Of a DNA stretch of 64,000 nt, positions 1-64,000 are shown one piece after another. Below the pieces are notes generated by a model. It saw only the letters and a list, made by a program, of their open reading frames with translations. It made no database searches and was not told where the DNA came from. The number at the start of each line of letters is the position of its first letter. Positions within the stretch are counted from its first letter, which is position 1. Source of the DNA: Deltaproteobacteria bacterium (GTDB taxonomy: Bacteria > SAR324 > JACQKK01); NCBI GenBank assembly GCA_029858505.1, contig JAOUEW010000009.1:1-64000 (forward strand), written 5' to 3'. The position numbers and the translations under genes are program-made.

Positions 1-251
1 GGGATAGTTTTTATCAGGTCAACTTTCACACCGCGGGGACCCATACCATCACCGTAAACAGCATGTCGGCTGATGTCGATCCCCAAACCTACACTGACAA
101 TATGTTTATGATGGTAACCGGAACCTGCACCGCAAACGGGGGAACCCTTGCGGACACCTGCACGGTGGCCACTACGGCGGCCAACACTGTGATTTACATC
201 CAGGTACACGATTTTTCTGCTGAAGGGGCCATCTTTACTCTTACCCCGTAA
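1..251 (+). CDS. C-terminal part of a PPC-type surface protein (5' end outside the window)
   Basis: The open frame enters from the left edge (codons from base 3) and stops at TAA 249-251. The 82 visible residues closely match the last domain of the lipoprotein at 6414..7190, including YQV, TAGTHTIT, GTCTANGG, the DTC cysteine and the NTVIYIQV strand. That fold resembles the bacterial pre-peptidase C-terminal (PPC) domain, a secreted beta-sandwich. Two cysteines about a dozen residues apart could form a disulfide. By analogy the missing N-terminus is probably a lipoprotein signal. Function unknown; paralogy is clear from sequence, surface location is inferred. Confidence 0.8.
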   Translation, partial: DSFYQVNFHTAGTHTITVNSMSADVDPQTYTDNMFMMVTGTCTANGGTLADTCTVATTAANTVIYIQVHDFSAEGAIFTLTP

Positions 252-294
252 TTTGCACGGTCATTCTTTTTTCTCCTGGTGTTCAATTCTTGTC

Positions 295-327
295 AGCCCG
301 TGGGTGTTCCCCACGGGCTGTTTTTTT
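295..327 (+). terminator. Rho-independent terminator after the partial lipoprotein gene
   Basis: AGCCCGTGG pairs with CCACGGGCT across a short loop and is followed by a run of seven T. An almost identical terminator follows the paralogue at 7234..7266, so gene and terminator were duplicated together. Confidence 0.9.
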
Positions 328-540
328 GAGAGGAGCCACACCTTCCCCAAAAGCCCCCGCACTTAAATATTGCACAAAGAACTGCCCCCACACGCCCCAT
401 TCCCAACGCTGCCACATGGTTTTCTTATTTTATGCGCTCAAGTATTTATCTTTAGCGCTAAATATATGTTGTTTTATATCATAAGGTTGCTGGAATTTTT
501 TACAAACCGCACCCGATATGGTATCTTTTTGACTGGCTAG
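328..540. other. Intergenic, AT-rich, probable promoter region of the 644 gene
   Basis: No credible gene is seen. The stretch 410-490 is clearly AT-rich against its surroundings and holds a perfect 12-bp palindrome, TTTAGCGCTAAA, at 451..462. TATCTT at 522..527 lies at the same distance from the conserved leader as the TAGGAT box upstream of the 6414 paralogue, so it may be a -10 element. No 11-bp repeats like those at 6240 are seen here. Confidence 0.4.
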
Positions 541-643
541 GGGAGGGCTCCTTGAACCGGCATCGCTTGTTCGGGAAAGGTCTCAACTTGGGCGCGCCTG
601 ACACAAAAAACAGGCAACTGAAAAAACCCTAACGGAGATCATC
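541..643 (+). promoter_or_regulatory. Conserved leader shared with the 6414 lipoprotein gene
   Basis: These 103 bases align almost without gaps to 6310..6413. Shared blocks are GGGAGGnCTCCTTGAACC, the GGTCTC block, a small hairpin (GCCTG...CAGGC here, GCCTGT...ACAGGC in the other copy), and the CCTAAnGGAGATC ribosome-binding segment just before the ATG. Conservation across non-coding sequence with a preserved hairpin suggests a transcribed 5' UTR with a regulatory role. No known riboswitch class was recognised. Confidence 0.6.
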
Positions 644-1903
644 ATGAACAAGTTGGCCAAACTGTTGCTGGGGCTTGCTGTGTTGGCCCTGGCAGGGTGC
701 ACAGGGGGCGGGAAGGACACGCCAGCAAGCTTAAATTATACCGACAAGGGGCCCATTCTTACGGATGGCACGCCGGTTACGGGAAATGTTACGCCGGGGC
801 CGGGGGTACCCATGGACCGATACAGCATGACGGTAACCCCTGGAACCATCTACACCGCTTCGGTTAGCGACCCCCTAGGGGGGACGGCCACAGGTTACCT
901 GGCCTTTGATGGCACGAACGTACCCCTGGCCCTGGTCTATTCAAACGGCGCCACAGCTGGAACGGTGGTGTTTAAGGCCCCGCAAACAGCCATCCTACAT
1001 TTGTGGGTGTACGGAAATTACAGCCTAACCCTGACCGTGGGGGGGGCCAAACCCGCCGGGGCCCCCTCCCTCTCTGCCATTGCTTTCGATCTAACCAGCA
1101 TCACCAACGGGCAGCCGTTCACTGGCACCCTGACCACCGCCAACGCCACCAGCGTTCCCTCCATCAGCAGCGTGTCGGATATTCATAGAAGCAGAGCTTT
1201 GGAAATTGGCCGGGGGACTGGATCAACCACTACCTTTAGTGGAGAAACCCTGGGAGATACCCGCATCCCGACCACCGTCATTCGCCCGGCTTCAGTGCAG
1301 ATGGCCGGAGCAACACAAGTGAACTACAACTATGACCCCGAGGTGGGGCCGAATTACCACTTGTTGATTCGCACCAGTATCAACAACGTATACTGGGAAG
1401 AAACCGCCTTGGTTCCACCCACCCTTACGGTTAACAGCAACGCGGGGGTCTCGCCCCTTGCCTGCGCGCCCACCCTGGCCGCAACCCCCACCTTTGCCAA
1501 AGACCCCGTGAACGGAACTGGCGAGCAGAATACCATCAGCCTGAACCCCAGCGTAAACGTCATGGCCGCTGTCAGCACTCATCTGAAGGGTTCTATGCTG
1601 GTAGGTGCTGCAGGTGGTGCCGTGAATGCAGGCGGGGGAACGGTGGTTCTCCCCATGACATCGATCAATATCACCGGCATTAAGTTCGATGAATACGCCA
1701 GGGTGAACTTGTCTGACAATGCTGGCGGCTTTTGCACCGGGTACTACTTGCTTTTCGACCCTTTGCCCTACGATACCTATGGGAATCAAACCTTGCCTCT
1801 GGTGACCAATTACATTGTGGAACAACGTGACCCTGTCAATATGATCAACTATCGGAGCACCACCACCATCCCGGTGGCGAAATTCTCCGTGCTTTCCCAG
1901 TAA
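644..1903 (+). CDS. Large surface lipoprotein, function unknown
   Basis: 419 residues. The N-terminus MNKLAKLLLGLAVLALAGC is a signal peptide ending in a lipobox (LALAGC) and is nearly identical to that of the 6414 lipoprotein, although the mature parts differ. After the Cys comes a short Gly-rich linker, then a PPC-like stretch at about residues 30-130 (PMDRYSMTV, TYTASV, AILHLWVYGNYSLTLTV). The rest is Ser/Thr/Gly/Ala-rich beta-type sequence without a recognised catalytic motif. The start is fixed by GGAG eight bases upstream. Likely an outer-membrane or surface lipoprotein, co-regulated with its paralogue through the shared leader. Confidence 0.8.
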   Translation: MNKLAKLLLGLAVLALAGCTGGGKDTPASLNYTDKGPILTDGTPVTGNVTPGPGVPMDRYSMTVTPGTIYTASVSDPLGGTATGYLAFDGTNVPLALVYSNGATAGTVVFKAPQTAILHLWVYGNYSLTLTVGGAKPAGAPSLSAIAFDLTSITNGQPFTGTLTTANATSVPSISSVSDIHRSRALEIGRGTGSTTTFSGETLGDTRIPTTVIRPASVQMAGATQVNYNYDPEVGPNYHLLIRTSINNVYWEETALVPPTLTVNSNAGVSPLACAPTLAATPTFAKDPVNGTGEQNTISLNPSVNVMAAVSTHLKGSMLVGAAGGAVNAGGGTVVLPMTSINITGIKFDEYARVNLSDNAGGFCTGYYLLFDPLPYDTYGNQTLPLVTNYIVEQRDPVNMINYRSTTTIPVAKFSVLSQ

Positions 1904-1923
1904 CAGGTCGCACCAAGTCTTTC

Positions 1924-1965
1924 CACCCCAGTCTTCCTTTTCAGGGGGACCGGGGTGTTTTTTTT
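1924..1965 (+). terminator. Rho-independent terminator after the 644 gene
   Basis: CACCCC at 1924 pairs with GGGGTG at 1952-1957 over a long loop that can pair further internally, and eight T residues follow. It sits 20 bases past the stop codon. Confidence 0.7.
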
Positions 1966-2078
1966 AGGGGAGCGTCACTCATGACTCGCAGCCATCGGTT
2001 CATCTATTCAACCGTTAGGGAAACATAGACTGAGCTGAAGCAAGCGAATACATTGCCGGATTTGAGGTATTCCCAAAA

Positions 2079-2311
2079 GCACCCCTCCCTGCCGCCCTTC
2101 GGGCGGCTGTCCCATTACTCGAATCCATCGGTTATTCTGTTCATCCGTTTGGATGAGAAGACTGGAAGGAGGCAAATAAATAACTTCCCGGCTTCGATTC
2201 ATTTCCCCTCCACGACGGGGGCGCTGTCCAGCGGGGCCAATATTCAGGCATCTTGGCTCCGCCTTTCGCACCAAGAGGGGATGCCCCCGACAGGGGGCAG
2301 GGGTGGGGTGC
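2079..2311. repeat. Palindromic intergenic repeat (family A), diverged copy
   Basis: Begins GCACCCCTCCCTGCCGCCC with an internal hairpin (CCGCCC TTC GGGCGG) and ends GGCAGGGGTGGGGTGC. The core holds ACTCGAATCCATCGGTTATTC and GGAAGGAGGCAAA, shared with copies at 3.5, 44 and 45 kb. About 30 bases are extra near 2230-2270. A GC-rich inverted repeat (CGCCGGGG...CCCCGGCG, about 2372-2397) follows just before the next gene. Confidence 0.75.
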
Positions 2312-2408
2312 TGTTGAATCTGAGCGGAAGCAAGCCCATCACCCACCGGATTCGTGAATAAATAGGGCACTCGCCGGGGCTTGTGGCCCCCCCGGCGGGC
2401 GGTGTAAG

Positions 2409-3356
2409 GTGGTTCGAACTTCTTTCGAGAGCCCACGCCCCATGCCCACCGACGCCATCACCGGATCGTTCCGCGCGCTGCCCACCTTTTCCAACCTGGA
2501 TCAGCGGTTCCGGTTGAAGATGCGGGGGTTTGTAGACACCTTCATGCCGTCGTTCAATTTGGCCCTGATGGACAAAGCCAACCTAGACGCCCTGCGCAAA
2601 GACGGCATCTTTCCCCTGATGTTTTTTTTGGATTTTGAGTCGATGCCCTATTCTTTGCGGCAAACGTTTCAAGAGGTCGACTACGCCATCCAGCTGTTTC
2701 GCTTCAAAGGAGAGGACAATGGGGGAGACCGACTGCTGCTGAACATGGAAGGCACCATGCGGGGCGAGGAAGGATCGGGCAAGCCGGAGCATTTGTTTCA
2801 CGACCAGCACCAGGGGAAGAAACGGGTGCTGGCCAAAGCCCGCGTGGTGATGGCCCTGACCCGCCCCACGGCCCCGCCGGGCCAGCGGCAGGTGGCCAGC
2901 CTGCCCCAGGGGGCCAGCCTGCTGGCCGAACAACCTTGGGAGGAGCCCTATCCCTCGCCAGAGGAACTGGGACAGCCCCCTGCCGGGTGGCGCCGGGAGG
3001 GTGGCAAAGGAACGGCGGGAGTTCACTCGGTGGACGGGGTGTGGGGCATTCCCCACACCGACCCCAACCAGCACGTGAACGTGCTGAACTATATTATTGA
3101 AGCCGAAAACATGAACACCCGCCTGCTGCACGAGGCGGGGGTGCCTCCCCAGGCCCATCACCTGCGGCGGGGGCGCATGGTGTTTCGCAAGCCCTTCTTT
3201 GCGGGAGACACCTTTCGGGTGTCGGGGCAGTTGTTTTCCCGGGGGGGCAAAAGCATTCTGCTGTGTGGGTTTCACAAGGGCTCCGCCGATCAGGCCTTCG
3301 ACCCCCGTCCCTCGGTGGTCATCCGCCTGGAAGGCGAGCAAGAGAAGGGTGCGTAA
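2409..3356 (+). CDS. Hot-dog fold protein, probable acyl thioesterase/dehydratase type
   Basis: 315 residues from GTG 2409; ATG 2442 (MPTDAITGSF) is an alternative start. The C-terminal third contains DPNQHVNVLNYIIEAEN (about residue 220), resembling the D-x-x-x-H-V-N motif of hot-dog acyl-CoA/ACP thioesterases, followed by GRMVFRKPFFAGDTFRVSG, typical of hot-dog strand pairs. The length suggests a double hot-dog with an insertion (Gln/Pro-rich middle). No signal peptide, so probably cytoplasmic. Substrate unknown. It stands alone between repeat blocks; no operon partner is visible. Confidence 0.6.
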   Translation: MVRTSFESPRPMPTDAITGSFRALPTFSNLDQRFRLKMRGFVDTFMPSFNLALMDKANLDALRKDGIFPLMFFLDFESMPYSLRQTFQEVDYAIQLFRFKGEDNGGDRLLLNMEGTMRGEEGSGKPEHLFHDQHQGKKRVLAKARVVMALTRPTAPPGQRQVASLPQGASLLAEQPWEEPYPSPEELGQPPAGWRREGGKGTAGVHSVDGVWGIPHTDPNQHVNVLNYIIEAENMNTRLLHEAGVPPQAHHLRRGRMVFRKPFFAGDTFRVSGQLFSRGGKSILLCGFHKGSADQAFDPRPSVVIRLEGEQEKGA

Positions 3357-3506
3357 AGAGAAATAGAGAAATCGTAACATCTCCTTCAATCTTGTCCCCG
3401 CCATCCCCGCTACTCAAATCCCTCGGATATTGAATACCTCCAGTCGGCTTGTGAAGGCTAGACGAAAGCAAGTGCATCTCTCGCCGGACTCGATTTGTCC
3501 CCAACA

Positions 3507-3697
3507 GCACCCCTCCCCTGCCCTGCGGGCATCCCCTCCCCTTCGTGGAGGGGAATACAACTCGAAGCCGAAAAGTTATGTGCTTGCTTCCTTCCGGTTT
3601 CACTAACTGAACAAATGTAAAGATTAACCGGTGGATTCGAGTATTGTCCCTCCACGAAGGGGAGGGACGGGCGGCGCAAGCCGCCAGGGAGGGGTGC
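3507..3697. repeat. Family A palindromic repeat, tandem copy 1
   Basis: 191 bp from GCACCCCTCCCCTGCC to GGGAGGGGTGC. Each end folds: the left end has GCCCTGCGGGC, the right end has GGCGGCGCAAGCCGCC. Inside, CCCCTCCCCTTCGTGGAGGGG and GTCCCTCCACGAAGGGGAGGGAC flank an AT-richer core containing CTTGCTTCCTTCCGGTTTCA. By eye it is identical to the next copy, joined by the linker TTTACGGGAACAGCAACA (3698-3715). Confidence 0.9.
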
Positions 3698-3715
3698 TTT
3701 ACGGGAACAGCAACA

Positions 3716-3906
3716 GCACCCCTCCCCTGCCCTGCGGGCATCCCCTCCCCTTCGTGGAGGGGAATACAACTCGAAGCCGAAAAGTTATGTGCTTGCTTCC
3801 TTCCGGTTTCACTAACTGAACAAATGTAAAGATTAACCGGTGGATTCGAGTATTGTCCCTCCACGAAGGGGAGGGACGGGCGGCGCAAGCCGCCAGGGAG
3901 GGGTGC
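3716..3906. repeat. Family A palindromic repeat, tandem copy 2
   Basis: Apparently identical to 3507..3697 with a 209-bp period, which points to a recent tandem duplication or to active homogenisation. Confidence 0.9.
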
Positions 3907-3910
3907 TTTG

Positions 3911-4047
3911 GGGAATCACTCGAATCCGAAAAATAATGCGCCTGCTTCCGCCCAGTCTTTGTTTTCTGAACGGCTGAAGAGAATCACCGGTGGATGCGAG
4001 CCATTCCCCCCTCCCTAATTGGGGAGGGGGGCAGGGGTGGGTTGCCT
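3911..4047. repeat. Related repeat, variant core (family A-like)
   Basis: Shares CTCGAATCCGAAAA and GCTTCC with family A, but the other half (GAACGGCTGAAGAGAATCACCGGTGGATGCGAGCCATTCC, read in pieces) and the end CCCCCTCCCTAATTGGGGAGGGGG match instead the variant at 7550-7625. The rest of 4048-4202 holds no gene. AAGGAGGGG at about 4184-4194 is the ribosome-binding site of the next gene. Confidence 0.65.
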
Positions 4048-4202
4048 CATGGAAATGCCCAGCACGGGCAGGTCCCTAGGCTGTGGCATCATCAAAAGGT
4101 ATGTTTCGTATTTAAGGTTGCGTTGAAAGAAAAACAGGGATAATGTTTACGGGTCATGGCTTGGGTTCACGTTGAACTATATTTAAGGAGGGGGGAAATC
4201 TC

Positions 4203-6077
4203 TTGGTCGGTTTTTGTCGCATTTCTAAGCCTATTCTTTTGCTGTTGGCCCTGCTGGGGTTGGCAGGCGGGGTGTGTGCCCAGCAGGCAGGGCAGAGCGG
4301 GGGGGAACCCATTCCCCTGGTAGACCGCACCCAAATCACCAGCCAGCAAGTGGCGGTGCTGAAGGACCCGGCAGGCCTGTTCACATTCGCAGACGTTTCC
4401 AAGGCCAAGTTTACCCCCAGTGAAGAACGCGGTTTTAACTTTGGCACCAACGGGGGTGCCTTATGGTTTCGTTTTTCCGTGATTCACCCCAGTGAGGAAT
4501 CCTTTGCCCTGCTGGTGGACAACCCTCGGCTGGAGCAAGTGACATTTTTCCTGCGGATGGACAATGGAACCATCCAACGCATGGAATCCGGCGATGGGGT
4601 TCCCCTGGTCAAACGGCCTTTTCATTTCCGCGAAATTGCCTTTCCGCTCAAAATCACCAAAAGCCATTCGGGAGAAGTGTATCTCCGGGTACAAACATCC
4701 TCTCCCATTTCGCTGCCTTTGCGGCTGATGACCCTGGAGACCCTCCACCGGGAATCCCGCTTTGCCGAGGTTTTTCTGTCTGGCCTGCTGGGGGCCATGG
4801 CGTTGCTGTCCCTGGCGGCTTTACTGGCCTTTGCTTGGCGGCCATCTCCACTGTTGGGGGCCGTGGCCACCATGGCCCTGGTGCAATCCTTCTATTCGTC
4901 CGTTCAAGACGGTTTGGCTTCGGAATACTTTTGGCCAACCCGCCCAGACATGATCATCCGAGGAAAATATCTGCTGATCGCCTTCCTGGCGCCGGTGGCC
5001 CTGAATTACTGCCATAAGGCCATGGATGTGCCGAAACATTTTCCGCGGATCAATGTGCTCTTTTGGGGGCTCATTGTTTCAGGCCCGGTCATCTCGCTGT
5101 CGTCGCTTGTCATCCCCGGGTTCTGGGTCTATCGGATGGCATCGGTACAATCAGGCGCCGTGGCGGGGCTGCTGCTGATCCTGATTCCCTGGGCCTGGAT
5201 GCGGGGCAACCCAGCCGGGCGGGTGTTGTTCTGGTCCGGCTTTCCGCTCATCGCCGCGGCGTTGATTGTGGTGTCTCATGCGTTTACGCTGCCCCTCCAC
5301 CCTGCCGTGGTGATGCACTTCTACAAAATGGCCTATTTGGTGTTTATGTTCACCCAGTTGGCGTGGGCCTTTGGCCAGTCGAATAAAACCAAACACCCCA
5401 CCCTGTTGACCCATACGGAAGATCCGAATCGGTTCATCCCCGAGGCCCAGGGAAAAACCAACTTGATGTACACCCTGGGGCAGTTTCACGTGGTTCGAAA
5501 GGGAAAGCCCGTGCGCTTCACCAGCCGGGGGGTTTCACAAATTCAGATCATGCTGGCCATGATTGCGGCGGGAGGAGCAGCAGGCATCTCCCGGAGAGAC
5601 TTGGTGGACCAGTTGTGGCCAGAAGACGAAGGGGACACCTCGGAAACCAGCCTTCGCACCGCCCTCTACCGCCTGCGCCAACTGATTGGCAAAGAAGCCC
5701 TGACCATCAGCGATCAACGCTACATGCTGTCTTCCGATGTGGTGTGGGAGGATAGCCAGCACTTTGAAGCCGCCGCCCGGGCTGTGCTCTCCGGTTCAGG
5801 CTCCGGGCCAGACCCCCTGGCCGCGCTGAACCTGTACGGGGGAGATTTCCTGCCCGGCTTTCAGGCACCTGCCATCGTTTACCGCCGGGAAACCCTGCGG
5901 GGGTTGTTCCAGCGGCTGGTGCTTCACGCCGCCGACCAACTCGCCGCTCAGGGGGATTACCCCGCCGCCCTGGCCGTGGTGGAGCAAGCCCTCGCCCGCA
6001 GCCAGCCCAACGAAAGGTTGTCTGAAAAAATCATTCAACTGAAGGAAAAACGGGCCGCCCAGACCCCCATCCACTGA
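4203..6077 (+). CDS. Membrane-bound regulator: 7TMR-DISM receptor fused to SARP/BTAD DNA-binding output
   Basis: 624 residues from TTG, preceded by AAGGAGGGG. Order: signal peptide (cleaved near VCAQQ), an extracellular beta-sandwich of 7TMR-DISMED2 type (about 45-175; LWFRFSVIHPSEE, LLVDNPRLEQVTFFL), seven hydrophobic segments (about 185-400), then a cytoplasmic winged helix (about 420-515; RRDLVDQLWPEDEGDTSETSLRTALYRLRQLIG, read in pieces, matches the OmpR/SARP fold) and a helical BTAD-like domain (to the end; YGGDFLPGF, YPAALAVVEQAL). Known 7TMR-DISM proteins usually carry kinase or GGDEF outputs. Here the output is a transcription factor, so it probably reads an extracellular ligand and regulates DNA directly. 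Likely target: 6240..6296. Confidence 0.8.
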   Translation: MVGFCRISKPILLLLALLGLAGGVCAQQAGQSGGEPIPLVDRTQITSQQVAVLKDPAGLFTFADVSKAKFTPSEERGFNFGTNGGALWFRFSVIHPSEESFALLVDNPRLEQVTFFLRMDNGTIQRMESGDGVPLVKRPFHFREIAFPLKITKSHSGEVYLRVQTSSPISLPLRLMTLETLHRESRFAEVFLSGLLGAMALLSLAALLAFAWRPSPLLGAVATMALVQSFYSSVQDGLASEYFWPTRPDMIIRGKYLLIAFLAPVALNYCHKAMDVPKHFPRINVLFWGLIVSGPVISLSSLVIPGFWVYRMASVQSGAVAGLLLILIPWAWMRGNPAGRVLFWSGFPLIAAALIVVSHAFTLPLHPAVVMHFYKMAYLVFMFTQLAWAFGQSNKTKHPTLLTHTEDPNRFIPEAQGKTNLMYTLGQFHVVRKGKPVRFTSRGVSQIQIMLAMIAAGGAAGISRRDLVDQLWPEDEGDTSETSLRTALYRLRQLIGKEALTISDQRYMLSSDVVWEDSQHFEAAARAVLSGSGSGPDPLAALNLYGGDFLPGFQAPAIVYRRETLRGLFQRLVLHAADQLAAQGDYPAALAVVEQALARSQPNERLSEKIIQLKEKRAAQTPIH

Positions 6078-6239
6078 CGCATATATGACCTAAAAATACG
6101 GTCATATTCCTCCCTTACCTTCGCGCTTTTTGGTAATTTCCACGCCTCCGCAAGTTTTTTTTCTCATTCGTGCGTCCGATATTATTCATATTTATGAATT
6201 TTTTATCCTGTTTTATCAATATTATAAATAAATATTTTT

Positions 6240-6296
6240 CGTGTCACGTTCGTGTCACGCTCATGTCACGGTCGTGTCACGCCCGTGTGTTAGGAT
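6240..6296 (+). promoter_or_regulatory. Tandem 11-bp direct repeats (SARP-type operator) with -10 box
   Basis: Four consecutive 11-mers: CGTGTCACGTT, CGTGTCACGCT, CATGTCACGGT and CGTGTCACGCC, then a degenerate fifth, CGTGTGTTAGG (6284-6294). TAGGAT at 6291..6296 can serve as the -10. SARP regulators are known to bind heptamer direct repeats at 11-bp spacing just upstream of the -10, and the upstream neighbour encodes a SARP-type output. The upstream 6078-6239 is very AT-rich. Assignment of the regulator to this site is inference. Confidence 0.75.
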
Positions 6297-6309
6297 TTGC
6301 CCAGCTTTG

Positions 6310-6413
6310 GGGAGGACTCCTTGAACCAGCGTCGTCTGTTCTGGGGGGGTCTCGTCCTGGGCAGAGCCTGTCACTGAAACAGGCATCTTCAAAAAATCCT
6401 AAAGGAGATCGTC
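6310..6413 (+). promoter_or_regulatory. Conserved leader of the 6414 lipoprotein gene
   Basis: Second copy of the leader at 541..643, with the hairpin GCCTGT...ACAGGC (6366-6384) and the CCTAAAGGAGATCGTC ribosome-binding block ending at the ATG. It lies directly downstream of the 11-bp repeats and the putative -10, so it is probably the 5' UTR. Confidence 0.6.
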
Positions 6414-7190
6414 ATGAATAAACTCACGAGCTTGTTACTGGGCCTGGCAGTGCTGGCCCTGGCGGGATGTGGTGGAGGTGGTGGAGGAGGAGGTGGAGGT
6501 GGTGGAGGTGGTAGCGTACCGTTGGTCAACCAAGGCGCCACTGGTGCTGGAGGGCCCATTGTGCTAACGCTAAACTCAGTTTATTCGGGTACGGTGGCTC
6601 CTACCGGGGTAAGTTACTATCAGATCACCTATCCCACTGCGGGGACTTATCTGATTGGCTTGACTGGCATGACCACAAATGCAGACATTGTCACCTATAC
6701 CGATAACATGTTTACCACGCTCACCGGAACTTGCACGGCAATGTTGGGGTGGTTTAATGATAACTGTTCGGTGACCACCGCGGCAGCCAACACCGTGATT
6801 TACGTCAAGGTGAAGGATATGGCAACTTTTGGTAATTCCTTCAAAATCGGTTCCCATGTCAGCGAAGGAACTGTCGGTGCTGGTGGGCCCATTGCGCTTA
6901 CAAAAGGCACAGCCCATGCGGGTACGGTGGGTGCTGTGCAATCTAGTCTCTATCAGGTGACCTATGCGACAGCGGGGACGTACACCATTACCCTGAACGG
7001 CCTAACGGGAGATGCCGACCCCTCAACCTTCACCGACAATTTTTTTACCACGCCCACTGGCACCTGCACGGCAAACGGAGGAACCACGGCGGACACCTGT
7101 TCGGTGACCACCGCGGCGGCCAACACCGTGATTTACATCCAGGTGCAAGATTGGTCGGGTACAGGGGTATCCTTTAACCTAACCCCGTAA
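6414..7190 (+). CDS. Surface lipoprotein: poly-Gly tether and two PPC-like domains
   Basis: 258 residues. Signal MNKLTSLLLGLAVLALAGC with lipobox, then 14 consecutive Gly, then two ~100-residue repeats with the pattern GAGGPI, Y-Q-(V/I)-T-Y, AGTYxIxLxGxT, TDNxFTT, GTCTA, a second Cys and AANTVIYxxV. The pattern resembles PPC domains of secreted proteins; each repeat has two cysteines that could be disulfide-linked. The last repeat is the paralogue of the gene at 1..251. Probably lipid-anchored, with its domains held off the membrane by the Gly tether. It is the nearest gene downstream of the receptor-SARP protein and its putative operator. Confidence 0.85.
   Translation: MNKLTSLLLGLAVLALAGCGGGGGGGGGGGGGGSVPLVNQGATGAGGPIVLTLNSVYSGTVAPTGVSYYQITYPTAGTYLIGLTGMTTNADIVTYTDNMFTTLTGTCTAMLGWFNDNCSVTTAAANTVIYVKVKDMATFGNSFKIGSHVSEGTVGAGGPIALTKGTAHAGTVGAVQSSLYQVTYATAGTYTITLNGLTGDADPSTFTDNFFTTPTGTCTANGGTTADTCSVTTAAANTVIYIQVQDWSGTGVSFNLTP
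6471..6512 (+). repeat. GGT/GGA trinucleotide repeat coding for poly-glycine
   Basis: Fourteen Gly codons, all GGT or GGA, directly after the lipid-modified Cys codon. Slippage here would change tether length without shifting frame. Confidence 0.9.
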
Positions 7191-7233
7191 TAGCGCCAAG
7201 CAATCTTATTTCTCTTGCCGTTCATTCCTTTCC

Positions 7234-7266
7234 AGCCCGTGGGTAACCCCCACGGGCTTTTTTTTT
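7234..7266 (+). terminator. Rho-independent terminator after the 6414 gene
   Basis: AGCCCGTGGG pairs with CCCACGGGCT and nine or so T follow. Near copy of the terminator at 295..327. Confidence 0.9.
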
Positions 7267-7325
7267 GAGAAACGGCATCCCCACCCGTAAAACACCTCAC
7301 CCCTGCCCTTCGGGCTTCCCCAACA

Positions 7326-7667
7326 GCACCCCTCCCCTGCCTGCTTCGCAGGCATCCCCTCCCCTTCGTGGAGGGGAACAACTCGCATCCGAAAAGTTAT
7401 GTGCTTGCTTCCTTCCGGTTTCACTAACTGAACAGATGAAAAGAATAGCCGATGGCTTCGAGCATTTGGACCTCACCCCCCGCCCCCCTCTCCCGAAGAG
7501 AGGGGGAGTTCAAAGGCGTTAGGGCGTTGCTTGCTTCCGTTCAGTCTTCACCATCCGAACGGCTGAAGAGAATCACCGGTGGATGCGAGCCATTCCCCCC
7601 TCCCTGATTGGGGAGGGGGGCAGGGGGGAGAGGTGCTGTTGGGATGCCCGCAGGGCAGGGGTGGGGT
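7326..7667. repeat. Composite of family A repeat halves and a CCTCACCCC-type element
   Basis: Starts with a family A left end (GCACCCCTCCCCTGCC, hairpin GCCTGCTTCGCAGGC) and core. At 7470-7513 it is interrupted by GACCTCACCCC...CCCTCTCCCGAAGAGAGGG (half of the element at 47736), then continues with the variant core seen at 3911 and ends in GGCAGGGGTGGGGTG. Looks like nested insertion or recombination between repeats. Confidence 0.7.
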
Positions 7668-7774
7668 GCGTTGGGGTTGTGGGGCTGGGGGTCCTCGTGT
7701 TACAAAATGGCAGCGGGTCTGCCAAAGCGGCAAAGCCCCCGCGTCTGGGATACTCCACCAGCCCACCGGTGCCC

Positions 7775-8104
7775 ATGCCCCCCAAAAAGCCAACCCCATC
7801 GGCCAAACCCGGCCCCAAGAAATCCGCCGCCCCAACGCCCGCCACGGATGGCGATCAAATTTCGTTGTTCGCCAGCGAGCCCTCTCCCCAGGAGCGCCCC
7901 AAAGCCAAGCCCGTGCCGCCGCCCCCCGCCTTATCAGAGCCGCCGCCAGAAAGAACAGGCCCCCAGGTGACCCAATTGGGGGTGAACGCCAAGGGCTATT
8001 GGAAGGTCACGGGGCAGGGCAAACCGGTGGCGTTAGAAGAAGAAGATTGGATAAAAGAACTCAGCCGGGCCCTGAACCCCAAAAGCAGTGAACGCGGCAA
8101 TTAA
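7775..8104 (+). CDS. Small proline-rich protein upstream of phoH
   Basis: 109 residues from ATG 7775 (MPPKKPTPSAKPGPKK). The first half is Pro/Lys/Ala-rich and probably disordered. The second half is more ordered (TQLGVNAKGYWKVTGQGKPV, EEEDWIKELSRAL). It ends 12 bases before phoH and reads the same way, so the two are probably co-transcribed. The frame is open further upstream into the repeat, but that part reads as repeat sequence and was left out. No family recognised. Confidence 0.55.
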   Translation: MPPKKPTPSAKPGPKKSAAPTPATDGDQISLFASEPSPQERPKAKPVPPPPALSEPPPERTGPQVTQLGVNAKGYWKVTGQGKPVALEEEDWIKELSRALNPKSSERGN

Positions 8105-8116
8105 CCCTTCGGCCCC

Positions 8117-9430
8117 ATGACTCCTGTTCGATACGTGCTGGACACCAACGTGGTGTTGGTGGACCCCGATTCCGTGCTGGCCTTTCCCGGCGGAGAGGTG
8201 GTGATCCCCATTGTGGTGATCGAGGAAATAGACCAGTTCAAGGGAGACATGACCGAAACGGGCCGCAACGCCCGGTTGGTGGCCAAAACCATCGACGCCT
8301 ACCGAACCCAGGGGAACTTGTCCAAGGGGCTCACCCAACCGAACGGCTCGCTGCTGCGGGTGCAAATATGGAACCGGGATCACACCGACTTCCCCCGAGA
8401 GCTGGACCTGAAGAAGGCCTCGAACCGGGTGCTGGCTACCGCCTTGCAAATGAAGCGGGAAGACGCCGTGCGCACCGTACTGGTCAGCCAAGACACCAAC
8501 CTGCGCATTCGGGCCAACGCCCTGGGGCTAGAGGCCGTGGCCTACGAAGGAGAGCACCGAGACGCCTCTGAAATTTACCAGGGCTTCGTGGAACGAACGG
8601 CCGATGCCCGTGAGATGGAGCAGATGGCCCAGCAGCGCCCCTTGAGGCTGGAGGGAACCTTCTTCCCCAACCAGGGGCTGATTGTCTCCGAGCGGGGGAA
8701 TGCCGCCCGCTGGCGGGTGTTTCGCTACCACGCCAAAGAGCAGGGGTTTCTGCCCGCCAAGGCCCGCCCGGAAGGGGTGTGGAACCTGATTCCCCGCAAC
8801 CCCCAGCAAGAGCTGGCCCTGGACCTGCTGCTGGACCCGGAGTTGTCGGTGGTGACCCTGCTGGGCAAGGCTGGCACGGGCAAGACCCTGTTGGCCCTGG
8901 CGGCGGGTCTGCAAATGATGATGGAAGACAACACCTATACCAAAATGCTGGTCAGCCGCCCCATCTTTCCCATGGGGCGTGACATTGGCTACCTGCCCGG
9001 TGCGGTGGAGGAAAAACTAGAACCCTGGATGCAGCCGATTTTTGACAACCTGGAGTTTCTCATCAATTCTCCCGTGTCGAAAAAAACCTCGCTAAGGGGT
9101 TACCAGGCCTTGATTGACCAGGGGCTGCTGAACATCGAACCCCTCACCTACATCCGGGGGCGCTCCATTCCCAAGCAATTCATGATTGTGGACGAGGCCC
9201 AAAACCTCACCCCCCACGAAATCAAAACCATCATCACCCGGGTGGGGGTGGGCACCAAAATCGTCCTCACTGGCGATGTGTACCAGATTGACAACCCCTA
9301 CGTAGACAGCGTGTCCAATGGGCTGTCTCACGTGGTGGAAAAATTCAAAGACCAGCCCCTGGCGGGGCATGCCACCCTGCAGCGGGGAGAGCGCTCGGCC
9401 CTGGCCGAAATGGCGGCCAATATTTTGTAG
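8117..9430 (+). CDS. phoH: PIN-PhoH family ATPase/ribonuclease (PhoH2 type)
   Basis: 437 residues. An N-terminal PIN domain (VRYVLDTNVVLVDP at residues 4-17, IPIVVIEEIDQFK, acidic residues of the nuclease site) is followed by the PhoH ATPase domain with Walker A GKAGTGKT near residue 253 and Walker B FMIVDEAQN near 355-362. The family is known as an ATP-dependent RNA helicase/ribonuclease in RNA turnover, cytoplasmic. Length and domain order match PhoH2 (YlaK-like) proteins. Preceded by a small proline-rich ORF in the same direction. Confidence 0.93.
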   Translation: MTPVRYVLDTNVVLVDPDSVLAFPGGEVVIPIVVIEEIDQFKGDMTETGRNARLVAKTIDAYRTQGNLSKGLTQPNGSLLRVQIWNRDHTDFPRELDLKKASNRVLATALQMKREDAVRTVLVSQDTNLRIRANALGLEAVAYEGEHRDASEIYQGFVERTADAREMEQMAQQRPLRLEGTFFPNQGLIVSERGNAARWRVFRYHAKEQGFLPAKARPEGVWNLIPRNPQQELALDLLLDPELSVVTLLGKAGTGKTLLALAAGLQMMMEDNTYTKMLVSRPIFPMGRDIGYLPGAVEEKLEPWMQPIFDNLEFLINSPVSKKTSLRGYQALIDQGLLNIEPLTYIRGRSIPKQFMIVDEAQNLTPHEIKTIITRVGVGTKIVLTGDVYQIDNPYVDSVSNGLSHVVEKFKDQPLAGHATLQRGERSALAEMAANIL

Positions 9431-9593
9431 GAAATAAAAACATCCTTCACCGGCTTCACGCCCCATCTCTCCAGATTCTTAAAATAATCTTCCTTTTTGG
9501 TTGATTTTCAGGGCGGTGTTTAGTAAGAGATGGAAACTGTTGCCCCCGTGGTGACAAAATATTTTCCCATCCTATTTCTTTCCGGAGGAACCC

Positions 9594-9848
9594 ATGTTTG
9601 TGCCCTCACACCGTTTAACCCGGCTGATCTTGGCCAGCGGGTTGTTGTTGCTGGTTTTGTCTGGCTGCGGCCCCTACCAAGTGGCGAACCCGCAATTTGA
9701 TGACTGCGCGGGAAAATGCGCCAAAAGCCAAACCGACTGCATGACCAACGCCACCGACACCAAAGAAATTCGGGTGTGCAAAGACAAACAACAGGGCTGC
9801 GTGGAAACCTGCGAAATGCGCTTCCCACGGTACATTGAGCAGAAATAA
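9594..9848 (+). CDS. Small cysteine-rich lipoprotein
   Basis: 84 residues, strong ribosome-binding site (TCCGGAGGAACCC before the ATG). The signal peptide ends in lipobox LVLSGC. The mature part has six cysteines after the lipid Cys: CxxxC at CAGKC then C (TDC), and C, C, C at VCK..GC..TC (CVETC). This double CxxxC arrangement resembles twin-CX3C helical hairpins closed by disulfides. Periplasmic side of a membrane is likely. Function unknown; 9431-9593 upstream holds nothing recognisable beyond probable promoter sequence. Confidence 0.75.
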   Translation: MFVPSHRLTRLILASGLLLLVLSGCGPYQVANPQFDDCAGKCAKSQTDCMTNATDTKEIRVCKDKQQGCVETCEMRFPRYIEQK

Positions 9849-9916
9849 CCGGTTTCACTTTATTCCGTTTTTGTTCTCACAAAATATTTGGTCTCACATA
9901 AAATGAGGAGAAATCT

Positions 9917-10495
9917 ATGTTGCACATGATCCGGCTGGGAATGGTATTGGCCGGGGTGCTGACCCTGGGGGCCTGCACGGCACCCTACAAGCCGCCCCTG
10001 GACACCGAACCCCACGCCTTGCTGAAGCTGAAATACAGTTACAATTCGGTTCTGCCCAATAAAACGCTCCGCATTCGGGCGTTTGTGAAAGAAGGGGAGG
10101 ATGAACCTTTCCGGTCGGCCATGCAAATGGACCCGCCGGTATCGGTTTCCGGAGGGGAAGTGCCCTTGCAAACCCTGCTGATCCGCCCCGGCACCGACAC
10201 CCAAATCAGCGTTTGGTTGGGGTTCTGGTGGGAAACCCAGCGCATGGAAACCACCACATCTTGCAATAGCCAGGGGATGTGTACTACCAGCTCCCGCATG
10301 GTGACGGACTACCACGAACTGGGTTGCGAGCAGGTTCTCAAGTTTTCCCCAGAAGATCAGAAAGGCTATTTGGTGGATTACAACAACCCCAACGTGGACA
10401 AAGGCTGCGACGCCATGATTTACGAGCAAACCATCCTGCCCGGCGGCAAGTTTAAGCTGAAGCCCGTGGGCGAAGTGGTGAAGGAAGCCAAGTAA
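9917..10495 (+). CDS. Lipoprotein, function unknown
   Basis: 192 residues; AGGAG upstream of ATG. The signal peptide ends in TLGAC (lipobox, Cys near residue 20). The mature protein is mixed alpha/beta with four further cysteines (SCNSQGMC, GCEQ, GCDAM). The middle has QISVWLGFWWETQRMETTTSC. No known family recognised. It lies 68 bases after the small Cys-rich lipoprotein and both end before the terminator at 10536, so a two-gene unit is plausible. Confidence 0.75.
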   Translation: MLHMIRLGMVLAGVLTLGACTAPYKPPLDTEPHALLKLKYSYNSVLPNKTLRIRAFVKEGEDEPFRSAMQMDPPVSVSGGEVPLQTLLIRPGTDTQISVWLGFWWETQRMETTTSCNSQGMCTTSSRMVTDYHELGCEQVLKFSPEDQKGYLVDYNNPNVDKGCDAMIYEQTILPGGKFKLKPVGEVVKEAK

Positions 10496-10535
10496 AAGAA
10501 AGGTAAGAGAAGAAACAAGAAGGGTTAGAGTCAGC

Positions 10536-10577
10536 AAAAAACCGGGCAGGCCGAAAGGCTTGCCCGGTTTTTGTTTG
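10536..10577 (+). terminator. Rho-independent terminator after the lipoprotein pair
   Basis: AACCGGGCA (10540-10548) pairs with TGCCCGGTT (10561-10569), the loop contains a second small stem (GCCGAAAGGC), and a T-rich tail follows. Confidence 0.9.
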
Positions 10578-10826
10578 TTCGATCAACCCTATTCTAAGCC
10601 ATGGGGTTCAGATTGTTCCCCCCTCCCAAGCATCCACTTTTCCCCCAGTGCCCACCGGGTTGGCTGATAGATTTGCTGTAATACTCTCCCCCAACTGTCA
10701 CAAACCTCTGTTGTCCTGGAAGGCTGTTACTGTAAGCCATTGAAAATATTATATTTTTATATTGACCTGCCGATTGGGCCGGGGTATGTTGGTGACAGAG
10801 TCACACAACAAGCCCCTGGAGCCGCC

Positions 10827-11519
10827 ATGAGCCAAAGCGAACGACAGCACGAATTGGAGAGCTGGATTCCCCTGTTGCAGGCCATGACCGCCGAGGAGCG
10901 GGTGGCCTGGGCGGTGGAGCGGTTTGGCACGAAGGCGGTGGCCACCTCATCGTTTGGGGCCGACAGTTCGGTGCTGCTGCATGTCATCTCCCGGGCGGCT
11001 CCAGGGCTGCGGGTGGCCTTCATCAACACCGGGTTTTTGTTCCCCGACACCTTGGCTTACCGGGCCCGGCTGGAGGAAAAGCTGGGGGTGAACATTGTGG
11101 AGTTGCAGCCGGAGATTCCCCGAGAGGAGTTTTTGGCCAAGCACGGTGAACTGTACCGCACCGACCCCGATGCCTGCTGCTGGTGGAACAAAGTGCGGGT
11201 GATGCAGAAGGCCCTGGAAGGGGTGGACTGCTGGGTGAACGGCCTGCGGCGGGACCAGTCTCAGCGCCGGGCCGACACCCAGGTGGTGGAAATCCGGGTG
11301 AACGGGGTGGTGAAGGTTCATCCGCTGTTCGACTGGAGCCAGCAGCGGGTGCAGGAATACATGCGGGCCCACAAGCTGCCCATCCATCAACTGGCGGCCC
11401 TGGGCTACACCAGCATCGGCTGCGAACCGTGTACCAAGCGCCCCGAACCGGGGACGGACCCCAGGGGGGGGCGCTGGGCCGGCACCGGAAAAACCGAATG
11501 CGGCCTGCACACCATGTAA
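10827..11519 (+). CDS. cysH: Assimilatory adenylylsulfate (APS) reductase, iron-sulfur type
   Basis: 230 residues from ATG 10827, with GGAG seven bases upstream; the frame is open further 5' (TTG 10740), but that extension is not conserved-looking. PP-loop fold with SSFGADSSVLLH (41-52). Cys pairs C117-C118 (DACCWW) and C199/C202 (GCEPC) are the ligands of the [4Fe-4S] cluster that marks APS-specific enzymes, and the catalytic cysteine is in the C-terminal TECGLH (C225). It reduces APS to sulfite and AMP with thioredoxin. First gene of the sulfate assimilation cluster. Confidence 0.93.
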   Translation: MSQSERQHELESWIPLLQAMTAEERVAWAVERFGTKAVATSSFGADSSVLLHVISRAAPGLRVAFINTGFLFPDTLAYRARLEEKLGVNIVELQPEIPREEFLAKHGELYRTDPDACCWWNKVRVMQKALEGVDCWVNGLRRDQSQRRADTQVVEIRVNGVVKVHPLFDWSQQRVQEYMRAHKLPIHQLAALGYTSIGCEPCTKRPEPGTDPRGGRWAGTGKTECGLHTM

Positions 11520-11576
11520 CAGGGCATCCCGAAAACGATCATCCTCAACCACGGCAACATTTTTTTGGAGAACACC

Positions 11577-11777
11577 ATGAGAAGCCACACGATTCAATCA
11601 CACGCCGGAAAACTCTGGCCAGCGGAAGGCATTGCCTCCCAGAAAAAAACGGGTTCCGTTTGGTTGCAATATTGGCAAAAAAATTGGCGGCAGGCTTGGG
11701 CGCAACCCAAACGCCCCCAAACCCGGCGGGACGAAATCGCCGCCATTCGCTGGGACATCCTGAAAGGAGACGCGTGA
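11577..11777 (+). CDS. Small unknown protein in the cys cluster
   Basis: 66 residues from ATG 11577 (GGAG seven bases upstream). Its TGA overlaps the ATG of the next gene (TGATGA at 11775-11780), a sign of translational coupling. Aromatic and basic: three Trp in VWLQYWQKNWRQAW, then RRDEIAAIRWDILKGDA. No signal peptide or cysteine. Position between APS reductase and the sirohaem enzyme suggests a role in sulfite reduction, comparable to other small accessory proteins in cys operons, but I do not recognise the family. Confidence 0.65.
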   Translation: MRSHTIQSHAGKLWPAEGIASQKKTGSVWLQYWQKNWRQAWAQPKRPQTRRDEIAAIRWDILKGDA

Positions 11778-12460
11778 TGAAGGATTTGTTTCCGGTATTC
11801 GTCAACCTTTCCGGCAAAACGGTGCTGCTGGTGGGCGGGGGAGAAGTGGCCCGCCAAAAACTGGCGGCCCTGGCCCCCACCGGGGCCCATGTGGTGTTGG
11901 TGGATCCCCGCGCCGGGGAACAGGTGCTGTCGTGGGGAGGGGAGGGGAGCCTGTCTCTGGCGCGCGGGGTCTACTCCCCCGAACTGCTGGCCGGGGTCAG
12001 CCTGGTGTTCGCCGCCACCGATGACCCGGCGGTGAACCACCGGGTGGCCGCCGATGCCGAAGCCCGCGGCATTTGGGCCAACGTGGTGGATGACCCGGCC
12101 CATTGCCGGTTCCACACGCCCTCCATCCTGCGGCGGGGGGCCTTTACCGTGGCGGTATCGTCTGGGGGGGGCTTCCCTGGGTTCACCCGGGCCCTGCGCC
12201 GGGTGCTGGAGCGGCTGCTGCCGGTGGAGGATGACGGGGCCCTGGCCCGCCTGTTTTCCCTGCGGGAGCGGCTGATAGCCTCTGGCGCCCCGGCGGAGGA
12301 ACGGAGCCGGGCGCTGAAACTGCTGGCCCAATGGTTTGAGTGGACCTACCTGAAACCAGGGGTGGAACCCCAGCGGCAAGACGGCGGCTGGCCAGAGGAC
12401 TTCCCCGACCAGAGCGCCGCCCCCTGGGTGAAAGAATATCCACCCCGCTGGCTGAACTAA
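11777..12460 (+). CDS. Met8-like precorrin-2 dehydrogenase / sirohydrochlorin ferrochelatase
   Basis: 227 residues, coupled start after AAAGGAGACGCG. Rossmann motif LSGKTVLLVGGGEVARQK near residue 11-28 (NAD binding), then NVVDDPAHCRFHTPSI, the signature of the bifunctional sirohaem synthase domain that includes the catalytic Asp, and FTVAVSSGGGFPGFTRALR. It converts precorrin-2 to sirohaem, the cofactor of the sulfite reductase encoded next. The uroporphyrinogen-III methyltransferase half found in CysG is absent and not in this window. C-terminal 70 residues are less conserved. Confidence 0.9.
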   Translation: MKDLFPVFVNLSGKTVLLVGGGEVARQKLAALAPTGAHVVLVDPRAGEQVLSWGGEGSLSLARGVYSPELLAGVSLVFAATDDPAVNHRVAADAEARGIWANVVDDPAHCRFHTPSILRRGAFTVAVSSGGGFPGFTRALRRVLERLLPVEDDGALARLFSLRERLIASGAPAEERSRALKLLAQWFEWTYLKPGVEPQRQDGGWPEDFPDQSAAPWVKEYPPRWLN

Positions 12461-12498
12461 CCAACCACGATTTTTCATGCGTTCTTGAGGAGACAACC

Positions 12499-14604
12499 AT
12501 GACGTTTTACAACCTGCCCGAAACCCACGCCCAAGACCTGGAGCAATTTGGCCAGGCGCTGGCGGCCTTTCGCCGCAAAGAAATAGACCCCGTAAAGTTC
12601 CGGGCCGTGCGGGTGGGCTTTGGCGTGTACGAGCAGCGCACCCCCGACACCTACATGGTGCGCATCCGCTGCGCGGGCAGCGCCGCCACGCCGGCCCAGC
12701 TGGCCCACGTGGCCAAGTTAAGCGCCGAATATGGGGCCGAGCATTTTCATGTCACCACCCGCAACGAGTTGCAGCTGCACGACGTGGCCTACGATGACAT
12801 TCTGCGGGTGGCCGCGCGCCTGCCCGAAGCCGGGTTGTCGAGCAAGGGCGGAGGGGGGAACACCATCCGCAACATCACGGCCTCCCCCGACAGCGGGGTG
12901 AACCCGGAGGAACCCTTCGACGTGGCCCCCTACGCCATGGCCCTCACCACCCGCATGATCGCGGAGGCGGATAGTTTCAACCTGCCCCGCAAGGTGAAAA
13001 TCGCCTTTTCCAATACCGATGATGACAGCGCCCTGGCGTCCATCATGGACTTGGGTTTCATTGCCCGGATAAACAACGGCCGCCGGGGGTTTCGGGTGTT
13101 CGTGGCCGGAGGCATGGGGGCCAAAAGCCGGCTGGCCCATCCGTTCTTTGATTTTCTGCCCGATGACCAAGTGTACGCGGTGGTGAAGGCCGTGAAGCGC
13201 ATGTTCGACAAGCACGGCAACCGCCGCAACAAATTTCAGGCCCGCCTGCGCTTTTTGTTTGAGCAGCTGGGAGAAGACGCGTTCCGAAAGTTCTTTGAGG
13301 AAGAATTGGAAACCGTTCGAAAAGAAAACCCCCCGCCATTGGCGCTGCCGGTGATTCAGCATGAGGGAAGGACACCGCCCTTTCCTCCGGTAAAACCCGC
13401 CGACAACGGTTTTGTGACTTGGTGGGAGCGTTACGTGAAAGCCCAGAAGCAACCGGGGCTGTCTCGCGTTCTGGTGCCCCTGCCCCTGGGCGATATTTCG
13501 AACCAAGACGCCCTGACCCTGGCCCAGGCCCTGGAACCCTTTGGGGAGAACACCCTGCGCTTTACCAAAGAGCAAAACCTGTTGCTGTTGAACATCCCCG
13601 ATCCGTACCTGCCCTATCTGTACAACGTGATTCGCGGGTTACACACCCAGTCGGCCAAACCCGCGGTGTTGGGCGGCTTGGTGGCCTGCACCGGGGCGGC
13701 CACCTGCAAGCTGGGAATCTGCCTGCCCCGGGGGCTGGTGAGCGCCGTGGCCCAACGCTTGGAAAACAGCCGCCTGCCGTTAGATCAAGCGGCCGGGTTC
13801 CGGCTGAACGTGTCTGGCTGCCCCAACTCTTGCGGGCAGCACCACCAGGCCGACCTGGGCTTCTTCGGCAAGGTGCACCGGGTAGACGGGCGGATGCTGC
13901 CCGCTTACAACGTGGTGGCTGGCGCCCGGGTGGGGGCGGAGGGCTCTCGTTTTGCCGAGAAAGCGGGCGAAGTGGCCGCCAAAGACGTGCCTGAACTGGT
14001 GGAGCGAGTGCTGGCCCATTGGCTGGAGTCGGAAGGGGCCCCCCGGTCCTTCCATGCCTGGCTGGAAAACGGTGGACGGGAGGTGGTGGCCCAAACCGCC
14101 CATGATCTGTACCAAAAAACTCCCACCCAGACGCAACAGCCCCACTATTACACCGATTGGGGGGCCACCAGCCCCTTCTCTCTGGCGGAACGGGGCATGG
14201 GGGAATGCTCGGCGGGCTTGTTCGACATGATTGACGTGGACGCCAAGATCATCAAGGAGACCAAAACCGTGCTGGAAGCCCCAGACGCCGACAGCCAGCC
14301 GGAAGCCCTGCGGCAGGCGGCCCTACGCAGCGCCAGGGCCAGCGCCCGCATGCTGCTCATTACCCGTGGGCTAGAGCCGGTGAGCGATGCCGAAATTTAC
14401 CGGCTATTCCAGAAGCACTTCATCGAAACCGGTCTGGTGCCCCAGGAATATTCCCCGGTGGTATCGAGGGCTTTGCACCAAGACGCCGCCGGGCTGGCGG
14501 ATCACCGCCCGCTGGTGGCGGCGCTGGGAGACTGGATGTTGAACTTGTACAAAGAAATGGACCACTCCCTGCGCTTTCCGGCGGAAAAGCTGGTCAACCT
14601 TTAG
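12499..14604 (+). CDS. Sirohaem sulfite (nitrite/sulfite) reductase with a C-terminal extension
   Basis: 701 residues from ATG 12499 (GAGGAG upstream). Two ferredoxin-like/NiSIR repeats; the cluster ligands are in CTGAATCKLGIC and SGCPNSCGQHH, the C-x5-C...C-x3-C pattern that holds the [4Fe-4S]-sirohaem centre. Reduces sulfite to sulfide. The usual haemoprotein ends near residue 550; about 140 extra residues follow (from TDWGATSPFSLAERGMGECSAGLFD), predicted helical and resembling the HEPN-like tail seen on some sulfite reductases. Nitrite reduction cannot be excluded from sequence, but the neighbours favour sulfite. Confidence 0.9.
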   Translation: MTFYNLPETHAQDLEQFGQALAAFRRKEIDPVKFRAVRVGFGVYEQRTPDTYMVRIRCAGSAATPAQLAHVAKLSAEYGAEHFHVTTRNELQLHDVAYDDILRVAARLPEAGLSSKGGGGNTIRNITASPDSGVNPEEPFDVAPYAMALTTRMIAEADSFNLPRKVKIAFSNTDDDSALASIMDLGFIARINNGRRGFRVFVAGGMGAKSRLAHPFFDFLPDDQVYAVVKAVKRMFDKHGNRRNKFQARLRFLFEQLGEDAFRKFFEEELETVRKENPPPLALPVIQHEGRTPPFPPVKPADNGFVTWWERYVKAQKQPGLSRVLVPLPLGDISNQDALTLAQALEPFGENTLRFTKEQNLLLLNIPDPYLPYLYNVIRGLHTQSAKPAVLGGLVACTGAATCKLGICLPRGLVSAVAQRLENSRLPLDQAAGFRLNVSGCPNSCGQHHQADLGFFGKVHRVDGRMLPAYNVVAGARVGAEGSRFAEKAGEVAAKDVPELVERVLAHWLESEGAPRSFHAWLENGGREVVAQTAHDLYQKTPTQTQQPHYYTDWGATSPFSLAERGMGECSAGLFDMIDVDAKIIKETKTVLEAPDADSQPEALRQAALRSARASARMLLITRGLEPVSDAEIYRLFQKHFIETGLVPQEYSPVVSRALHQDAAGLADHRPLVAALGDWMLNLYKEMDHSLRFPAEKLVNL

Positions 14605-14618
14605 CTCTAGGCAGAACC

Positions 14619-15392
14619 ATGTTGTCCTTTGCTGGTTTTGTCACGGGTTTTTTGGTGGGGCTGACCGGGGTGGGCGGGGGGGCTTTGATGACCCCCTTGC
14701 TGCTGATGGTGTTTGGGGTGGCCCCCACCACCGCCGTGGGAACCGACCTGTGGTTTGCTGCCATCACCAAGTTGGCCGGCAGCGGGGTGCATCACGCCCG
14801 GGGATTCATCGACTGGCCGGTGGCCCGCCGGTTGTGGGCAGGCAGCCTGCCCGCCGCGGCGCTCACCATGGCGGCCATTCGCTGGGGGGGGCTAACCCTG
14901 GATGTCTCTTGGTTGAAACCGCTGATTGCCTGGGTGGTGCTGGTCACCGCCCTGGGGATTGTCTTCCAGCGGCGGTTGCACCAGGTGGGAGAGCGCCTGC
15001 GCACGGTGCATGTGCGGGGTTTCAAGCGCCTGCAGCCGGGGCTTACCCTGGCCGCCGGGGCGGCCATTGGAATCCTGGTGACCCTCACCTCCATTGGGGC
15101 CGGGGCCCTGGGGGCGGCGCTGCTCACGTTTTTGTACCCCTTCCGGTTGCCCCCCGCCCGGCTGGCAGCCACCGACATGGCCCATGCCATTCCCTTGGCG
15201 GTGTTTGCCGGGCTGGGGTACGCGCTGTTGGGGCAGGTGGATCTGGTCTTGTTGGGCTGGCTGTTGCTGGGGTCACTGCCGGGGGTGTTCCTGGGCGCTG
15301 TTCTTTCCACCCGGCTGCCCCAGCCGGTGCTGCGGGGGGCCCTGGCCGTGGTGCTGGCCGCGGCGGGCGTGAAACTGCTCACCACGGCATAA
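14619..15392 (+). CDS. TauE/SafE family sulfite/organosulfonate exporter-like permease
   Basis: 257 residues, starting 14 bases after the sulfite reductase. Seven to eight hydrophobic segments; the N-terminal GFLVGLTGVGGGALMTPLLL and the repeat LVTLTSIGAGALGAALL are the paired TauE/SafE motifs. The family moves sulfite, sulfonates or related anions across the inner membrane. In this cluster it may export excess sulfite or import sulfate; direction is not readable from sequence. Confidence 0.88.
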   Translation: MLSFAGFVTGFLVGLTGVGGGALMTPLLLMVFGVAPTTAVGTDLWFAAITKLAGSGVHHARGFIDWPVARRLWAGSLPAAALTMAAIRWGGLTLDVSWLKPLIAWVVLVTALGIVFQRRLHQVGERLRTVHVRGFKRLQPGLTLAAGAAIGILVTLTSIGAGALGAALLTFLYPFRLPPARLAATDMAHAIPLAVFAGLGYALLGQVDLVLLGWLLLGSLPGVFLGAVLSTRLPQPVLRGALAVVLAAAGVKLLTTA

Positions 15393-15433
15393 GAACATAC
15401 ATACAGAACATCAGAACAAAACATCAGAGACCC

Positions 15434-16087
15434 ATGACCCAACCGCCAAAAACCGAACATGTGGTGTGGCACCCCCACAAGGTCACCCCTGAGCAGCGCT
15501 GGGCCTTAAACGGGCACCACCCCGCGGCGGTATGGTTCACCGGGTTGTCGGGGAGCGGAAAATCTACCCTGGCCAACGAGGTGGAACACCTGCTGGTCAC
15601 CCGCCGCCGGGCTCATACGTTTCTGCTAGACGGCGACAACCTGCGCCTGGGGTTAAACGCCGGGCTGGGGTTTGATGAAGCCGGACGACAGGAGAACGTT
15701 CGCCGCGCGGCCCAGGCCGCCCGGTTGTTTCACGATGCGGGGCTGATTGTGCTGGCCGCCTTGATCTCTCCCTTTGCCACGGGGCGGGCAGAGGCCAAAG
15801 CCCTGTTTCCGCCGGGGCGGTTTTTTGAAGTGTACGTGCGCTGCCCCCAGGAAGAATGCGAGCGGAGAGACCCCAAGGGCCTGCACAAGCAGGCCCGGGC
15901 TGGCCAGCTGGAACACTTCACCGGCATTGCCCAGCCCTATCAGCCCCCCGCACACCCCGACCTGGTGCTGGACACCACCCAGGGAACGCCGGAAACCCTG
16001 GCGCAGCAAGTGGTGGCTTTGCTAGAGCGGGCGGGGATTTTGAGCGGTTCAACCACACACGGGAAATTCCCTCGGGATTCATCATGA
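15434..16087 (+). CDS. cysC: Adenylylsulfate kinase
   Basis: 217 residues from ATG 15434. P-loop GLSGSGKST (37-45), substrate motif DGDN (66-69), and [14 protein letters not shown] (78-91), all canonical for APS kinase, which makes PAPS from APS and ATP. Because CysH here is APS-type, PAPS is not needed for reduction, so this enzyme may serve sulfation or PAPS-dependent modification. The stop codon abuts a MITE-like element. The last ~15 residues look non-conserved and may have been altered by that insertion. Confidence 0.93.
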
Positions 16088-16216
16088 GAGACCTCTGCGT
16101 AATCTGTTTACTTCCAACCCCCTACCCCCTTCCCTTGGGGAAGGGGGATTTTATTGGGGGGCTTCGCCCCCCACGCCCCCTTTTTACGGGCAACACCCTG
16201 ACGACGCAGAGGTCTT
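16088..16216. mobile_element. MITE-like element (family B), copy 1, between cysC and cysD
   Basis: 129 bp bounded by GAGACCTCTGCGT and its inverted copy ACGCAGAGGTCTT, with one mismatch at the outer base. Inside are a CCCCTTCCCTTGGGGAAGGGG hairpin (read in two arms) and GGGGGGCTTCGCCCCCC, which recurs at 22795. The GAGACCTxTGC ends resemble those of IS5-family insertion sequences. No coding capacity. Its right end contains AGAGG (16208-16212), the ribosome-binding site of cysD. Confidence 0.75.
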
Positions 16217-16217
16217 C

Positions 16218-17096
16218 ATGAATCACTTGGACGAATTGGAAAGCATCAGCGTGCATATCCTGCGGGAGGCCTACGCCAATTTCAAAAACCTGGGAATGCT
16301 GTGGAGCATTGGGAAGGATTCCACGGTGATGCTGTGGCTGGCCCGCAAAGCCTTCTTCGGCCACGTGCCCTTTCCGTTGATTCACGTGGATACCCATTTC
16401 AAAATTCCCGAAATGATTGCCTATCGGGACCGCCTGACCCGGGAGTGGCGGCTGAACATGGTGGTGGGAGAAAACACCGAGGCCCTGGCGGCCAAACAAA
16501 CCTTTCCCGATGGGGGGGTGGACCGGTTGGCCTGCTGCAAACTGCTCAAAACCCAGGCCCTGAAAGACACCCTCAGCGGCAGCCGCCCCCGGATGCGGTT
16601 CAACCACCTGACCCATCGCTACGAGCCGGACACCCTGACCGACCCTTTCACCGGCATCATTGCCGGGGTTCGGGCCGACGAGGAGGGCAGCCGCTCCAAA
16701 GAGCGCTACTTTTCTCCCCGCGACCGCTCCAACGAGTGGCACGTGGGCGAACAGCCGCCAGAATTTTGGAGCCAGTACAAAACCGACTTTGCCCCTGGCA
16801 CCCACCTGCGCATCCATCCCCTGCTGGATTGGACGGAACTGAACATTTGGGAATACATCCAGCGGGAAAACATTCCCACGGTGTCTCTCTATTACAACCA
16901 GGGTGACGGCAAGCGGTATCGCTCTCTGGGGTGCTACCCCTGCACCACGCCCATTGACTCCAACGCCCGCACGGCGGAAGAGATCATCGAGGAATTGCGC
17001 GGCGGAAAGTTGTCTCACGTGGCCGAGCGGTCTGGCCGGGCCCAAGACAAAGACGGCGGCGGGTTAGAGTCTTTACGCAAAGAGGGCTACATGTAG
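16218..17096 (+). CDS. cysD: Sulfate adenylyltransferase subunit 2
   Basis: 292 residues. PP-loop [20 protein letters not shown] near residue 31, [30 protein letters not shown], and the C-terminal GCYPCTTPI and SERSGRAQD-like segment ([13 protein letters not shown]) match CysD throughout, at the usual ~300-residue length. With CysN it forms ATP sulfurylase (sulfate + ATP to APS). Starts five bases after an AGAGG provided by the end of the upstream MITE-like element. Confidence 0.95.
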
Positions 17097-17166
17097 CCGG
17101 GAAAAATATCGGATGACTGAAATCAAACGAACCGAATCGGGATGATTGAGCCGAAGGGGAAAACAG

Positions 17167-18990
17167 ATGGAAAAGAAAATAGAAAACCGGGATGAACTGT
17201 CCCAGGAAAAAATGAACATCGTCATCGTGGGGCATGTGGACCACGGCAAAAGCACCGTGGTGGGCCGCCTGCTGGCCGATACCGGCAGCCTGCCGGAAGG
17301 CAAGCTGGAAAAAATCAAAGCCGACTGCGAGCGCAACGCCAAACCCTTTGAATACGCGTTTTTGATCGACGCCCTGAAAGACGAACAGAGCCAGGGAATT
17401 ACCATTGATTCCGCCCGGGTGTTCTTTCAATCCCAACAGCGCCGATACATTCTGATCGACGCCCCTGGGCATATCGAATTTCTAAAAAACATGGTCACCG
17501 GCGCCAGCCGGGCCGAAGCCGCCGTGCTGGTGATTGACGCCGCGGAAGGCATCCGCGAAAACTCCCGCCGCCATGGGTATTTGTTGTCGCTGCTCGGCAT
17601 CACCAAGGTGGTGGTGGCGGTAAACAAAATGGACTTGGTGGGCTGGCGGCAGGAGGTCTTCGGCGCCATTGAACGGGAATACCGGGCCTTCCTGGAGCAG
17701 GTGCGCCTGCGTCCGGCGGGGTTTATCCCCATCAGCGGCAGGGAGGGAGACAACATTGCCGCCCGCTCCGGCCAGATGGGCTGGTATCAGGGCCCCCCGC
17801 TGTTGGCGGCCCTGGACGCTTTCCACAAAGAGCCCCCCCCCGTGGCCCTGCCCTTTCGCATGCCCGTGCAGGATGTGTATAAGTTTACCCAAATGGGAGA
17901 CAACCGGCGGATCATCGCCGGAACGGTGGCCCAGGGGCAGATTCACCCCGGAGACGAAGTGGTGTTTTATCCCTCCGGCAAGCGCACCCGAATCAAACAG
18001 ATGGAGGTTTTCTCGGCCCCACGCCCCCAAGCGGCCCAGGCTGGCATGGCCTCTGGGTTTACCATGGGGGAGGAAATTTACGTTCAGCGTGGAGAAATGG
18101 CCACCAAGGCCGGTGAGCCCCGGCCCAAGGTGGCCGCTCGGCTGCGGGTTAGCCTATTCTGGTTGGGCAAAGAACCCATGGTGATGAAAAAAGATTACCT
18201 GGTGAAACTGGGCACCGCCCGCAGCAAAGCCCGCATAGAAGAAATACACCGGGTGTTGGATGCCTCTACCCTGGAAGGGGAAATTCGAGACCGGATTGAC
18301 CGCCATGCCGCGGCGGAAGTGACCCTGGTGCTAGACAAGCCCCTGGCCTTTGATTTGTCTCACCAGGGCCGGGAGACGGCCCGCTTCGTGGTGGTAGACA
18401 ACTACGAAATCACGGGGGGGGGAATTGTGCTGGAAGACCTGCCCGACCGTGGGGGGTGGGTGCGGGAAAGCGTGATTGCCCGCAATTACCGCTGGGAACC
18501 CAGCCTGATTGGGCCAGAAACCCGGGCCGAGCAATACAACCAGCACGCGGCCTTGGTGCTCATCACCGGGCGGCAGCACACCGGGAAAAAACGGCTGGCC
18601 AAGGCCTTAGAACAGCGGTTATTTTCCACCGGGAAAATTGTGTATTACCTGGGGATTGGTTCGGTGGTGCATGGGCTGGACGCTGACCTGAAAGCCCACC
18701 CCCCGGTGGCAAACGCTCGGGCCGAGCACATCCGCCGCTTGGCGGAAATCGCTCACATACTGATGGACGCCGGAGTGATTTTAATCGTGACCGCCGTGGA
18801 ACTGACCAGGGAAGACCTGGAAGTGTTCCGCACGGTGGTGAACTTTGAAAAAACCGAGGTGATTTGGGTGGGAGAGGAATCCACCGATATCCCCATGGAT
18901 CTGGTGGTGCCGGGCGGGGAATTTCAGGAAGAATCCCTCCAGGAATCCATGGGGTTGCTGCAAGAACACGGCATTATCTTCAAACCCTAG
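17167..18990 (+). CDS. cysNC: Sulfate adenylyltransferase subunit 1 with degenerate APS-kinase-like domain (CysNC)
   Basis: 607 residues from ATG 17167. The GTPase domain has GHVDHGKST (G1), DAPGH (G3) and NKMD (G4), followed by the two EF-Tu-like beta-barrels, as in CysN. The last ~150 residues align in position with the APS kinase domain of CysNC fusions. However, the P-loop reads GRQHTGKK near 468-475 instead of GxSGSGKS/T, and the DGD-N motif is replaced by [13 protein letters not shown]. Kinase activity is therefore doubtful, which fits the presence of a separate intact cysC in the cluster. GTP hydrolysis drives APS formation with CysD. Confidence 0.92.
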
Positions 18991-19015
18991 GGTTTTGCCA
19001 AAGCACAGGGTTCTG

Positions 19016-20002
19016 TTAAGGCACTTTGGTCTGGCCGTAGGTGTTGTCTCCCCAGCAGGTCACGGTTTTCACCCCGGCATTGTTCAGCAGGGCGCAGGAA
19101 AAGTTATCTCCCGCGGCCACCCCCAACACGGTTCCGGTGAGGGTAGGCACGGTGGTTTGGCCCGCTGCGTTCCTTCCCCAGCAGGTCACGGCCGTTCCGT
19201 TGCTGGCGCAGTTGTGCTGCGTTCCCGAAGCGACCATGGTTTGCAGCGACTGTGCCGCCAGCGGAACGGTGGTCTGACCGTAGGTGTTGTCTCCCCAACA
19301 TTTCACCGCTCCGCCGTCCAGGGCGCAGCTGTGGCGCATCCCGGCGGTCACTTGGCTGGGGGCGGCCAAGGCTGGCGCGGTCACCGTGGCCGGGGCCTGG
19401 CCATAGGTGTTGTCTCCCCAGCATTTCACGGCGGTGCCGTCTAGAGCGCAGGTGTGCAATTCTCCCGCCGCCAACAGGGTGGGCGTGGTGAGAGCGGGCA
19501 CCGTGATTTGACCCGAATTGTTGGCACCCCAACACTTCACCGTGTTCACTGCGGTCACCACGTCTATGGCGCAACTGTGATACCCACCAGCGGCCACCTG
19601 AAAGGGAGCGACCATTACCGGAGCGACGGTTTGCCCGGAATTTCCCTGCCCCCAGCACACGATGGAGGGTGGGGTGGCGCCGCTGTTCAGGGCGCAGGCA
19701 TGGAACCAGCCCGAAGAGACCAAAGTAAGGGTGTTGGGAGCAATCATGGTGGGGACAAAGAGCTGGCTTTTGTCGTTGCGTCCCCAGCAATTCACCGTAA
19801 TGGGGGTCACCCCGCCATCGACCGCGCAGGCAAACAACCCCCCGGCCGAAATTTGGGTGGGAGAAACCAAGTGCTTCGTGGAAATGGCTTGGGGCGTTCC
19901 ACATCCTGTGACTCCCAGCAGGGCGGCCCCCAGTGCCAACCCCCGCAACATCGTATAGGCCGCGCAACGACCCCCCCTGCTCCATCCTGTCATCCCCTGC
20001 AT
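19016..20002 (-). CDS. RCC1-repeat lipoprotein, probable seven-bladed beta-propeller
   Basis: 328 residues. The signal peptide ends in LLGVTGC (lipobox-like). Seven repeats of ~40 residues each end in C-W-G-x-N-x-x-x-Q (NCWGRNDKSQ, VCWGQGNSGQ, KCWGANNSGQ, KCWGDNTYGQ and so on), the RCC1 pattern. Each blade also has a Cys in HxCAL/FACA, so one disulfide per blade is likely. Start chosen at ATG 20002 (GGAAAGAG upstream); ATG 19951 also gives a signal peptide. Secreted or surface protein, partner unknown. Transcribed convergently with cysNC; ends meet within 25 bases. Confidence 0.8.
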   Translation of the reverse strand: MQGMTGWSRGGRCAAYTMLRGLALGAALLGVTGCGTPQAISTKHLVSPTQISAGGLFACAVDGGVTPITVNCWGRNDKSQLFVPTMIAPNTLTLVSSGWFHACALNSGATPPSIVCWGQGNSGQTVAPVMVAPFQVAAGGYHSCAIDVVTAVNTVKCWGANNSGQITVPALTTPTLLAAGELHTCALDGTAVKCWGDNTYGQAPATVTAPALAAPSQVTAGMRHSCALDGGAVKCWGDNTYGQTTVPLAAQSLQTMVASGTQHNCASNGTAVTCWGRNAAGQTTVPTLTGTVLGVAAGDNFSCALLNNAGVKTVTCWGDNTYGQTKVP

Positions 20003-20165
20003 GTTATTCTCTTTCCATTCGTTGGTTTCGGTATTCTATGGGCAGACAGCTTATTTGACCCCCAAGAATATCGTATATGGATTGGAACAGCCACAGGGGG
20101 TCTTCGGTTCAACCGCATCCCCTATCTTAAAGAAAGAAATGGGGTTTGTCTTCCTTTTGTTCCCC

Positions 20166-20316
20166 AAAAGCGCCCCCTTCGTGGCGGGGAAATGAATCGA
20201 AGCCAAAAAGTTGTGCACTTGCTTCCCTGTGGTTTTTTTAACCGTAGGGATGAACAGAATAACCGATGGATTCGAGTAATGGGGCAGCCGCCCAACAGGG
20301 CGCTGGGGAGGGGTGC
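20166..20316. repeat. Family A palindromic repeat, decayed copy
   Basis: GCGCCCCCTTCGTGGCGGGG at the left, core with ATCGAAGCC and AAAAAGTTGTGCACTTGCTTCCC (in pieces) and ATTCGAGTAATGGGGCAGCCGCC, ending GGGGAGGGGTGC. It has lost its left-most terminal arm. The remaining 20317-20471 holds the ribosome-binding site GGAG of the next gene and nothing else clear. Confidence 0.6.
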
Positions 20317-20471
20317 TGTTGGGATACCCCATGGAGGGGATGGCGTGCCTGGGGAGGTCTTGTGTGCGTTGGTCACCGATGGCGCCGAATGGCCGGGGGA
20401 AAATAAACACATTCACGGCTGTGGAAATGACCCCCGGCCATTCAACGAAACCAACTCTTGGAGATATTGTC

Positions 20472-20894
20472 ATGGAATCTTCCTCGTCTGCTTCCACCCC
20501 CTCCGCCCTTCGCGCCGGCCTGACGGCGGTAGCCGTGGCGGCAACCATGGCCGCGGTGTCGGCCTGCACCCCTTCTCCCGATGAAATCACCCCCGCCCAA
20601 CTGCGGGCAGCCCTGGACCAAGGGCAGCAACTGGTGGTGGTCGACGTGCGGGAAGACGGCGAATGGGCGGGCGGGCATATGCGGGCAGCCCGTTCGGTGC
20701 CGCTCAGCCGGATGAGTGGAACCTTGGACGGCGTGGACAAGGGAGCCGCCGTGGTGCTGTATTGCCGGTCCGGCAAACGCTCGATGCGGGCGCTGGAAAT
20801 GATGAAAGGCGCTGGCTACACCAACGTGAAATCCCTGGCTGGCGGCATCAGCGCCTGGCAGTCGGAGGTTGACCCGGAACTGACCCGCTACTAA
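20472..20894 (+). CDS. Lipoprotein rhodanese
   Basis: 140 residues from ATG 20472 (TTGGAG eight bases upstream). The signal peptide ends at AAVSAC (lipobox, Cys near residue 32). Single rhodanese domain: VVVDVREDGEWAGGHMRAARSVPL, then the active-site loop LYCRSGKRS with catalytic Cys, and GYTNVKSLAGGISAW. Sulfurtransferase or sulfur-carrier role in the periplasm is expected for the family; the substrate is unknown. Its last 47 bases overlap the 3' end of the convergent lipoate ligase gene. Confidence 0.9.
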   Translation: MESSSSASTPSALRAGLTAVAVAATMAAVSACTPSPDEITPAQLRAALDQGQQLVVVDVREDGEWAGGHMRAARSVPLSRMSGTLDGVDKGAAVVLYCRSGKRSMRALEMMKGAGYTNVKSLAGGISAWQSEVDPELTRY

Positions 20895-21669
20895 TCCCGG
20901 CGGGCACCACCCGGTAGGCCGAGGCATCCTGGGCCAGTCGGGCCAACAGGTCTGGCGGGGTCAGAAGCGGTTCGGCCGCTTCGGCCCCCAGGGCTTCCAC
21001 AAAGGCCTGGATCAACCCCTGGCGCAGGGCTTCTGTGGAGAACCTGTCCGTCAACCCCAATTCCTCCAGGCTGGCCATGGCCGCCTGGATTGAGGCGGGG
21101 GTCTCTCCGGTAAACAGGGCCGCCATTTGGCTGGTGTTGACCCGCAAGGGAATAGAGCCGTGCTGCAGCCAAGCTCCGGCCCGTCGGCGCTGGGCGGAAC
21201 CCGCCAGCTTTTTTCCATGCACCACAATTTCACAGGCCGAAGGCGCGGCGAAGCAGTTGGCGTTGGCCCCGCCGGTTTGCTCCGCCCGGGTAAAGGGCTG
21301 AGAACTGGCCGGAACGCCCAGGGCTTTCAGCCAGGCCAGCAGGGCCCCCGCCGTCAACCGGTAGCAATCCATCAGCCCGCCATAGGTCCCTTCAGGGGCC
21401 GCCAGGGCATAGGTGATGTCATGCCCGTGCAGCACCGCCCGACCGCCGGTCATCCGCCGCACCAACGGAATGTGGTCTTGGGCCAGCACCTCCAGGTTCA
21501 ACTCCCGCTCCAGCCGTTGGGCCCGGCCCAGCGACAGGGTGGGGCGCTCCCAACCATACAACCGCAGCAGGGGGCGGCCCAGCCGTTCCGCTTCGGCCAG
21601 CAGCCAGGCGTCCCGGGCCATGTTGTCTTCACCGCTTGGGGCTCCATCGTTCCACACCAACAGATTCAT
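20848..21669 (-). CDS. Lipoate-protein ligase / octanoyltransferase (LplA/LipM family)
   Basis: 273 residues. RRMTGGRAVLHGHDITYAL (about 71-89) is the ligase fingerprint, followed by ANCFAAPSACEIVVHGKKLAGSAQRR with the conserved lysine and a cysteine that in LipM is catalytic. Attaches lipoyl or octanoyl groups to carrier domains in the cytoplasm. LplA and LipM cannot be separated by eye. It ends inside the rhodanese gene on the opposite strand (47-bp tail overlap), so its last ~15 residues (ISSGSVPGQPPTARR) are encoded antisense to the rhodanese C-terminus. Confidence 0.88.
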   Translation of the reverse strand: MNLLVWNDGAPSGEDNMARDAWLLAEAERLGRPLLRLYGWERPTLSLGRAQRLERELNLEVLAQDHIPLVRRMTGGRAVLHGHDITYALAAPEGTYGGLMDCYRLTAGALLAWLKALGVPASSQPFTRAEQTGGANANCFAAPSACEIVVHGKKLAGSAQRRRAGAWLQHGSIPLRVNTSQMAALFTGETPASIQAAMASLEELGLTDRFSTEALRQGLIQAFVEALGAEAAEPLLTPPDLLARLAQDASAYRVVPAGISSGSVPGQPPTARR

Positions 21670-22136
21670 GGGTTTCCTGGGGGTTCTGGGAGTATTGGGT
21701 TGAGGGTGAGTTTGGGGTTTGGGGAAACCTATGGTAAAATAAAAGCATGGTGAAATAAATCAGACCGGTTGAACCGGATTTGATTTGACGTCCTCTTAAT
21801 GTCGTGGGGAGTGTGACCGAGGTACGGCAAATACATTTTACCTTGAGTATGGCTGTTCCTCTATACACTAGACTTCTTTACCCTGTCTTCCCCGTTTCTC
21901 CCTCACCCGAGGAAGAAACACAAATCGCTCCCGGTCTGAACGGGTTCTTTGGGGCCTCCTAAAGCATCCCGTTCGCGGAGCAAACCGGCTCAATCTGCTG
22001 CGTTTTACCTGTTTCACGGCCAAAGGGTGTGCTTTTTCCTCAGGCTGGAGACAACGGGTTTCTTTTTTCGTTCGATTGTTCATTGGGGGAGGTGCTCCCC
22101 CGTTGGTTTCTGTTCACTTTTCACAAGGAGGTTTCG
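21670..22136. other. Intergenic between divergent lipoate ligase and OmpA-like genes
   Basis: No gene supported. Contains the 13-bp palindrome CCGGTTGAACCGG at 21765..21777 and an A/T-rich stretch at 21730-21760 that may hold the promoter of the minus-strand gene. CACAAGGAGGTTTCG at 22121-22136 is the ribosome-binding site of the next gene. Confidence 0.4.
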
Positions 22137-22697
22137 ATGAAAAATCACGCCATCCATAATACCCATCAAACCGCCCGTATCGCCGTTTCTCGTAAGTCTA
22201 TTGTGTTGTTCTTGGGGCTGGGGGTGTTTGCTCTGTTCACCGGCTGCTCTGGTGACAAGCCCAAGCCCGTGGAACCCAAACCGGCCCAGGCCGAAGCCCC
22301 GGCCTCTAAACCCAACCAAGCCGAATTCCCTGCCAATCAGGCCAAGTGCAAAGTCGAAGGCCAGGGCAACAGCATCGTTGTGTTCTTCGATCTGAACAGT
22401 TCCGACGTGAGGGGAGAATTTCTGGGCGACATTAAAATGGTTGCGGCGGCGGTGAAAGCCAAACCTGGCTACACCCTGCGGGTGAATGGCCATGCCTCCA
22501 AGGAAGGTTCAGACAGCTACAACAAGGCTCTGGGCAAACGCCGGGCCCAGGCGGTGAGCCAAGTGCTGCAAGATGGCGGGGTGGACGCCTCCAAAATCAC
22601 CGTGAAATCCTTTGGAAAATCCAAGCCCTGTTCCAAAGGCGCTGCCCCTGAAGACAACCGTCGGGTGGTCATCATTTGGGAAAAGGCTGGCAAGTAA
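22137..22697 (+). CDS. OmpA/Pal-like peptidoglycan-binding lipoprotein
   Basis: 186 residues from ATG 22137, strong AAGGAGG. The signal ends in ALFTGC (lipobox near residue 37), followed by a Pro/Ala/Lys linker with EPKPAQAEAPASKP. The OmpA-like domain has VVFFDLNSSDVRGEFLGDI, LRVNGHASKEGSDSYNKALGKRRAQAVSQVL and SFGKSKPC...DNRRVVI, the diaminopimelate-binding fold. A cysteine pair (CKV near residue 71 and PCSKG) is unusual for Pal. Anchors the outer membrane to peptidoglycan; not next to tol genes, so it need not be Pal itself. Confidence 0.88.
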   Translation: MKNHAIHNTHQTARIAVSRKSIVLFLGLGVFALFTGCSGDKPKPVEPKPAQAEAPASKPNQAEFPANQAKCKVEGQGNSIVVFFDLNSSDVRGEFLGDIKMVAAAVKAKPGYTLRVNGHASKEGSDSYNKALGKRRAQAVSQVLQDGGVDASKITVKSFGKSKPCSKGAAPEDNRRVVIIWEKAGK

Positions 22698-22756
22698 AGC
22701 CAGTAAATAGAGCCAGCATGTAGGGCTGAATCCCACGGTTGTTTGCAAACACCAGC

Positions 22757-22795
22757 ACCCCTCCCCATGCATTCATCGGGGAGGGGTATTTTTTT
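22757..22795 (+). terminator. Terminator-like hairpin, related to the repeat ends
   Basis: ACCCCTCCCC pairs with GGGGAGGGGT, then a T run to 22795. The stem is the same sequence as family A ends, so a repeat arm may have been recruited as a terminator. It is followed by GGGGGATTCGCCCCCC, found also within the element at 16088. Confidence 0.7.
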
Positions 22796-22915
22796 GGGGG
22801 ATTCGCCCCCCAGGCCCCCCATTTTTTGCTCCCAGGGTATAAACCCGGTTATGATGGGTTTTCTGGATAAAGCCACGTCACCCCGGTGCTCACACTCCCA
22901 TTCTAAGCTCGTCTC

Positions 22916-24202
22916 ATGATCTCGATTTTTGATTCCTTGAATGCCTACCAGACCCACCTGGCCCGCCAGACCCAAGCGGGCCCCGCCGGAGTGGAAACCA
23001 CCGTGCGGGAGATTTTAGAAACCGTGCGGGCCCAGGGCGACCCTGCCCTGCTGGCCTACACCGAACGGTTCGACAAGGTGCGGCCAGACACCCTACGGGT
23101 GCCCAGGGAGGCCATGGAGCAAGCCTCGGCCGAGGTGGACCCCGCCATGCGGGACATCTGGATTCAGGCCATGCACAACGTGGAGGTCTTTCACCAGCGC
23201 CAGAAAGAAGACAGTTCCCTGGAGTTCTTTCAAGACGGCACCCTGCTGGGCTGGAAGGTAACCCCCATCCAGCGGGCGGGGGTGTACATCCCCGGTGGGC
23301 GGGCGGTGTACCCCTCATCGCTCATCATGAACGTGGTGCCAGCCCGAGTGGCGGGGGTGCCCGAAATTGTGGTGGTTAGCCCCCCTGGCCCCAACGGCCT
23401 GCCCCACCGCGACGTGTTGGCCTGCGCCGCCCTGCTGGAAGTGGAAGAAATGTATGCCATGGGCGGTGCCCAGGCGGTGGGGGCCCTGGCCTATGGCACC
23501 CAAACCATCCGCCCGGTGGATAAAATCACCGGCCCAGGCAACGCCTACGTGGCCGAGGCCAAGCGCCAGGTGTTCGGGCGGGTGGGGATTGACTCGGTGG
23601 CGGGGCCCAGCGAAATTCTGATTCTCTCCGACGGCACGGGCAAGGTAGAGTATTTGGCCCGGGACTTGCTCTCTCAAGCGGAGCACGACCCCGAAGCCCG
23701 GGCGGTCCTGGTGACCACCAGCCGAGAAGAAGCCCAACGGGTAAAAAAACACCTGGAAGAAATCGTGCCGGGGCTGCCCCGGCGGGAGATCATCGAGTCT
23801 GCCCTGAAGGGGGGCTCGGGCATTGTGGTGGTCAACACCCTGGAAGCGGCCATAGAAGCCGCCAACCAGATTGCGCCGGAACACCTGGAAATCATGACCG
23901 CCGACCCCATGGCCCTGCTGCCCCGCATCCGCCACGCTGGGGCGGTGTTTTTGGGGGCCAACACCCCCGAACCGGTGGGAGATTACTTCGCCGGGCCCAA
24001 CCATACCCTCCCCACCGGGGGAACGGCCCGGTTTTCTTCCCCCTTGTCGGTGCAGGATTTCACCAAAAAGTCGTCGGTGCTGATGTATTCGGCCCAACGG
24101 TTGCAAAAAGAAGGAGAGGCCATTGCCCGGTTCGCCGACCGGGAGGAATTGGCCGCCCATGCCGCCGCCATTCGGGTGCGCCTGGGCACGTTGAAACAGT
24201 AA
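22916..24202 (+). CDS. hisD: Histidinol dehydrogenase
   Basis: 428 residues, the usual length. VTPIQRAGVYIPGGRAVYPSS, GNAYVAEAKRQVFGRVGIDSVAGPSEI, SQAEHDPEARAVLVT and the C-terminal GPNHTLPTGGTARF carry the zinc and NAD sites (Gln/His of QAEHD and the later His). Catalyses the last two oxidation steps of histidine synthesis. Followed in the same direction by hisB and hisH, separated by a MITE-like element. Confidence 0.96.
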   Translation: MISIFDSLNAYQTHLARQTQAGPAGVETTVREILETVRAQGDPALLAYTERFDKVRPDTLRVPREAMEQASAEVDPAMRDIWIQAMHNVEVFHQRQKEDSSLEFFQDGTLLGWKVTPIQRAGVYIPGGRAVYPSSLIMNVVPARVAGVPEIVVVSPPGPNGLPHRDVLACAALLEVEEMYAMGGAQAVGALAYGTQTIRPVDKITGPGNAYVAEAKRQVFGRVGIDSVAGPSEILILSDGTGKVEYLARDLLSQAEHDPEARAVLVTTSREEAQRVKKHLEEIVPGLPRREIIESALKGGSGIVVVNTLEAAIEAANQIAPEHLEIMTADPMALLPRIRHAGAVFLGANTPEPVGDYFAGPNHTLPTGGTARFSSPLSVQDFTKKSSVLMYSAQRLQKEGEAIARFADREELAAHAAAIRVRLGTLKQ

Positions 24203-24227
24203 ATGGGGTGCTTGAGGCTGGATAGAT

Positions 24228-24332
24228 GAAACCTCTGCATAACCCGTGTTTTGCCGGTGGTGATGTCAGGGCCAACGGCCTTTGGGGGGAATAGGCAGGG
24301 GGATGGGAAAAAATAGGTTACGCCAAGGTCTC
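24228..24332. mobile_element. MITE-like element (family B), copy 2, between hisD and hisB
   Basis: 105 bp. Left end GAAACCTCTGCATAACC; the right end, read inverted, is GAGACCTTGGCGTAACC followed by TATTTTTTCCCATCCCCCTG, which matches the left arm of the copy at 31438. No coding capacity. Confidence 0.65.
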
Positions 24333-24385
24333 AAGATATTTTCTAAACCCCACCCGTTTTTTTAAACATTTTGCCAGGAACCCGT

Positions 24386-24976
24386 ATGGCCGAGCGGAAA
24401 ACCCAACTGGAATACCAGACCCGGGAAACCCACACCAAACTGAAACTAAACCTGGACGGCGAGGGGGCCCACACCATCTCCACGGGTATTCCGTTCTTCG
24501 ACCACATGCTGGCCCAACTGGCCTTCCATGGCTGCTTTGACCTGGAACTGACCTGCAAGGGCGACCTGGAGGTGGACAGCCACCACACCGTGGAAGACGT
24601 GGGCATTGCCCTGGGGCGGGCGTTTTCTCAAGCCCTGGGCACCCGTGCTGGCATTCGCCGGTTTGCCCACGCCTATTACCCCATGGACGAAACCCTGGCC
24701 CGGGCCGTGGTGGATATCTCTGGCCGCCCTGAGTTTCACTTTGAGGGAGCCTTCACCCAGCCCAACCTGGGCGGCATGGACACCCAGATGATTCCCCATT
24801 TCTTCAAATCCCTGGCCATGGCCGGGGGGCTAACCCTGCACATGGCCCTGCTGGCCGGGGAGAACGACCACCACAAGGCCGAGGGGTTGTTCAAAGCCCT
24901 GGGCCGCGCCCTAGACGACGCCGCCCGCCCCGAACCCCGCCGCCAAGGGGTGGCCAGCACCAAGGGGAAGTTATAA
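24386..24976 (+). CDS. hisB: Imidazoleglycerol-phosphate dehydratase
   Basis: 196 residues from ATG 24386 (AGGAA upstream; TTG 24371 is less likely). GIPFFDHMLAQLAFHG, DSHHTVEDVGIALG and the second metal motif GENDHHKAEGLFKALGRAL are the two His-rich manganese-binding signatures. Monofunctional length, without the phosphatase half found in enteric HisB. Three bases separate its stop from hisH. Confidence 0.96.
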   Translation: MAERKTQLEYQTRETHTKLKLNLDGEGAHTISTGIPFFDHMLAQLAFHGCFDLELTCKGDLEVDSHHTVEDVGIALGRAFSQALGTRAGIRRFAHAYYPMDETLARAVVDISGRPEFHFEGAFTQPNLGGMDTQMIPHFFKSLAMAGGLTLHMALLAGENDHHKAEGLFKALGRALDDAARPEPRRQGVASTKGKL

Positions 24977-24979
24977 CCC

Positions 24980-25588
24980 GTGCCCACCGCCATCATTGAT
25001 TACAACGTGGGAAATCTGGGCAACTTGAAGAACGCCCTAGACGCCCAGAACATCCCCAACACCATCGTCCGCCGCCCAGAGGAACTGCGGGGCTACGCCC
25101 GCATCATTCTGCCTGGGGTGGGGGCCTTTGCCCCGGCCGTTGACCACCTGCGCCAAGCCGAATTGGAAGCCGCCGTGTTGGAGCGGGTGGGGGCGGGGGT
25201 GCCCTTTTTGGGGGTGTGCGTGGGCATGCAGCTGCTGTTCGACCAAAGCGAGGAAGACGGCCTGCACCGCGGGCTGGGGCTGGTGCCGGGGCGGGTGGTG
25301 AGGTTTAGCCACGGGCTCAAAATTCCGCACATTGGCTGGAACGCCGTGGCTTTCCGCCAGGAAGACCCCCTGCTGGCGGGCATTGCCGATGGCAGCCATT
25401 TTTACTTCGTGCATTCCTATCACGGGGTGTTGGCCGACCCGGCCTGCCTGCTGGGAGAAACCCACTACGGCATTCCCTTCCCCGCCATCGTCCGCCGGGG
25501 CAACGTGTGGGGGGTGCAGTTTCACCCGGAAAAAAGCCAAAACCCAGGGCTGCGCCTGCTGAAGAATTTTTCAGAAATCCAGGGATAG
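24980..25588 (+). CDS. hisH: Imidazole glycerol phosphate synthase, glutaminase subunit
   Basis: 202 residues from GTG 24980. Class I amidotransferase triad: Cys in GVCVGMQLLFDQSEEDG (most family members have GICLGMQ), His and Glu in FHPEKSQNPG. FVHSYHG is also conserved. Supplies ammonia to HisF, which is not in this window. Translation is probably coupled to hisB. Confidence 0.95.
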   Translation: MPTAIIDYNVGNLGNLKNALDAQNIPNTIVRRPEELRGYARIILPGVGAFAPAVDHLRQAELEAAVLERVGAGVPFLGVCVGMQLLFDQSEEDGLHRGLGLVPGRVVRFSHGLKIPHIGWNAVAFRQEDPLLAGIADGSHFYFVHSYHGVLADPACLLGETHYGIPFPAIVRRGNVWGVQFHPEKSQNPGLRLLKNFSEIQG

Positions 25589-25604
25589 GATTCGGGCATG
25601 ATCC

Positions 25605-25928
25605 CTACGTACCTTTCCCCCGGGAAATTTCCGCCAGGAAATCTCCCGCCCATCGATACACGTTATTCTCTTCGATGATTTGATGCATCCGCGCCATTCT
25701 TTGCTTTCGTTCTTCTGGCGGCATGGTCAAGGCCAAATGAATGGCATGGGCAAAGGCTTCGTTGTCGTAGGGATTGACAATCAGGGCATCGGTTAACTCT
25801 TTTGCTGCGCCAGCGAACTCGGACAACACCACCATGCCGTCTTTTCCTCGGCTGGCCGAAATGTATTCTTTGGCCACCAAACTCATGCCATCGTGCAGCG
25901 AACTGACAACGCACATGTGTAGCCCATA
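25605..25928 (-). pseudogene. otsA: 5'-truncated trehalose-6-phosphate synthase remnant
   Basis: About 107 residues align with the C-terminus of GT20 trehalose-phosphate synthases: [57 protein letters not shown] and VYRWAGDFL. The first three quarters of the gene are missing, and in-frame TGA lies shortly upstream of the point where similarity starts. Lies just downstream of tRNA-Asn on the same strand. Probably non-functional. Confidence 0.8.
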
Positions 25929-26066
25929 GGTCCGCTTCCTGGCCGCCCGTCAATTGATGTGGGTCTTGGCACAGAGCAAATCTGCGCCGGAAACAACATA
26001 CAAGAACAAAACGGGGAAACGAAGGATGGGGGGATGAAGAAAGTCTGCGGTATATAGACGGGCCCA

Positions 26067-26103
26067 AAACCAAGGGAAACGACCAACGGTCGTTTCCCTT
26101 GGG
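26067..26103 (-). terminator. Terminator of tRNA-Asn
   Basis: Perfect 15-bp stem (CCAAGGGAAACGACC with GGTCGTTTCCCTTGG, 3-base loop). On the minus strand TTTT follows. Located 16 bases past the tRNA 3' end. Confidence 0.8.
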
Positions 26104-26118
26104 ATGGATGGCGAAGAG

Positions 26119-26191
26119 CTCCCCGAGCAAGACTCGAACTTGCGACCTAGTGATTAACAGTCACCCGCTCTACCGGCTGAGCTATCGGGGA
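26119..26191 (-). tRNA. tRNA-Asn (GTT)
   Basis: 73 nt cloverleaf on the minus strand. The acceptor stem TCCCCGA pairs with TCGGGGA with discriminator G, D-arm AGCTCAGCCGGTAGAGC, anticodon loop CTGTTAA with anticodon GTT, and T-arm GTTCGAGTC. The 3' CCA is not encoded. Confidence 0.95.
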
Positions 26192-26357
26192 ATGGGGCCA
26201 ACACGAAAAAAACATATCTTCTATTTATGGGGCCGGTAGGAGAGATTGTCAAGGCGCAGTTGCTGGAAGATTCCCCCAGTTGACCAAGTTTTCCGCCCCT
26301 GACACTTGAGAAATCTTGGGGACTTTCTGTGGCTCCCTCCCCCCAGACACATTGGAG

Positions 26358-26747
26358 CTATTTGGTCTGAGCCAAATAGGCCGCGATGTGGGGCAAATCG
26401 TCCTTCAGATGGGGAAAGGTGGGCATGTTGCGGGTCGCCCGCTTGGGTTTGTAGCCGGGGGGGTAGCCGCCCTCCATCACCCGGGCCTGAATCAGGGCCA
26501 GGGAGGATCCCCCAATGGGCGGGGCGATGGTGCCTCCCTCAATGGGGTTCACCCCATGGCAAAAGCGGCAGGTCTCTAAGTAGGCCTGGCGGCCCCGCTC
26601 TGGGTCCCCCAAGGCTGGGGCGAGAGATTTGGCGGGTGCGGAAGATTTGGCTGGGGCAGGCGTTTTAGCCGAGACAACCAGGGCCCCCAGGGCCAGCCCA
26701 GTCAGGATCAGCAGTGAGGCACGAGCAACTAACACATTGATACGCAT
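26358..26747 (-). CDS. Small periplasmic monohaem cytochrome c
   Basis: 129 residues. N-terminal signal peptide (residues 1-27), then a Pro/Ala/Lys linker with three APAKS repeats, then one haem site C60-RF-C63-H64 and a probable axial methionine, M108 in RNMPTFP. Class I cytochrome c fold, secreted to the periplasm. It may act as a soluble electron carrier, for example for the Cyc2-like porin at 46-47 kb, but no operon link supports this. Confidence 0.9.
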   Translation of the reverse strand: MRINVLVARASLLILTGLALGALVVSAKTPAPAKSSAPAKSLAPALGDPERGRQAYLETCRFCHGVNPIEGGTIAPPIGGSSLALIQARVMEGGYPPGYKPKRATRNMPTFPHLKDDLPHIAAYLAQTK

Positions 26748-26931
26748 GGAATAGTCCTATTGACGAAGGGAACGGGACAGAAAATAGGATATCCCCTGTC
26801 CCAAGGGTTCTTCCCCAATTGTGACCTGCCCTTGACCAAAAAGGGAGGCCCTCTTGACTCTTTTCGCCCATGGGGTATGGTGGCTAGGTCAATTTTGTAT
26901 CACTTCATTCTCTTCAAACCCCAGGGTGCCC

Positions 26932-27048
26932 ATGTTTGAACTTGGCGTAGTGGCGATTTTCCTGTTGTTTTCCGCGGCCTATTTCGGCGTGTTTTTGTGG
27001 TGGGAAAAGAAAATGCCCAATCCCCCCATGGAAGACTCCCATCACTAA
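26932..27048 (+). CDS. Very small single-span membrane protein
   Basis: 38 residues (MFELGVVAIFLLFSAAYFGV then FLWWEKKMPNPPMEDSHH). One hydrophobic helix with a charged C-terminal tail, similar in build to small subunits of respiratory oxidases such as CcoQ, but no oxidase genes are nearby. Followed by a strong terminator, which supports a transcribed gene. Divergent from the cytochrome c gene. Confidence 0.5.
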   Translation: MFELGVVAIFLLFSAAYFGVFLWWEKKMPNPPMEDSHH

Positions 27049-27084
27049 ACGGTTCTTCTGGCTAAAACGGGAGAGTTGGCTTAA

Positions 27085-27117
27085 CAGGTGCCCGGTTTCA
27101 CCGGGCACCTGTTTGCT
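27085..27117 (+). terminator. Rho-independent terminator after the small membrane protein
   Basis: CAGGTGCCCGGT pairs with ACCGGGCACCTG, a near-perfect 12-bp stem, then GTTTGCTTT. Confidence 0.8.
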
Positions 27118-27204
27118 TTATGCCCCGTTCTAACCAACCCACGCCTAAACCTGAAATCTAGTCAGAATCCGAGTCATTTTTTTCCCCCTCTTGAGAGAAA
27201 AAAA

Positions 27205-29187
27205 ATGAAGCCGAACGCTCACCCCGATTATCGCCCTGACATTGATGGCCTGAGGGCCTTGGCTATTCTATCGGTGGTGGCTTTTCATGCGTTCCCCAGC
27301 TTCTTGCCAGGGGGGTTTGTTGGGGTAGACGTATTCTTCGTGATCTCCGGCTTCCTCATCTCCACCATCTTGTTCAAAAGCCACGAAGCCGGGAATTTCA
27401 GCTATCTCGATTTTTACATTCGGCGGGCCCGGCGGATATTTCCAGCCCTGGTCCTGGTGCTGGCGTTCTCTCTGGCTGCTGGCTGGTGGATTCTGGTGAA
27501 AGAGGAATTTGTAAATATCGGTAAGCAGATTTTTGCTGGAACATTGTTCATCTCGAATTTTCACTTTTTGCGTGATGCAGGATATTGGGACACCGACTCG
27601 GAATTAAAGCCCCTGCTGCATCTGTGGTCGTTAGGGGTAGAGGAACAGTATTACCTGCTATGGCCGGTGATGATTGCGTTGTTTTGGAAGCGATCTCACA
27701 ATTTTTTGTGGATTGTCCTTCCGGTGTTTATCAGTTCCTTTGTGCTGAATATTTTGTTTGTTTCCTCTAGGCCGGAGGAGGTGTTCTATTCTCCCTTCAC
27801 CCGGTTTTGGGAATTGATGGCGGGAAGTCTGCTGGCCTACATGACCCTTCACCAAGCCCCACAAAGTTTTTGGAAGCTCATCCATGGGCAACGACCAGGA
27901 GGGGGAAAGTTGGCTGCCAATGGGGTGGCTTGGGGTGGGATGGGATTGCTACTCATTGGGTTTGTTGCCATCGCGCCAAACAGTGCCTTTCCGGGCTGGT
28001 GGGCCCTGCTGCCCGTGCTGGGGGCCTTTATGATCATTTTGGCGGGGGAAGGAAGCTGGATCAACCGGAGCCTCTTGGCCCACCCGGTTTTTGTGTATGT
28101 TGGGCTGATCAGCTACCCATTGTATTTGTGGCATTGGCCATTGTTGTCTTTTGCCAAATATATTCACCCCGATCTTGACGTGCTGACCCGATTGGCGTTG
28201 GTGGCCACCGCTTTCTTGCTGGCCATTCTGACTTACCATCTGGTGGAAATCCCCGTGCGTTTGCGGGTTGCGCCCAAAAACGCCGCGGTCTATGCCACGG
28301 CAGGAATTGCCATGATGTGCGGGATGGGGGTGATGATGCAGGATAGAAAACTTTCTCCATATCACAACCCACCTCTTTGGCCGTTAAAGGAAACGCTAGG
28401 GTATTCCTCTGCCGTGCCTACGTTTACTTATGGCGGACGAACGTACTACCGGCTGGGAAGTGGCCAGAAAAATGTGATTGTGATGGCCGGAGACAGCAAT
28501 ATGGTGATGTATTACCACCGGGTGGACCAACTCTACCGCCAGGGGGGCCATTCTCGACCGGTGGTGTTTTTGACTCTTCCCGGATGTTTGCCCGTTCCCC
28601 AGGATTGGCTCAAGCCGTCCAGTCATTGTCATGGCTTTGGTGAAGACATTTTCCGCTATGCCCGGGACCCTCAAGTGACCACCGTAGTATTCGCGGCCAG
28701 TTGGTTTTTCTCTTTAGAGCGTCAGCCCCGCACAGAGTTTACCGTCGGGCGTCATACCTGGGCGCTCAACCAAGGTTCTGAAAATCACCAAAACACCATG
28801 AAGGCTTTGGTGAACATGCTAAAAACCCTGCGCCAGATGGGGAAGCAAGTCTACCTGGTATCCAGCATTCCCCTGGGTAAACAATTGGAGCCATTGTATA
28901 ACTTAAAACGATCCACGCTTGGTTTGGGGGAATTTTCTCTGATCCCCGCGGGTGGTACTCCTCGGCAGGAGCAAGAGGCCCGTTTTAGCCAGGTCATACA
29001 AAACATTCGAGAGTCCGCGGCAGAAGCGGGCGTACCATTGATTGAGCCCATGAATTATGTGTGCGATGAGACCTTCTGCCCATCCTATACCCCCCAGGGG
29101 ATTCCCATGTATTATGATTCCGGGCATCTTAACCCCGAATATGTCCGAAATCATGTATTCTATTTAGATGAAATTTTTAAGCCATAA
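27205..29187 (+). CDS. Acyltransferase 3 / SGNH hydrolase fusion (OafA/YrhL type)
   Basis: 660 residues from ATG 27205. RPDIDGLRALAILSVVAFH and GGFVGVDVFFVISGFLIS mark the acyltransferase-3 membrane domain (about ten segments, residues 10-380). The C-terminal SGNH domain starts at VIVMAGDSNMVMYYH (block I, catalytic Ser) and ends with DSGHLNPEYVR (Asp-His). Such proteins O-acetylate surface polysaccharide. Base composition is visibly more AT-rich than the flanking genes, as for the MFS gene at 39 kb, which may indicate acquisition. Confidence 0.92.
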   Translation: MKPNAHPDYRPDIDGLRALAILSVVAFHAFPSFLPGGFVGVDVFFVISGFLISTILFKSHEAGNFSYLDFYIRRARRIFPALVLVLAFSLAAGWWILVKEEFVNIGKQIFAGTLFISNFHFLRDAGYWDTDSELKPLLHLWSLGVEEQYYLLWPVMIALFWKRSHNFLWIVLPVFISSFVLNILFVSSRPEEVFYSPFTRFWELMAGSLLAYMTLHQAPQSFWKLIHGQRPGGGKLAANGVAWGGMGLLLIGFVAIAPNSAFPGWWALLPVLGAFMIILAGEGSWINRSLLAHPVFVYVGLISYPLYLWHWPLLSFAKYIHPDLDVLTRLALVATAFLLAILTYHLVEIPVRLRVAPKNAAVYATAGIAMMCGMGVMMQDRKLSPYHNPPLWPLKETLGYSSAVPTFTYGGRTYYRLGSGQKNVIVMAGDSNMVMYYHRVDQLYRQGGHSRPVVFLTLPGCLPVPQDWLKPSSHCHGFGEDIFRYARDPQVTTVVFAASWFFSLERQPRTEFTVGRHTWALNQGSENHQNTMKALVNMLKTLRQMGKQVYLVSSIPLGKQLEPLYNLKRSTLGLGEFSLIPAGGTPRQEQEARFSQVIQNIRESAAEAGVPLIEPMNYVCDETFCPSYTPQGIPMYYDSGHLNPEYVRNHVFYLDEIFKP

Positions 29188-29248
29188 TATATTCTTCATT
29201 CCCAGGCTTCCGATGGCCCTTGATGTCATCGAGCGTTCTACAAGGCCC

Positions 29249-30442
29249 ATGCGTTTCTATTCATTCCAAGGGGTCGCTTTATTGTTTGCTCTGGCGTTGG
29301 CCGCTGGCTGCGCCGAGGACGCCGCCTATATCCCCCCCCAGGTTTCTGAGAACCCCCTGTCGCCCCAGTCTCCAGCCTTTGTGGAGGCCCGCCCGTTTCC
29401 CTTCCAGGCTTCCGGCGGCATTCGCTGGGTGTACCGGGGCAAGCGCGAGGGTCTGCGCATGTCGTTGGGGATGGACAGCAAAAATCAAGGGATGATCCGC
29501 ATGGAAACCCCGGTGGTGGGAACCACGGCGGCGGAAATGTGGTTCAGCCCGGAGAAGCTGATTCTGTTGGATTACCGAGAACGAGCGTTTTTTAAGGGTC
29601 CCAACACCCCCGCCCAGCGGGGTGCTGTGCTGGGGGCCGACCTTTCTCCCATGGAATTCCGCATGGCCTTAACGGGGCGGGTTCCTCAAGGGGTGTTTCG
29701 GCAGGGCAAGGGATGGGTCACCCCCACGGCCAAGGGGGCCGAGGCGGGATTTCAGGCGGGCTCGGCGGAATATCGTTTCACCCTGGGGCCCAAGGGGTGG
29801 CCCACCAAGTGGGAAAAATGGGAGGGGGGGCAACTGCGATTCAGGGTGGAGTATGGATATTGGGAGCGGGTGCCATGGGCGGGGCCGTCTAAAGGCGGGG
29901 GTGTTCTCATGGTACCCCTTCGCATCAAGGTTCTGGATTGGCGAGAAAAATCTGGCCTGTCGTTTTTGCTGGATCGCTACCACCCCGGCGAGGTGCCTCC
30001 CCGCTTTCCCTCAAAGATTCCGCCGGAGAAAGGTTGGGTGGCCATGGGGATTGCCCCAGTGAGAGAAGAAAAGCCCGTGGCTTCCAACCAGCCGACCGAT
30101 TCATCCCTTGAACCCACGAGAGAACCCACGAGAGAACCCAGCGGGAAAGATGAAAAATCCTTAGAAAAAACCCTGGAGAATACCGAGAAGATCAAGGGGA
30201 AGGCCAACGGGAAAGCCCGGGGGAAAACCGTGAAGTCCTCCCAGAAACCGGCCCAAGAAGCAGAGCAAAAACCCGTGGCGGCCCAACAGCCAGAGCCCGC
30301 TATGCCGTCTGTGCCCCCCACCCAGCCGCCAACCCTAGAGACCCCTGGCCCAGCCACGGCGCCCGTTTCCCCAGTTCCCCCTGCCGCCGCGCCTCCGCGC
30401 TTCCTCACCCCCCAGGAAGAAGATTACTTAGAGGAAATTTAA
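29249..30442 (+). CDS. LolB-like outer-membrane lipoprotein with charged C-terminal tail
   Basis: 397 residues from ATG 29249, chosen because MRFYSFQGVALLFALALAAGC is a clean lipoprotein signal; the frame is open back to ATG 29168, overlapping the acyltransferase end. Residues 45-265 form a beta-rich domain (GGIRWVYRGKREGLRMSLGM, AEMWFSPEKLILLDYRERAFF, VPLRIKVLDWREKSGL) reminiscent of the LolB/LolA fold. The last ~130 residues are low-complexity: a perfect 12-bp duplication (EPTREPTREP), Lys/Glu stretches, then Pro/Ala. Function unknown. Confidence 0.7.
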   Translation: MRFYSFQGVALLFALALAAGCAEDAAYIPPQVSENPLSPQSPAFVEARPFPFQASGGIRWVYRGKREGLRMSLGMDSKNQGMIRMETPVVGTTAAEMWFSPEKLILLDYRERAFFKGPNTPAQRGAVLGADLSPMEFRMALTGRVPQGVFRQGKGWVTPTAKGAEAGFQAGSAEYRFTLGPKGWPTKWEKWEGGQLRFRVEYGYWERVPWAGPSKGGGVLMVPLRIKVLDWREKSGLSFLLDRYHPGEVPPRFPSKIPPEKGWVAMGIAPVREEKPVASNQPTDSSLEPTREPTREPSGKDEKSLEKTLENTEKIKGKANGKARGKTVKSSQKPAQEAEQKPVAAQQPEPAMPSVPPTQPPTLETPGPATAPVSPVPPAAAPPRFLTPQEEDYLEEI

Positions 30443-30446
30443 AACT

Positions 30447-31295
30447 TTACGGGCGGAAAGTATCAAGCAGAGAGCGGTGGGGCCGATGCACCCACAGGGC
30501 CGCCAGCAGGCCAAACAACCCCATCGACACCAAAATTTCGGCGGCATAGGCCCAGCGGATGGCCGAAGGCAGGGGAAGAACACCTGCAACCACCAGCGAG
30601 GCCGGCAGCAGGGCGAAGGGCAGTATCACCGACAGGGCGATTTGCAGAAACCCACCCCCCGCCATGCGAATGATGGGCAGGCTGATCATGGCCCACAGAA
30701 TACCCCCCACCAGTTGCAACGCTAGGTTGACGTCGGACAGGTCCAACCCGCCGGTGTAATGTTCCAGCGCCGGACCCGCCAGAGGGATAAAAACCAACGC
30801 CCCTGCCAGCACGTGCAGGGCCGGATAGGCCGCCACCAGGGCCGGAAACTTGAGGGCCCATTGCTTGGCGGGCAGCATGGCCCGGATGTTTTTATCGGCG
30901 GGTTCCCGGCCTTTCCGGTATTTGCCAAACGCCAGGGTGGCCAGGGGGGCCGTTAGCAGAGACTGGATGAACCCATTGGTCACCAAGTCATACAACTCCG
31001 AGTGGGTCATGTTCCCGGTGAGTTCCACCAAAATGTTCCAACTGTCGAGATACACCAGCAGCATAGATGCGGTGAAATGCACCACGAACACGGTGGTGGT
31101 AAGCACCTGGCCGCTCCAGCGCGAGGCGGAAACCAGAAACCCCAGGGCAATTCCCTGCATCAGGGCTCCGCTGATCAACTCAAACGAATTCCCGTGGAAG
31201 GGGCTGGAAATATCTAATCGCAGAAAGTTGATGGAGTACAACACAAACACGCCCAGAGACAGCAACAAAACCCGGAGGGGATTCAAAGTGGTCAT
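30447..31295 (-). CDS. Integral membrane protein, function unknown
   Basis: 282 residues from ATG 31295 (AAGGG upstream). About eight hydrophobic helices (LLLSLGVFVLYSINFL, LTTTVFVVHFTASMLLVYL, LVAAYPALHVLAGALVFIPLAG, ILPFALLPASLVVAGVLPL and others). No catalytic or transport motif recognised. Convergent with the LolB-like gene, their stops four bases apart with no clear terminator between. Confidence 0.7.
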   Translation of the reverse strand: MTTLNPLRVLLLSLGVFVLYSINFLRLDISSPFHGNSFELISGALMQGIALGFLVSASRWSGQVLTTTVFVVHFTASMLLVYLDSWNILVELTGNMTHSELYDLVTNGFIQSLLTAPLATLAFGKYRKGREPADKNIRAMLPAKQWALKFPALVAAYPALHVLAGALVFIPLAGPALEHYTGGLDLSDVNLALQLVGGILWAMISLPIIRMAGGGFLQIALSVILPFALLPASLVVAGVLPLPSAIRWAYAAEILVSMGLFGLLAALWVHRPHRSLLDTFRP

Positions 31296-31437
31296 GGAGT
31301 TTCCCTTTGGAAGAGCGGATAAACAGATCAACGGATACACAAATGGTTACGAATTGTTTCCCCTGCCCCGCGGCATCCCCTGTATCGCCCGCCCATTTCC
31401 TTCAAACACGCCTACATCTACTATTCCTAACCTATAC

Positions 31438-31514
31438 GAGACCTCTGCAAAACCTTTTTTTCCCATCCCCCTGCCCCCCATTCACGAAAAAAAACTGGGT
31501 GATGCCGTGGTCTC
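31438..31514. mobile_element. MITE-like element (family B), copy 3, shortened
   Basis: 77 bp starting GAGACCTCTGCAAAACC, with an inner arm TTTTTTTCCCATCCCCCTG shared with the copy at 24228, and ending GCCGTGGTCTC. Its interior is largely deleted. The surrounding 31296-31591 has no other feature. Confidence 0.6.
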
Positions 31515-31591
31515 TATACTTCTATCCCTCTAACCTCGTCGCTCCATCACGATAGACCGACCCATTCCCAGTTCTGCGGGGAAACGGGGGG

Positions 31592-32758
31592 TCATGGCAG
31601 TCGCGGGGTGGAAGGTTTGTCGGAAGGCTTGGCCATCGATACACGCCCTTTCAAAATACGCCAATTTTCCGGGGAAAGAAAGTGACCCGTCGCAAGCGTT
31701 GGCCCCAGGGCGCCCCCCACGGTTTGAATGCGTTCCAGGGTTCCGGGGTGGGTTTGCAGCAGGGTGGGAATAGCCACGCCCGTTTCTGGATTTTCTTTGT
31801 GAAGCAGGGTCAGCAGTTCCAGGGCGGCGCGGTCGGGCAGGTTCTCTTCCCGCAAAAATTCCAAGGCGTATTTGTCGGCGTCCGACTCTTGGTCGCGGCT
31901 GAATTTCATGACCGCCAGCGACTGCCCCAAGGATTCCATCATCCCCGCCAGGGAACGATCGCCCCCCGTGGCCAAAGACAGGCCCACCTCTAGCGCCTTG
32001 GCGTGGATCAATCCCCGCATAGAGTGACGGTGCACCACATGCCCCAACTCGTGGCCCAGCAGGGCCGCCAATTGGTCGGGGGTTTCCAGTTTGTCTAACA
32101 TGCCTTTGAACACCACCATGCGCCCCCCCGGAAGGGCCATGGCGTTCATGATGGGCGACTCCACGACCGTAATCCGCACCCGGCGGCCATCGGCCAAGTG
32201 CCGAGACAACCGCTGTTCCACCTGGGCCCACAGCGCCTGCTGGGCGGGGGTTTGGGGCAGGGCCTTGAAGCCGGGAAGATTCTCCATTTCCGTCCACACC
32301 CGCTCGCCAAGTTTTTCCTCCCACGACTGGGGAATCACCCAGGCCGTGACCACCGCCAGGGCTGGCATGCCAAAAAACATCAAGGCCCCAGCGGTAAGGG
32401 CCAGCCCAGACCCCCAAGTAAGCCACCCCAATGTGGTGCGGGGGATGGACAGCAACCGCCGGGCTAGGCTTTTGCCCAAGCTTTGGTCCTTGGCGCCCGT
32501 GAAATCGGGGGGCACGGGTTCTACAAACGTGATTCGCTGTTGGGGCAGGTTTCGGCTCACCAATATCCAACGACCCTGGTCTTCCGGGGCGTAACTGGTG
32601 AAAGATTCCCAGCGCTCCCGTTTCTCCAGCCGGGGGGTTTCCTCTGGCAGCATCAGCAAAAACGGTCCGCGGGGGGTGGTCAGGCGCACCCGGGCCTCTC
32701 GCCCCTCCGGGCGGTGGCCGTCATGATAGATCACGGATAATTCCAGAGATGTGCTCAT
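31592..32758 (-). CDS. M48-family membrane zinc metalloprotease
   Basis: 388 residues. An N-terminal cytoplasmic part (1-115), one or two hydrophobic segments (about 118-150), then the peptidase M48 domain with HELGH near residue 240 and the third ligand Glu in RDQESDADKYALEFL. PGGRMVVFKGML and THPGTLERI are typical of this family. Unlike BepA it has no TPR tail, and the long N-terminal extension with EPVPPDFTG is unusual. Probably inner-membrane quality control. Confidence 0.88.
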   Translation of the reverse strand: MSTSLELSVIYHDGHRPEGREARVRLTTPRGPFLLMLPEETPRLEKRERWESFTSYAPEDQGRWILVSRNLPQQRITFVEPVPPDFTGAKDQSLGKSLARRLLSIPRTTLGWLTWGSGLALTAGALMFFGMPALAVVTAWVIPQSWEEKLGERVWTEMENLPGFKALPQTPAQQALWAQVEQRLSRHLADGRRVRITVVESPIMNAMALPGGRMVVFKGMLDKLETPDQLAALLGHELGHVVHRHSMRGLIHAKALEVGLSLATGGDRSLAGMMESLGQSLAVMKFSRDQESDADKYALEFLREENLPDRAALELLTLLHKENPETGVAIPTLLQTHPGTLERIQTVGGALGPTLATGHFLSPENWRILKGRVSMAKPSDKPSTPRLP

Positions 32759-32824
32759 GTCCCGGTCTGTTGAGTTCGTTCCAATGTTTGGTTTTGATTG
32801 CTAAGACAGCACTCTCACCATCGC

Positions 32825-33060
32825 TGCCCTGCGGGCATCCGTTGGGTAATGCGCTGACTTCCTTTCGGCTTCACCAACTGAACGGTTGAACAGACTAGCC
32901 GATGGCGTCGAGTCTTGTCCCTCCACGAAGGGGAGGGGCAGCCCGCGAAGCGGGCGGGGGTGCTTCTGGGAACAGCGTGAAGCCGGAAAGTTATCCGCTT
33001 GCTTCCTTCTCCTTCACCCGAACGGAGGAATCGAATACCGATGGATTCGAGTAAAGGGAT
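32825..33060. repeat. Family A repeat region, two partial copies in opposite senses
   Basis: CCTGCGGGCATCC, core CTTCCTTTCGGCTTCACCAAC, GTCCCTCCACGAAGGGGAGGG and the hairpin GCCCGCGAAGCGGGC, ending GGGGGTGC (32961). A second core then starts at 32966 (GTGAAGCCGGAAAGTTATCC) and ends ACCGATGGATTCGAGTAA without an outer arm. Confidence 0.6.
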
Positions 33061-33152
33061 TCCGGCCAATCTATGCCAACCCTTTATTTTATTATCACAT
33101 GGCGTGGTGTTTGGGGAGCCGCTCGAAGGGCTTTATGTGTATGTTACCCCCC

Positions 33153-33221
33153 CTGTTGCCCTGGGGCCCGGCCCCCTGTTGCCCTGGGGCCCGGCCCCCT
33201 GTTGCCCTGGGGCCCGGCCCC
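33153..33221. repeat. Three perfect tandem copies of a 23-bp unit
   Basis: Units at 33153-33175, 33176-33198 and 33199-33221 each read CTGTTGCCCTGG followed by GGCCCGGCCCC. The inner GGGGCCCGGCCCC is nearly self-complementary. They lie 83 bases before the kinase gene start, within its upstream region. Confidence 0.9.
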
Positions 33222-33303
33222 CATTACAATCGTGTCCAGCGAGCCATCTCTTCCTTCACGTCTCCCTTCTATTCTCTATATCTTCATAAGGTACGAAAGC
33301 CCC

Positions 33304-34368
33304 ATGACGCACCCTGCCTACGATCCCCGGGCCGACCTGTGCCGCTTGGCGGCGGAGCGGCTGGGGGGCCAACCAGTGAAACCAGAGCAGTTAGAGAAAA
33401 TGAAGGGGGGCGGATCGGACCGCCATTTTTACCGGTTTCCCGCTGGCCAGCCCCTGGTGGGGGTGTGGGGAGAAGACCCGGCGGAAAACCAAGCTTTTTG
33501 GGTGTTTACCCGGCATTTCGCCGCACGGGGCATCCCCGTTCCAAAACTATTTGGAGAAGACCCGGTCCGGGGCTTGTACCTGATGGAAGACCTGGGGGCC
33601 CACACCCTGCAAGAGCAGCTGCGCCTGTGGCGGAAGGAAGAAACCCCCGGGCGGGTGTTGGCTGCCCTGGAGCGGGTGGTGGATTGGCTGGCGGTGATTC
33701 AGGTGGCCGGGGGGCGGGGGCTGGACGAAGGACTGTTTTACCAGGGGCGGGTGCTAGACCGGGCCCGCTTTCAGGCCGATGTGGATTACTTCTTGGCCCA
33801 ATACGCCGGGCGGTACTTTCCCCTTCTGCCCCCCACCCCCCAAGTGACCGCAGGTCTGACGGCCCTGGTGGACCGGGTGGCGGCGGAAGATGCCACCCAC
33901 TTCTGTTACCGGGATTTCCAAACCCGCAACATCATGTGGCCCAGCGATGACCGGGGGCCTGTGTTTATAGATTACCAGTCGGGCCGCTGGGGGCCCTTGG
34001 CCTACGACCTGGTGTCTCTGCTGTTCAGCCCAGACTCTGGCCTGGACGAAGCCGGGCGGGAGACCCTGACGGAACGGTACCTGGCGGCCCTGGCGACCCA
34101 GGGCGCCCCCCAACAGGGCGACACCTTCCGCCAGCGCTTGATGGATTTTGTGCTGATTCGCCGGATGCAAGCCCTGGGGGCCTATGCCTATTTGGCCCAT
34201 GTGAAGCACAAGCCCCTGCTGCTGGAAAAAATCCCCGGCACCCTGGCGTTGCTGCGGGGGCTGCTGGCCCGTCCGGAGGTGCTGGCGGGAGAGCCGGAAC
34301 TGAAAACCTGGCTGGCTCGGCTGGTGGCTCAAGCGCCGGAAGAGGCCCTGAGAGGAATGGTCCTGTAA
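33304..34368 (+). CDS. APH-family small-molecule kinase (AmgK-like phosphotransferase)
   Basis: 354 residues from ATG 33304. GGGSDRHFYRF is the nucleotide-binding beginning, PVPKLFGEDPVRGLYLMEDLG follows, and the catalytic loop FCYRDFQTRNIMW with the metal Asp in VFIDYQSGRWGPLAYDLVSLL is typical of the aminoglycoside phosphotransferase/choline-kinase fold. Within it the sequence is closest in style to the cell-wall sugar kinase AmgK, which is usually followed by murU; no murU is here, so the substrate remains open. Cytoplasmic. Confidence 0.8.
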   Translation: MTHPAYDPRADLCRLAAERLGGQPVKPEQLEKMKGGGSDRHFYRFPAGQPLVGVWGEDPAENQAFWVFTRHFAARGIPVPKLFGEDPVRGLYLMEDLGAHTLQEQLRLWRKEETPGRVLAALERVVDWLAVIQVAGGRGLDEGLFYQGRVLDRARFQADVDYFLAQYAGRYFPLLPPTPQVTAGLTALVDRVAAEDATHFCYRDFQTRNIMWPSDDRGPVFIDYQSGRWGPLAYDLVSLLFSPDSGLDEAGRETLTERYLAALATQGAPQQGDTFRQRLMDFVLIRRMQALGAYAYLAHVKHKPLLLEKIPGTLALLRGLLARPEVLAGEPELKTWLARLVAQAPEEALRGMVL

Positions 34369-34408
34369 TCGAATCACCAATGGATTCGAGTTTTGTCTCT
34401 CACGGTGT

Positions 34409-35872
34409 TCACAACAGCGGCCCCAGCAGGCGCAGCAAGGCCTCCATGGTGCGGGTCATCAGGGAGCGGTTCAGGCGGTCTTCCAGGCGGGCATCTTTGG
34501 TGTGGGCCATCCACTCCTGAAACTTGTCGGCCAGTTGAGCGACCAGGGGCTTGTGCACCACCAACGCGGCGGCCTCAAAGTTCAGCCGCAGCGAGCGGGT
34601 GTCCATGTTTCCCGTGCCAATGGCTGCCCAACTGTCGTCGACCAGCATCCCCTTGGCATGGAGCATCCCCGGCTGATAGAGCATCACCCGTACCCCCGCC
34701 CGCAGCGCCGGGTCGAAAAACGAGCGGCCCACCAGGTCCACCACCGGGCTGTCGGTGCGCCGGGGAATCACCACCCGCACGTCCACCCCCCGCAAGGCGG
34801 CGGATTCCAGGGCCGCCTGGAAGGGCTCGGTGGGCAGGTAATAGGGGGTCACCAGCCAGGCCCTGTGGCGGGCCTGCCCCAGGGCGGCAAAGAAAATGCG
34901 GCTTAGGGTGCCCCGGTCTTCGTCGGGGCCGCTTGGCACCACCTGCACCACGCAATCGTTTTTGGGGCCCAGGGCTTGGCGCTTGAGTGGGGGGAAATAG
35001 GCCGTGTCCGCCAGCAGCTCTCCGGTGGTAAATTGCCAGTCTTCAATAAAAATCCGCTGCAGGGTATGCACCGACGGCCCCTCCAGGCGCACGGCCAGGT
35101 CCTCCCAGCGGGAAAACCCCTCTCCCTTCCCCAGGTAATCATCCGACAGGTTGATTCCCCCCAGATAGCCAATTTTACCGTCGATCACGGCAATCTTGCG
35201 GTGGTTACGCAGGTTGATTTCCCAGCGGCGCTTCAGGGGGTTTAGGGGGTGAAACCAGCCAATGCGCACCCCGCCGCCCTGCATCTGATCGAGGAACTCG
35301 GACGACAACCCAAAAGACCCCAGGCTGTCCAAGAGCAGACTTACCCGCACCCCCCGGTCGGCGGCCCCGCGCAACAGGGCGGCCAGCTCCCGTCCGGTTT
35401 CGTCCTCGCCCAAAATGTAATATTCCAGGTGAATGTGATGGCGGGCCCGGCCCAAATCTTCGAACAGCCGGGCGAATTTTTCGTGGGCCCCCGGCAGCAG
35501 GTCTACCCGGTTGCCCAGGGTGATGGAACTGTCGCTGACTTGGTCTTGCAGGTGGATCAGCCCGTGATAGGGGGGGTCAATCCGCTTCTCGATGTCGGGG
35601 GGCAACCCCCAGCCCTCTCCCAACCCCCGCAGGGCGGGCTGCAAGGCCCGGGTCGCCCGCACCTTGCGGCGCACCAATCCCCGTTTGATGCGGTCGATGC
35701 CGAACAAGGCATACACCAGCGGCCCCGCCACCGGCAAAAACGTAACCCCCAGCAGCCAAGCCAGCACACTCACCGGCTGCTTGTGAGAAAGCAAAATGGA
35801 CGGCCACAGGCCCAGCCCCACCACCGTGGAGCCCGCCACGACCCATCCCAACCATTCCGGCCAGAAGATCAC
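34409..35872 (-). CDS. cls: Cardiolipin synthase (phospholipase D family)
   Basis: 487 residues if started at GTG 35872, which has GGAG eight bases upstream and gives the usual length; ATG 35932 and 35956 lack a ribosome-binding site. Two N-terminal membrane helices, then two HKD sites: RNHRKIAVIDGKIGYLGGIN and MLHAKGMLVDDSWAAIGTGNMD. LEYYILGEDETGRELAALL and the C-terminal RLNFEAAALV fit. Joins two phosphatidylglycerols into cardiolipin in the inner membrane. Convergent with the kinase gene, 40 bases apart. Confidence 0.92.
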   Translation of the reverse strand: MIFWPEWLGWVVAGSTVVGLGLWPSILLSHKQPVSVLAWLLGVTFLPVAGPLVYALFGIDRIKRGLVRRKVRATRALQPALRGLGEGWGLPPDIEKRIDPPYHGLIHLQDQVSDSSITLGNRVDLLPGAHEKFARLFEDLGRARHHIHLEYYILGEDETGRELAALLRGAADRGVRVSLLLDSLGSFGLSSEFLDQMQGGGVRIGWFHPLNPLKRRWEINLRNHRKIAVIDGKIGYLGGINLSDDYLGKGEGFSRWEDLAVRLEGPSVHTLQRIFIEDWQFTTGELLADTAYFPPLKRQALGPKNDCVVQVVPSGPDEDRGTLSRIFFAALGQARHRAWLVTPYYLPTEPFQAALESAALRGVDVRVVIPRRTDSPVVDLVGRSFFDPALRAGVRVMLYQPGMLHAKGMLVDDSWAAIGTGNMDTRSLRLNFEAAALVVHKPLVAQLADKFQEWMAHTKDARLEDRLNRSLMTRTMEALLRLLGPLL

Positions 35873-35970
35873 CGTAAAGTCTCCATTCAGGTTGCCCGCA
35901 GAAGTGTTTCTGCTGACCCAAGGATACCACATGGGTGGGGGGGAAACCTCTCTCATCCGACAAGGTACGC

Positions 35971-36055
35971 GCTTGTTTCCTCCGGCTTCACCTTCCTCAC
36001 GGGTGAATAGTATAGACGTTGGATTTGAGTAAAAAGACAGGCGGCGCAGCCGCTG
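35971..36055. repeat. Decayed family A repeat fragment
   Basis: Contains CTTGTTTCCTCCGGCTTCACC, GTTGGATTTGAGTAAAAAGACA and GGCGGCGCAGCCGC, recognisable parts of the family A core and right hairpin; both outer ends are missing. Confidence 0.45.
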
Positions 36056-36081
36056 GCTTGACAATCGCCCCCCCAAGATTT

Positions 36082-36105
36082 AACATACATTCATGAACGT
36101 ATGTT
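36082..36105. promoter_or_regulatory. TetR/AcrR-type operator palindrome
   Basis: AACATACATT-CATG-AACGTATGTT, a 24-bp inverted repeat with one mismatched pair. It closely resembles the AcrR operator of enterics (ACATACATT...AATGTATGT) and lies 66 bases upstream of the TetR-family gene, so autoregulation and control of the downstream export cluster are likely. Confidence 0.85.
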
Positions 36106-36170
36106 CATAGCGTAGATCGTTGGACTCAGACGCTGGGAAACCATTCCATCCACAAAGGCTGAAAATTCGA

Positions 36171-36842
36171 ATGGTTAAAAAAACCAAAGAGGAATCGGAG
36201 GAAACCCGGCGAAAGATTGTGCGGGCCGCGGGAAAAGTTTTTGAGGAGAAAGGCTATTCGGCTACCAATCTGCAAAACGTGGCGGCGGACGCTGGGGTCA
36301 CCCGTGGGGCCGTGTATTGGCACTTCCCCAAGGGCAAGCCGGAATTGTTCATGGCGGTGCTGCGGCCCTGCCACGACAAGTCTCAAGCGTTGATGGAAAA
36401 GGTATTTGCCGGAACGGAAAACCCCCTGGAAAAGTTCATGGTGTTCCTGCGGAGGGTGCAACGCATGATTCACGACGACCCGGAATACCGGCGCGCGTTG
36501 ATTTTGCTGGCCACCAAATGGGAGCGCACCGAGGAAGTGGAGCCCTACCTGCAGGCCATGATGACAGAAGGCATGGGGCAGGTACAAACGGTGGTGGAGG
36601 TGTTTGTGCAGGGGCAAAAAATGGGGATGTTTCACCCAGACATTCATCCCATGGTTGCCTTCATGCTGCTGAATGGGGCGGTGAACGACACCTTTCGATT
36701 GTGGCTGTATTCACCGGAGATGATCCCCCTAACGTTGCTGATGGACGGCATGTTTGACCTGTGGGCCCGGGGCGTATGCCTGCCTGGCGTTTGGAAGGGC
36801 TGGCCCAAAGAAAATATAAACACAGAAAAAGAAACCCTATAG
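36171..36842 (+). CDS. TetR/AcrR-family repressor
   Basis: 223 residues from ATG 36171 (MVKKTKEESEETRRKI); upstream in-frame GC-rich codons overlap the promoter region and were not used. The N-terminal HTH reads NLQNVAADAGVTRGAVYWHFPKG (in pieces), very like AcrR, and the C-terminal ligand domain is helical (FLRRVQRMIHDDPEYRRALILL, MVAFMLLNGAVNDTFRLWLY). First gene of a co-directional cluster running to 43964. Probably represses it until a hydrophobic ligand binds. Confidence 0.9.
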   Translation: MVKKTKEESEETRRKIVRAAGKVFEEKGYSATNLQNVAADAGVTRGAVYWHFPKGKPELFMAVLRPCHDKSQALMEKVFAGTENPLEKFMVFLRRVQRMIHDDPEYRRALILLATKWERTEEVEPYLQAMMTEGMGQVQTVVEVFVQGQKMGMFHPDIHPMVAFMLLNGAVNDTFRLWLYSPEMIPLTLLMDGMFDLWARGVCLPGVWKGWPKENINTEKETL

Positions 36843-36874
36843 GCGCGAATGAACCCTGAATGCGGGAGAACAAC

Positions 36875-37699
36875 ATGAGCCAACACCGAAAAACAAGCCG
36901 CAAGCGGCAAGCCCTGATGGTTCTGGGAGTGCTGGGAATGCTGATGGTCTTGGGGTTCCCCGGAGTTCCGGGAGACCGGCCCCTTAGGGCCGCGGAGGGC
37001 GGGGCCTCGCAGAATGAACGGGTGAAGGCCTTGATGCATAAAATCGACCGGCTGTTCCGCAGCGAATCGAGCCATGGGGTGATGACCATGGCGGTGAAAA
37101 CCGAACGTTACAGCCGCACCATGAAAATGGAGGTGTGGTCCCGGGGCATGGACCAATCGCTGGTAAAAATTTTGGCCCCCAAGAAAGACCGGGGGGTCGC
37201 CACCCTGAAAAGCGGGAAGAACATCTGGATGTATCTGCCCGACATTGACAAGGTGACCAAGATTCCTTCCTCCATGATGGGCAGCAGTTGGATGGGCAGC
37301 CACTTCACCAACGATGATTTGGTGAGGGATTCCTCTTGGGAAGATGACTTTACCGGAGCCATTACCTTTGAGGGTGACCGGAACGGGGTACCCACGATTG
37401 AGGTGACCCTGACCCCCAAGCCCGACGCCCCGGTGGTGTGGGGAAAAGTGGTGATGGAAATTCACGCCACGGGCTTATACCCCCTGCGGGCGTTGTATTA
37501 CGACGAGGAGATGAACCTGACGCGCAGCATGATGTTTGACGACGTGAAAGACGTGGGGGGGAGAAAAATCCCCGCCCGCCAGCGGGTGATTCCCGCCGAC
37601 AAGCCCCAAGAATCCACCACCATCGTGTATGAATCCATGGAATTCGACCAAGGCGTGGATGAAGACATGTTTTCGCAAAAGCGGCTTAGAGGCCGATAA
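36875..37699 (+). CDS. Outer-membrane lipoprotein-sorting-like periplasmic protein (LolA-like fold)
   Basis: 274 residues from ATG 36875 (GGGAG upstream; ATG 36860 is in frame). Signal peptide to about residue 41 (PLRAAEGG). Then a LolA-like beta-sheet: SHGVMTMAVKTERYSRTMKMEVWSRG, SLVKILAPKKDRGVATLKSGKNIWMYLPDIDK, GSSWMGSHFTNDDLVRDSSWEDDF. This family, often annotated as outer membrane lipoprotein-sorting protein, commonly sits with FtsX/LolE-like ABC genes, as here. Probably carries a hydrophobic cargo across the periplasm. Confidence 0.88.
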   Translation: MSQHRKTSRKRQALMVLGVLGMLMVLGFPGVPGDRPLRAAEGGASQNERVKALMHKIDRLFRSESSHGVMTMAVKTERYSRTMKMEVWSRGMDQSLVKILAPKKDRGVATLKSGKNIWMYLPDIDKVTKIPSSMMGSSWMGSHFTNDDLVRDSSWEDDFTGAITFEGDRNGVPTIEVTLTPKPDAPVVWGKVVMEIHATGLYPLRALYYDEEMNLTRSMMFDDVKDVGGRKIPARQRVIPADKPQESTTIVYESMEFDQGVDEDMFSQKRLRGR

Positions 37700-37714
37700 C
37701 CAGGGAGACAACCC

Positions 37715-39052
37715 ATGACCCCCCACCATACCCATTCTAGCCGGGCCCGAATGCTGGTGTTTATCGCCTGGCGAAACCTGTGGCGCAACCGCTTTCGCAC
37801 GGGGCTGTCCATTGCCGCCTTCGGCATGGCCTTGTCGATGATGATTGCTTACGGGGTGTTTATTGCCGGGGAAATGAAGCAGATGCGGGGCTACGCCACC
37901 GACCTGGTGCTGGGGCATATTCAATTGCACCGGGAAGGTTATGTGAAAGACCAAGACATCTACGCTCAAATTCCCCAGGGGCTGGTGAAAGAGGTGCGGG
38001 ACCATTTGCCCCCAGGGGTGGCCCTGGCCCCGCGGACCTATGGCTTTGCCATGGGCTCTCTGGGCAGTTTATCCACCGGGGTGATGCTGCGGGGCATTTC
38101 GCCAGAAGAAGAAGCCAGGGTCACCAAAATCGGCAGCCGGCTAAAATCCGGCGGGTTTGATTTGTCGAAACCCGTGCCCCCCCGGCCAGGGGCAGAGGCG
38201 GTGTCTCCCCGGATACCCGTGCACCCCGTGCTGATCGGCCACCAACTGGCCCGCACCCTGCACGCCCAGGTGGGCGACACCATTACCCTGGTCAGCCAAA
38301 GCCTAGACGGCTCCATTGGCCGAGGGTTGTATCGGGTCAACGGGGTGCTCAGCCCCATTGAAATCACTCTGGACCGAATGGGGGTGGTGATGACCATCGA
38401 GACCTTCCAGGAATTGATGATCATGGAAGACGGCGTGCATGAACTGGTCTTTTCCACCCCGGATTCCTCTCACACGGGCCCGCTGGTGCGGCAGATTCAA
38501 CAGCAGGCCAACCAATGGGCAGGCACCCACGCCCTTTCCCCCTTTGGGGGGCAAGTCACCGTGCGGTCGTGGGAGACCATCAACCCCACCTTGGCTCAAA
38601 CGGTGAACATGGCGGGGACGATCACGGTCATTGTGTCTTTGTTGTTTTTCAGCATCGCGGGCATTGGCTTGCTGAACACCCTGCTGATGAGCGTGTTTGA
38701 GCGCAAAAAAGAATTCGGTATTTTGCTGGCCCTGGGCATGGGCCGCGGATGGCTGGTGGCCATGGTGTTTCTGGAGTCCATTTTTCTCACCCTGGGGGCG
38801 GCCTTGCCCGGCACCGCCTTGGGAGTGTATTGGGGATACCTGCTGGAAACCTACGGCTGGGATTTCAGCGCCTACCTGCCAGATGGCTTGGACTTCATGG
38901 GCATCGTGTTCGAGCCAGTGCTGTACGGTCACATGACGCTGTTTTCGGTGCTGACCCCCTTGACGGCCCTGTTTGCCATTACCCTCCTGGCCACCCTGGT
39001 TCCGGCCTGGCGGCTGATCCGCTTTCAACCAGTGGAAGTGATGGGAGGCTAG
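37715..39052 (+). CDS. ABC transporter permease, FtsX/LolE/MacB type
   Basis: 445 residues, 15 bases after the LolA-like gene. One N-terminal helix (FRTGLSIAAFGMALSMMIAYGVF), a large periplasmic domain (about 60-290), then three C-terminal helices with LLNTLLMSVFERKKEFGILLALGM, the conserved cytoplasmic loop of the FtsX family. Partner of the permease at 40461 and the ATPase at 41753; together they would make a LolCDE- or MacB-like machine extracting substrate from the outer leaflet of the inner membrane. Confidence 0.92.
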   Translation: MTPHHTHSSRARMLVFIAWRNLWRNRFRTGLSIAAFGMALSMMIAYGVFIAGEMKQMRGYATDLVLGHIQLHREGYVKDQDIYAQIPQGLVKEVRDHLPPGVALAPRTYGFAMGSLGSLSTGVMLRGISPEEEARVTKIGSRLKSGGFDLSKPVPPRPGAEAVSPRIPVHPVLIGHQLARTLHAQVGDTITLVSQSLDGSIGRGLYRVNGVLSPIEITLDRMGVVMTIETFQELMIMEDGVHELVFSTPDSSHTGPLVRQIQQQANQWAGTHALSPFGGQVTVRSWETINPTLAQTVNMAGTITVIVSLLFFSIAGIGLLNTLLMSVFERKKEFGILLALGMGRGWLVAMVFLESIFLTLGAALPGTALGVYWGYLLETYGWDFSAYLPDGLDFMGIVFEPVLYGHMTLFSVLTPLTALFAITLLATLVPAWRLIRFQPVEVMGG

Positions 39053-39095
39053 ATGTTTTGGATGGACAGCGATCAACCTTGTGGAGTGGATACCT

Positions 39096-40427
39096 ATGGA
39101 AACCGATACCCATAAATCCTTTGCGATTTTTCTAACGGTCTGGTCCGGGCAGTGGGTGTCTGCCATCGGCAGCGGCTTGTCTGCGTTTGTGTTGGGGGCT
39201 TATGCCTTTCAGCAAACGCATTCGGCCTCAGTCTATTCTTTAATTTTGTTGAGCACCTTCTTGCCATTGTTTCTATTGCAGCCCTTGGGTGGTCTTCTGG
39301 CCGACCGCTTTAACCGGAGGGCGATGATGATGGTAGGTGACCTGGGGGCCGCATCTGGAATTGGAATGTTGGTGCTGATGATGTCTGAAGGAAACGTAGA
39401 GATTTGGAAGTTGATGATCGGGTTGTCGGTATCCTCGGTATTTTTGGCGCTTCAACAGCCCGCTTATAACGCGGCCGTGACCGACATGCTGCCTGAAGAA
39501 TTGTTCATGAAAGCCAGCGGTTTACGGCAGCTGGCCGGGGCATCACCATTTCTGATTTCTCCCCTGTTGGCCGCTGCGTTGCTAGGGGTGATGGACATTC
39601 AATCCATCCTCATCATTGACATGCTCACATTTTTAGCGGCCATTGGCGCCGTGTTGGTTGTGCGTAAAACGCCTTCACGCCAAACCAAAAACGCGTTCAA
39701 CCAAAACTGGGGAAAAGAGTTGTGGGACGGGTTCCGTTATATCGCGTCAAATCGAGGGCTGCTCATTTTGTTGGTTCTTATTTCTCTGGTTAACTTTTAT
39801 GTGGGATTCTTGCAATCTTTGTTTGGCCCCATGATTCTGGCCTTTACCAATACCCAAGCCCTGGGCATGGCCACATCCATCAGCGCCGCGGGAATGCTGG
39901 TGGGCGGGGCCGTCATCGGAATGTGGGGGAGAAATCAACACGCCAAGAAGGTACTTGCGGTTTCCTTGGGTTGTACCGGCCTTTTCTACGCTCTCATCGG
40001 CGTTACCAACAACCTCGTTCTGATTGTGATCCCTGGGTTTTTGTTTTTTTTCACCCTTCCCTTTGTGAATGGGAGTTTGGATGTTTTGATCCGTGGAAAC
40101 GTTGACAACAACAAACAAGGTCGAGTTTGGTCGCTGGTGGGGATGATTTCTCAGTTTGGTTTGTTGCTGGCTTTTAGCCTGTCTGGCTTTTTAGCCGATA
40201 AAGTATTCAACCCGTTGCTCATGCCAGGCGGACCACTGGCCGCAACGGTGGGGAAAGTGATTGGAACGGGGGTGGGTCGTGGGATTGGATTTATGTTTGT
40301 CATTTCGGGTTTGTTTGTCATTCTGCTTGCCCTGGCGATAGGTCGGGTGCGTTCGATGGATAACTTGGGAAAAGAGAATCACACCGGGTTGATCGGCGGT
40401 CTGGCGCCGGTTTCATCCGCAAACTGA
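39096..40427 (+). CDS. Major facilitator superfamily transporter (EntS/MFS_3-like)
   Basis: 443 residues from ATG 39096 (GGAG nine bases upstream). Twelve hydrophobic helices; LGGLLADRFNRRAMMMVGDLGAA is the motif A loop between helices 2 and 3. Drug or siderophore exporters of the MFS_3 group share this form. It is inserted between the two ABC permease genes, and its codons are more AT-rich (many TTT, ATT, AAT) than those on either side, suggesting later insertion into the cluster. Confidence 0.88.
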   Translation: METDTHKSFAIFLTVWSGQWVSAIGSGLSAFVLGAYAFQQTHSASVYSLILLSTFLPLFLLQPLGGLLADRFNRRAMMMVGDLGAASGIGMLVLMMSEGNVEIWKLMIGLSVSSVFLALQQPAYNAAVTDMLPEELFMKASGLRQLAGASPFLISPLLAAALLGVMDIQSILIIDMLTFLAAIGAVLVVRKTPSRQTKNAFNQNWGKELWDGFRYIASNRGLLILLVLISLVNFYVGFLQSLFGPMILAFTNTQALGMATSISAAGMLVGGAVIGMWGRNQHAKKVLAVSLGCTGLFYALIGVTNNLVLIVIPGFLFFFTLPFVNGSLDVLIRGNVDNNKQGRVWSLVGMISQFGLLLAFSLSGFLADKVFNPLLMPGGPLAATVGKVIGTGVGRGIGFMFVISGLFVILLALAIGRVRSMDNLGKENHTGLIGGLAPVSSAN

Positions 40428-40460
40428 TGGTCTTTGTTGATTGCTCCTTGGAGAACACTT

Positions 40461-41738
40461 ATGAACACCCCCGACGGCAAAACCCCCTGGAAATCCCTGG
40501 TGCGAATTTCTTGGCGCAGCCTGTGGCGCAACCGGCGGCGAACCTACATCACATTGTCTGGAATTTCCCTGGGGTTTGCCCTAACCGTGTTTTTCATTGG
40601 CATAGGTGATGGCGGCCACAACAACATGATCCGCAACGCGGTGAACATGGGCGATGGCCACCTAACCATTCAACGGGAAGGGTATTTAGACGCACCCATG
40701 AACCACCTGTTCATTGCCCAGGGGAAACAACTGGAGCAACAACTGCTCCAGGCCGGGATTCCTGGGCGGGTGGCCCCCCGCATTCAACTGCAGGTGCTGG
40801 CCTCCACGTCGGGCAATTCCATTGGGGCCGCCCTAACAGGCATTCAGCCAGAAACCGATCCCAAAACAAACCAATTGAAAAAGGGGTTGGTGACGGGTGA
40901 GTGGCTGACCACGGGAGACCCCCAAGGCGTGGTGGTGGGGGCCCGCATGGCCGAGAAACTAAAGGTGAAGACGGGCAGCAAAATTGTGCTAATGGCGGGC
41001 AGCGAGGGGGGCGGAACCAACACCCACTTGGTGCGGGTGCGGGGGGTGTTCCGCACGGGAATTGAGGAGTATGACTCCTTCGTGATGATTTCATCCCTGG
41101 ACATGGCCCAGGCCTTTTTGGTGGATGAAGGCGCCAACCCGGCCGGTCGGCCCGTGACCCGCGTCGCGGTGTTTTTAGATGACGAATCCGCCATGGGCCT
41201 GTGGAAGGCCCGGCTGAAAGCCCTGAGCCTTCCCGCCGGATTGGTGGTGCTGGATTGGCAGGAGATGATGCCCCAACTGGTGAGTTTTGTGGCCTTCGAT
41301 AACATCGGGAACTACATTTCCTTGGTGTTTATTTTTACCATGGTGGCCTTTGGCATTTTGAACACCATCATGATGGGGGTGCTGGAACGCACCCGTGAGT
41401 TTGGGCTGCTGAGAGCCCTGGGAATGAGCCCCTGGGCCCTGTTTACCCTGGTGGTGATGGAAACCTTTTGGTTGTCGCTCACCGCCCTGGCCATTGGCTG
41501 GGTGCTGGGGGGGGGGCTTCACGCCTATTTTGCCCTGTGGGGGCTGGATATGTCGGCCATGTATCCCGGGGGCATGGCCACCTCGGGCACGGTGATGGAT
41601 TCGGTGATCTACTCCGAGCTTTCCGGGGCCCGTGTGGGCATGCTGACCGGTTTGATTTTAGGCATTACGTTGTTGTCTGGCTTGTATCCGGCCTATCGCG
41701 CCCTGCGGGTGACCCCCCTGCAGGCCTTGCAAACCTGA
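40461..41738 (+). CDS. ABC transporter permease, FtsX/LolE/MacB type (second)
   Basis: 425 residues from ATG 40461 (GGAG upstream). Same plan as the permease at 37715: SLWRNRRRTYITLSGISLGFALTVFF helix, periplasmic domain, and LNTIMMGVLERTREFGLLRALGMSPW before the last two helices. The two permeases are paralogous but clearly diverged, as expected for a heterodimer like LolC/LolE. Fifteen bases before the ATPase gene. Confidence 0.92.
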   Translation: MNTPDGKTPWKSLVRISWRSLWRNRRRTYITLSGISLGFALTVFFIGIGDGGHNNMIRNAVNMGDGHLTIQREGYLDAPMNHLFIAQGKQLEQQLLQAGIPGRVAPRIQLQVLASTSGNSIGAALTGIQPETDPKTNQLKKGLVTGEWLTTGDPQGVVVGARMAEKLKVKTGSKIVLMAGSEGGGTNTHLVRVRGVFRTGIEEYDSFVMISSLDMAQAFLVDEGANPAGRPVTRVAVFLDDESAMGLWKARLKALSLPAGLVVLDWQEMMPQLVSFVAFDNIGNYISLVFIFTMVAFGILNTIMMGVLERTREFGLLRALGMSPWALFTLVVMETFWLSLTALAIGWVLGGGLHAYFALWGLDMSAMYPGGMATSGTVMDSVIYSELSGARVGMLTGLILGITLLSGLYPAYRALRVTPLQALQT

Positions 41739-41752
41739 TTGGAGAAACCCTG

Positions 41753-42487
41753 ATGAACACCCAAACAACCGAAGCCTCTGCCCAGTCTTTTTCCCAACCC
41801 ATGGCGGGAACCAAACCCCTGGTGGTGATGGAAGGCGTAACCAAACGTTACCGCCAGGGAGATGTGATGGTCGAAGCCCTGCGGGGAGTGAACTTAACCC
41901 TGGCCGAGGGGGAATTCTCCGCCCTGGTGGGGCCCTCTGGATCGGGGAAAACCACCCTGCTCAACATGATTGGAGCCCTGGACAAACCCACCTCTGGGCG
42001 GGTGAGCCTGAACGGCACCGACTTGACCCAGTTGTCTGGCGCCAAGCTGTCGGCCTTCCGGCTGCACCAAGTGGGGTTTGTGTTTCAGGCCTATAATTTG
42101 GTGCCGGTGTTAACCGCGCTGGAAAACGTGGCCTTTGTGATGGTGCTCCAGGGCCGCCCCCCCAAAGAAATTGAACAGCGGGCCATGCACTATCTGGAAC
42201 GGGTGGAACTGGCGGATTTGGCCCACCGCCGGCCCAAAGCCATGAGCGGCGGCCAACAGCAGCGGGTGGCGGTGGCCCGGGCCCTGGCGGCGGAACCCCG
42301 GCTGGTGCTGGCCGACGAGCCCACCGCCAACTTAGACACCCACACGGCGTTTGACCTGCTGGATTTGATGCACGAGCTGAACCGGGAGGAGAAGATGACC
42401 TTTCTGTTTTCTACCCACGACCAGCGGGTGCTGGAGCGGGCCAGCCGGGTGATTTCGCTGCACGATGGAAAAATTGAAGAAGGCTGA
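41753..42487 (+). CDS. ABC transporter ATPase, LolD/MacB type
   Basis: 244 residues from ATG 41753. Walker A GPSGSGKTT, Q-loop QAYNLVPVLTALENV, signature MSGGQQQR and Walker B LVLADEPTANLD, followed by STHD. The LVPVLTALENV segment after the Q-loop is typical for the LolD/MacB/FtsE branch that works mechanically on periplasmic substrates. Powers the two permeases encoded upstream. Confidence 0.95.
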   Translation: MNTQTTEASAQSFSQPMAGTKPLVVMEGVTKRYRQGDVMVEALRGVNLTLAEGEFSALVGPSGSGKTTLLNMIGALDKPTSGRVSLNGTDLTQLSGAKLSAFRLHQVGFVFQAYNLVPVLTALENVAFVMVLQGRPPKEIEQRAMHYLERVELADLAHRRPKAMSGGQQQRVAVARALAAEPRLVLADEPTANLDTHTAFDLLDLMHELNREEKMTFLFSTHDQRVLERASRVISLHDGKIEEG

Positions 42488-42587
42488 TCGGACACAGGTA
42501 GCAACAGAAGACCTGAAGAAGAGAAAATCGTAGAGAAAGAACACCACGCAGTGAACAGGAACTGTGAACAAGAATAGGAGGCCCGTC

Positions 42588-43964
42588 ATGAAGCGGATTC
42601 CGTTGGGACTATGCTTGGGCTTCTTGTTGGTGGTGGCGGCATCCCCGGCGCTTGCTCAAACGCCCCCAAAGGTTCAAGACGCCTTGGGGGAAGAAGTGGA
42701 ATTCAAACATGGAGAGGAGGCAGGGGGGGGCGCCGAAGACGAACAAAACGCCGACAAAGAGAACGGGGAGGATCGCTTCTTCCGCTGGACCGGGCTGTTT
42801 CAGATAGAAACCCAATCGTTTATGGCTGGGCCTGGGCAAATGGGGTATGTGGCCCCCGATGCCGATGCCTACCAGGGGGGCGCCCAGCGGCTGCGCTGGA
42901 TGGGAGAATGGAACTTGGCCAAGGGCCTGCACCTGGAATCTCACCTGACGGCAGCCGTGGCCGACAACCCCCTGGGCAACCCGGCGGCGGTGGACCTGTC
43001 GGCCCAAACCGGTGCCGGGTTGTTCCGCGCCCAAAGCCTGCGCTGGCCGTTGTACTCCTCCACCACCCAAACGGTTTCCTCCTACGCCGAGATAGACCGC
43101 CTAAAACTGACCTGGGAGGAAGGAGACTGGGAGGTGCGGTTGGGGCGCCAGCCCATCGCCTGGGGGGCGGGGCGCTTTTGGCAGCCCACCGATGTGTTTG
43201 GGGCCTTCTCTCCCACCGAGGTGGACACCACCTTCAAGCCGGGGGTAGACGCCCTGGTGCTGTCTTGGTTCCCCGGGCGCTTGTCTCAGTTGTCTGCCGC
43301 CTGGGTGGCCCACCCCTCCGTCCACCCGGAGCGATCCGATCACCTAGCCCTGCACTTTCGCCAGCAGGTGGGGGAGGAGTCGGAGATGACCCTGCTGGCG
43401 GCCCAAGCCGCCGGCATGGACGCCCTGGGGGGCAGCCTGGAGTCCACTTGGTTTGGCGCGGGGGTGCGGGTAGAGACCTTGCGCTTCGCCCCCCACAAGC
43501 CCCAAGACCCAGCCTCTCCCGCCCCCGGGTCCTTCACCGTGGCGGGGGCCGATTACCAGTTTGCCAACGAAACGCTGCTGGCCGTAGAGATTTACCACCA
43601 CACCCTGGGGGCCGTCCGGGAAGATCAGCTTCCCCTGGTGGCGGTTAGCCCGGCGGTGCTGGCGGGCCTGCAGAAGCATCTTTCCCAAAACGTGGCCGGG
43701 GTTACCGTGTCACGCAAATTGGACCCCCTGCTCACCGGGGCCCTGGTGCTGCTGGCCGCCCCCCTAGACACCCCCCAGGGGGTGGAATGGTCCACCCTGC
43801 GCCAACTGGCCCTCACCTATTCCATTTCCGATGAAGCCGACGCCCTGATTGTGGTCATGTCTGGCACGGGGAAGGGGCTGAGCACCGCCCCCACACCCCT
43901 GCCTCAATCTGAATTCGGCGCCCTGCCGTCTGTTCTCTCCGCCCGGATTCGGTTTTATTTCTAG
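42588..43964 (+). CDS. Outer-membrane beta-barrel protein of the ABC export cluster
   Basis: 458 residues from ATG 42588 (AGGAGG eight bases upstream). Signal peptide cleaved after ASPALAQ. An acidic stretch follows (EEAGGGAEDEQNADKENGED), then alternating beta strands (WTGLFQIETQSFM, LHLESHLTAAV, DWEVRLGRQPIAWGAGRFWQPTDVFG) and a terminal aromatic, RIRFYF, as in outer-membrane barrels. The RLGRQPIAWGxGRFWxPxDxF motif recurs in barrels found next to LolA-like/ABC clusters. Likely the outer-membrane end of the same pathway. Confidence 0.82.
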   Translation: MKRIPLGLCLGFLLVVAASPALAQTPPKVQDALGEEVEFKHGEEAGGGAEDEQNADKENGEDRFFRWTGLFQIETQSFMAGPGQMGYVAPDADAYQGGAQRLRWMGEWNLAKGLHLESHLTAAVADNPLGNPAAVDLSAQTGAGLFRAQSLRWPLYSSTTQTVSSYAEIDRLKLTWEEGDWEVRLGRQPIAWGAGRFWQPTDVFGAFSPTEVDTTFKPGVDALVLSWFPGRLSQLSAAWVAHPSVHPERSDHLALHFRQQVGEESEMTLLAAQAAGMDALGGSLESTWFGAGVRVETLRFAPHKPQDPASPAPGSFTVAGADYQFANETLLAVEIYHHTLGAVREDQLPLVAVSPAVLAGLQKHLSQNVAGVTVSRKLDPLLTGALVLLAAPLDTPQGVEWSTLRQLALTYSISDEADALIVVMSGTGKGLSTAPTPLPQSEFGALPSVLSARIRFYF

Positions 43965-43980
43965 CCCACCTTTCCCAACA

Positions 43981-44020
43981 ACACCCCTCCCTGCCGCCTT
44001 TCAGGCGGCTGTCCCTCCCC
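43981..44020. repeat. Isolated left arm of a family A repeat
   Basis: ACACCCCTCCCTGCCGCC TTTCA GGCGGCTGTCCCTCCCC, an arm without core, immediately before a full copy. Confidence 0.7.
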
Positions 44021-44023
44021 CAA

Positions 44024-44220
44024 GCACCCCTCCCTGCCGCCTTTTAGGCGGCTGTCCCTCCCCATCGGAGAGGGACAATACGGCTTAGGCCGAGGGGTGG
44101 AGAATAGAATCCGAGCGATGGGTGAGACCGGAAGGAAGCAAGCCGATCACTTTTCGGATGCAAGTTGTTCCCCTCCACGAAGGGGAGGGGATGCCTGCGT
44201 AGCAGGCAGGGGAGGGGTGC
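44024..44220. repeat. Family A palindromic repeat, array of three, copy 1
   Basis: 197 bp, GCACCCCTCCCTGCCGCC to GGCAGGGGAGGGGTGC. Arms form GCCGCCTTTTAGGCGGC and GCCTGCGTAGCAGGC hairpins. Followed by the linker TGTTGCTGTTCCCGTAAA, the exact reverse complement of the linker at 3698, so this array runs in the opposite orientation. Confidence 0.9.
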
Positions 44221-44238
44221 TGTTGCTGTTCCCGTAAA

Positions 44239-44435
44239 GCACCCCTCCCTGCCGCCTTTTAGGCGGCTGTCCCTCCCCATCGGAGAGGGACAATACGGCT
44301 TAGGCCGAGGGGTGGAGAATAGAATCCGTGCGATGGGTGAGACCGGAAGGAAGCAAGCCGATCACTTTTCGGATGCAAGTTGTTCCCCTCCACGAAGGGG
44401 AGGGGATGCCTGCGTAGCAGGCAGGGGAGGGGTGC
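44239..44435. repeat. Family A palindromic repeat, copy 2
   Basis: 197 bp, differing from copy 1 by a single visible base (GAGCG to GTGCG in the core). Period 215 bp including the 18-base linker. Confidence 0.9.
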
Positions 44436-44453
44436 TGTTGCTGTTCCCGTAAA

Positions 44454-44647
44454 GCACCCCTCCCTGCCGCCTTTTAGGCGGCTGTCCCTCCCCATCGGAG
44501 AGGGACGATACTCGAAGCCACCGGTTATTCTTTACATTTGTTCAGTTAGTGAAACCGGAAGGAAGCAAGCCGATCATTTTTCGGATGCGAGTTGTTCCCC
44601 TCCACGAAGGGGAGGGGATGCCTGCGAAGCAGGCAGGGGAGGGGTGC
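44454..44647. repeat. Family A palindromic repeat, copy 3
   Basis: 194 bp with the other core type (CTCGAAGCCACCGGTTATTC, then CAGTTAGTGAAACCGGAAGG), like the copies at 3.5 kb. It ends 18 bases before the stop codon of the DUF559 gene. Confidence 0.9.
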
Positions 44648-44665
44648 TTTTCGGGTGGGATGCCT

Positions 44666-45040
44666 CTATTCGGATTCCAGCGCTTTACTTATTCGTCTTA
44701 ACACTATTTCAAGGTTTTCAGTCACGTCTTCATTGGTAAACCGTATCACTCGGTAGCCCAGTTCTTTCAAATGCCCCTCTCTTCCCTCATCACGTTCAAC
44801 TTGGTTCCCATGAATCCCACCATCCACCTCCACCACCAATCTTTTTTCCAGGCAAACAAAATCCACGATCCAGCAATCTATGGGGTGTTGACGGCGAAAG
44901 TGGACCCCCAATGCCTCTCTACGAAGGGATTGCCATAAAATCCGTTCGGAATTTGTGGGGTTCCCACGCATCTCTAAAACAGCGGGTTTGACTTTCCGCC
45001 AGCGCTTTGGAGTGGTGGTGTGAAAGAGTTCTTTGACCAT
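44666..45040 (-). CDS. DUF559 endonuclease-fold protein
   Basis: 124 residues. ERILWQSLRREALGVHFRRQHPI, then CWIVDFVCLEKRLVVEVDGGIHG with the Asp and E-V-D of a PD-(D/E)XK-like (Vsr-related) nuclease site, and YRVIRFTNEDVTENLEIVL at the end, all typical of DUF559. Cytoplasmic, substrate unknown. It is the only gene in a 2-kb block of family A repeats (44.0-44.65 and 45.07-45.9 kb), close enough for a functional link to be considered. Confidence 0.88.
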   Translation of the reverse strand: MVKELFHTTTPKRWRKVKPAVLEMRGNPTNSERILWQSLRREALGVHFRRQHPIDCWIVDFVCLEKRLVVEVDGGIHGNQVERDEGREGHLKELGYRVIRFTNEDVTENLEIVLRRISKALESE

Positions 45041-45073
45041 AATTTAATCCCATACCATGTTTTCATCCCCAAA

Positions 45074-45270
45074 ACACCCCTCCCCTGCCCCCTTGCGGGG
45101 GCATCCCCTCCCCTTCGTGGAGGGGAAATATATCGAAGCCGGGAAGTTATGCGCTTGCTTCCTTCCAGTTTTTACCAACCGAACGAATGAAGAGATAAGC
45201 CGATGGATTCGAGTATTGTCCCTCTCCGATGGGGAGGGACAGCCGCCTGAAAGGCGGCAGGGAGGGGTGC
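45074..45270. repeat. Family A palindromic repeat beyond the DUF559 gene, copy 4
   Basis: ACACCCCTCCCCTGCCCCC with hairpin CCCCCTTGCGGGGG, core ATCGAAGCCGGGAAGTTATG, CTTCCTTCCAGTTTTTACC, right arm GCCGCCTGAAAGGCGGC and end GGGAGGGGTGC. Two extra GGGGTGC ends follow up to 45299. Confidence 0.85.
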
Positions 45271-45300
45271 TGTTGGGGGGGTGCTTTTGGGAGGGGTGCT

Positions 45301-45430
45301 ATGGTTTTTGTTTCCTTCCGTCCAGTCAATGTTTCCCGAACAGATTCTATTCTCCACCCCTCGGCCTAAGCCGTATTGTCCCTCTCCGATGGGGAGGGAC
45401 AGCCGCCTGAAAGGCGGCAGGGAGGGGTGC
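45301..45430. repeat. Family A half copy with the alternative core
   Basis: Core end matching the copies at 44.0-44.4 kb in inverse sense (GATTCTATTCTCCACCCCTCGG, GGCCTAAGCCGTATTGTCCC), right arm as in copy 4. The left outer arm is absent. Two further GGGAGGGGTGC ends in series follow (to about 45462). Confidence 0.75.
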
Positions 45431-45477
45431 TGTTGGGAGGGGTGCTGTTGGGAGGGGTGCTTTACGGGAATAGCAAC

Positions 45478-45673
45478 AACACCCCTCCCCTGCCCCCTTG
45501 CGGGGGCATCCCCTCCCCTTCGTGGAGGGGAAATATATCGAAGCCGGGAAGTTATGCGCTTGCTTCCTTCCAGTTTTTACCAACCGAACGAATGAAGAGA
45601 TAAGCCGATGGATTCGAGTATTGTCCCTCTCCGATGGGGAGGGACGGGCACCGAAGGTGCCAGGGAGGGGTGC
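45478..45673. repeat. Family A palindromic repeat, copy 5
   Basis: Left arm and core as in copy 4, but the right arm reads GGCACCGAAGGTGCC. Followed by TGTTGGGAGGGGTGC and the linker TTTACGGGAATAGCAACA. Confidence 0.88.
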
Positions 45674-45706
45674 TGTTGGGAGGGGTGCTTTACGGGAATA
45701 GCAACA

Positions 45707-45901
45707 GCACCCCTCCCCTGCCCCCTTGCGGGGGCATCCCCTCCCCTTCGTGGAGGGGAAATATATCGAAGCCGGGAAGTTATGCGCTTGCTTCCTTCCA
45801 GTTTTTACCAACCGAACGAATGAAGAGATAAGCCGATGGATTCGAGTATTGTCCCTCTCCGATGGGGAGGGACGGGCACCGAAGGTGCCAGGGAGGGGTG
45901 C
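45707..45901. repeat. Family A palindromic repeat, copy 6
   Basis: Essentially identical to copy 5. Its end touches the terminator of the Cyc2-like gene. Confidence 0.88.
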
Positions 45902-45927
45902 TGTTGGGAGGGGTGCTGTTTTTCAAA

Positions 45928-45962
45928 CAAAAAAAAGCCGGTGTCTTTCGACACCGGCTTCT
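45928..45962 (-). terminator. Rho-independent terminator of the Cyc2-like gene
   Basis: On the minus strand AAGCCGGTGTC pairs with GACACCGGCTT across GAAA, followed by TTTTTTTTG. It lies about 30 bases past the stop codon. Confidence 0.92.
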
Positions 45963-45991
45963 TCAATCAAACAACCGTCAACCAGCCAGGG

Positions 45992-47350
45992 TTACCAGGC
46001 GGTTTCCAGCAGAATAATAATCTGGGACGAGGAGCTTTTACCTCCATTAGCATCTTTGTTGGAGACGCTGTGGTTTTCCAGAGACAGATCCACGTTCTGA
46101 GCGATGCCGTAGTTCAACCCGCCAGACACGGCAGTGGTATCTTTTTTGACACCACCAGCCGCAGGCTTGGTCGAGGTGCTGGCATAGCCAAACTTGGCGT
46201 TCAGGTGAGGCATGACGGTGTAAATGGCCGCCAAAGACATACCGCTTTTGGGATCAGCCGAAAACAGAGGATCAACGGCACCACCCGCAGCAAGCGTTCC
46301 GGTTACCGGGTCAATGGCAACGGTCGTAGCACCCGAAGCGTTGGCTACCGTGGTACCCTTGGTTCCCATGTTGGCGATGAAGTTGAAGGTAATTTCCATC
46401 GGGCCAGATTGGTAGTCCACGTCGAAGCCGGTGGCATCGGTGAGGAGAACCAAGCCGCCATCAGCCGACTTGGATTTGCCGGTCAGCATGTAGAAACCAA
46501 CGGCCATTCCTTCCATCACAGCATAGTTGGCCCGCACACTGAGGTTGGTGGGGGGCAACGCCACGTTGGCCGGTGCTACACCACCAACAAAACCTGCAAG
46601 AGAAAGAGCACCACTGAAATCTTTCCCGCCGATGTTAGCGAGGTCAACCTCACCCGCAGTAGCAGTCACGGGAGCGAACAGACCCAACTGGGCGTTGAAG
46701 CTGTCGGTACCGTAGAAGAAGGTCATACCAGTGGCGGCACCACGACCCACAGCCGTAGCCACGGTGGGGGTAGAACTGCGGCCTTCAAACGGCCGGTGGT
46801 TAGACACCAACCCGGTGTTGTAGAACTCCATCCCCCAGAAGGGGCCCAGGGCGTCGGTGGTGAACAGCACCACACCGGCTTTGGCGTCATCGCCGTTGGC
46901 GAACAAGAGCACGAACTTGCCAGACACGGCAGGTCCCGGCCATTCCCAAGCGGCACCCACGTTGGAGCCCACGCGGCCACCCAGCCACAGAGCGGCTTCG
47001 TCGTAGAAACCGGCTTCATACTCGGTGACGGTAGGACCACCAGCCGGGTTAGTGCTCTTAGTGGCCAGTTGGCGGAATTTCACCACGGCAGACAGACCGG
47101 GCATTTCCGGCAGGCTCAGACCGTCGGCTTCAATCAGCTTGCGGTCGGGAGAGATTTCGGTAAAGCCGCCCAGTTTGAATTTCCGGCCTTGGCTGGACAG
47201 TTTAGGAATGAATTGGAAGTGGCACACTTCGCAAGGATAGCCCGTTTGGCGGGCGAAGGTAGGGACGGCAGAGGCAGTGCTGGGCAGGATCGGAGCGATC
47301 AAGCCAGCGGCCGCCAAGGCCACCCACAGCCGAGAAGAAAATTTAGACAT
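45992..47350 (-). CDS. Cyc2-like fused monohaem cytochrome c-porin
   Basis: 453 residues from ATG 47350, preceded by AAGGAGG; the frame runs on upstream, but that is the leader. Signal peptide cleaved after TASA (residue 28). VPTFARQTGYPCEVCHFQFI gives one haem site, C40-EV-C43-H44, followed by GRKFKLGGF. The remaining ~390 residues form alternating beta strands (KFVLLFANGD, GFYMLTGKSKSA, MEITFNFIANMG, AKFGYASTSTKP) and end in an aromatic (ETAW). This build, with the FARQTG-CxxCH-GRxFK signature, is that of Cyc2, the outer-membrane Fe(II) oxidase of neutrophilic and acidophilic iron oxidisers. Fe(II) as substrate is inferred. Confidence 0.85.
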   Translation of the reverse strand: MSKFSSRLWVALAAAGLIAPILPSTASAVPTFARQTGYPCEVCHFQFIPKLSSQGRKFKLGGFTEISPDRKLIEADGLSLPEMPGLSAVVKFRQLATKSTNPAGGPTVTEYEAGFYDEAALWLGGRVGSNVGAAWEWPGPAVSGKFVLLFANGDDAKAGVVLFTTDALGPFWGMEFYNTGLVSNHRPFEGRSSTPTVATAVGRGAATGMTFFYGTDSFNAQLGLFAPVTATAGEVDLANIGGKDFSGALSLAGFVGGVAPANVALPPTNLSVRANYAVMEGMAVGFYMLTGKSKSADGGLVLLTDATGFDVDYQSGPMEITFNFIANMGTKGTTVANASGATTVAIDPVTGTLAAGGAVDPLFSADPKSGMSLAAIYTVMPHLNAKFGYASTSTKPAAGGVKKDTTAVSGGLNYGIAQNVDLSLENHSVSNKDANGGKSSSSQIIILLETAW

Positions 47351-47371
47351 TGAGTTCCTCCTTAGGGATTG

Positions 47372-47456
47372 AATGCTTTTGCTTCCCGGCGGTTCGGTTG
47401 CCCGGGCCGCCGGGAAGCATGGCATTCGTTCGGAGCGGGTCTGAGACATGACCCGC
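47372..47456 (-). promoter_or_regulatory. Structured 5' leader of the Cyc2-like gene
   Basis: Two stems precede the ribosome-binding site on the minus strand: GCGGGTC/GACCCGC (47435-47456), then a long stem of 12 bp, GCTTCCCGGCGG with CCGCCGGGAAGC (47381-47418), extended by AATGC/GCATT outside. No known riboswitch consensus recognised. May control translation or stabilise mRNA. Confidence 0.55.
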
Positions 47457-47560
47457 ACCGGTTTCAGCGCCCGGCCCAGAAGCAGGCCCCCATACGTGGG
47501 TTCCTGGCCGCCGGTCGGAAGCGCCATTTGATAGGGGGAGGGTAAACTCCCCTCGTCGGT

Positions 47561-47605
47561 TGCCGGAAGAAGGGGGGTATGTTCTACCCCATCTTCCCTC
47601 CGGCA
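47561..47605. repeat. Large imperfect hairpin
   Basis: TGCCGG...CCGGCA outside, GAAG/CTTC and GGGGTA/TACCCC inside, loop TGTTC. Upstream of the Cyc2-like gene on its strand. Confidence 0.65.
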
Positions 47606-47608
47606 GGC

Positions 47609-47718
47609 GAGGGGGCCTTGCGGCTCCCCCGTTCCTTCAAGGGAACCGTTAGGTTCCCCTGTTCCTTCACAAGAGCCTAGCGGCTCCCTTGTTTCTTCAG
47701 GGGGCCTTACGGCCCTCC
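47609..47718. repeat. Four tandem ~30-bp units, each a hairpin plus GTTCCTTCA-like spacer
   Basis: Stem-loops GGGGGCC-TTGC-GGCTCCC, GGGAACC-GTTA-GGTTCCC, AGAGCC-TAGC-GGCTCCC and GGGGGCC-TTAC-GGCCCTC. Spacers read GTTCCTTCA, GTTCCTTCA, GTTTCTTCA and GTGTGTCTT. Arms differ between units but pairing is kept, so structure rather than sequence is conserved. Confidence 0.7.
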
Positions 47719-47735
47719 TGTGTGTCTTGCGTTAT

Positions 47736-47851
47736 GACCTCACCCCCTGGCCCCCTCTCCCGAAGAGAGGGGGAACTTACTGTTGGTCCGCCTCAAAAGC
47801 CCCTCTCCTCCGGGAGAGGGGCAGATGCCCGCAGGGCATCGGGGTGAGGTC
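47736..47851. repeat. CCTCACCCC-type palindromic repeat
   Basis: Starts GACCTCACCCC and ends GGGGTGAGGTC, with inner CCCCTCTCC...GGGAGAGGGG and ATGCCCGCAGGGCAT arms. A half copy occurs at 7470-7513. A related right half (CCCCTCTCCGATGGGG, GTCCCCGCAGGGGAC) continues to about 47910. 47911-48099 shows nothing further. Confidence 0.75.
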
Positions 47852-48099
47852 CAGTTCAAAGCCCCTCTCCGATGGGGCTGTCCCCGCAGGGGACAGGGGC
47901 GGGGTGCTGTCATAAAAACACCCGAACCTGGGGGGTCATGTTCAGCCTTTCCATATCCGGTTCGGCAGTCGCCTGTCAACCCATTTCCCCACAAAAACGA
48001 ATTTACAAGCCATAATAACAACTTAGCCAACGAGCGATTCCTGAAGCCGGATGTAAAATAACCAGAAATCCATCCCGATGGCAAGCAAAAATCCGCATT

Positions 48100-50700
48100 T
48101 TAGGTCTTGCGACGCACACGGAAGGCCAGTTTTTTCCCTCCAGGGCCGTCTTCTACCCCCACCCGCACGGTGTCTCCGTCTCTCAGGTCGCCCTTCAAAA
48201 TGGCCTTCGACAGGGGAGTCTCCAATTCTCGCTGAATGGCGCGGCGCAGGGGGCGGGCCCCATACACCGGGTCATAGCCCCGCTCGGCCAGCAGGTCCTT
48301 GGCTTCGGGGCTTAGCTCCAGGGTCAGGCGGCGGGTCTCCAGCCGTTTTTGCAGGCGGGCCGCCTGAATATCCACAATGTTACGCAGCTGCTCGGCCCGC
48401 AGGCTGTGGAACACCACCAGGTCATCCAACCGGTTGATAAACTCCGGGCGGAAGTGGCGGCTCACTTCGTCTTTCACCCTGGCGGCCATCTGCTCGTAGT
48501 TGGCTTCGTCTCCCTTAAACTCCAAAATGTGCTGGCTGCCAATGTTCGAGGTCAGCAGAATCACCGTGTTCTTAAAATCCACCGTGCGGCCTTGGCTGTC
48601 GGTCAGGCGGCCGTCGTCCAGCACCTGCAGCAGCAGGTTAAACACGTCGGGGTGGGCCTTCTCCACCTCGTCAAACAATATCACGCAATACGGCCGCCGC
48701 CGCACGGCTTCGGTTAGCTGGCCGCCCTCCTCATAGCCCACATACCCAGGGGGCGCGCCAATCAGCCGGGCCACGGTGTGCTTCTCCATGTATTCAGACA
48801 TATCAATGCGCGTCAGGTTGTTCTCGTCGTCGAACAAAAAAGCCGCCAGCGCCCTGGCCAATTCCGTTTTGCCCACCCCGGTGGGCCCTAAAAATAAAAA
48901 GCTGCCCAGGGGCCGGGCGGGGTCTTTAATCCCAGCCCGGGCCCGCATCACCGCCTCGGCCACGGCCTTCACGGCTTCTTCCTGGCCCACCACCCGCTTG
49001 TGCAGTTCATCCTCCAGCCGCAGCAGTTTGTCCATTTCCCCTTCCGCCAGCCGTGTCACGGGAATGCCCGTCCAGCGGGCCACTATCTCCTGAATATCCT
49101 CCTCCGACACCTCCTCCTTCAGCAGCTGCCCGTTGCCCCGGTCTCCCGCGGCGGCGGCCAGTTGGCGCTCCAGGCTGGCCAGGGTTCCGTATTTCAGTTC
49201 CGCCGCCCGGGTCAGGTCATATTCCCGCTCGGCGGTTTCCACCGCCTGCTTGGTTTCCTCAATGCGTTTTTTCAGCTCCCGCTGGCCCGCGATCAGCTTT
49301 TTCTCTTTTTGCCACTGTTCGTTAAAGGCGTTCAGTTTTTCCTTCAACCCCGCCGCCTCGCCGTTCAGTTTTCCCAGCCTGTCTTTCGACGCCTGGTCGG
49401 TTTCTTTCAACATGCTTTGGCGCTCAATCTCCACCTGCATCAGCCGCCGGTTCAGTTCGTCCATTTCCGCCGGCATGGAGTCAATCTCCACCCGCAGCTT
49501 GGCGGCGGCTTCGTCCACCAAGTCAATGGCCTTGTCGGGCAAAAAGCGGTCGGCAATGTAGCGGTGGGCCAGGGTGGCGGCGGCCACCAGGGCGCTGTCT
49601 TTAATCCGCACCCCGTGGTGCACCTCGTAGCGGTCCTTCAGCCCCCGCAAAATGGAAATGGTTTCCTCCACCCCCGGTTGGTCCACGTACACCTGTTGAA
49701 ATCTCCGCTCCAGGGCGGTGTCTTTCTCAATGTACTTGCGGTACTCATCCAGGGTGGTGGCGCCAATGCAGTGCAGTTCCCCCCGGGCCAGCATGGGTTT
49801 CAGCAGGTTCCCCGCGTCCATCGAGCCTTCGGCTTTGCCCGCCCCCACCACGTTGTGCAGTTCGTCGATAAACAAAATCACGTTTCCGCCAGAGTCCTGC
49901 ACCTCCTTCAGCACGGCCTTCAGCCGCTCCTCAAACTCTCCCCTAAACTTGGCCCCGGCAATCAAGGCCCCCAGGTCCAGGCTCACCACTTTTTTCTGCT
50001 TCAGCCCCTCCGGCACGTCTCCCCGCACCACCCGCTGGGCCAACCCCTCCACAATGGCGGTCTTGCCCACCCCCGGCTCACCAATCAGCACCGGGTTGTT
50101 CTTGGTGCGGCGAGAAAGCACCTGAATCACCCGGCGGATTTCCTCATCCCGCCCAATCACCGGGTCCAGCTTGCCTTCCTCGGCCCTGGCCGTCAGATCC
50201 ACCCCATAACGGTTCAGCGCCTCATAGGTATCCTCTGGATTGGGGGTGGTCACCTTGCGCCCGCCGCGAATTTCTAAAATTTTCTGCTCCAGGGCCTCCC
50301 CCGTCGCCCCCTTGGCCGCCAGCAACTTCCCCGCCGGTTCGGCCGGGTCCCCCGCCAGCCCCAGCAGCAGGTGTTCCACGCTAATGTAATCGTCTCCCCA
50401 GCGGGCCGCCAAGTCGCTACCCCGGCCAATGGCCCGGTTCAACCCCTGGCTGGCCGCCAGCCGCACCCCGGCCCCCGTGGCCTTGGGCAGGCGCTCCAAC
50501 TGTTGGCGGGCCTCGGCGGCCAGGGCCGCGGCGTCAATCTGCAGGCGGGCCAGCACCCGGGGGGCCAACCCGTCGGCCTGCTCCAGCAGGGCCGCCAGCA
50601 GGTGCAGGGGGCTGATTTCTGGATTGTTTTGTCGCGTAGCCAGGGCATGGGCCGCCATCATGGCCTTGTTGGCCATGTCAGTCATTTGGGGGGGGTTCAT
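48100..50700 (-). CDS. clpB: ClpB disaggregase
   Basis: 866 residues from ATG 50700 (GAGG five bases upstream; GTG 50706 and ATG 50703 are in frame). Clp N-domain, AAA+ module 1 with GEPGVGKT and [12 protein letters not shown], a coiled-coil M-domain (about 400-540, [16 protein letters not shown]), then module 2 with [15 protein letters not shown] and [13 protein letters not shown]. Length and order match ClpB. Rescues aggregated proteins with DnaK. A CIRCE element lies 131 bp upstream, so it is expected to be under HrcA control. Confidence 0.97.
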
Positions 50701-50830
50701 CATCACCTCGCAGCGGGTTTAGAATTGAAAAGAAAGAGAAACGATAAAAATAGATAAAAGATGGTTCAAATCATAACAGAACGGGGCCAGGATAGGAGAG
50801 TTCCCATCCACCTCGGCTCAAACCCCTTTG

Positions 50831-50865
50831 TTAGCACTCTTATCATGTGAGTGCTATATTGTCAA
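50831..50865 (-). promoter_or_regulatory. CIRCE (HrcA operator) overlapping the clpB promoter
   Basis: TTAGCACTC-N9-GAGTGCTAT at 50831..50857; only the last base departs from the consensus GAGTGCTAA. TTGACA (-35, minus strand) at 50860..50865 abuts it, and TAAGAG 17 bp further is a weak -10 inside the element. Heat-shock repression by HrcA is established for such sites. Confidence 0.9.
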
Positions 50866-50869
50866 TGGA

Positions 50870-51224
50870 AGGTCTCCCAGGTTCTTGCTAGACGTTATAT
50901 ATATACATCCCCCAGAACTCCCCCAAGACCAGCGCCTCATTCATTTCGTTTGTTCCCGAATACACCACTGGCCCATGGGTGAAAGGGAAATATAAGAGAG
51001 AGCGAATGAACGGATAATAAACGGGAACGAAGAGACATGGAGGGACATGGAGGGACATGGGCACAGACCCCTCGGAATTGAAGCCAAGGGAAAGGATATC
51101 ACCGGGGGAACCTTGATGAATTCTTGGTGACATGATCACTCGGTTTCCCCGTCATATGCCGTAGCATCAATCATCCTATTCAATACGGACCATTCTCTTG
51201 ATTCCTTTCTTTCCGGCTAACTTG
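50870..51224. other. Intergenic upstream of the TauE/SafE gene
   Basis: No gene supported. Contains a TATATATAT run (50896-50904), three consecutive GACATGGAGG-type 10-bp units at about 51033-51060, and otherwise nothing recognisable. The strong ribosome-binding sites common in this window are lacking before the next ATG. Confidence 0.4.
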
Positions 51225-52217
51225 ATGCCCCCCCGGTTCTCCGCTCATATCCTCCGCCACATCACCCCTGGCCGCCTAGCGGCCTTCGTCATGGGGGTTG
51301 CCCTCTTCCCCGCCCTGGCCATGGCCCAAGCCGCCGCCCCTGGGGACCCTACGGTGGATGGCATGGCCAGCCTGCTGCCCCTGTGGGCCTGGCCCCTGGT
51401 GCTGTTCGCGTTTACGGCTTTTTTGGGGGTGCTGGCGGTGATGGGCGGCATTGGGGGCAGCGTGCTGTTCGTGCCGCTGGTCAGCGGGTTTCTGCCCTTC
51501 ATTCACATCGACTTCGTGCGGGGCGCGGGATTGATGGTGGCCCTGACCGGAGCCCTGTCGGCTGGGCCGGGCCTGCTGCGCAACGGCATGGCCAACCTGC
51601 GGCTGGCCATGCCCATCGCCCTCATCACCTCCACGGCGTCCATCGCCGGGGCGCTGATCGGGCTGGCCCTGCCTGCCCAGCAGGTGCAAATCGCCCTGGG
51701 GGTGGTCATTTTGTCCATGTCAGTGTTTATGTATTTCTCTAAAACCTCCGGCCACAGCGAAACAACCTCCAGCGACCCCCTGGTGCGGGCCCTGGGCATT
51801 CAGGGCAGCTATTGGGATGCCGACCAGAACAAAGACGTCACCTGGGCCCCCCGGCGCATGGCCCTGGGGCTGGTCATGTTTTCTGGGGTGGGGCTCATGG
51901 CTGGATTGTTTGGCCTGGGGGCTGGCTGGGCCAACGTTCCGCTGCTCAACTTGGTCATGGGCGTGCCCCTCAAGGTGGCGGTGGCCTCCAGTTACTTTCT
52001 GCTGGCCATCACCGACACCACCGCGGCCTGGATTTACCTGAACAAAGGCGCCGTGCTGCCCCTGTTGGTCATTCCCTCGGTGGCGGGCATCATGGTGGGG
52101 GCCCGGTTGGGCGCCCGCCTGCTGCATGGCGCCCGCCCCTCTCTCATCCGCAAAGTCGTCATCGTGGTGCTGTTTCTGGCAGGGCTGCGGGCGTTGATTC
52201 GCGGCTTAACCATGTAA
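51225..52217 (+). CDS. TauE/SafE family anion permease with long insert
   Basis: 330 residues from ATG 51225 (TTG 51198 also possible). N-terminal hydrophobic signal or first helix, then about eight more segments. GGIGGSVLFVPLVSGF and GLFGLGAGWANVPLLNLVMGVPLKVAVASSYFLLAI (in pieces) are the paired TauE/SafE motifs. Between helices 5 and 6 is a polar insert (SKTSGHSETTSSDPLVRALGIQGSYWDADQNKDVTW). Probably transports sulfite or a related sulfur anion. Followed by its usual DUF1634-like partner. Confidence 0.88.
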   Translation: MPPRFSAHILRHITPGRLAAFVMGVALFPALAMAQAAAPGDPTVDGMASLLPLWAWPLVLFAFTAFLGVLAVMGGIGGSVLFVPLVSGFLPFIHIDFVRGAGLMVALTGALSAGPGLLRNGMANLRLAMPIALITSTASIAGALIGLALPAQQVQIALGVVILSMSVFMYFSKTSGHSETTSSDPLVRALGIQGSYWDADQNKDVTWAPRRMALGLVMFSGVGLMAGLFGLGAGWANVPLLNLVMGVPLKVAVASSYFLLAITDTTAAWIYLNKGAVLPLLVIPSVAGIMVGARLGARLLHGARPSLIRKVVIVVLFLAGLRALIRGLTM

Positions 52218-52254
52218 CGGTGCCCTGGCCCTAACGCCATCCCTTTCGGTTCCC

Positions 52255-52740
52255 ATGCCCAAACAAACCCCCTCTAAATCCCCCAGGTCCCCCAAGCCCC
52301 TCTCTCCCAAAGGCTCCCAGAAGCCCTTGGCATCCAACGCCGATGAGAGGATCAACCATCTGTTCGCCGGCACCGAGCAGTGGGGGGCCCGGATTGGGTT
52401 TTGGTTCTCTTTGGGGGCCCTGTTGGCCTATCTCGTCGGGTGGATCCCCCCCTATATTCCCCTGGAAACCCTGACCCATTCTTGGGGTTTGCCGGTCAAT
52501 CAGTACTTGGCCGCCACGGGCGCCCCCCACGGTTGGGATTGGCTGCCCCTGGCCTTGCATGGCGATTACTTGGCCCTGGCCGGGGTGGCGTTCCTGTCCT
52601 CGGTGATTATTTTTTCCTACCTGGCGGTCATTCCCGCCTATTGGCGCAAGGGCGACCGGGTGTATTTAACCATGGTCATTGTGCAGGTGTTGGTGTTTGT
52701 GCTGGCGGCCAGCCATTTGCTCACCGTGGGGGGGCATTAA
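52255..52740 (+). CDS. DUF1634-like membrane partner of the TauE/SafE protein
   Basis: 161 residues. A Pro/Lys/Ser-rich cytoplasmic N-terminus (1-40), then three helices: IGFWFSLGALLAYLVGW, LALAGVAFLSSVIIFSYLAVIP and VYLTMVIVQVLVFVLAASHLL. The last one with the preceding WRKGDRVY matches the end of DUF1634 proteins, which often follow TauE/SafE genes. Thirty-seven bases after the permease gene. Role in transport unknown. Confidence 0.7.
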   Translation: MPKQTPSKSPRSPKPLSPKGSQKPLASNADERINHLFAGTEQWGARIGFWFSLGALLAYLVGWIPPYIPLETLTHSWGLPVNQYLAATGAPHGWDWLPLALHGDYLALAGVAFLSSVIIFSYLAVIPAYWRKGDRVYLTMVIVQVLVFVLAASHLLTVGGH

Positions 52741-52785
52741 AAACCGCTGGTTCCCTGGCGGGGCATTCCCGGTTATACTGTGCCC

Positions 52786-53502
52786 ATGAGCACCTACGAT
52801 ACCATTGCCCTGGGGTTGTTTCTGTTCCTCTACCTGGGGTACCAATTGTTCTTCCTGCTGGCCCCGGCCCTGGGGCTGCAAACCCGCGAACAAATCGTTC
52901 TGCACTACCGCCGCCGCTGGTTTCAGGGGGTGTTGGCCGACAAAAACTATATTTTGGCCATTCAAACCATCCGCAACCTGGAAATGGTCACCACGTTTTT
53001 GGGGTCGGTGACCCTGCTGATGATGGGCGGGGTGGTGGGGCTGTTCTTTAGCAACCCAGAGTGGCTGGACAAGCTGAACCATGGCCGCTACACCGATTTC
53101 CTCGTGGCTCACCCCCTGGGGGTGAAGCTGCTGGTGGTGCTGGTGGTGCTGGCGGCAGCCTTTTTGAATTTCATCATTTCCCTGCGCATTACCTACAACA
53201 TGAATTTCGTGCTGTCGGCCCCCATTCACCCCAAAGAGGGAATTGAGTTTCAGATGGACCAGGTGCGGCGGCAGACCCGCTATTTTTTCGTGGGGGTGCG
53301 TTCGTTGTACTTCTCCATCGCCCCCCTGATGTGGGTGCTCGACACCAACCTATTCATTGCCTCTTCCCTGTCGGCCACGATTCTCACCCTGCGTTCCGAC
53401 CTGCTGCGCCAAATGCCCCCCTTGTTCCCCCTGCGCCGGATTACCGATCGGCTGGGGCTTCACGCCAAAAAAAGTGCAAATAGAAAGAACGTGATAGAAT
53501 AA
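52786..53502 (+). CDS. DUF599 membrane protein
   Basis: 238 residues from ATG 52786. Four hydrophobic segments; HYRRRWFQGVLADKNYILAIQTIRNLEM, then LNFIISLRITYNMNF and RYFFVGVRSLYFSIAPLMWVLDTNLFI match the DUF599 family throughout. Basic C-terminal tail (LGLHAKKSANRKN). Function of the family is not established. Co-directional with the TauE/DUF1634 pair. Confidence 0.85.
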   Translation: MSTYDTIALGLFLFLYLGYQLFFLLAPALGLQTREQIVLHYRRRWFQGVLADKNYILAIQTIRNLEMVTTFLGSVTLLMMGGVVGLFFSNPEWLDKLNHGRYTDFLVAHPLGVKLLVVLVVLAAAFLNFIISLRITYNMNFVLSAPIHPKEGIEFQMDQVRRQTRYFFVGVRSLYFSIAPLMWVLDTNLFIASSLSATILTLRSDLLRQMPPLFPLRRITDRLGLHAKKSANRKNVIE

Positions 53503-53664
53503 AACCAGACATCGGCTTGGATGGCCGATGGATGTTCACCCCGCGAAGGAGACTCCCTCACGGGGGGGTCTGAGCTGGGGTTATCCTCCGCGTTTGGCCT
53601 GTGGTCCCCGTGTGACCGGGACGTGATCCCTGTTCCGGGGCCTTGGGGCTGAAAGGAGGCTTCT

Positions 53665-54333
53665 ATGCGTAACCTTCCCTGGTTTTCCCCCATTCGACCG
53701 TTGTCTCTCGGCTTTCTCGTTTTTGTGCTGCTGGGCCTGCCCCAGGCGGGCATGGCCCTGCCCCGGGGAAACCCCGTTCCCCACCTGAAATCCGGTCAAT
53801 TTGCCCTCCAGGTCAACCTGGGCACCACCACCCACCCCATCACCATCAGCGGTTGGGGGGTAGAGGATGCCAAACTCAACACGACCACCGGGCTGTTTCA
53901 GTTCGGCGCGGGAGATACCTCGATGATTGAACTGCAGGTGGGTAGTGCGTCGGCATCTGTGGCGGGCGGGGCCGCCAGTTCCGGCACGTTTTTCGGGTTT
54001 GGGTACCACCAATTGGTGGGGAATCCCTCCAGCAGCCCTGAACTTGGCGTTCTGCTGAAGTTTACCACCCGCTCCGACAAAGACTTTGAGGCCTATCAAG
54101 CCGATGTGGGCTTTGGGGTCTCTGGCCACGTGTCGGATGGCCTACGCTGGTACGGGGCAGGGGCCTATTCTCCCCTGTGGGGTTGGGCGGGCGGGGTGGA
54201 ATATTGGACGGACACCCCCTTCGCGTTGTATGGCGGGCTGGAGATGGAGACCTCTCCCAACATGACCCTGGGGGCGGAAGTTTCCCTGGTGGTGGAAACC
54301 AGTTTCCACGCTTTTGTGACCATGGCGTTCTAA
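53665..54333 (+). CDS. Small outer-membrane beta-barrel protein
   Basis: 222 residues from ATG 53665 (AAAGGAGG upstream). Signal peptide ending near AGMALPRG. Alternating strands: FALQVNLGTTTHPITISGWGV, SGTFFGFGYHQLVG, YQADVGFGVSGHV, LRWYGAGAYSPLWGWAGGVEYW, ending in TMAF with a terminal Phe. Probably an eight-stranded OMP similar in plan to OmpW/OmpX. Function unknown. 53503-53664 upstream holds no gene. Confidence 0.78.
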   Translation: MRNLPWFSPIRPLSLGFLVFVLLGLPQAGMALPRGNPVPHLKSGQFALQVNLGTTTHPITISGWGVEDAKLNTTTGLFQFGAGDTSMIELQVGSASASVAGGAASSGTFFGFGYHQLVGNPSSSPELGVLLKFTTRSDKDFEAYQADVGFGVSGHVSDGLRWYGAGAYSPLWGWAGGVEYWTDTPFALYGGLEMETSPNMTLGAEVSLVVETSFHAFVTMAF

Positions 54334-54357
54334 GGAAGGCGGTTTGGATGGGTTGAA

Positions 54358-54402
54358 TCCGCAAGGGATGGGGGTACTTTCCCACCCCTTGCGGTGTGTT
54401 TA
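54358..54402. terminator. Bidirectional hairpin between the convergent barrel and FecR-like genes
   Basis: CCGCAAGG...CCTTGCGG with an inner GGG/CCC stem. It overlaps the stop codon of the minus-strand gene. T-richness is modest on both sides. Confidence 0.65.
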
Positions 54403-55113
54403 ATGTTTCAACCATCCTTTGGGATGCAGATCGGGTTCCCCCAGGGCCATCAATGCTCGAATTTCTGGGTCGGAGTGGCCAAACAAGAACCCCTTTCCCG
54501 AAATTTCCCCAGCAGTACCAAAAAACCCAGGGTGATGGTACTCCGTTTGCCAGTCGCCCAGGGATTTCGCCTGGGCGTTTTCTAGTCCTACGTGCCCGTT
54601 ACACAGGCAAACATATTCTTGGGTTTTGGCCGGGAACGATTGTTTTTGGTCGTCCCGATCCAAAATGGCATGAAACAACACGGTTCCTTTGACCCCCACG
54701 GTTACGGTTTTCCCCTGCAGCCGGTATTGCCCCCCCGGGCGGAACACCGCCAGCAAATGTCCAGCCGCCAATCGAATGTCACGCCGCAGGGATTCCATCG
54801 GGTCTCCAAACACCATCCGGGCACCCTGAGACAACCGCAACAGGCTCCCGTCTTCCAGGCTCACCACCAACGTAGACTGTTTTCCAGCCTGAATTTCCAA
54901 GCCCGTGGGTAAAGACATCCCTTTTTTCAAAGGTTTCCCACCCAGATAGGCATCCCCCTGCAGAGAAAGCACCATAGGTCCGCGTTTTCCCGCCCAAGCG
55001 GGCAGGCTGTTCAATATTCGAGAAGTGACCAAAGCCACCGCGGTTCCGCCAGCCCATTGCAAAAGCCTACGGCGAGAAAACGAGTTGTGGTTCCAATCTT
55101 GTCGAAGCGTCAT
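54400..55113 (-). CDS. Tat-exported FecR-domain protein
   Basis: 237 residues. Twin-arginine signal SRRRLLQWAGGTAVALV at 13-29, cleaved near AWAG. The mature part has a FecR-like domain: GLEIQAGKQSTLVVSLEDGSLLRLSQGARMV, RDIRLAAGHLLAVFRPGGQYRL, TVTVGVKGTVLFHAIL. Unlike FecR sigma regulators it has no N-terminal membrane helix for sigma control, so it is more like the free periplasmic FecR proteins. VCLCNGHV near residue 167 has two cysteines. Partner unknown. Confidence 0.8.
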   Translation of the reverse strand: MTLRQDWNHNSFSRRRLLQWAGGTAVALVTSRILNSLPAWAGKRGPMVLSLQGDAYLGGKPLKKGMSLPTGLEIQAGKQSTLVVSLEDGSLLRLSQGARMVFGDPMESLRRDIRLAAGHLLAVFRPGGQYRLQGKTVTVGVKGTVLFHAILDRDDQKQSFPAKTQEYVCLCNGHVGLENAQAKSLGDWQTEYHHPGFFGTAGEISGKGFLFGHSDPEIRALMALGEPDLHPKGWLKH

Positions 55114-55604
55114 GGGGAAACCTCATCTTGGGTTAAGCGCCAAGCCCTACCCTCTAGCAATATATCACTCCTCCCCCTGAAACTCGACCCAAAATGGGGC
55201 CAAAAATCCTTCGACAGCGGCCTAGAAAACGCCCTCACCCGATGTCTGGGGAATATTTTCCCTTAGATTTTTTTGGCAAAGACCCCATGGAAGGCCACAC
55301 ATAGGAATTCGATACGTTATCTCCCAATAGAGAGATCAAATTCTCTTGCCTGTGCGGGTCAACATGGTTTTTTTGAGGCAAGAAATCACGCTTCGAACGT
55401 TAATTTGAACTTCACACTCACTTTTCATCCTGATCTTTCGTTCCATGGGGTCAATTTCTATTCATTTCTCCATGAAGGCCCTTCCCAACCACCATTTTTT
55501 TTCATTTTTTTCATTTTTTTTATAAAAAAGATTTGCACCATGATATCGAGGTATGTTAACCAAGAGATGGGTGAAGTTAAACCCACCACCACTCAGGAGG
55601 AGCG
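55114..55604. other. AT-rich intergenic upstream of the histone-like gene
   Basis: No gene supported. From about 55260 the sequence is much more AT-rich than the genome around it, with TTTTTTTCATTTTTTTCA near 55495-55520 and TATAAAAAAG at 55520. It ends in CAGGAGGAGCG, the ribosome-binding site of the next gene. Candidate site for long-range promoter control or bent DNA. Confidence 0.4.
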
Positions 55605-55868
55605 ATGGCAACCACTAAGAAAAAAACGGCAGCCAAAAAACCGGCTGCTAAGAAAGTCGTGAAGAAAAAACCCGCTGCCAAAAAATCGGCCGCGAAAAAA
55701 CCCGCTGCGAAAAAAGCCGCCAAAAAACCGGCTGCTAAAAAACCCGCTGCCAAGAAAGCCGCCAAAAAACCGGCTGCTAAAAAACCGGCCGCGAAAAAAA
55801 CCGCAGCGAAACCGGCGTCTTCTAGCGCTGGTTCTAGTTTGGCAAAAAAGCCGTTCTTTAGCTGGTAA
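55605..55868 (+). CDS. Histone H1-like Lys/Ala-rich protein
   Basis: 87 residues, very basic, built of AAKKPAAKK-type repeats (about ten), ending SSAGSSLAKKPFFSW. Resembles the C-terminal tail of histone H1 and bacterial H1-like proteins (HC1/AlgP-type KPAA repeats), which bind DNA through charge. The DNA repeats are imperfect, so recombination could alter the length. Strong ribosome-binding site and its own terminator support expression. Lies upstream of the SQR whose N-terminus carries a similar tail. Confidence 0.85.
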   Translation: MATTKKKTAAKKPAAKKVVKKKPAAKKSAAKKPAAKKAAKKPAAKKPAAKKAAKKPAAKKPAAKKTAAKPASSSAGSSLAKKPFFSW

Positions 55869-55901
55869 CCAACAGCCTTTCGGTCACCAGTTTCGATAAG
55901 C

Positions 55902-55961
55902 GGGAGAGAGAACCAAGTGGCCCTTCAACCGGCCGGGTGTTCTCTCTCCCCTTGTTTTTTT
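55902..55961 (+). terminator. Terminator after the histone-like gene
   Basis: GGGAGAGAGAAC (55902-55913) pairs with GTTCTCTCTCCC (55939-55950), loop with a GGCCGG core, then CTTGTTTTTTT. Confidence 0.9.
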
Positions 55962-56098
55962 CTTCCCAAGCACACGGTTTTCTCCCCCTCCCTTCATCCG
56001 CGCCTCTTCCACCCCCCTGCGGGGTGTGATAAAAGAGAATATGTTTCTTGTTGTTTTCATTCCTGATCGCCCTTTTATTTTTTGGAGATATTTGAACC

Positions 56099-57511
56099 AT
56101 GGCTGAGAAAAAGAAACCCGCTTCCGCCAAAAAATCGTCTGCAAAATCAACCACAAAGCCCGCTGCCGCGGCAAAAAAAGGAGGGGCGAAAAAACCCTCA
56201 GCCAAGAAAACCGCCCCGAAAACAGCCGCCCCCAAGAAGTCTTCTGCTAAAAAAGCCCCGGCAACCCCTAGTCTCCAGACATCTTCCATCCCATCCTTGA
56301 AGCCAGCCCAGCGGCCCGTGGGGCAGGGAAAGCCACGCCAAGTCGTCATCATCGGCGGGGGAACGGGGGGCATTGATGTGGCTGCCCGCTTGGTTCGGGT
56401 GCTGGGGGCGGGGAAGATCACCATTGTGGACCCCGCCCAGCACCACGACTATCAGCCCATGTGGACCCTGGTGGGGGCCGGTCAGGTCACCAAAGAATCC
56501 ACCCGGCGCAACATGGAAAGCTTGATCCCCAAGGGGGTGGAATGGCTGAAAGACGCCGTGGTTGATATTCAACCCGAACGAAACTTGGTGAAAACCAAGG
56601 GGGGGAAAACCCTGGAATACGAATATTTGGTGGCCGCCCCCGGCATTCAACTGGATTGGGACAAGGTGGCTGGCCTAAAGGAAAGCGTGGGAAAAGGCCC
56701 GGTGGTGTCCAACTATGCCTACGACACGGTGGATTCCACCTGGCAGGCCATCCAATCGTTCAAAGGGGGCACCGCTTTGTTCACCATGCCCGCCGGGCTG
56801 GTGAAATGCCCCGGGGCCCCGCAAAAAATCATGTGGCTGATGGAAGACCACCTGCGCCGGAACGGCCAGCGAAACAAAGCCGAGGTGGTGTTTGCTTCGG
56901 CCGGGGCCGCCATTTTTGGCATTCCCCGTTACCGGGAAGCCCTGGAAAAACTGCTGAAAGCCAGGGGGGTGAAAACCCTGTTTGGCCATAACCTGGTGGC
57001 GGTCGATGCCCGCAACCATGTGGCCACCTTTGAAACCATGGACACCAAACAGCGGGTGACCCTGAAATTCGACATGATCCACGTCACCCCCCCCCAAAGC
57101 GCCCCGGATTTTATCAAAAAGAGCCCCCTGGCTGGAGAGGGCGGCTGGATTCCCGTGGACAAGCACACCACCCAGCACGTGAAATACCCCAATGTGTTCG
57201 CCCTGGGCGACGCCACCAACATGCCTTGCTCTAAAACCGGGGCGGCCATTCGCAAGCAGGCCCCCGTGCTGGTGAACAACCTGCAACGGCTGATGATGGG
57301 CCAACCCCTGAACCCTGGCTACGACGGCTATGCCTCTTGCCCACTGGTGGTGACCCACAACAAGGTCATCATGGCCGAGTTTGGCTACGACGGGAAAATC
57401 ATGGAAACCTTTCCCATTGCCCAGAACAAACCCCGCTATTCCATGTATTTGGTGAAGCGTTATCTGCTGCCCAAGCTGTATTGGGACTTCATGATGAAGG
57501 GCCGGGCGTAA
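56099..57511 (+). CDS. sqr: Type II sulfide:quinone oxidoreductase with histone H1-like N-terminal tail
   Basis: 470 residues from ATG 56099 (GGAG upstream; no other Met before the fold). Residues 1-79 are Lys/Ala/Ser-rich like histone H1 tails. From residue 81: VVIIGGGTGGIDVAARL (FAD), the redox pair C237 (GLVKCPGAPQKI) and C414 (GYASCPLVVTH), and FALGDATNMPCSKTG (second FAD part). The KCPGAPQK and SCPLV motifs match SQOR/type II SQR. Oxidises sulfide, passing electrons to quinone, as a peripheral membrane protein. The tail is not known from SQRs I recall; it might bind membrane phosphates, polyphosphate or nucleic acid. Confidence 0.9.
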   Translation: MAEKKKPASAKKSSAKSTTKPAAAAKKGGAKKPSAKKTAPKTAAPKKSSAKKAPATPSLQTSSIPSLKPAQRPVGQGKPRQVVIIGGGTGGIDVAARLVRVLGAGKITIVDPAQHHDYQPMWTLVGAGQVTKESTRRNMESLIPKGVEWLKDAVVDIQPERNLVKTKGGKTLEYEYLVAAPGIQLDWDKVAGLKESVGKGPVVSNYAYDTVDSTWQAIQSFKGGTALFTMPAGLVKCPGAPQKIMWLMEDHLRRNGQRNKAEVVFASAGAAIFGIPRYREALEKLLKARGVKTLFGHNLVAVDARNHVATFETMDTKQRVTLKFDMIHVTPPQSAPDFIKKSPLAGEGGWIPVDKHTTQHVKYPNVFALGDATNMPCSKTGAAIRKQAPVLVNNLQRLMMGQPLNPGYDGYASCPLVVTHNKVIMAEFGYDGKIMETFPIAQNKPRYSMYLVKRYLLPKLYWDFMMKGRA

Positions 57512-57522
57512 AACCTACCCAT

Positions 57523-57547
57523 CCCGCCAGCAGGCCCTGCTGGCGGG
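57523..57547. repeat. Inverted repeat after the SQR gene
   Basis: CCCGCCAGCAGG directly followed by CCTGCTGGCGGG: a perfect palindrome around one base. No T run, so termination by it alone is uncertain. Confidence 0.6.
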
Positions 57548-57644
57548 GGTTGGGCTGGCTTGGAGACACAAGGAAGCCCGCCCCTTTTACCCCTGTTTCA
57601 ATGTTCATTGCCTTCTTCATCTCCCCCTATCTTCTTATCCCACG

Positions 57645-58886
57645 ATGATCTATCTGCAAGCTTCCCTTGGTTTGGCGGCCTTTTGCGGCATGGCCTGGCT
57701 GCTGAGCGAAAACCGCCGGGCGGTGCGCCCCCTGCCCATCGTTGCTGGCATTGGCGTGCAGTTGGTACTGGCCCTGGTGCTGCTGAAGGTGCCCTGGGTG
57801 CAGGGGTTCTTTTTGCTGCTGAACAATGGGGTGGCGGTGCTGGAGCGGGCCACCCTGGCGGGCACTGGCTTTGTGTTTGGCTACCTGGGGGGCGGCCCCC
57901 TGCCCTTCGCTGAAACCCTGCCGGGGGCCACGTTTATTTTGGCCTTCCGGGCCCTGCCCCTGGTGCTGGTGGTCAGCGCCCTGTCGGCCCTGCTGTTTCA
58001 CTGGAAGGTGCTGCCCTGGGTGGTGAGGGGGTTTGCCCTGGCCCTGAAAAAATCTTTGAACATGGGGGGTGCCCTGGGGTTTGGCACGGCCTCCACCGTG
58101 TTTCTGGGCATGGTCGAAGCCCCCCTGCTGATCAAACCCTATCTTAGCCGCATGACCCGGGGAGAGTTGTTCGTGCTGATGACCGTGGGCATGGCCTCCA
58201 TCGCCGGAACGGTGATGGTGCTGTACGCCTCTATTTTGACCCCCGTGCTGCCCAATGCCCTGGGAGAAATCCTCACCGCCTCGCTGTTGAGCGTTCCCGC
58301 CGCGGTGGTCATCGGGCGCATTCTGGTGCCAGACAACTCCCCCCACACCGAAGCCGACAAGCCCCTCCCCCGCCTGGACAACTCCGCCATGGAGGCCGTG
58401 GCCCGGGGCACCGCCGAGGGCCTGACCCTGCTGCTGGGCATCATTGCCATGCTGGTGGTTATGGTGGCCCTGGTGGCCCTGGTGAACGAAGGGCTGGCGG
58501 TGCTGCCCATGGTGGACGGCCTGCCCCTCACCCTGCAACGCATGCTGGGCTGGGTCATGGCGCCGCTGGTGTGGCTGGCGGGCATTCCCTGGGCCGAGGC
58601 CCCCACCGCCGGGGCCCTGATGGGAACCAAAACCGTGCTGAACGAACTGCTGGCCTACCTGGACATGGCCCGGCTGCCCCCGGAGGCCCTCTCTCCCAAA
58701 AGCCGTCAAATTATGGTGTATGCCCTATGCGGCTTTGCCAACCCCGGCAGCCTGGGCATTCTCATCGCTGGCCTGGGGGCCATGGCCCCCGAACGCCGGG
58801 GGGAGATTGTCTCCATGGGCTGGCGGGCCGTGGCGGGGGGAACCCTGGCCACCCTGATGACCGGCGCCGTGGTGGCTTTGATGTAG
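57645..58886 (+). CDS. Concentrative nucleoside transporter (CNT/NupC family)
   Basis: 413 residues. LNNGVAVLERATLAGTGFVFGYLG, GFGTASTVFLGMVEAPLLIKPYL, SIAGTVMVLYASIL and LMGTKTVLNELLAYLDM then YALCGFANPGSLGILIAGLG are the conserved CNT elements, including the G-x-x-T-x-x-N-E nucleoside/sodium region. Imports nucleosides with Na+ or H+. About ten helices, usual length. Followed by a toxin-antitoxin pair with its own promoter. Confidence 0.92.
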   Translation: MIYLQASLGLAAFCGMAWLLSENRRAVRPLPIVAGIGVQLVLALVLLKVPWVQGFFLLLNNGVAVLERATLAGTGFVFGYLGGGPLPFAETLPGATFILAFRALPLVLVVSALSALLFHWKVLPWVVRGFALALKKSLNMGGALGFGTASTVFLGMVEAPLLIKPYLSRMTRGELFVLMTVGMASIAGTVMVLYASILTPVLPNALGEILTASLLSVPAAVVIGRILVPDNSPHTEADKPLPRLDNSAMEAVARGTAEGLTLLLGIIAMLVVMVALVALVNEGLAVLPMVDGLPLTLQRMLGWVMAPLVWLAGIPWAEAPTAGALMGTKTVLNELLAYLDMARLPPEALSPKSRQIMVYALCGFANPGSLGILIAGLGAMAPERRGEIVSMGWRAVAGGTLATLMTGAVVALM

Positions 58887-58918
58887 AGGGGGGTGAATCA
58901 GCCAGCGGGCTGGTCACC

Positions 58919-58947
58919 TTGAGTCAAATTCGCTTATAGGCTATAAT
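58919..58947 (+). promoter_or_regulatory. Promoter and operator palindrome of the toxin-antitoxin pair
   Basis: TTGAGT, 17-bp spacer, TATAAT. The palindrome TTATAG-G-CTATAA (58934..58946) covers the -10, as expected for autorepression by the antitoxin or the complex. Confidence 0.8.
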
Positions 58948-58969
58948 TTACCCGTGAAGAAGAATCCCC

Positions 58970-59332
58970 ATGAAACGATTCGAAATCGTTCATTTCATCA
59001 CGGAAGACGGAAAAGATTTGTTTCAGGATTGGCTGGACCGCATTCGAGACAACAAGGCGCGGGCCGCAATTATCATGCGTGTGATCCGTCTAGAGGCGGG
59101 GAATCCCGGTGACCATAAATCGTTGCGGGATGGGATATTGGAATTGCGGATTGATGTGGGTGCGGGTTATCGGGTGTATTACGCCAGAATGGGAGAGAAA
59201 CTCATCCTGCTAACCTGCGGGGGCCATAAAAAATCTCAATCCCGAGACATCAAAAAAGCCGTTGAACTGCTTAAAAACTGGGAGAAACGCCATGGCGAAG
59301 ACCCATCGTTCTCACGAGGACGCCACCATTGA
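58970..59332 (+). CDS. Type II toxin of the RelE/HigB-like (phage Gp49-like) group
   Basis: 120 residues. The fold signature FQDWLDRIRDNKARAAIIMRVIRLEAGN, then LRIDVGAGYRVYYARMGEKLILLTCGGHKKSQSRDIKKAVEL (in pieces) matches the addiction-module killer proteins of the RelE/ParE superfamily, which cleave mRNA on the ribosome or poison gyrase. Toxin precedes antitoxin, as in higBA. Its last 41 bases overlap the antitoxin gene, and the unusual tail after KNWEKR (HGEDPSFSRGRHH) comes from that overlap. Confidence 0.9.
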   Translation: MKRFEIVHFITEDGKDLFQDWLDRIRDNKARAAIIMRVIRLEAGNPGDHKSLRDGILELRIDVGAGYRVYYARMGEKLILLTCGGHKKSQSRDIKKAVELLKNWEKRHGEDPSFSRGRHH

Positions 59333-59636
59333 GATGTTTCAAAAAGACCCCGAGTTGGCGGCCGAGTATTTAAACACCGTTTTGCAAGATGGAGACGAAA
59401 CCGACTTGATGCTGGCGTTGCGTTATTTAAGCAAAGCCTTTGGCGGTGTGGCCGAAATCGCTCGCAAAGCCGAAATCAACGCCAACACGCTTTATCGTAC
59501 CCTCTCCGAGCGGGGCAACCCGGAAATGAAAACCCTTTCCGCCATTCTAAAACCCATGGGAATGCGCCTAGCCGTAAGGCCCCTGGAGCGGCCCCGTAAA
59601 TCCATCCGCCCCACCAAAAAAGCATCCGGGGCTTGA
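59292..59636 (+). CDS. HigA-like antitoxin with C-terminal HTH
   Basis: 114 residues from ATG 59292 (GGAGAAACGCC upstream, inside the toxin gene). An N-terminal toxin-binding helix region (EMFQKDPELAAEYLNTVLQDGDETDLMLALRYLSKAFGG) and a Cro/Xre-like HTH (VAEIARKAEINANTLYRTLSERGNPEMKTLSAIL). Typical of the putative addiction-module antidote family paired with Gp49-like toxins. Probably represses its own promoter at 58919. Confidence 0.9.
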   Translation: MAKTHRSHEDATIEMFQKDPELAAEYLNTVLQDGDETDLMLALRYLSKAFGGVAEIARKAEINANTLYRTLSERGNPEMKTLSAILKPMGMRLAVRPLERPRKSIRPTKKASGA

Positions 59637-59688
59637 ATCTTCCGACCCCTGCCGAGAGATGCTTGCTTCCGTCACATGCCATGGAGAT

Positions 59689-60189
59689 TTATTCAGTCAG
59701 CGGGCTGGCTTCTGGCGCCGCCCGGTGCGCCTCCACATACCAAACGGCCCGATAGACCGTGATGGATGGGTAAAGATAGAACTCGACAAACACCCCCCAA
59801 AAGGTCTGACCCTCCACCCATCCCCCTGCCGCCAGCAATACCCCAGCGATAAAAAATATCACACACCATAGAGCCGCACGTGGAGAGCCTGCCCGGCGAA
59901 ACCAAATGAACGCGAATAGAAACAAAACATTCGAAACCTTTGGAACAAACAAAATAGATAGTATGATTTGGGCCAATTGAAAATCCACATGCCCAACAAA
60001 CATCGAGATAAAAATGGGGACCAGATTAAAGGCATACAACATCAGATTCAGCACCAACATATAAGACAAAAATTCGCAGGAAGACTGTATGACTTTCTCT
60101 GCCTCCATCGGGCTAGCGAATTGGGGCCAAAGCATTCTCTTCCAATTGGAAAGGTTGCTCCCTTTGATCTGTTTCTCGTTTGCGGTCAT
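59689..60189 (-). CDS. Small integral membrane protein, function unknown
   Basis: 166 residues from ATG 60189 (GGGGGG upstream). Four hydrophobic helices (FLSYMLVLNLMLYAFNLVPIFI, LAQIILSILFVPKVSNVLFLFAFIWF, ALWCVIFFIAGVLLAAGGW, FWGVFVEFYLYPSITVYRAVWYV). Cytoplasmic N-terminus. No motif recognised. Divergent from the antiporter gene that follows. Confidence 0.6.
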   Translation of the reverse strand: MTANEKQIKGSNLSNWKRMLWPQFASPMEAEKVIQSSCEFLSYMLVLNLMLYAFNLVPIFISMFVGHVDFQLAQIILSILFVPKVSNVLFLFAFIWFRRAGSPRAALWCVIFFIAGVLLAAGGWVEGQTFWGVFVEFYLYPSITVYRAVWYVEAHRAAPEASPLTE

Positions 60190-60373
60190 GGCCCCCCCCA
60201 CGTGGGTTAAATTCGTCGAATTCTCTGGTTTCCCCATCCATATCACCCTTCCCCTCCCCCGTTCAACCGATATTCCGCCCCTCTGCCCGAACTGCCAGCG
60301 GCCAGCGTTTGATGTATGATGGAACGCTTTCCCTATTTCTCCATTTATCCACCCCCCCGTTGAGAGCGCCCTG

Positions 60374-62248
60374 ATGGACACCTCCCCGCTTTACCAACCA
60401 GGCCTAACGGTGGCGCTGGCGCTGGCCCTGGGCATGGCGGCCCAAGTGCTGGCCCAGCACCTAAGGCTACCGGGGATTGTGCTGCTGTTGGGGGCGGGGG
60501 TGTTGTTTGGCCCGGACGGGCTGGGGGTGATCTTTCCTGGGGCCTTGGGGCCAGCGCTGAACGTTTTAACCGGGCTGGCCGTGGCGGTAATTTTGTTCGA
60601 GGGGGGGATGAACCTGAAGTTTGGGCGGATGAAAACCTCCCAGCGCTCCATTCGGCAGTTGATTGTGTTGGGCGGGGCCATCACCACCATTGGGGGGGCC
60701 CTGGCCGCCCACGCCATTTTGGGGTGGAGTTGGGAGACCTCGGCTTTGTTCGGCACGCTGGTGATGGTGACCGGCCCAACGGTGATCAACCCCCTGCTGA
60801 AGCGGCTGAAGGTGAAGCACTCGGTGGCCACGGTGCTTTCAGCAGAAGGGCTGCTGCTCGACGCCATTGGGGCGGTGGTGGCCACGGTGGCGTTGGAGGC
60901 CGCCCTGAACCCGGCCCATGGCAGCCCCCTGCTGTGGGCTTGGGACGTGGTGGCCCGGTTGGGCTTTGGGGCGCTAACCGGGGGCTTGGCCGCCCTGGTA
61001 TTGATCAACTTGTTCCGTCTGCCCCACTTAATCCCCGAGGGCATCCAGAATGTGTTCACCCTGTCGGTGGTGCTGGCCCTGTTCCAGGGGTCGAACGCCA
61101 TCATGCCAGAAAGCGGCATCGCCGCCGTCACCATGGCGGGGATTATCGTGGGCAATCTAAGCACCCGAGGCCTGCGGAATTTGATTGAGTTCAAGGAAGA
61201 GCTGACCGTGCTGCTGATTGGGATGCTGTTCGTGCTGCTGGCGGCGGATGTCCGCCTGGAGCAGGTGATGGGGCTGGGTCTTCCCGGGTTGTGGGTGGTG
61301 CTGGCGCTGTTGTTCTTGGTGCGCCCGGTGGCGGTGCTGGCCGGAACGTGGTCGTCTCGCCTGAATTGGAAAGAACGGGTGTTCGTGGGTTGGATTGGCC
61401 CCCGTGGCATTGTGGCCGCTGCTGTGGCTTCTTTTTTCTCCGCCTCCCTCACCGAAAAAGGCCTGCCCGGCGGCCACGAATTGCGGGCTCTGGTGTTTCT
61501 CGTCATCGCGGTGAGCGTGGTGCTGGCCGGCTTAACGGGTGGGCTGGCGGCGGGAGTGCTGGGGCTGCGGCGGCCCAGCCAGTTGGGGTGGGTGATGCTG
61601 GGGGCCCACGAGCTGGCCAGGGCCGTGGCGGTGTTGTTTCGGCAGGCGGGCCAAGAAATGGTGCTCATCGACTCCAACGCCCAGCACTGCCAAGCCGCCC
61701 AAGAAGAAAACCACCGGATCATTTACGGCAATGGCCTGGAAAGCACCACCCTGCTGCGGGCGGCCATAGACTCCCGCCGGGGGGCCCTGGCCTTAACCGC
61801 CAACGACGAGGTGAATTATCTGTTCACCCAAAAAGTCAGGGAAGAAACCCGTGAGATTTCGTTGTATTCGGCCCTGAAAACCAACACGGTTTCTCTCACC
61901 GTAAAAATGCTGCGCCAAGCCGGTGCCGACGCGCTGTTTGCCGGAACCACCGATGTGGAAACATGGAACCTGCGGTTTATCCGAGGGCAAGTATTCACCC
62001 AGGTTTGGAAACGCACCGGAGACTCCCCAACAGGGGGCCAAGCCGGAGGGCTGATCAAAGCCTATCCCGGAACCGGGCTACTGATCGTTGCGCTGAAACG
62101 AAACGAAGACCTGCGGCCCATTGGGGACTCCCTGCAATTCAAACCGGGCGATGAAATCACCTGCTTTGTGCTAGAATCGGAAAGCAACGCGGTGCAGCAA
62201 TTTTTACAACAAGCCGGTTGGTCCCTGCTGCCGGAACACCCGGCTTAA
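60374..62248 (+). CDS. CPA-type cation:proton antiporter with TrkA-like NAD and C domains
   Basis: 624 residues. Twelve or so helices (1-395) with GIVLLLGAGVLFGPDGLGV, GTLVMVTGPTVINPLLKRL (the TGPT variant of the CPA1 TDP motif), WIGPRGIVAAAVASFF. Then a Rossmann/TrkA-N-like domain (GAHELARAVAVLFRQAGQEMVLIDSN, GLESTTLLRAA, ALTANDEVNYLFTQKVREE) and a TrkA-C-like end (GDSLQFKPGDEITCFVLE). The glycines of the nucleotide site are partly lost. Exports Na+ or K+ in exchange for protons. Confidence 0.9.
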   Translation: MDTSPLYQPGLTVALALALGMAAQVLAQHLRLPGIVLLLGAGVLFGPDGLGVIFPGALGPALNVLTGLAVAVILFEGGMNLKFGRMKTSQRSIRQLIVLGGAITTIGGALAAHAILGWSWETSALFGTLVMVTGPTVINPLLKRLKVKHSVATVLSAEGLLLDAIGAVVATVALEAALNPAHGSPLLWAWDVVARLGFGALTGGLAALVLINLFRLPHLIPEGIQNVFTLSVVLALFQGSNAIMPESGIAAVTMAGIIVGNLSTRGLRNLIEFKEELTVLLIGMLFVLLAADVRLEQVMGLGLPGLWVVLALLFLVRPVAVLAGTWSSRLNWKERVFVGWIGPRGIVAAAVASFFSASLTEKGLPGGHELRALVFLVIAVSVVLAGLTGGLAAGVLGLRRPSQLGWVMLGAHELARAVAVLFRQAGQEMVLIDSNAQHCQAAQEENHRIIYGNGLESTTLLRAAIDSRRGALALTANDEVNYLFTQKVREETREISLYSALKTNTVSLTVKMLRQAGADALFAGTTDVETWNLRFIRGQVFTQVWKRTGDSPTGGQAGGLIKAYPGTGLLIVALKRNEDLRPIGDSLQFKPGDEITCFVLESESNAVQQFLQQAGWSLLPEHPA

Positions 62249-62296
62249 CGGCCAGCCATTGGCGAAAGCCTATCACTCAAGTTTCGGGGGAATGAC

Positions 62297-63085
62297 ATGA
62301 CTGGAATGGAGGCGGCAGCCACCCCATCGGGGTTTACCGAGCCGTTCAACGCGTTCACCCACTTGATTGGGGCGGGGATTTTTTTGGCGTGGGCGGTGCT
62401 GCTGGTGATGAGGGGCCGGGGGGGGCCAGACATTTTGGGGGGGGGCCAGGGCCGGCGCCAGAGCCAACGCCGGGGCAAGGCCGACGCCGCCCGAGAGAAG
62501 AAGCTGCGGATGGCCGCCCTGAGCGTGTTTGGCTTGGCCGCCGTGACCCAACTGCTGGCCAGCGGCATTTACCACCTGCTGGAAAAAGACCACCTGCCCC
62601 GAATCATCATGCAGCGGGTAGATCACTCCGCCATCTTCTTCCTGATCTTGGCCTCCTTCGTTCCGCTCCACACCATCTTGTTCCGGGGGTGGCGCCGCTG
62701 GGGGGTGCTGTCGGGGATGCTGATCCTCACCAGTTCCGGCATGGCCATCTCCGCCGTGTTCCTTGACATCATCCCCGACTGGGTCAGCACCACGGTCTAT
62801 GTGTCCATCGGCTGGGTGGGGGGCTACAGCGCCTACCTGCTGCACCAGCGCCACCACTGGGGGTTCATTCTGCCCCTGGTGTGGGGGGGCGTGGCCTACA
62901 CCATCGGCGGGGCCATGGAATTCCTGCGCTGGCCAGTGGTGGTAAAGGGTGTGGTGGAAGGCCACGAAATGTCTCACCTGGCTGTGCTGGCCGGGCTGAC
63001 CTTTCACTTTTGGTTCACTTGGTCCTTTGCCAAAGGAGAACCCCAGGGCGGCGTTGGAAAAGCAAAAGGGAGAAGAGCACATTAA
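62297..63085 (+). CDS. Hemolysin III / PAQR family membrane protein
   Basis: 262 residues from ATG 62297. FTEPFNAFTHLIGAGIFLAW, YHLLEKDHLPRIIMQRVDHSAIFFLILASF (in pieces), and GHEMSHLAVLAGLTFHFW contain the conserved Ser/Asp/His residues that form the zinc site in PAQR proteins. Seven helices. A long, very basic loop (RGRGGPDILGGGQGRRQSQRR) after helix 1 is unusual for this family. Despite the name, haemolysis is not established for most members. Confidence 0.88.
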   Translation: MTGMEAAATPSGFTEPFNAFTHLIGAGIFLAWAVLLVMRGRGGPDILGGGQGRRQSQRRGKADAAREKKLRMAALSVFGLAAVTQLLASGIYHLLEKDHLPRIIMQRVDHSAIFFLILASFVPLHTILFRGWRRWGVLSGMLILTSSGMAISAVFLDIIPDWVSTTVYVSIGWVGGYSAYLLHQRHHWGFILPLVWGGVAYTIGGAMEFLRWPVVVKGVVEGHEMSHLAVLAGLTFHFWFTWSFAKGEPQGGVGKAKGRRAH

Positions 63086-63252
63086 ACCTGGGATAAGAGC
63101 CCCGCACCGGGCTGGGCTAAAGCCACTCTATTGCCCCTAACTCTCTGCCCACTTCCCTTCTTTGCTATTTTTTCCCCATTTTTCGGTAACCTGTCATCCA
63201 ACTTGTCGCCCCACCGGTGACTCAACCCAAAACCCAATCCGTGCCCCAACCT

Positions 63253-63633
63253 ATGACGCAACCTGTCAGCGTAAACCTTGCCCGGCACTACACCTGGGGC
63301 CAAGCCTGCGACGGCTGGGTTCTGGTGGGCCGAGACGACCTGCAAATCATCGAAGAGCGAATGCCCCCCGGCGCCACCGAGGAGCGCCACTACCACCAGC
63401 AGGCCCGGCAGTTCTTTTATATTCTTGCGGGTCACGCCCTGCTGGAGGTGGAAGGCGCGGCCCATGAACTGACCACCGGGCAGGGGCTGGAGATTGCCCC
63501 CGGCCAGGCCCACTGCATCAAAAATATCTCCGGGCAGGATGTCCGATTTCTGGTGGTCAGCCACCCCAAAAGCCATGGGGATAGGGTACTCATACCTCCT
63601 GCGCCCCCCTTCCCCCCGGCCCCGCCCGGATGA
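63253..63633 (+). CDS. Single-domain cupin protein
   Basis: 126 residues from ATG 63253 (GTG 63217 adds TQP-repeats). The cupin motif PPGATEERHYHQQARQFFYILAGHALLEVEG carries H-x-H and a Gln in place of the usual Glu; the second motif is GLEIAPGQAHCIKNISGQDVRFLVVSHP. Two metal His plus the second-motif His are kept. Pro-rich tail (PPAPPFPPAPPG). Enzymatic or sugar-binding role unknown. Confidence 0.85.
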   Translation: MTQPVSVNLARHYTWGQACDGWVLVGRDDLQIIEERMPPGATEERHYHQQARQFFYILAGHALLEVEGAAHELTTGQGLEIAPGQAHCIKNISGQDVRFLVVSHPKSHGDRVLIPPAPPFPPAPPG

Positions 63634-63831
63634 TACACCTAAATGGGGGGAGCAGTCCGGTATTCGCGCGGGGGTTGGAAGGGGGAGCCGACAGAAATGA
63701 AGTAAAAATGAAGGAAAGAAGAAGGATAGAAAAGAATCGAGATCGTCAGGGCAAACAAGCAGAAAAGAGAGCATAGGCAGCAAGAATCACCAGTAAAAAG
63801 AAGCACGTATCAGAAGGGGCATGGCAAGCGG

Positions 63832-64000
63832 ATGAACATTCTGGTGATCGGCGGGGGGGGGCGGGAACACGCCCTGGTCTGGAAACTGGCCCAAAGCCCC
63901 CGGGTAAAGGCCCTGTTCGCCAGCCCCGGAAGCGATGCCATGGCCCCACTGGCCCGTTGTGTGCCGCTGGATTTGGGCCAGGGAGGAAAGGATGTTATTT
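63832..64000 (+). CDS. purD: Phosphoribosylamine-glycine ligase, N-terminal part (continues past the window)
   Basis: 56 residues visible: [20 protein letters not shown] then [27 protein letters not shown]. The [17 protein letters not shown] start is diagnostic of PurD, which makes GAR in purine synthesis. The usual PGNAGxA segment reads PGSDAMA. 63634-63831 before it has no gene; it is purine-rich. Confidence 0.92.

Follow-up and report, generated by a model that had tools for sequence, protein, structure and literature searches.

A predicted DISM membrane receptor with a SARP-type output half, and a candidate operator and target gene beside it, in a SAR324 bacterium

The gene described here lies in a 64,000-nucleotide stretch of DNA (hereafter the window) that comprises positions 1–64,000 of contig C9 in the 2.79-Mb assembly of a SAR324 genome (G000). 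It consists of a single open frame of 624 codons without internal stops, and its parts and the features that surround it are collected in Table 1. An earlier note on this DNA had proposed that one polypeptide carries a signal peptide, a DISMED2 ectodomain, seven helices, a winged helix and a BTAD-like domain, and all of these were recovered in the one frame. Of the findings that the note had named as undoing the proposal, neither the lack of a DISM domain nor that of a BTAD/winged-helix domain was encountered, although the latter two are sub-threshold in Pfam for this copy. A frameshift separating the two halves was also looked for, and the frame proved uninterrupted; a frameshifted gene or pseudogene is rejected on the further ground that no continuation of the BTAD domain could be discerned by eye in the three frames past the stop codon.

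Table 1. Features of the fusion gene and its downstream neighborhood (window coordinates)
Feature	Position	Strand	Basis
Ribosome-binding-site-like AAGGAGGGGGG	4185..4195	+	7 bases 5' of TTG start; from sequence
Fused receptor-regulator gene	4203..6077	+	624 aa, TTG start, TGA stop; full-length homologues in G009
Signal peptide, about residues 1–26 (by eye)	4203..4280	+	Hydrophobic N-terminus ending VCA-QQ; helix 5–30 in model
7TMR-DISMED2 ectodomain, residues 48–177	4344..4733	+	Pfam 2.6e-28; RetS sensor-domain fold matches
Seven membrane helices, residues 178–393	4734..5381	+	Pfam 7TMR-DISM_7TM 2.4e-12; model; loop charges
Linker, about 26 residues	5382..5459	+	pLDDT <50 at 392–406; no predicted long helix
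OmpR-type winged helix, residues 420–516	5460..5750	+	Model, fold matches, weak phmmer alignment to AfsR
BTAD-like helical domain, residues 517–620	5751..6062	+	Pfam sub-threshold match, model; C-terminus shorter than in homologues
Candidate operator, TGTCACG x4 at 6242, 6253, 6264, 6275	6242..6281	+	Exact 11-bp period; TRF 6239–6288, period 11
Extended -10-like TGT-TAGGAT	6288..6296	+	Hexamer 6291–6296, 9 bases past last heptamer; from sequence
Candidate target lipoprotein gene, 258 aa	6414..7190	+	Lipobox LAGC; weak PPC domain, 18.9 bits, under cut-off
Intrinsic-terminator-like hairpin and T run	7234..7258	+	3' of lipoprotein gene

Both domains of the receptor half pass their Pfam cut-offs, 7TMR-DISMED2 with 99.1 bits against a cut-off of 22 and 7TMR-DISM_7TM with 47.7 bits against 29 (residues 191–384). 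When the AF2 model of the protein was compared with known structures using VIA-align, the ectodomain matched the sensor domain of RetS (2xbz, Z 9.0; 3jyb, Z 8.3). The seven helices of the model span residues 178–212, 216–236, 248–274, 281–300, 306–333, 337–362 and 367–393, with 1, 3 and 2 Lys/Arg residues in the predicted inside loops and 1, 0 and 0 in the outside loops. The intracellular signaling module that follows helix seven in DISM receptors is, in this protein, a winged-helix–BTAD (wHTH-BTAD) unit starting at residue 420.

The matches of the C-terminal half to Trans_reg_C (19.6 bits, cut-off 26.2, residues 462–498) and BTAD (15.5 bits, cut-off 22.1, residues 540–611) are below the Pfam thresholds, and its identity was therefore examined by means of homologues, a profile and the predicted fold, on which the assignment of the wHTH and BTAD parts rests. 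A profile built from 34 family sequences reached AfsR (8hvr) at 1.8e-21 and EmbR at 1.7e-11 across the wHTH-BTAD stretch, in a list where most rows are designed or other TPR proteins matched via the BTAD part and where the designed TPRs rank above AfsR and EmbR. In the AF2 model, residues 420–620 have pLDDT values mostly above 90 (one ten-residue block is at 82 and one at 87); the values for the whole chain are a mean pLDDT of 71 and a pTM of 0.43, so the relative placement of the receptor and output halves is not fixed by the model. Foldseek ranked EmbR and AfsR within its activation complexes first, followed by the RetS sensor domain, and VIA-align of residues 410–622 gave Z scores of 13.7 for AfsR (8hvr) and 13.6 for EmbR, the best unrelated row scoring 9.9. 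The seven helices and the wHTH-BTAD fold that the earlier note had anticipated are thus both found in the model, and the fold match and the profile agree on the order typical of SARPs, an OmpR-type winged helix followed by BTAD.

The BTAD domain is less complete than that of SARPs: the window protein covers positions 31–103 of the 146 in the BTAD profile, the homologue L037, described below, covers 2–143, and the terminal BTAD part present in both homologues (L037 and L038) is missing. A weak phmmer alignment (E 0.047; the matching of residue numbers is our own) places two residues of the winged helix, T486 and R490, opposite T88 and R92, the residues with which AfsR contacts bases (PMC10936776). 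T486, R490, L491 and R492 are unchanged across all three fusions known to us. One might suppose that the C-terminal half has ceased to bind DNA and is a decaying or repurposed output, used for example in protein–protein signaling, as the shortened BTAD and the fast evolution of the window protein would suggest (its end branches, 2.73 and 2.89, are the longest in the two trees discussed below); given the invariance of T486, R490 and R492, a fold predicted with high confidence up to about residue 620 and the intact operator-like array next to the gene, we regard this as very improbable.

The homologue survey that the earlier note had called for recovered the same architecture in two proteins of a second SAR324 genome (G009), which are 25% and 23% identical to the window protein and have the same DISMED2 and 7TM domains according to Pfam. 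In the first (L037, identical to L078), BTAD scores 57.2 bits against the cut-off of 22.1; in the second (L038, identical to L079), Trans_reg_C once more stays under its threshold and the Pfam matches do not include BTAD. Across the SAR324 phylum, the three fusions occur in 2 of 52 genomes (G000 and G009), and 19 of the 52 have a match, in many cases a weak one, to the profile of the output half. Strong output-half matches without the DISM part are present in G006, G008, G046, G047 and G048, those of G008 being interrupted by contig ends and those of G006 being short, so that the architecture is not readable in these two. The other DISM proteins that a protein search recovered from the window's own genome, seven in number, carry HATPase_c (7/7) and HisKA (6/7). 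In three other phylum-level sets of 395, 398 and 395 genomes (centered on the genomes of L085, L080 and L086), no fusion was found at E ≤1e-50 among the candidates scored, at most 2 or 3 per genome, a sampling that may miss rarer fused forms; the six matches from this survey cover the DISM part alone, ending, as judged by eye, in a histidine kinase (HK), GGDEF or a hybrid HK. A scan of genome contigs with the single window protein produced no matches, and the same scan with a three-row alignment yielded 49 loci, including both G009 fusions (L078 and L079).

The nearest output halves outside the fusions reside mostly in open reading frames without membrane helices, as counted by simple hydropathy, and frequently form the C-terminal end of a protein roughly 1000 residues long. 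In the two such proteins that were scanned, L042 and L043, wHTH-BTAD is preceded by NTPase-like and TPR parts, and the output halves are 25% and 30% identical to that of the window protein; the highest identity, 38%, belongs to L040, the reading frame of which is cut by a contig end. A tree of the C-terminal halves, with long branches, requires three changes to account for the three fusions, and a tree of the DISM parts requires two, a value reached or undercut in 22 of 500 shuffles. These trees do not establish a single origin of the fusion, although one origin may still be compatible with them.

The predominance of wHTH-BTAD reading frames that lack membrane helices ahead of the domain (by the same hydropathy count) also bears on how the output half could reach DNA. 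The linker that joins it to the receptor is short, lacks a long helix and is modeled in part with low confidence, and the linker in L079 is longer. Such a soft linker permits cleavage, so proteolytic release has to be weighed as a rival account, according to which the receptor is a membrane store and a protease cuts the linker (residues 394–419) upon signal, freeing wHTH-BTAD. We consider this unlikely, since regulators bound to the membrane are, according to PMC10269533, common and operate from there. In the window protein, a predicted membrane region and a DNA-binding domain are found in one chain, which is how that source defines a one-component membrane regulator, and regulators of this kind are reported there to be widespread.

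The window protein resembles DISM receptors of the RetS type in its signal peptide, its DISMED2 and seven-helix domains, both above cut-off, and its RetS-like sensor fold, and differs from them in the output, which is a winged helix with a BTAD-like domain. DISM receptors, a family reportedly founded by a paper of 2003, have mostly been described with kinase or second-messenger-enzyme outputs, which makes their ligands hard to read out. The SARP output, for its part, has been studied as an actinobacterial antibiotic activator. With the SARPs AfsR, EmbR and PimR, the protein has in common the wHTH-then-BTAD order, the predicted fold, the aligned base-contacting residues and a candidate 11-bp heptamer operator near a -10 element; it differs in that its host is not an actinobacterium, in that the last BTAD part is missing, and in that the SARP part sits at the C-terminus of a membrane receptor, behind the signal peptide, ectodomain and helices, instead of at the N-terminus as in AfsR (PMC10936776). 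A DISM receptor with a different C-terminal DNA-binding domain is already in print: 7TMR-DISM joined to the ChiS-family domain is among the most abundant architectures of that domain in proteobacteria (PMC8092284). The SARP fusion is therefore a variation on a known theme, and its new part is the SARP-type output, since the ChiS domain is a variant of the helix-turn-helix into which a sheet is inserted (helix-sheet-helix) and not a wHTH-BTAD; the parts of PMC8092284 that were covered give no operator for the DISM–ChiS forms. No DISM receptor with a SARP-type output was found in the open-licence literature searched, and the main text of PMC10269533 contains neither 'SARP' nor 'BTAD'. CoxC likewise couples a membrane sensor, of the MHYT type, to a C-terminal DNA-binding domain, which is in that case a LytTR domain acting on three direct repeats as a repressor (PMC11347149). 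The NTPase/MalT-like regulators (L042, L043 and others) have a related and likewise C-terminal output half and are distinguished by the absence of counted membrane helices and by AAA/NACHT-like and TPR parts in place of the DISM receptor. ToxR, TcpP and CadC also combine a sensor and a DNA-binding domain in a single membrane protein, and the DNA-binding domains of ToxR and TcpP match the winged helix of the window protein in VIA-align; in ToxR and CadC, the winged helix is N-terminal and there is one membrane helix.

Beginning 165 bases after the stop codon of the fusion gene, the heptamer TGTCACG is repeated four times, and the gene for a lipoprotein starts 132 bases past the last copy. Among heptamers of three or more letters, it is the only one in the window with four exact repeats at any period in the 8–15 range, and an exact triple at 11 bp arose in 0 of 40 first-order simulations of the window. 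The known sites of SARPs consist of repeats 11 or 22 bp apart, with the 3' repeat 8 bp from the -10 element (PMC10936776, PMC4393881), and PimR requires at least two heptamers (PMC5930380). The same layout of 11-bp repeats close to a -10 is seen beside the fusion gene, where 9 bases separate the array from a -10-like hexamer, although this is a candidate site judged from sequence; the TAGGAT element is absent from the list of a sigma-70 scan, which requires a -35 hexamer as well.

Elsewhere in the same genome, the exact two-heptamer pattern occurs at one place, C4:486357. The second heptamer there is followed by 11 bases (CCCGTGTGTTA) that are identical to those behind the last heptamer of the window array, and 106 bases on, in the correct orientation, a gene begins for a lipoprotein with Big_2 and Kelch domains. 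A copy with one mismatch (C6:90660) is located 76 bases 5' of a third lipoprotein gene, also correctly oriented and without a Pfam domain. Contig C11 repeats the C6:90660 site within an identical stretch of 8501 bases. Our own rule for recognizing a lipobox selects 6 of the 86 genes sampled, and the window, C4 and C6 targets are among them. The fourth distinct site with at most one mismatch, C1:46372, falls between genes of the opposite strand and has no suitably placed gene after it, and with two mismatches allowed the genome has 13 matches in total against 5 for a reversed control, which is close to background. Among the 52 genomes of the phylum, a triple TGTNAC at 11 bp is found in two, the window's own and G012, the pattern being one that cannot match TGTGAAC.

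That last heptamer belongs to the second fusion of G009, a genome of another genus: the coding region of L079 closes at 2282, and three copies of TGTGAAC follow at 2454, 2465 and 2476, spaced 11 bp and starting 172 bases past the stop. The gene for a lipoprotein with Big_2 and PKD domains comes next. The heptamer is changed relative to the window, and the period and the order of gene, array and lipoprotein are alike. Exact TGTGAAC pairs occur in G009 at two places, one of which is an intergenic tandem repeat and not a lipoprotein promoter. Downstream of the third fusion, L078, no 11-bp array is present, and the gene that comes next is a receiver/kinase gene.

PhoB binds direct repeats at 11 bp, and the direct repeats that make up a Pho box share a TGTCA core. 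The TGTCACG array could consequently be a Pho-box-like site, or belong to another regulator of the OmpR family, with the fused protein acting elsewhere or in a manner not involving the array. The genome does encode a PhoB-like regulator (L148) beside pstS, which matches the PhoB model at 6.9e-72, yet below its cut-off, at a locus where the PstS family TIGR02136 is above cut-off, as well as a second OmpR-type response regulator (L149). However, about 960 bases scanned at pstS, the promoter of which could be further up, contain no pair of the TGTCACG type or Pho-like pair under two mismatches; the exact pattern TGTCAYN5TGTCAY is confined, in this genome, to the window array and C4; and the array adjoins the fusion gene both in the window and, with its heptamer altered, at L079, similar arrays being found downstream of other wHTH-BTAD genes. 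We therefore hold it improbable that the array is the site of PhoB or another OmpR-family regulator.

The reading that we favor, with a probability of roughly 0.7, is that the protein is a membrane-bound one-component activator, a DISM receptor with a SARP-type output that acts on the 11-bp array and the lipoprotein gene; the DNA binding, the activation as opposed to repression, the gating by ligand and the regulon are proposed here. The periplasmic DISMED2 domain would take up a ligand, and the seven-helix bundle would relay the signal to the cytoplasmic output on its short flexible linker. Receptor dimers, or receptors gathered by ligand, would then set at least two output domains on the array, one protomer per TGTCACG, much as the SARP domains of AfsR lie side by side, one per repeat, touching sigma region 4 (PMC10936776). 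In a manner similar to AfsR, the paired receptors could bring RNA polymerase to the weak extended -10 (6288–6296) and turn on the lipoprotein gene that starts at 6414; two more lipoprotein genes elsewhere in the genome would probably be switched on too. Membrane tethering would, in principle, need no cleavage. The suggestion of the earlier note that such a receptor might act on a promoter directly from the membrane gains a candidate operator and a candidate target gene.

If this model is correct, an external signal could act on a gene straight from the membrane, without a relay protein, and the SARP output would have been brought to the membrane of a Gram-negative lineage. The locus would form an unusually complete unit of sensor, operator and target, with the latter two being candidates, and a target that adjoins the regulator's own gene would shorten the promoter search of a membrane-fixed protein. 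Since the receptor, candidate operator and candidate target lie inside 3 kb, a reporter driven by the 6242–6296 promoter could screen DISM ligands directly.

A broader reading, to which we give even odds, is that the seven-helix receptor is a SARP-type sigma adaptor in which an outside ligand directly pairs or positions the SARP domains on the 11-bp repeats, and that it belongs to a wider Gram-negative wHTH-BTAD family with a TGTNA-type operator that tends to adjoin the regulator gene downstream. Were the sigma-adaptor reading true, sensor, operator and target could be read together from a genome. The finding also offers a testable rule for the binding places of related regulators, with the proposed general motif TGTNANN-N4-TGTNANN followed by TGNTANNNT at the right distance near wHTH-BTAD genes. 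The downstream flanks were counted for the 49 wHTH-BTAD loci of the contig scan, which are not fully independent of each other and of which 43 have at least 150 downstream bases. Thirteen of the 43 contain an exact heptamer pair with 11-bp spacing, against a simulation mean of 1.68 and a maximum of 5 in 300 runs; the corresponding counts are 2 of 46 for upstream flanks and 19 of 628 for other 500-base pieces cut from these loci. At the other periods from 8 to 30, no more than 6 of the 43 downstream flanks have a pair. Pairs at 9 bp (62/628) and 12 bp (97/628) are frequent in the non-flank pieces, which may be an effect of coding DNA. The related same-phylum genes L039, L042 and L043 have no downstream array (L042 has an upstream pair), so the downstream-operator rule is a tendency.

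The pattern TGTNA-N6-TGTNA was found downstream on the gene's strand in 5 of 43 flanks and on the opposite strand in none (elsewhere, in 1 and 7 of 628 pieces). We also compiled by hand 12 sites, which comprise eight of the 13 downstream regions with pairs (L079, L085, L086, L089, L090, L107, L109 and L110), the 22-bp pair of L099 and three sites from the window's own genome, leaving out L093, L101, L105, L112 and L113, the repeats of which did not seem TGT-like (L105 and L112 have the same repeat). At 7 of these 12 sites, or 8 if the TGTGT of L109 is counted, a TAnnnT starts 16–18 bases from the first base of the final TGTNA that is in phase, a spacing that L079, L089, L099 and L110 do not match. 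Several of the downstream repeats read TGTGAC, TGTAAC, TGTGAT or TGTGAA.

Heptamer repeats of the TGTNA type or similar, with a period of about 11 bp, are present in the downstream flanks of the second full-length fusion (L079) and of the related wHTH-BTAD genes at L085, L086, L089, L090, L107, L109 and L110. At these eight loci, the repeats lie directly 3' of the wHTH-BTAD gene, and it is the genes that vary in length and make-up. Judged from sequence, such heptamer arrays look like a candidate operator habit across the family. In the window, the fusion gene is flanked by two lipoprotein genes with near-identical encoded signal peptides (MNKL..LLLGLAVLALAGC), of which only the downstream one is preceded by the repeat array.

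Repeats with a 12-bp spacing or a 12-bp unit are found at other loci. In two Nitrospira-type records (L108 and L114), small wHTH-BTAD genes carry TGTCCCC pairs with a 12-bp period in their upstream as well as their downstream flanks, ahead of a 5.7-kb ORF. Downstream of the third fusion (L078), a 12-bp repeat occupies part of the stretch that separates a kinase gene from one for an ABC transporter.

The related gene at L039 encodes an N-terminal wHTH-BTAD followed by guanylate-cyclase-like, AAA and TPR parts, and its product is similar to PimR, a large SARP regulator of Streptomyces.

Coordinates of repeats and genes
Feature	Location	Positions	Strand
Lipoprotein, upstream of fusion gene	window	644-1903	
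Lipoprotein, downstream of fusion gene	window	6414-7190	
Tandem copies, ~209-228 bp each	window	3502-3909	
Tandem copies, ~209-228 bp each	window	44022-44648	
Tandem copies, ~209-228 bp each	window	45435-45917	
12-bp repeat TGCAGATAGCAC, ~5 copies	L078	3884-3940	
1347-aa wHTH-BTAD protein	L039, genome G009	4050-8090	-

The large tandem copies in the window, one block of which lies directly upstream of the fusion gene, contain C/G-rich runs (CACCCCTCCC, GGGAGGGGTG) and may be a repeat of the G000 genome, either mobile or structural in nature. Duplicated sequence within the G000 assembly is indicated by two of its other contigs, since C6 and C11, compared at the same coordinates (86500-95000; L141 and L142), are identical across all 8501 bases.

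Follow-up and report, generated by a model that had tools for sequence, protein, structure and literature searches.

Why does a lone nuclease gene lie in the middle of a dense block of palindromic repeats, and do the two belong together? Bacterial genomes commonly contain REP-like palindromes devoid of the RAYT-linked GTAG tag, for which, to our knowledge, no driver is known; DUF559 is a widespread family 'of unknown function' with a solved structure (3hrl). In the window (the whole stretch of 64,000 nucleotides analysed here), a DUF559 gene is flanked on each side by three near-full copies of a ~205-bp palindromic element (family A), the left set being inverted with respect to the right set (Table 1). 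The original prediction had described at least six repeat copies around a single DUF559 gene, with gaps of 18 and about 35 bp; six near-full and two partial copies were indeed located, the gene product matches PF04480 (Pfam, E=2.2e-32), and the BLAST limits give gaps of 14 bp (stop side) and 34 bp (start side), in agreement with that description. The list of open reading frames held no other convincing gene between the near-full family A copies of the window, and no DDE transposase in the unit.

Table 1. Family A copies in the window and the two DUF559 genes of the source genome.
Feature	Position	Strand	Method	Remarks
Dispersed family A copy	3502-3697	+		without nuclease gene
Dispersed family A copy	3706-3906	+		without nuclease gene
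Dispersed family A copy, partial	7321-7466	+		
Family A copy, partial	43971-44020	-		one arm
Family A copy, near-full	44024-44230	-	BLAST	
Family A copy, near-full	44239-44445	-	BLAST	
Family A copy, near-full	44454-44651	-	BLAST	14 bp from nuclease stop codon
DUF559 (predicted Vsr/EDxHD-fold) nuclease gene	44666-45040	-		124 aa, complete ORF
Family A copy, near-full	45075-45270	+	BLAST	34 bp from nuclease start codon
Family A copy, partial	about 45343-45441	+		one arm
Family A copy, near-full	45469-45673	+	BLAST	
Family A copy used as query	45697-45901	+		ends AACAGCACCCCTCCCC / GGGAGGGGTGCTGTT pair; internal hairpins per arm
Second DUF559 gene (L001)	C5:168413-168799			between family B copies

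The ends of family A base-pair over about 16 bp, each arm contains two internal hairpins, and the terminal tag of the arms in the window is CACCCCTCCC. Thirty matches in the 2.79-Mb genome, one probably duplicated contig included, cover at least 180 of the 205 query bases, and the element folds far better than its shuffled versions (z=-6.3; none of 200 shuffles as good). Because of this genome-wide abundance and this folding, the family A repeats of the window are not a product of chance. A perfect stem of at least 5 was present at one of the two arm hairpins in 31 of 36 distinct arm segments (3.8% of shuffled segments), and 19 different 5' strings, the empty one included, occurred at the conserved arm hairpin; a stem kept despite varied sequence is not by itself proof of selection, since strand-switching correction of imperfect palindromes could yield the same pattern. 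None of the three dispersed copies with both extended ends showed a target-site duplication. Contigs 6 and 11 of the source genome carry family A matches at identical coordinates, which suggests that one stretch was assembled twice.

The window gene is predicted to encode a small endonuclease of the Vsr/EDxHD fold. Pfam returned PF04480 and, below the cut-off, PF18741, with no Y1_Tnp (HUH) transposase domain. The window protein has the residues that are invariant over 47 homologues, among them E71, D73, H77 and D84, which we infer to be the EDxHD motif. Its predicted structure (mean pLDDT 84) matches 3hrl, a DUF559-like protein of Neisseria (4.2e-7), and the catalytic domain of the homing endonuclease I-Bth0305I (Foldseek E=7.9e-5 to 3r3p_B); a sequence profile agrees with the latter match (E=1.7e-5), and a PADLOC homing endonuclease model matches as well (E=8.7e-6). 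The structural match to Vsr was weaker (8.8e-3), and Pfam and NCBIfam gave no Vsr family match by sequence. DUF559 was seldom encountered on plasmids (39 of 72,556 records) or phages (3 of 50,697). In the parts of the earlier reports drawn on here, the I-Bth0305I homing endonuclease family is described (PMC3943268), a DUF559 gene is assigned to the EDxHD family (PMC9403480), and the Caulobacter DUF559 protein VsrA is strictly required for a DNA damage response of cells without a cytosine methyltransferase (PMC12907096).

The window lies on contig 9 of the source genome (G000), which harbours exactly two DUF559 genes; both are sandwiched by repeats, yet of different families (A and B). The second gene begins 6 bp after a 173-bp family B copy, and the next copy abuts its stop codon. 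Gene-less copies of both families occur elsewhere in the genome: a 400-kb sample of the contig bearing the second gene, taken together with the window, yielded 39 non-overlapping matches for family A and 24 for family B, with 13 and 8, respectively, covering at least 85% of the query. Some weak A and B matches overlap each other, and the two families are therefore related in layout. A family B array of 120-bp-spaced units without a DUF559 gene (L294 916-1688; G000:C5:220916-221688) resembles the array beside the second gene.

Is this arrangement peculiar to one genome? DUF559 loci were collected by a scan of named genomes (Bacteroidota, Chloroflexota, Cyanobacteria, SAR324, Alphaproteobacteria and others), which gave 79 loci from the best 80 of 262, and from the top of a list for 194 cyanobacterial genomes, which gave 30; being drawn from the top of ranked lists, both sets are biased towards strong family members. 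For each locus we then scored the strongest repeat shared by its left and right 400-bp flanks, with gene-sized windows from the same contigs as controls, after dropping three of the 79 loci with short flanks. A flank repeat of at least 35 bits was found at 40 of 76 DUF559 loci versus 6 of 962 control windows, and at 60 bits the counts were 20/76 versus 0/962, so that the link between DUF559 and repeats across genomes, which the original prediction had left to be checked, was borne out. Four DUF559 loci from the class of the source genome shared flank match and repeat sequence with loci on named SAR324 records (L035=L064, L036=L053, L037=L048, L043=L073), an agreement by which this class corresponds to SAR324. 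From the comparison of the arms onward we excluded L048, L053, L064 and L073 as duplicates, and the SAR324 set no longer included the weak match L041. Two-sided hairpins with pyrimidine stems (stem of at least 8) flanked 33 of 72 DUF559 loci, 10 of 15 loci of the SAR324 class and 10 of 30 cyanobacterial loci, compared with 1 of 1027 control windows and 2 of 324 control ORFs. The arms have a common design, in which a C-rich tag (CCTCACCCC, CCCCACCC, CACCCCTCC, CTCATCC or CCTAAATCCCC) is followed by a hairpin, e.g. CCCTCTCC-loop-GGAGAGGG, and the opposite flank carries the reverse complement of tag and hairpin. On inspection of the DUF559 loci, the hairpin-adjoining tails were C-rich and a shared GTAG tag was absent from them.

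A comparably small nuclease of the same cyanobacterial class, Uma2, behaved differently: flank repeats were found at 3 of 30 Uma2 loci versus 23 of 30 DUF559 loci, and two-sided hairpins (stem 7) at none of 30 versus 22 of 30. The top-scoring Y1_Tnp loci, from a list ranked by score, showed flank repeats in 3 of 28 cases and two-sided hairpins in none of 28; having failed as a positive control, they do not calibrate the flank test, and we take these top-scoring matches to be IS200-type transposases rather than RAYTs. Physical coupling of DUF559 genes to palindromes extends across phyla, and with the same arrangement in many of them the association is not confined to the source lineage. Gene and repeat are duplicated in tandem at two loci (L050, L168), and in a Neisseria gonorrhoeae record (L142) the DUF559 gene lies between 114-bp direct repeats that are 89% identical and contain a CCCCTCTCCC stretch. 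Against a partnership stand the 12 of 72 loci without a hairpin on either side and the E. coli DUF559 gene on L141, for which a flanking repeat was not found.

Each locus received a tag label, mechanically assigned and noisy (L135, for instance, was labelled T4 though its tail reads CCTCACCCC), and the labels were mapped onto a tree of 121 DUF559 proteins. The 88 labelled loci required 31 tag changes, whereas 2000 label shuffles, each confined to the same phylum, averaged 44.5 changes and never gave fewer than 35; for cyanobacteria alone the count was 8 changes compared with a shuffle minimum of 11. After thinning of near-identical proteins (n=68) there were 27 changes versus a minimum of 29, and 6 versus 7 in cyanobacteria; neither SAR324 (n=11) nor Chloroflexi (n=14) was informative when taken separately. 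One small, open group of the tree contains proteins with a CCCACCC tag from two cyanobacteria, an Opitutaceae MAG and a Chloroflexi MAG. The kind of end that a repeat carries follows the DUF559 lineage, even when labels are shuffled within phyla.

The repeats were also counted in whole genomes, with patterns that were written after the loci had been seen and with no correction for phylogeny. Of the SAR324-class genomes, 7 of the 9 whose DUF559 match exceeded the cut-off carried the repeat pattern, as did 6 of the 43 others (Fisher 3.6e-4). In the family to which the window belongs, genomes with DUF559 had 83, 342, 19, 34, 61 and 7 copies and those without had 1, 31, 9 and 4, a weak difference (p=0.067). 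Among 194 cyanobacterial genomes, either repeat type was present in 100 of 128 with DUF559 versus 20 of 66 without, and among those of at least 3.4 Mb in 93 of 113 versus 16 of 30 (p=0.003). Reversed patterns had no match in cyanobacteria and one in the SAR324 class. A generic repeat pattern was found in 24 of 30 further genomes from the 79 loci, with 0 to 315 copies. Relatives lacking DUF559 do not carry these repeats in equal abundance: the repeats are rarer there, though not absent, and their presence without a detected DUF559 in the same 6 of 43 SAR324 genomes (many of them incomplete) and 20 of 66 cyanobacteria counts against a partnership, as do the 28 of 128 DUF559-positive cyanobacteria that lack both repeat patterns.

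Palindrome-gene-palindrome units have entered other genes. At seven of the 30 cyanobacterial loci the DUF559 domain is part of a long open frame. In a Type ISP restriction gene, the site between NITDWALERFRERY and ITKLDIFHYTYA holds an in-frame DUF559 with its palindromes, translated as PSPPAPLPQERG and LSPSPAGEGLGVR, in six genomes (G224, G281, G210, G277, G278, G132). In two others (G238, G286), the same codon site holds an in-frame Y1_Tnp protein (PF01797, 2e-14 and 1.7e-13), which we read as a RAYT rather than another HUH transposase, with CAAGGGGCTTAAGCCCCTTG palindromes of its own. The site is empty bar a few codons in a 59%-identical homologue in G292 and in three of four paralogues, the fourth having given no left motif (comparison loci L173-L178, L179, L180, L182). 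Of all the findings, this shared site points most strongly to a RAYT-like behaviour of the DUF559 unit. Other in-frame hosts are MmeI-type, Eco57I-type, HsdS and DUF1156 proteins; in the MmeI types the units were found at three distinct places with respect to the MmeI domains. All eight of the in-frame hosts tested with Pfam were restriction-modification or methylase-like, three of the eight coming from a search with restriction-gene sequence in the query. In translation the palindromic arms read as proline-rich linkers (in-frame units at L154, L155, L166, L167, L184, L192, L193). Palindromic elements inserted in frame into genes have been described in Rickettsia (PMC10969869, in the part drawn on here).

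Some SAR324 units carry the 3' end of the host gene repeated on their far sides (L035/L064, 36 bp; L036/L053, 76 bp; L043/L073, 43 bp), and at L035/L064 the two coding copies differ synonymously. A long target duplication as a general feature was rejected, as only the 36-bp repeat abuts both unit ends. The Synechocystis plasmid locus L135, where a DUF1156 gene is interrupted and five homologues are intact, was likewise rejected as an exact empty-site case, at ~72% identity and with a variable linker. No presence/absence pair was found in Azospirillum, where the seven records with one place covering at least 80% of the query (one of them matching in two pieces) all cover 99-100% of it, DUF559 included, and none of the loci compared offered an empty site at strain-level identity.

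Taken together, we consider it probable that the DUF559 nuclease is the cognate partner of the REP-like palindromes around it, in a RAYT-like role with an unrelated hydrolytic chemistry. The partnership advanced in the original prediction has held across phyla, against matched controls, in the comparison of tag with tree, in genome co-occurrence and at a site shared with a RAYT-type element. The nuclease would recognise the folded arms or the terminal tag (CACCCCTCCC in the window) and would cut at one or the other; repair of the break would then copy gene-bearing and gene-less units, so that both multiply and the gene-less copies spread in trans. Labour would be divided as between RAYTs and REPs, with the gene present in one or two units and absent from tens of short, non-autonomous ones. 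Since PD-(D/E)XK-type hydrolases are not known to join strands, completion of the insertion would be expected to fall to the recombination or replication repair of the host. It counts against this mechanism that we know of no strand joining by this enzyme class.

The same enzyme activity could instead make the repeat the target: the palindromes would be spread by something else, the nuclease would cut gene-free repeats, and the gene would be copied in by recombination between flanking repeats. The closest characterised relative being the catalytic domain of I-Bth0305I, the PADLOC match and the tandem duplications of gene and repeat all speak for such homing. We nevertheless regard it as unlikely, as a homing gene would be expected to occupy many sites and the source genome has just two genes to 30 near-full family A matches; nor does homing explain what spreads the repeats and why their number tracks the presence of DUF559, and the empty homologues of the in-frame restriction-gene units have no repeat at the site. 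Another explanation gives DUF559 no role in the repeats at all and supposes that repeat-rich intergenic blocks collect small accessory genes, in line with the 36 of 76 loci below the flank-repeat threshold and with DUF559 genes that lie in other accessory contexts (L133) or lack repeats. The failure of Uma2, another small accessory nuclease, to be embedded in the same class, the tracking of nuclease phylogeny by the repeat tag and the different repeat families of the two genes in one genome make this highly improbable. We attach similarly little weight to a domesticated housekeeping function, in which the nuclease would be retained for its benefit to the host, namely the resolution or repair of hairpins, cruciforms or T:G mismatches at the repeat sites: the Vsr-like fold, the requirement for VsrA in Caulobacter (PMC12907096, as above) and the rarity of DUF559 on plasmids and phages agree with it, but it leaves unexplained the units inside other genes and the one nuclease lineage per repeat type. 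Such a role is compatible with the partner reading and does not exclude it; RAYTs, too, are called domesticated (PMC8266576, in the part drawn on here).

How does the proposed pairing compare with known systems? Akin to REP/REPIN sequences and their RAYT (TnpA-REP) in REPtrons, a short gene is bordered by palindromes and accompanied by many gene-less copies, often as inverted pairs; the enzyme lineage matches the repeat type in both, and a Y1_Tnp unit can occupy the same host-gene site. The RAYT is an HUH tyrosine transposase, whereas the enzyme here is a predicted Vsr/EDxHD-type hydrolytic nuclease; the GTAG tag is replaced by C-rich end tags (CACCCC, CTCACCC, AAATCCCC...), and the family A arm has two hairpins. 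With I-Bth0305I and Vsr the nuclease has the catalytic fold in common and presumably the catalytic residues too, but no intron, intein or DNA-binding extension was seen here and the gene is embedded in multicopy palindromes. MITEs mobilised by insertion sequences are alike in that short, non-autonomous copies bounded by terminal inverted repeats outnumber those that carry a gene, and differ in that the unit here has no DDE transposase and the three copies checked have no short target-site duplication. Untagged REP-like repeats and the small dispersed repeats of cyanobacteria are the same kind of sequence, and in the parts of their descriptions drawn on here no partner enzyme is named; PMC3733652, to the same extent, leaves open whether specific proteins go with untagged palindromic repeats.

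Our results suggest a widespread, undescribed class of selfish or domesticated mobile repeats, in which each nuclease version has its own repeat type. We found no report of a link between DUF559 and repeats in the literature searched, which omitted most subscription papers and all bioRxiv preprints. A named enzyme partner with several end types would open the origin, spread and marker use of untagged repeats to experiment, DUF559 would gain a likely biological role, and the long cyanobacterial 'DUF559 fusion' restriction proteins would, as our comparisons suggest, be element insertions. More tentatively, and with somewhat less than even confidence, we propose a pan-bacterial class of mobile elements that consist of a hydrolytic Vsr/EDxHD nuclease and cognate hairpin ends, spread non-autonomous repeats by break and repair, are the source of much of the C-rich 'CCCTCACCCC...'/'CCCCTAAATCCCC...' palindromes and of the whalefall-1 'RNA' (see below), and add a nuclease domain to restriction-modification genes by in-frame insertion.

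The consensus of Rfam whalefall-1 (RF01762) has the same order of parts as these repeats, i.e. a CTCTCC/GGAGAG hairpin, ACAG, a variable hairpin and a GGGTGAGG end. Two stretches of the window matched it (45216-45269, 22.2 bits; 47799-47851, 31.9 bits), all matches being below the Rfam gathering score (best 31.9 versus 37 bits), and none of 52 SAR324 genomes was over the cut-off (3 of 52 at E<=0.001). Membership of the window repeats in whalefall-1 was rejected for now on account of these sub-threshold scores, and Rfam microRNA matches, far below threshold, were disregarded. The original description presents whalefall-1 as a noncoding RNA restricted to whale-fall metagenomes (PMC2864571, in the part drawn on here); in light of the shared order of parts, it may instead belong to these repeats rather than being an RNA gene.
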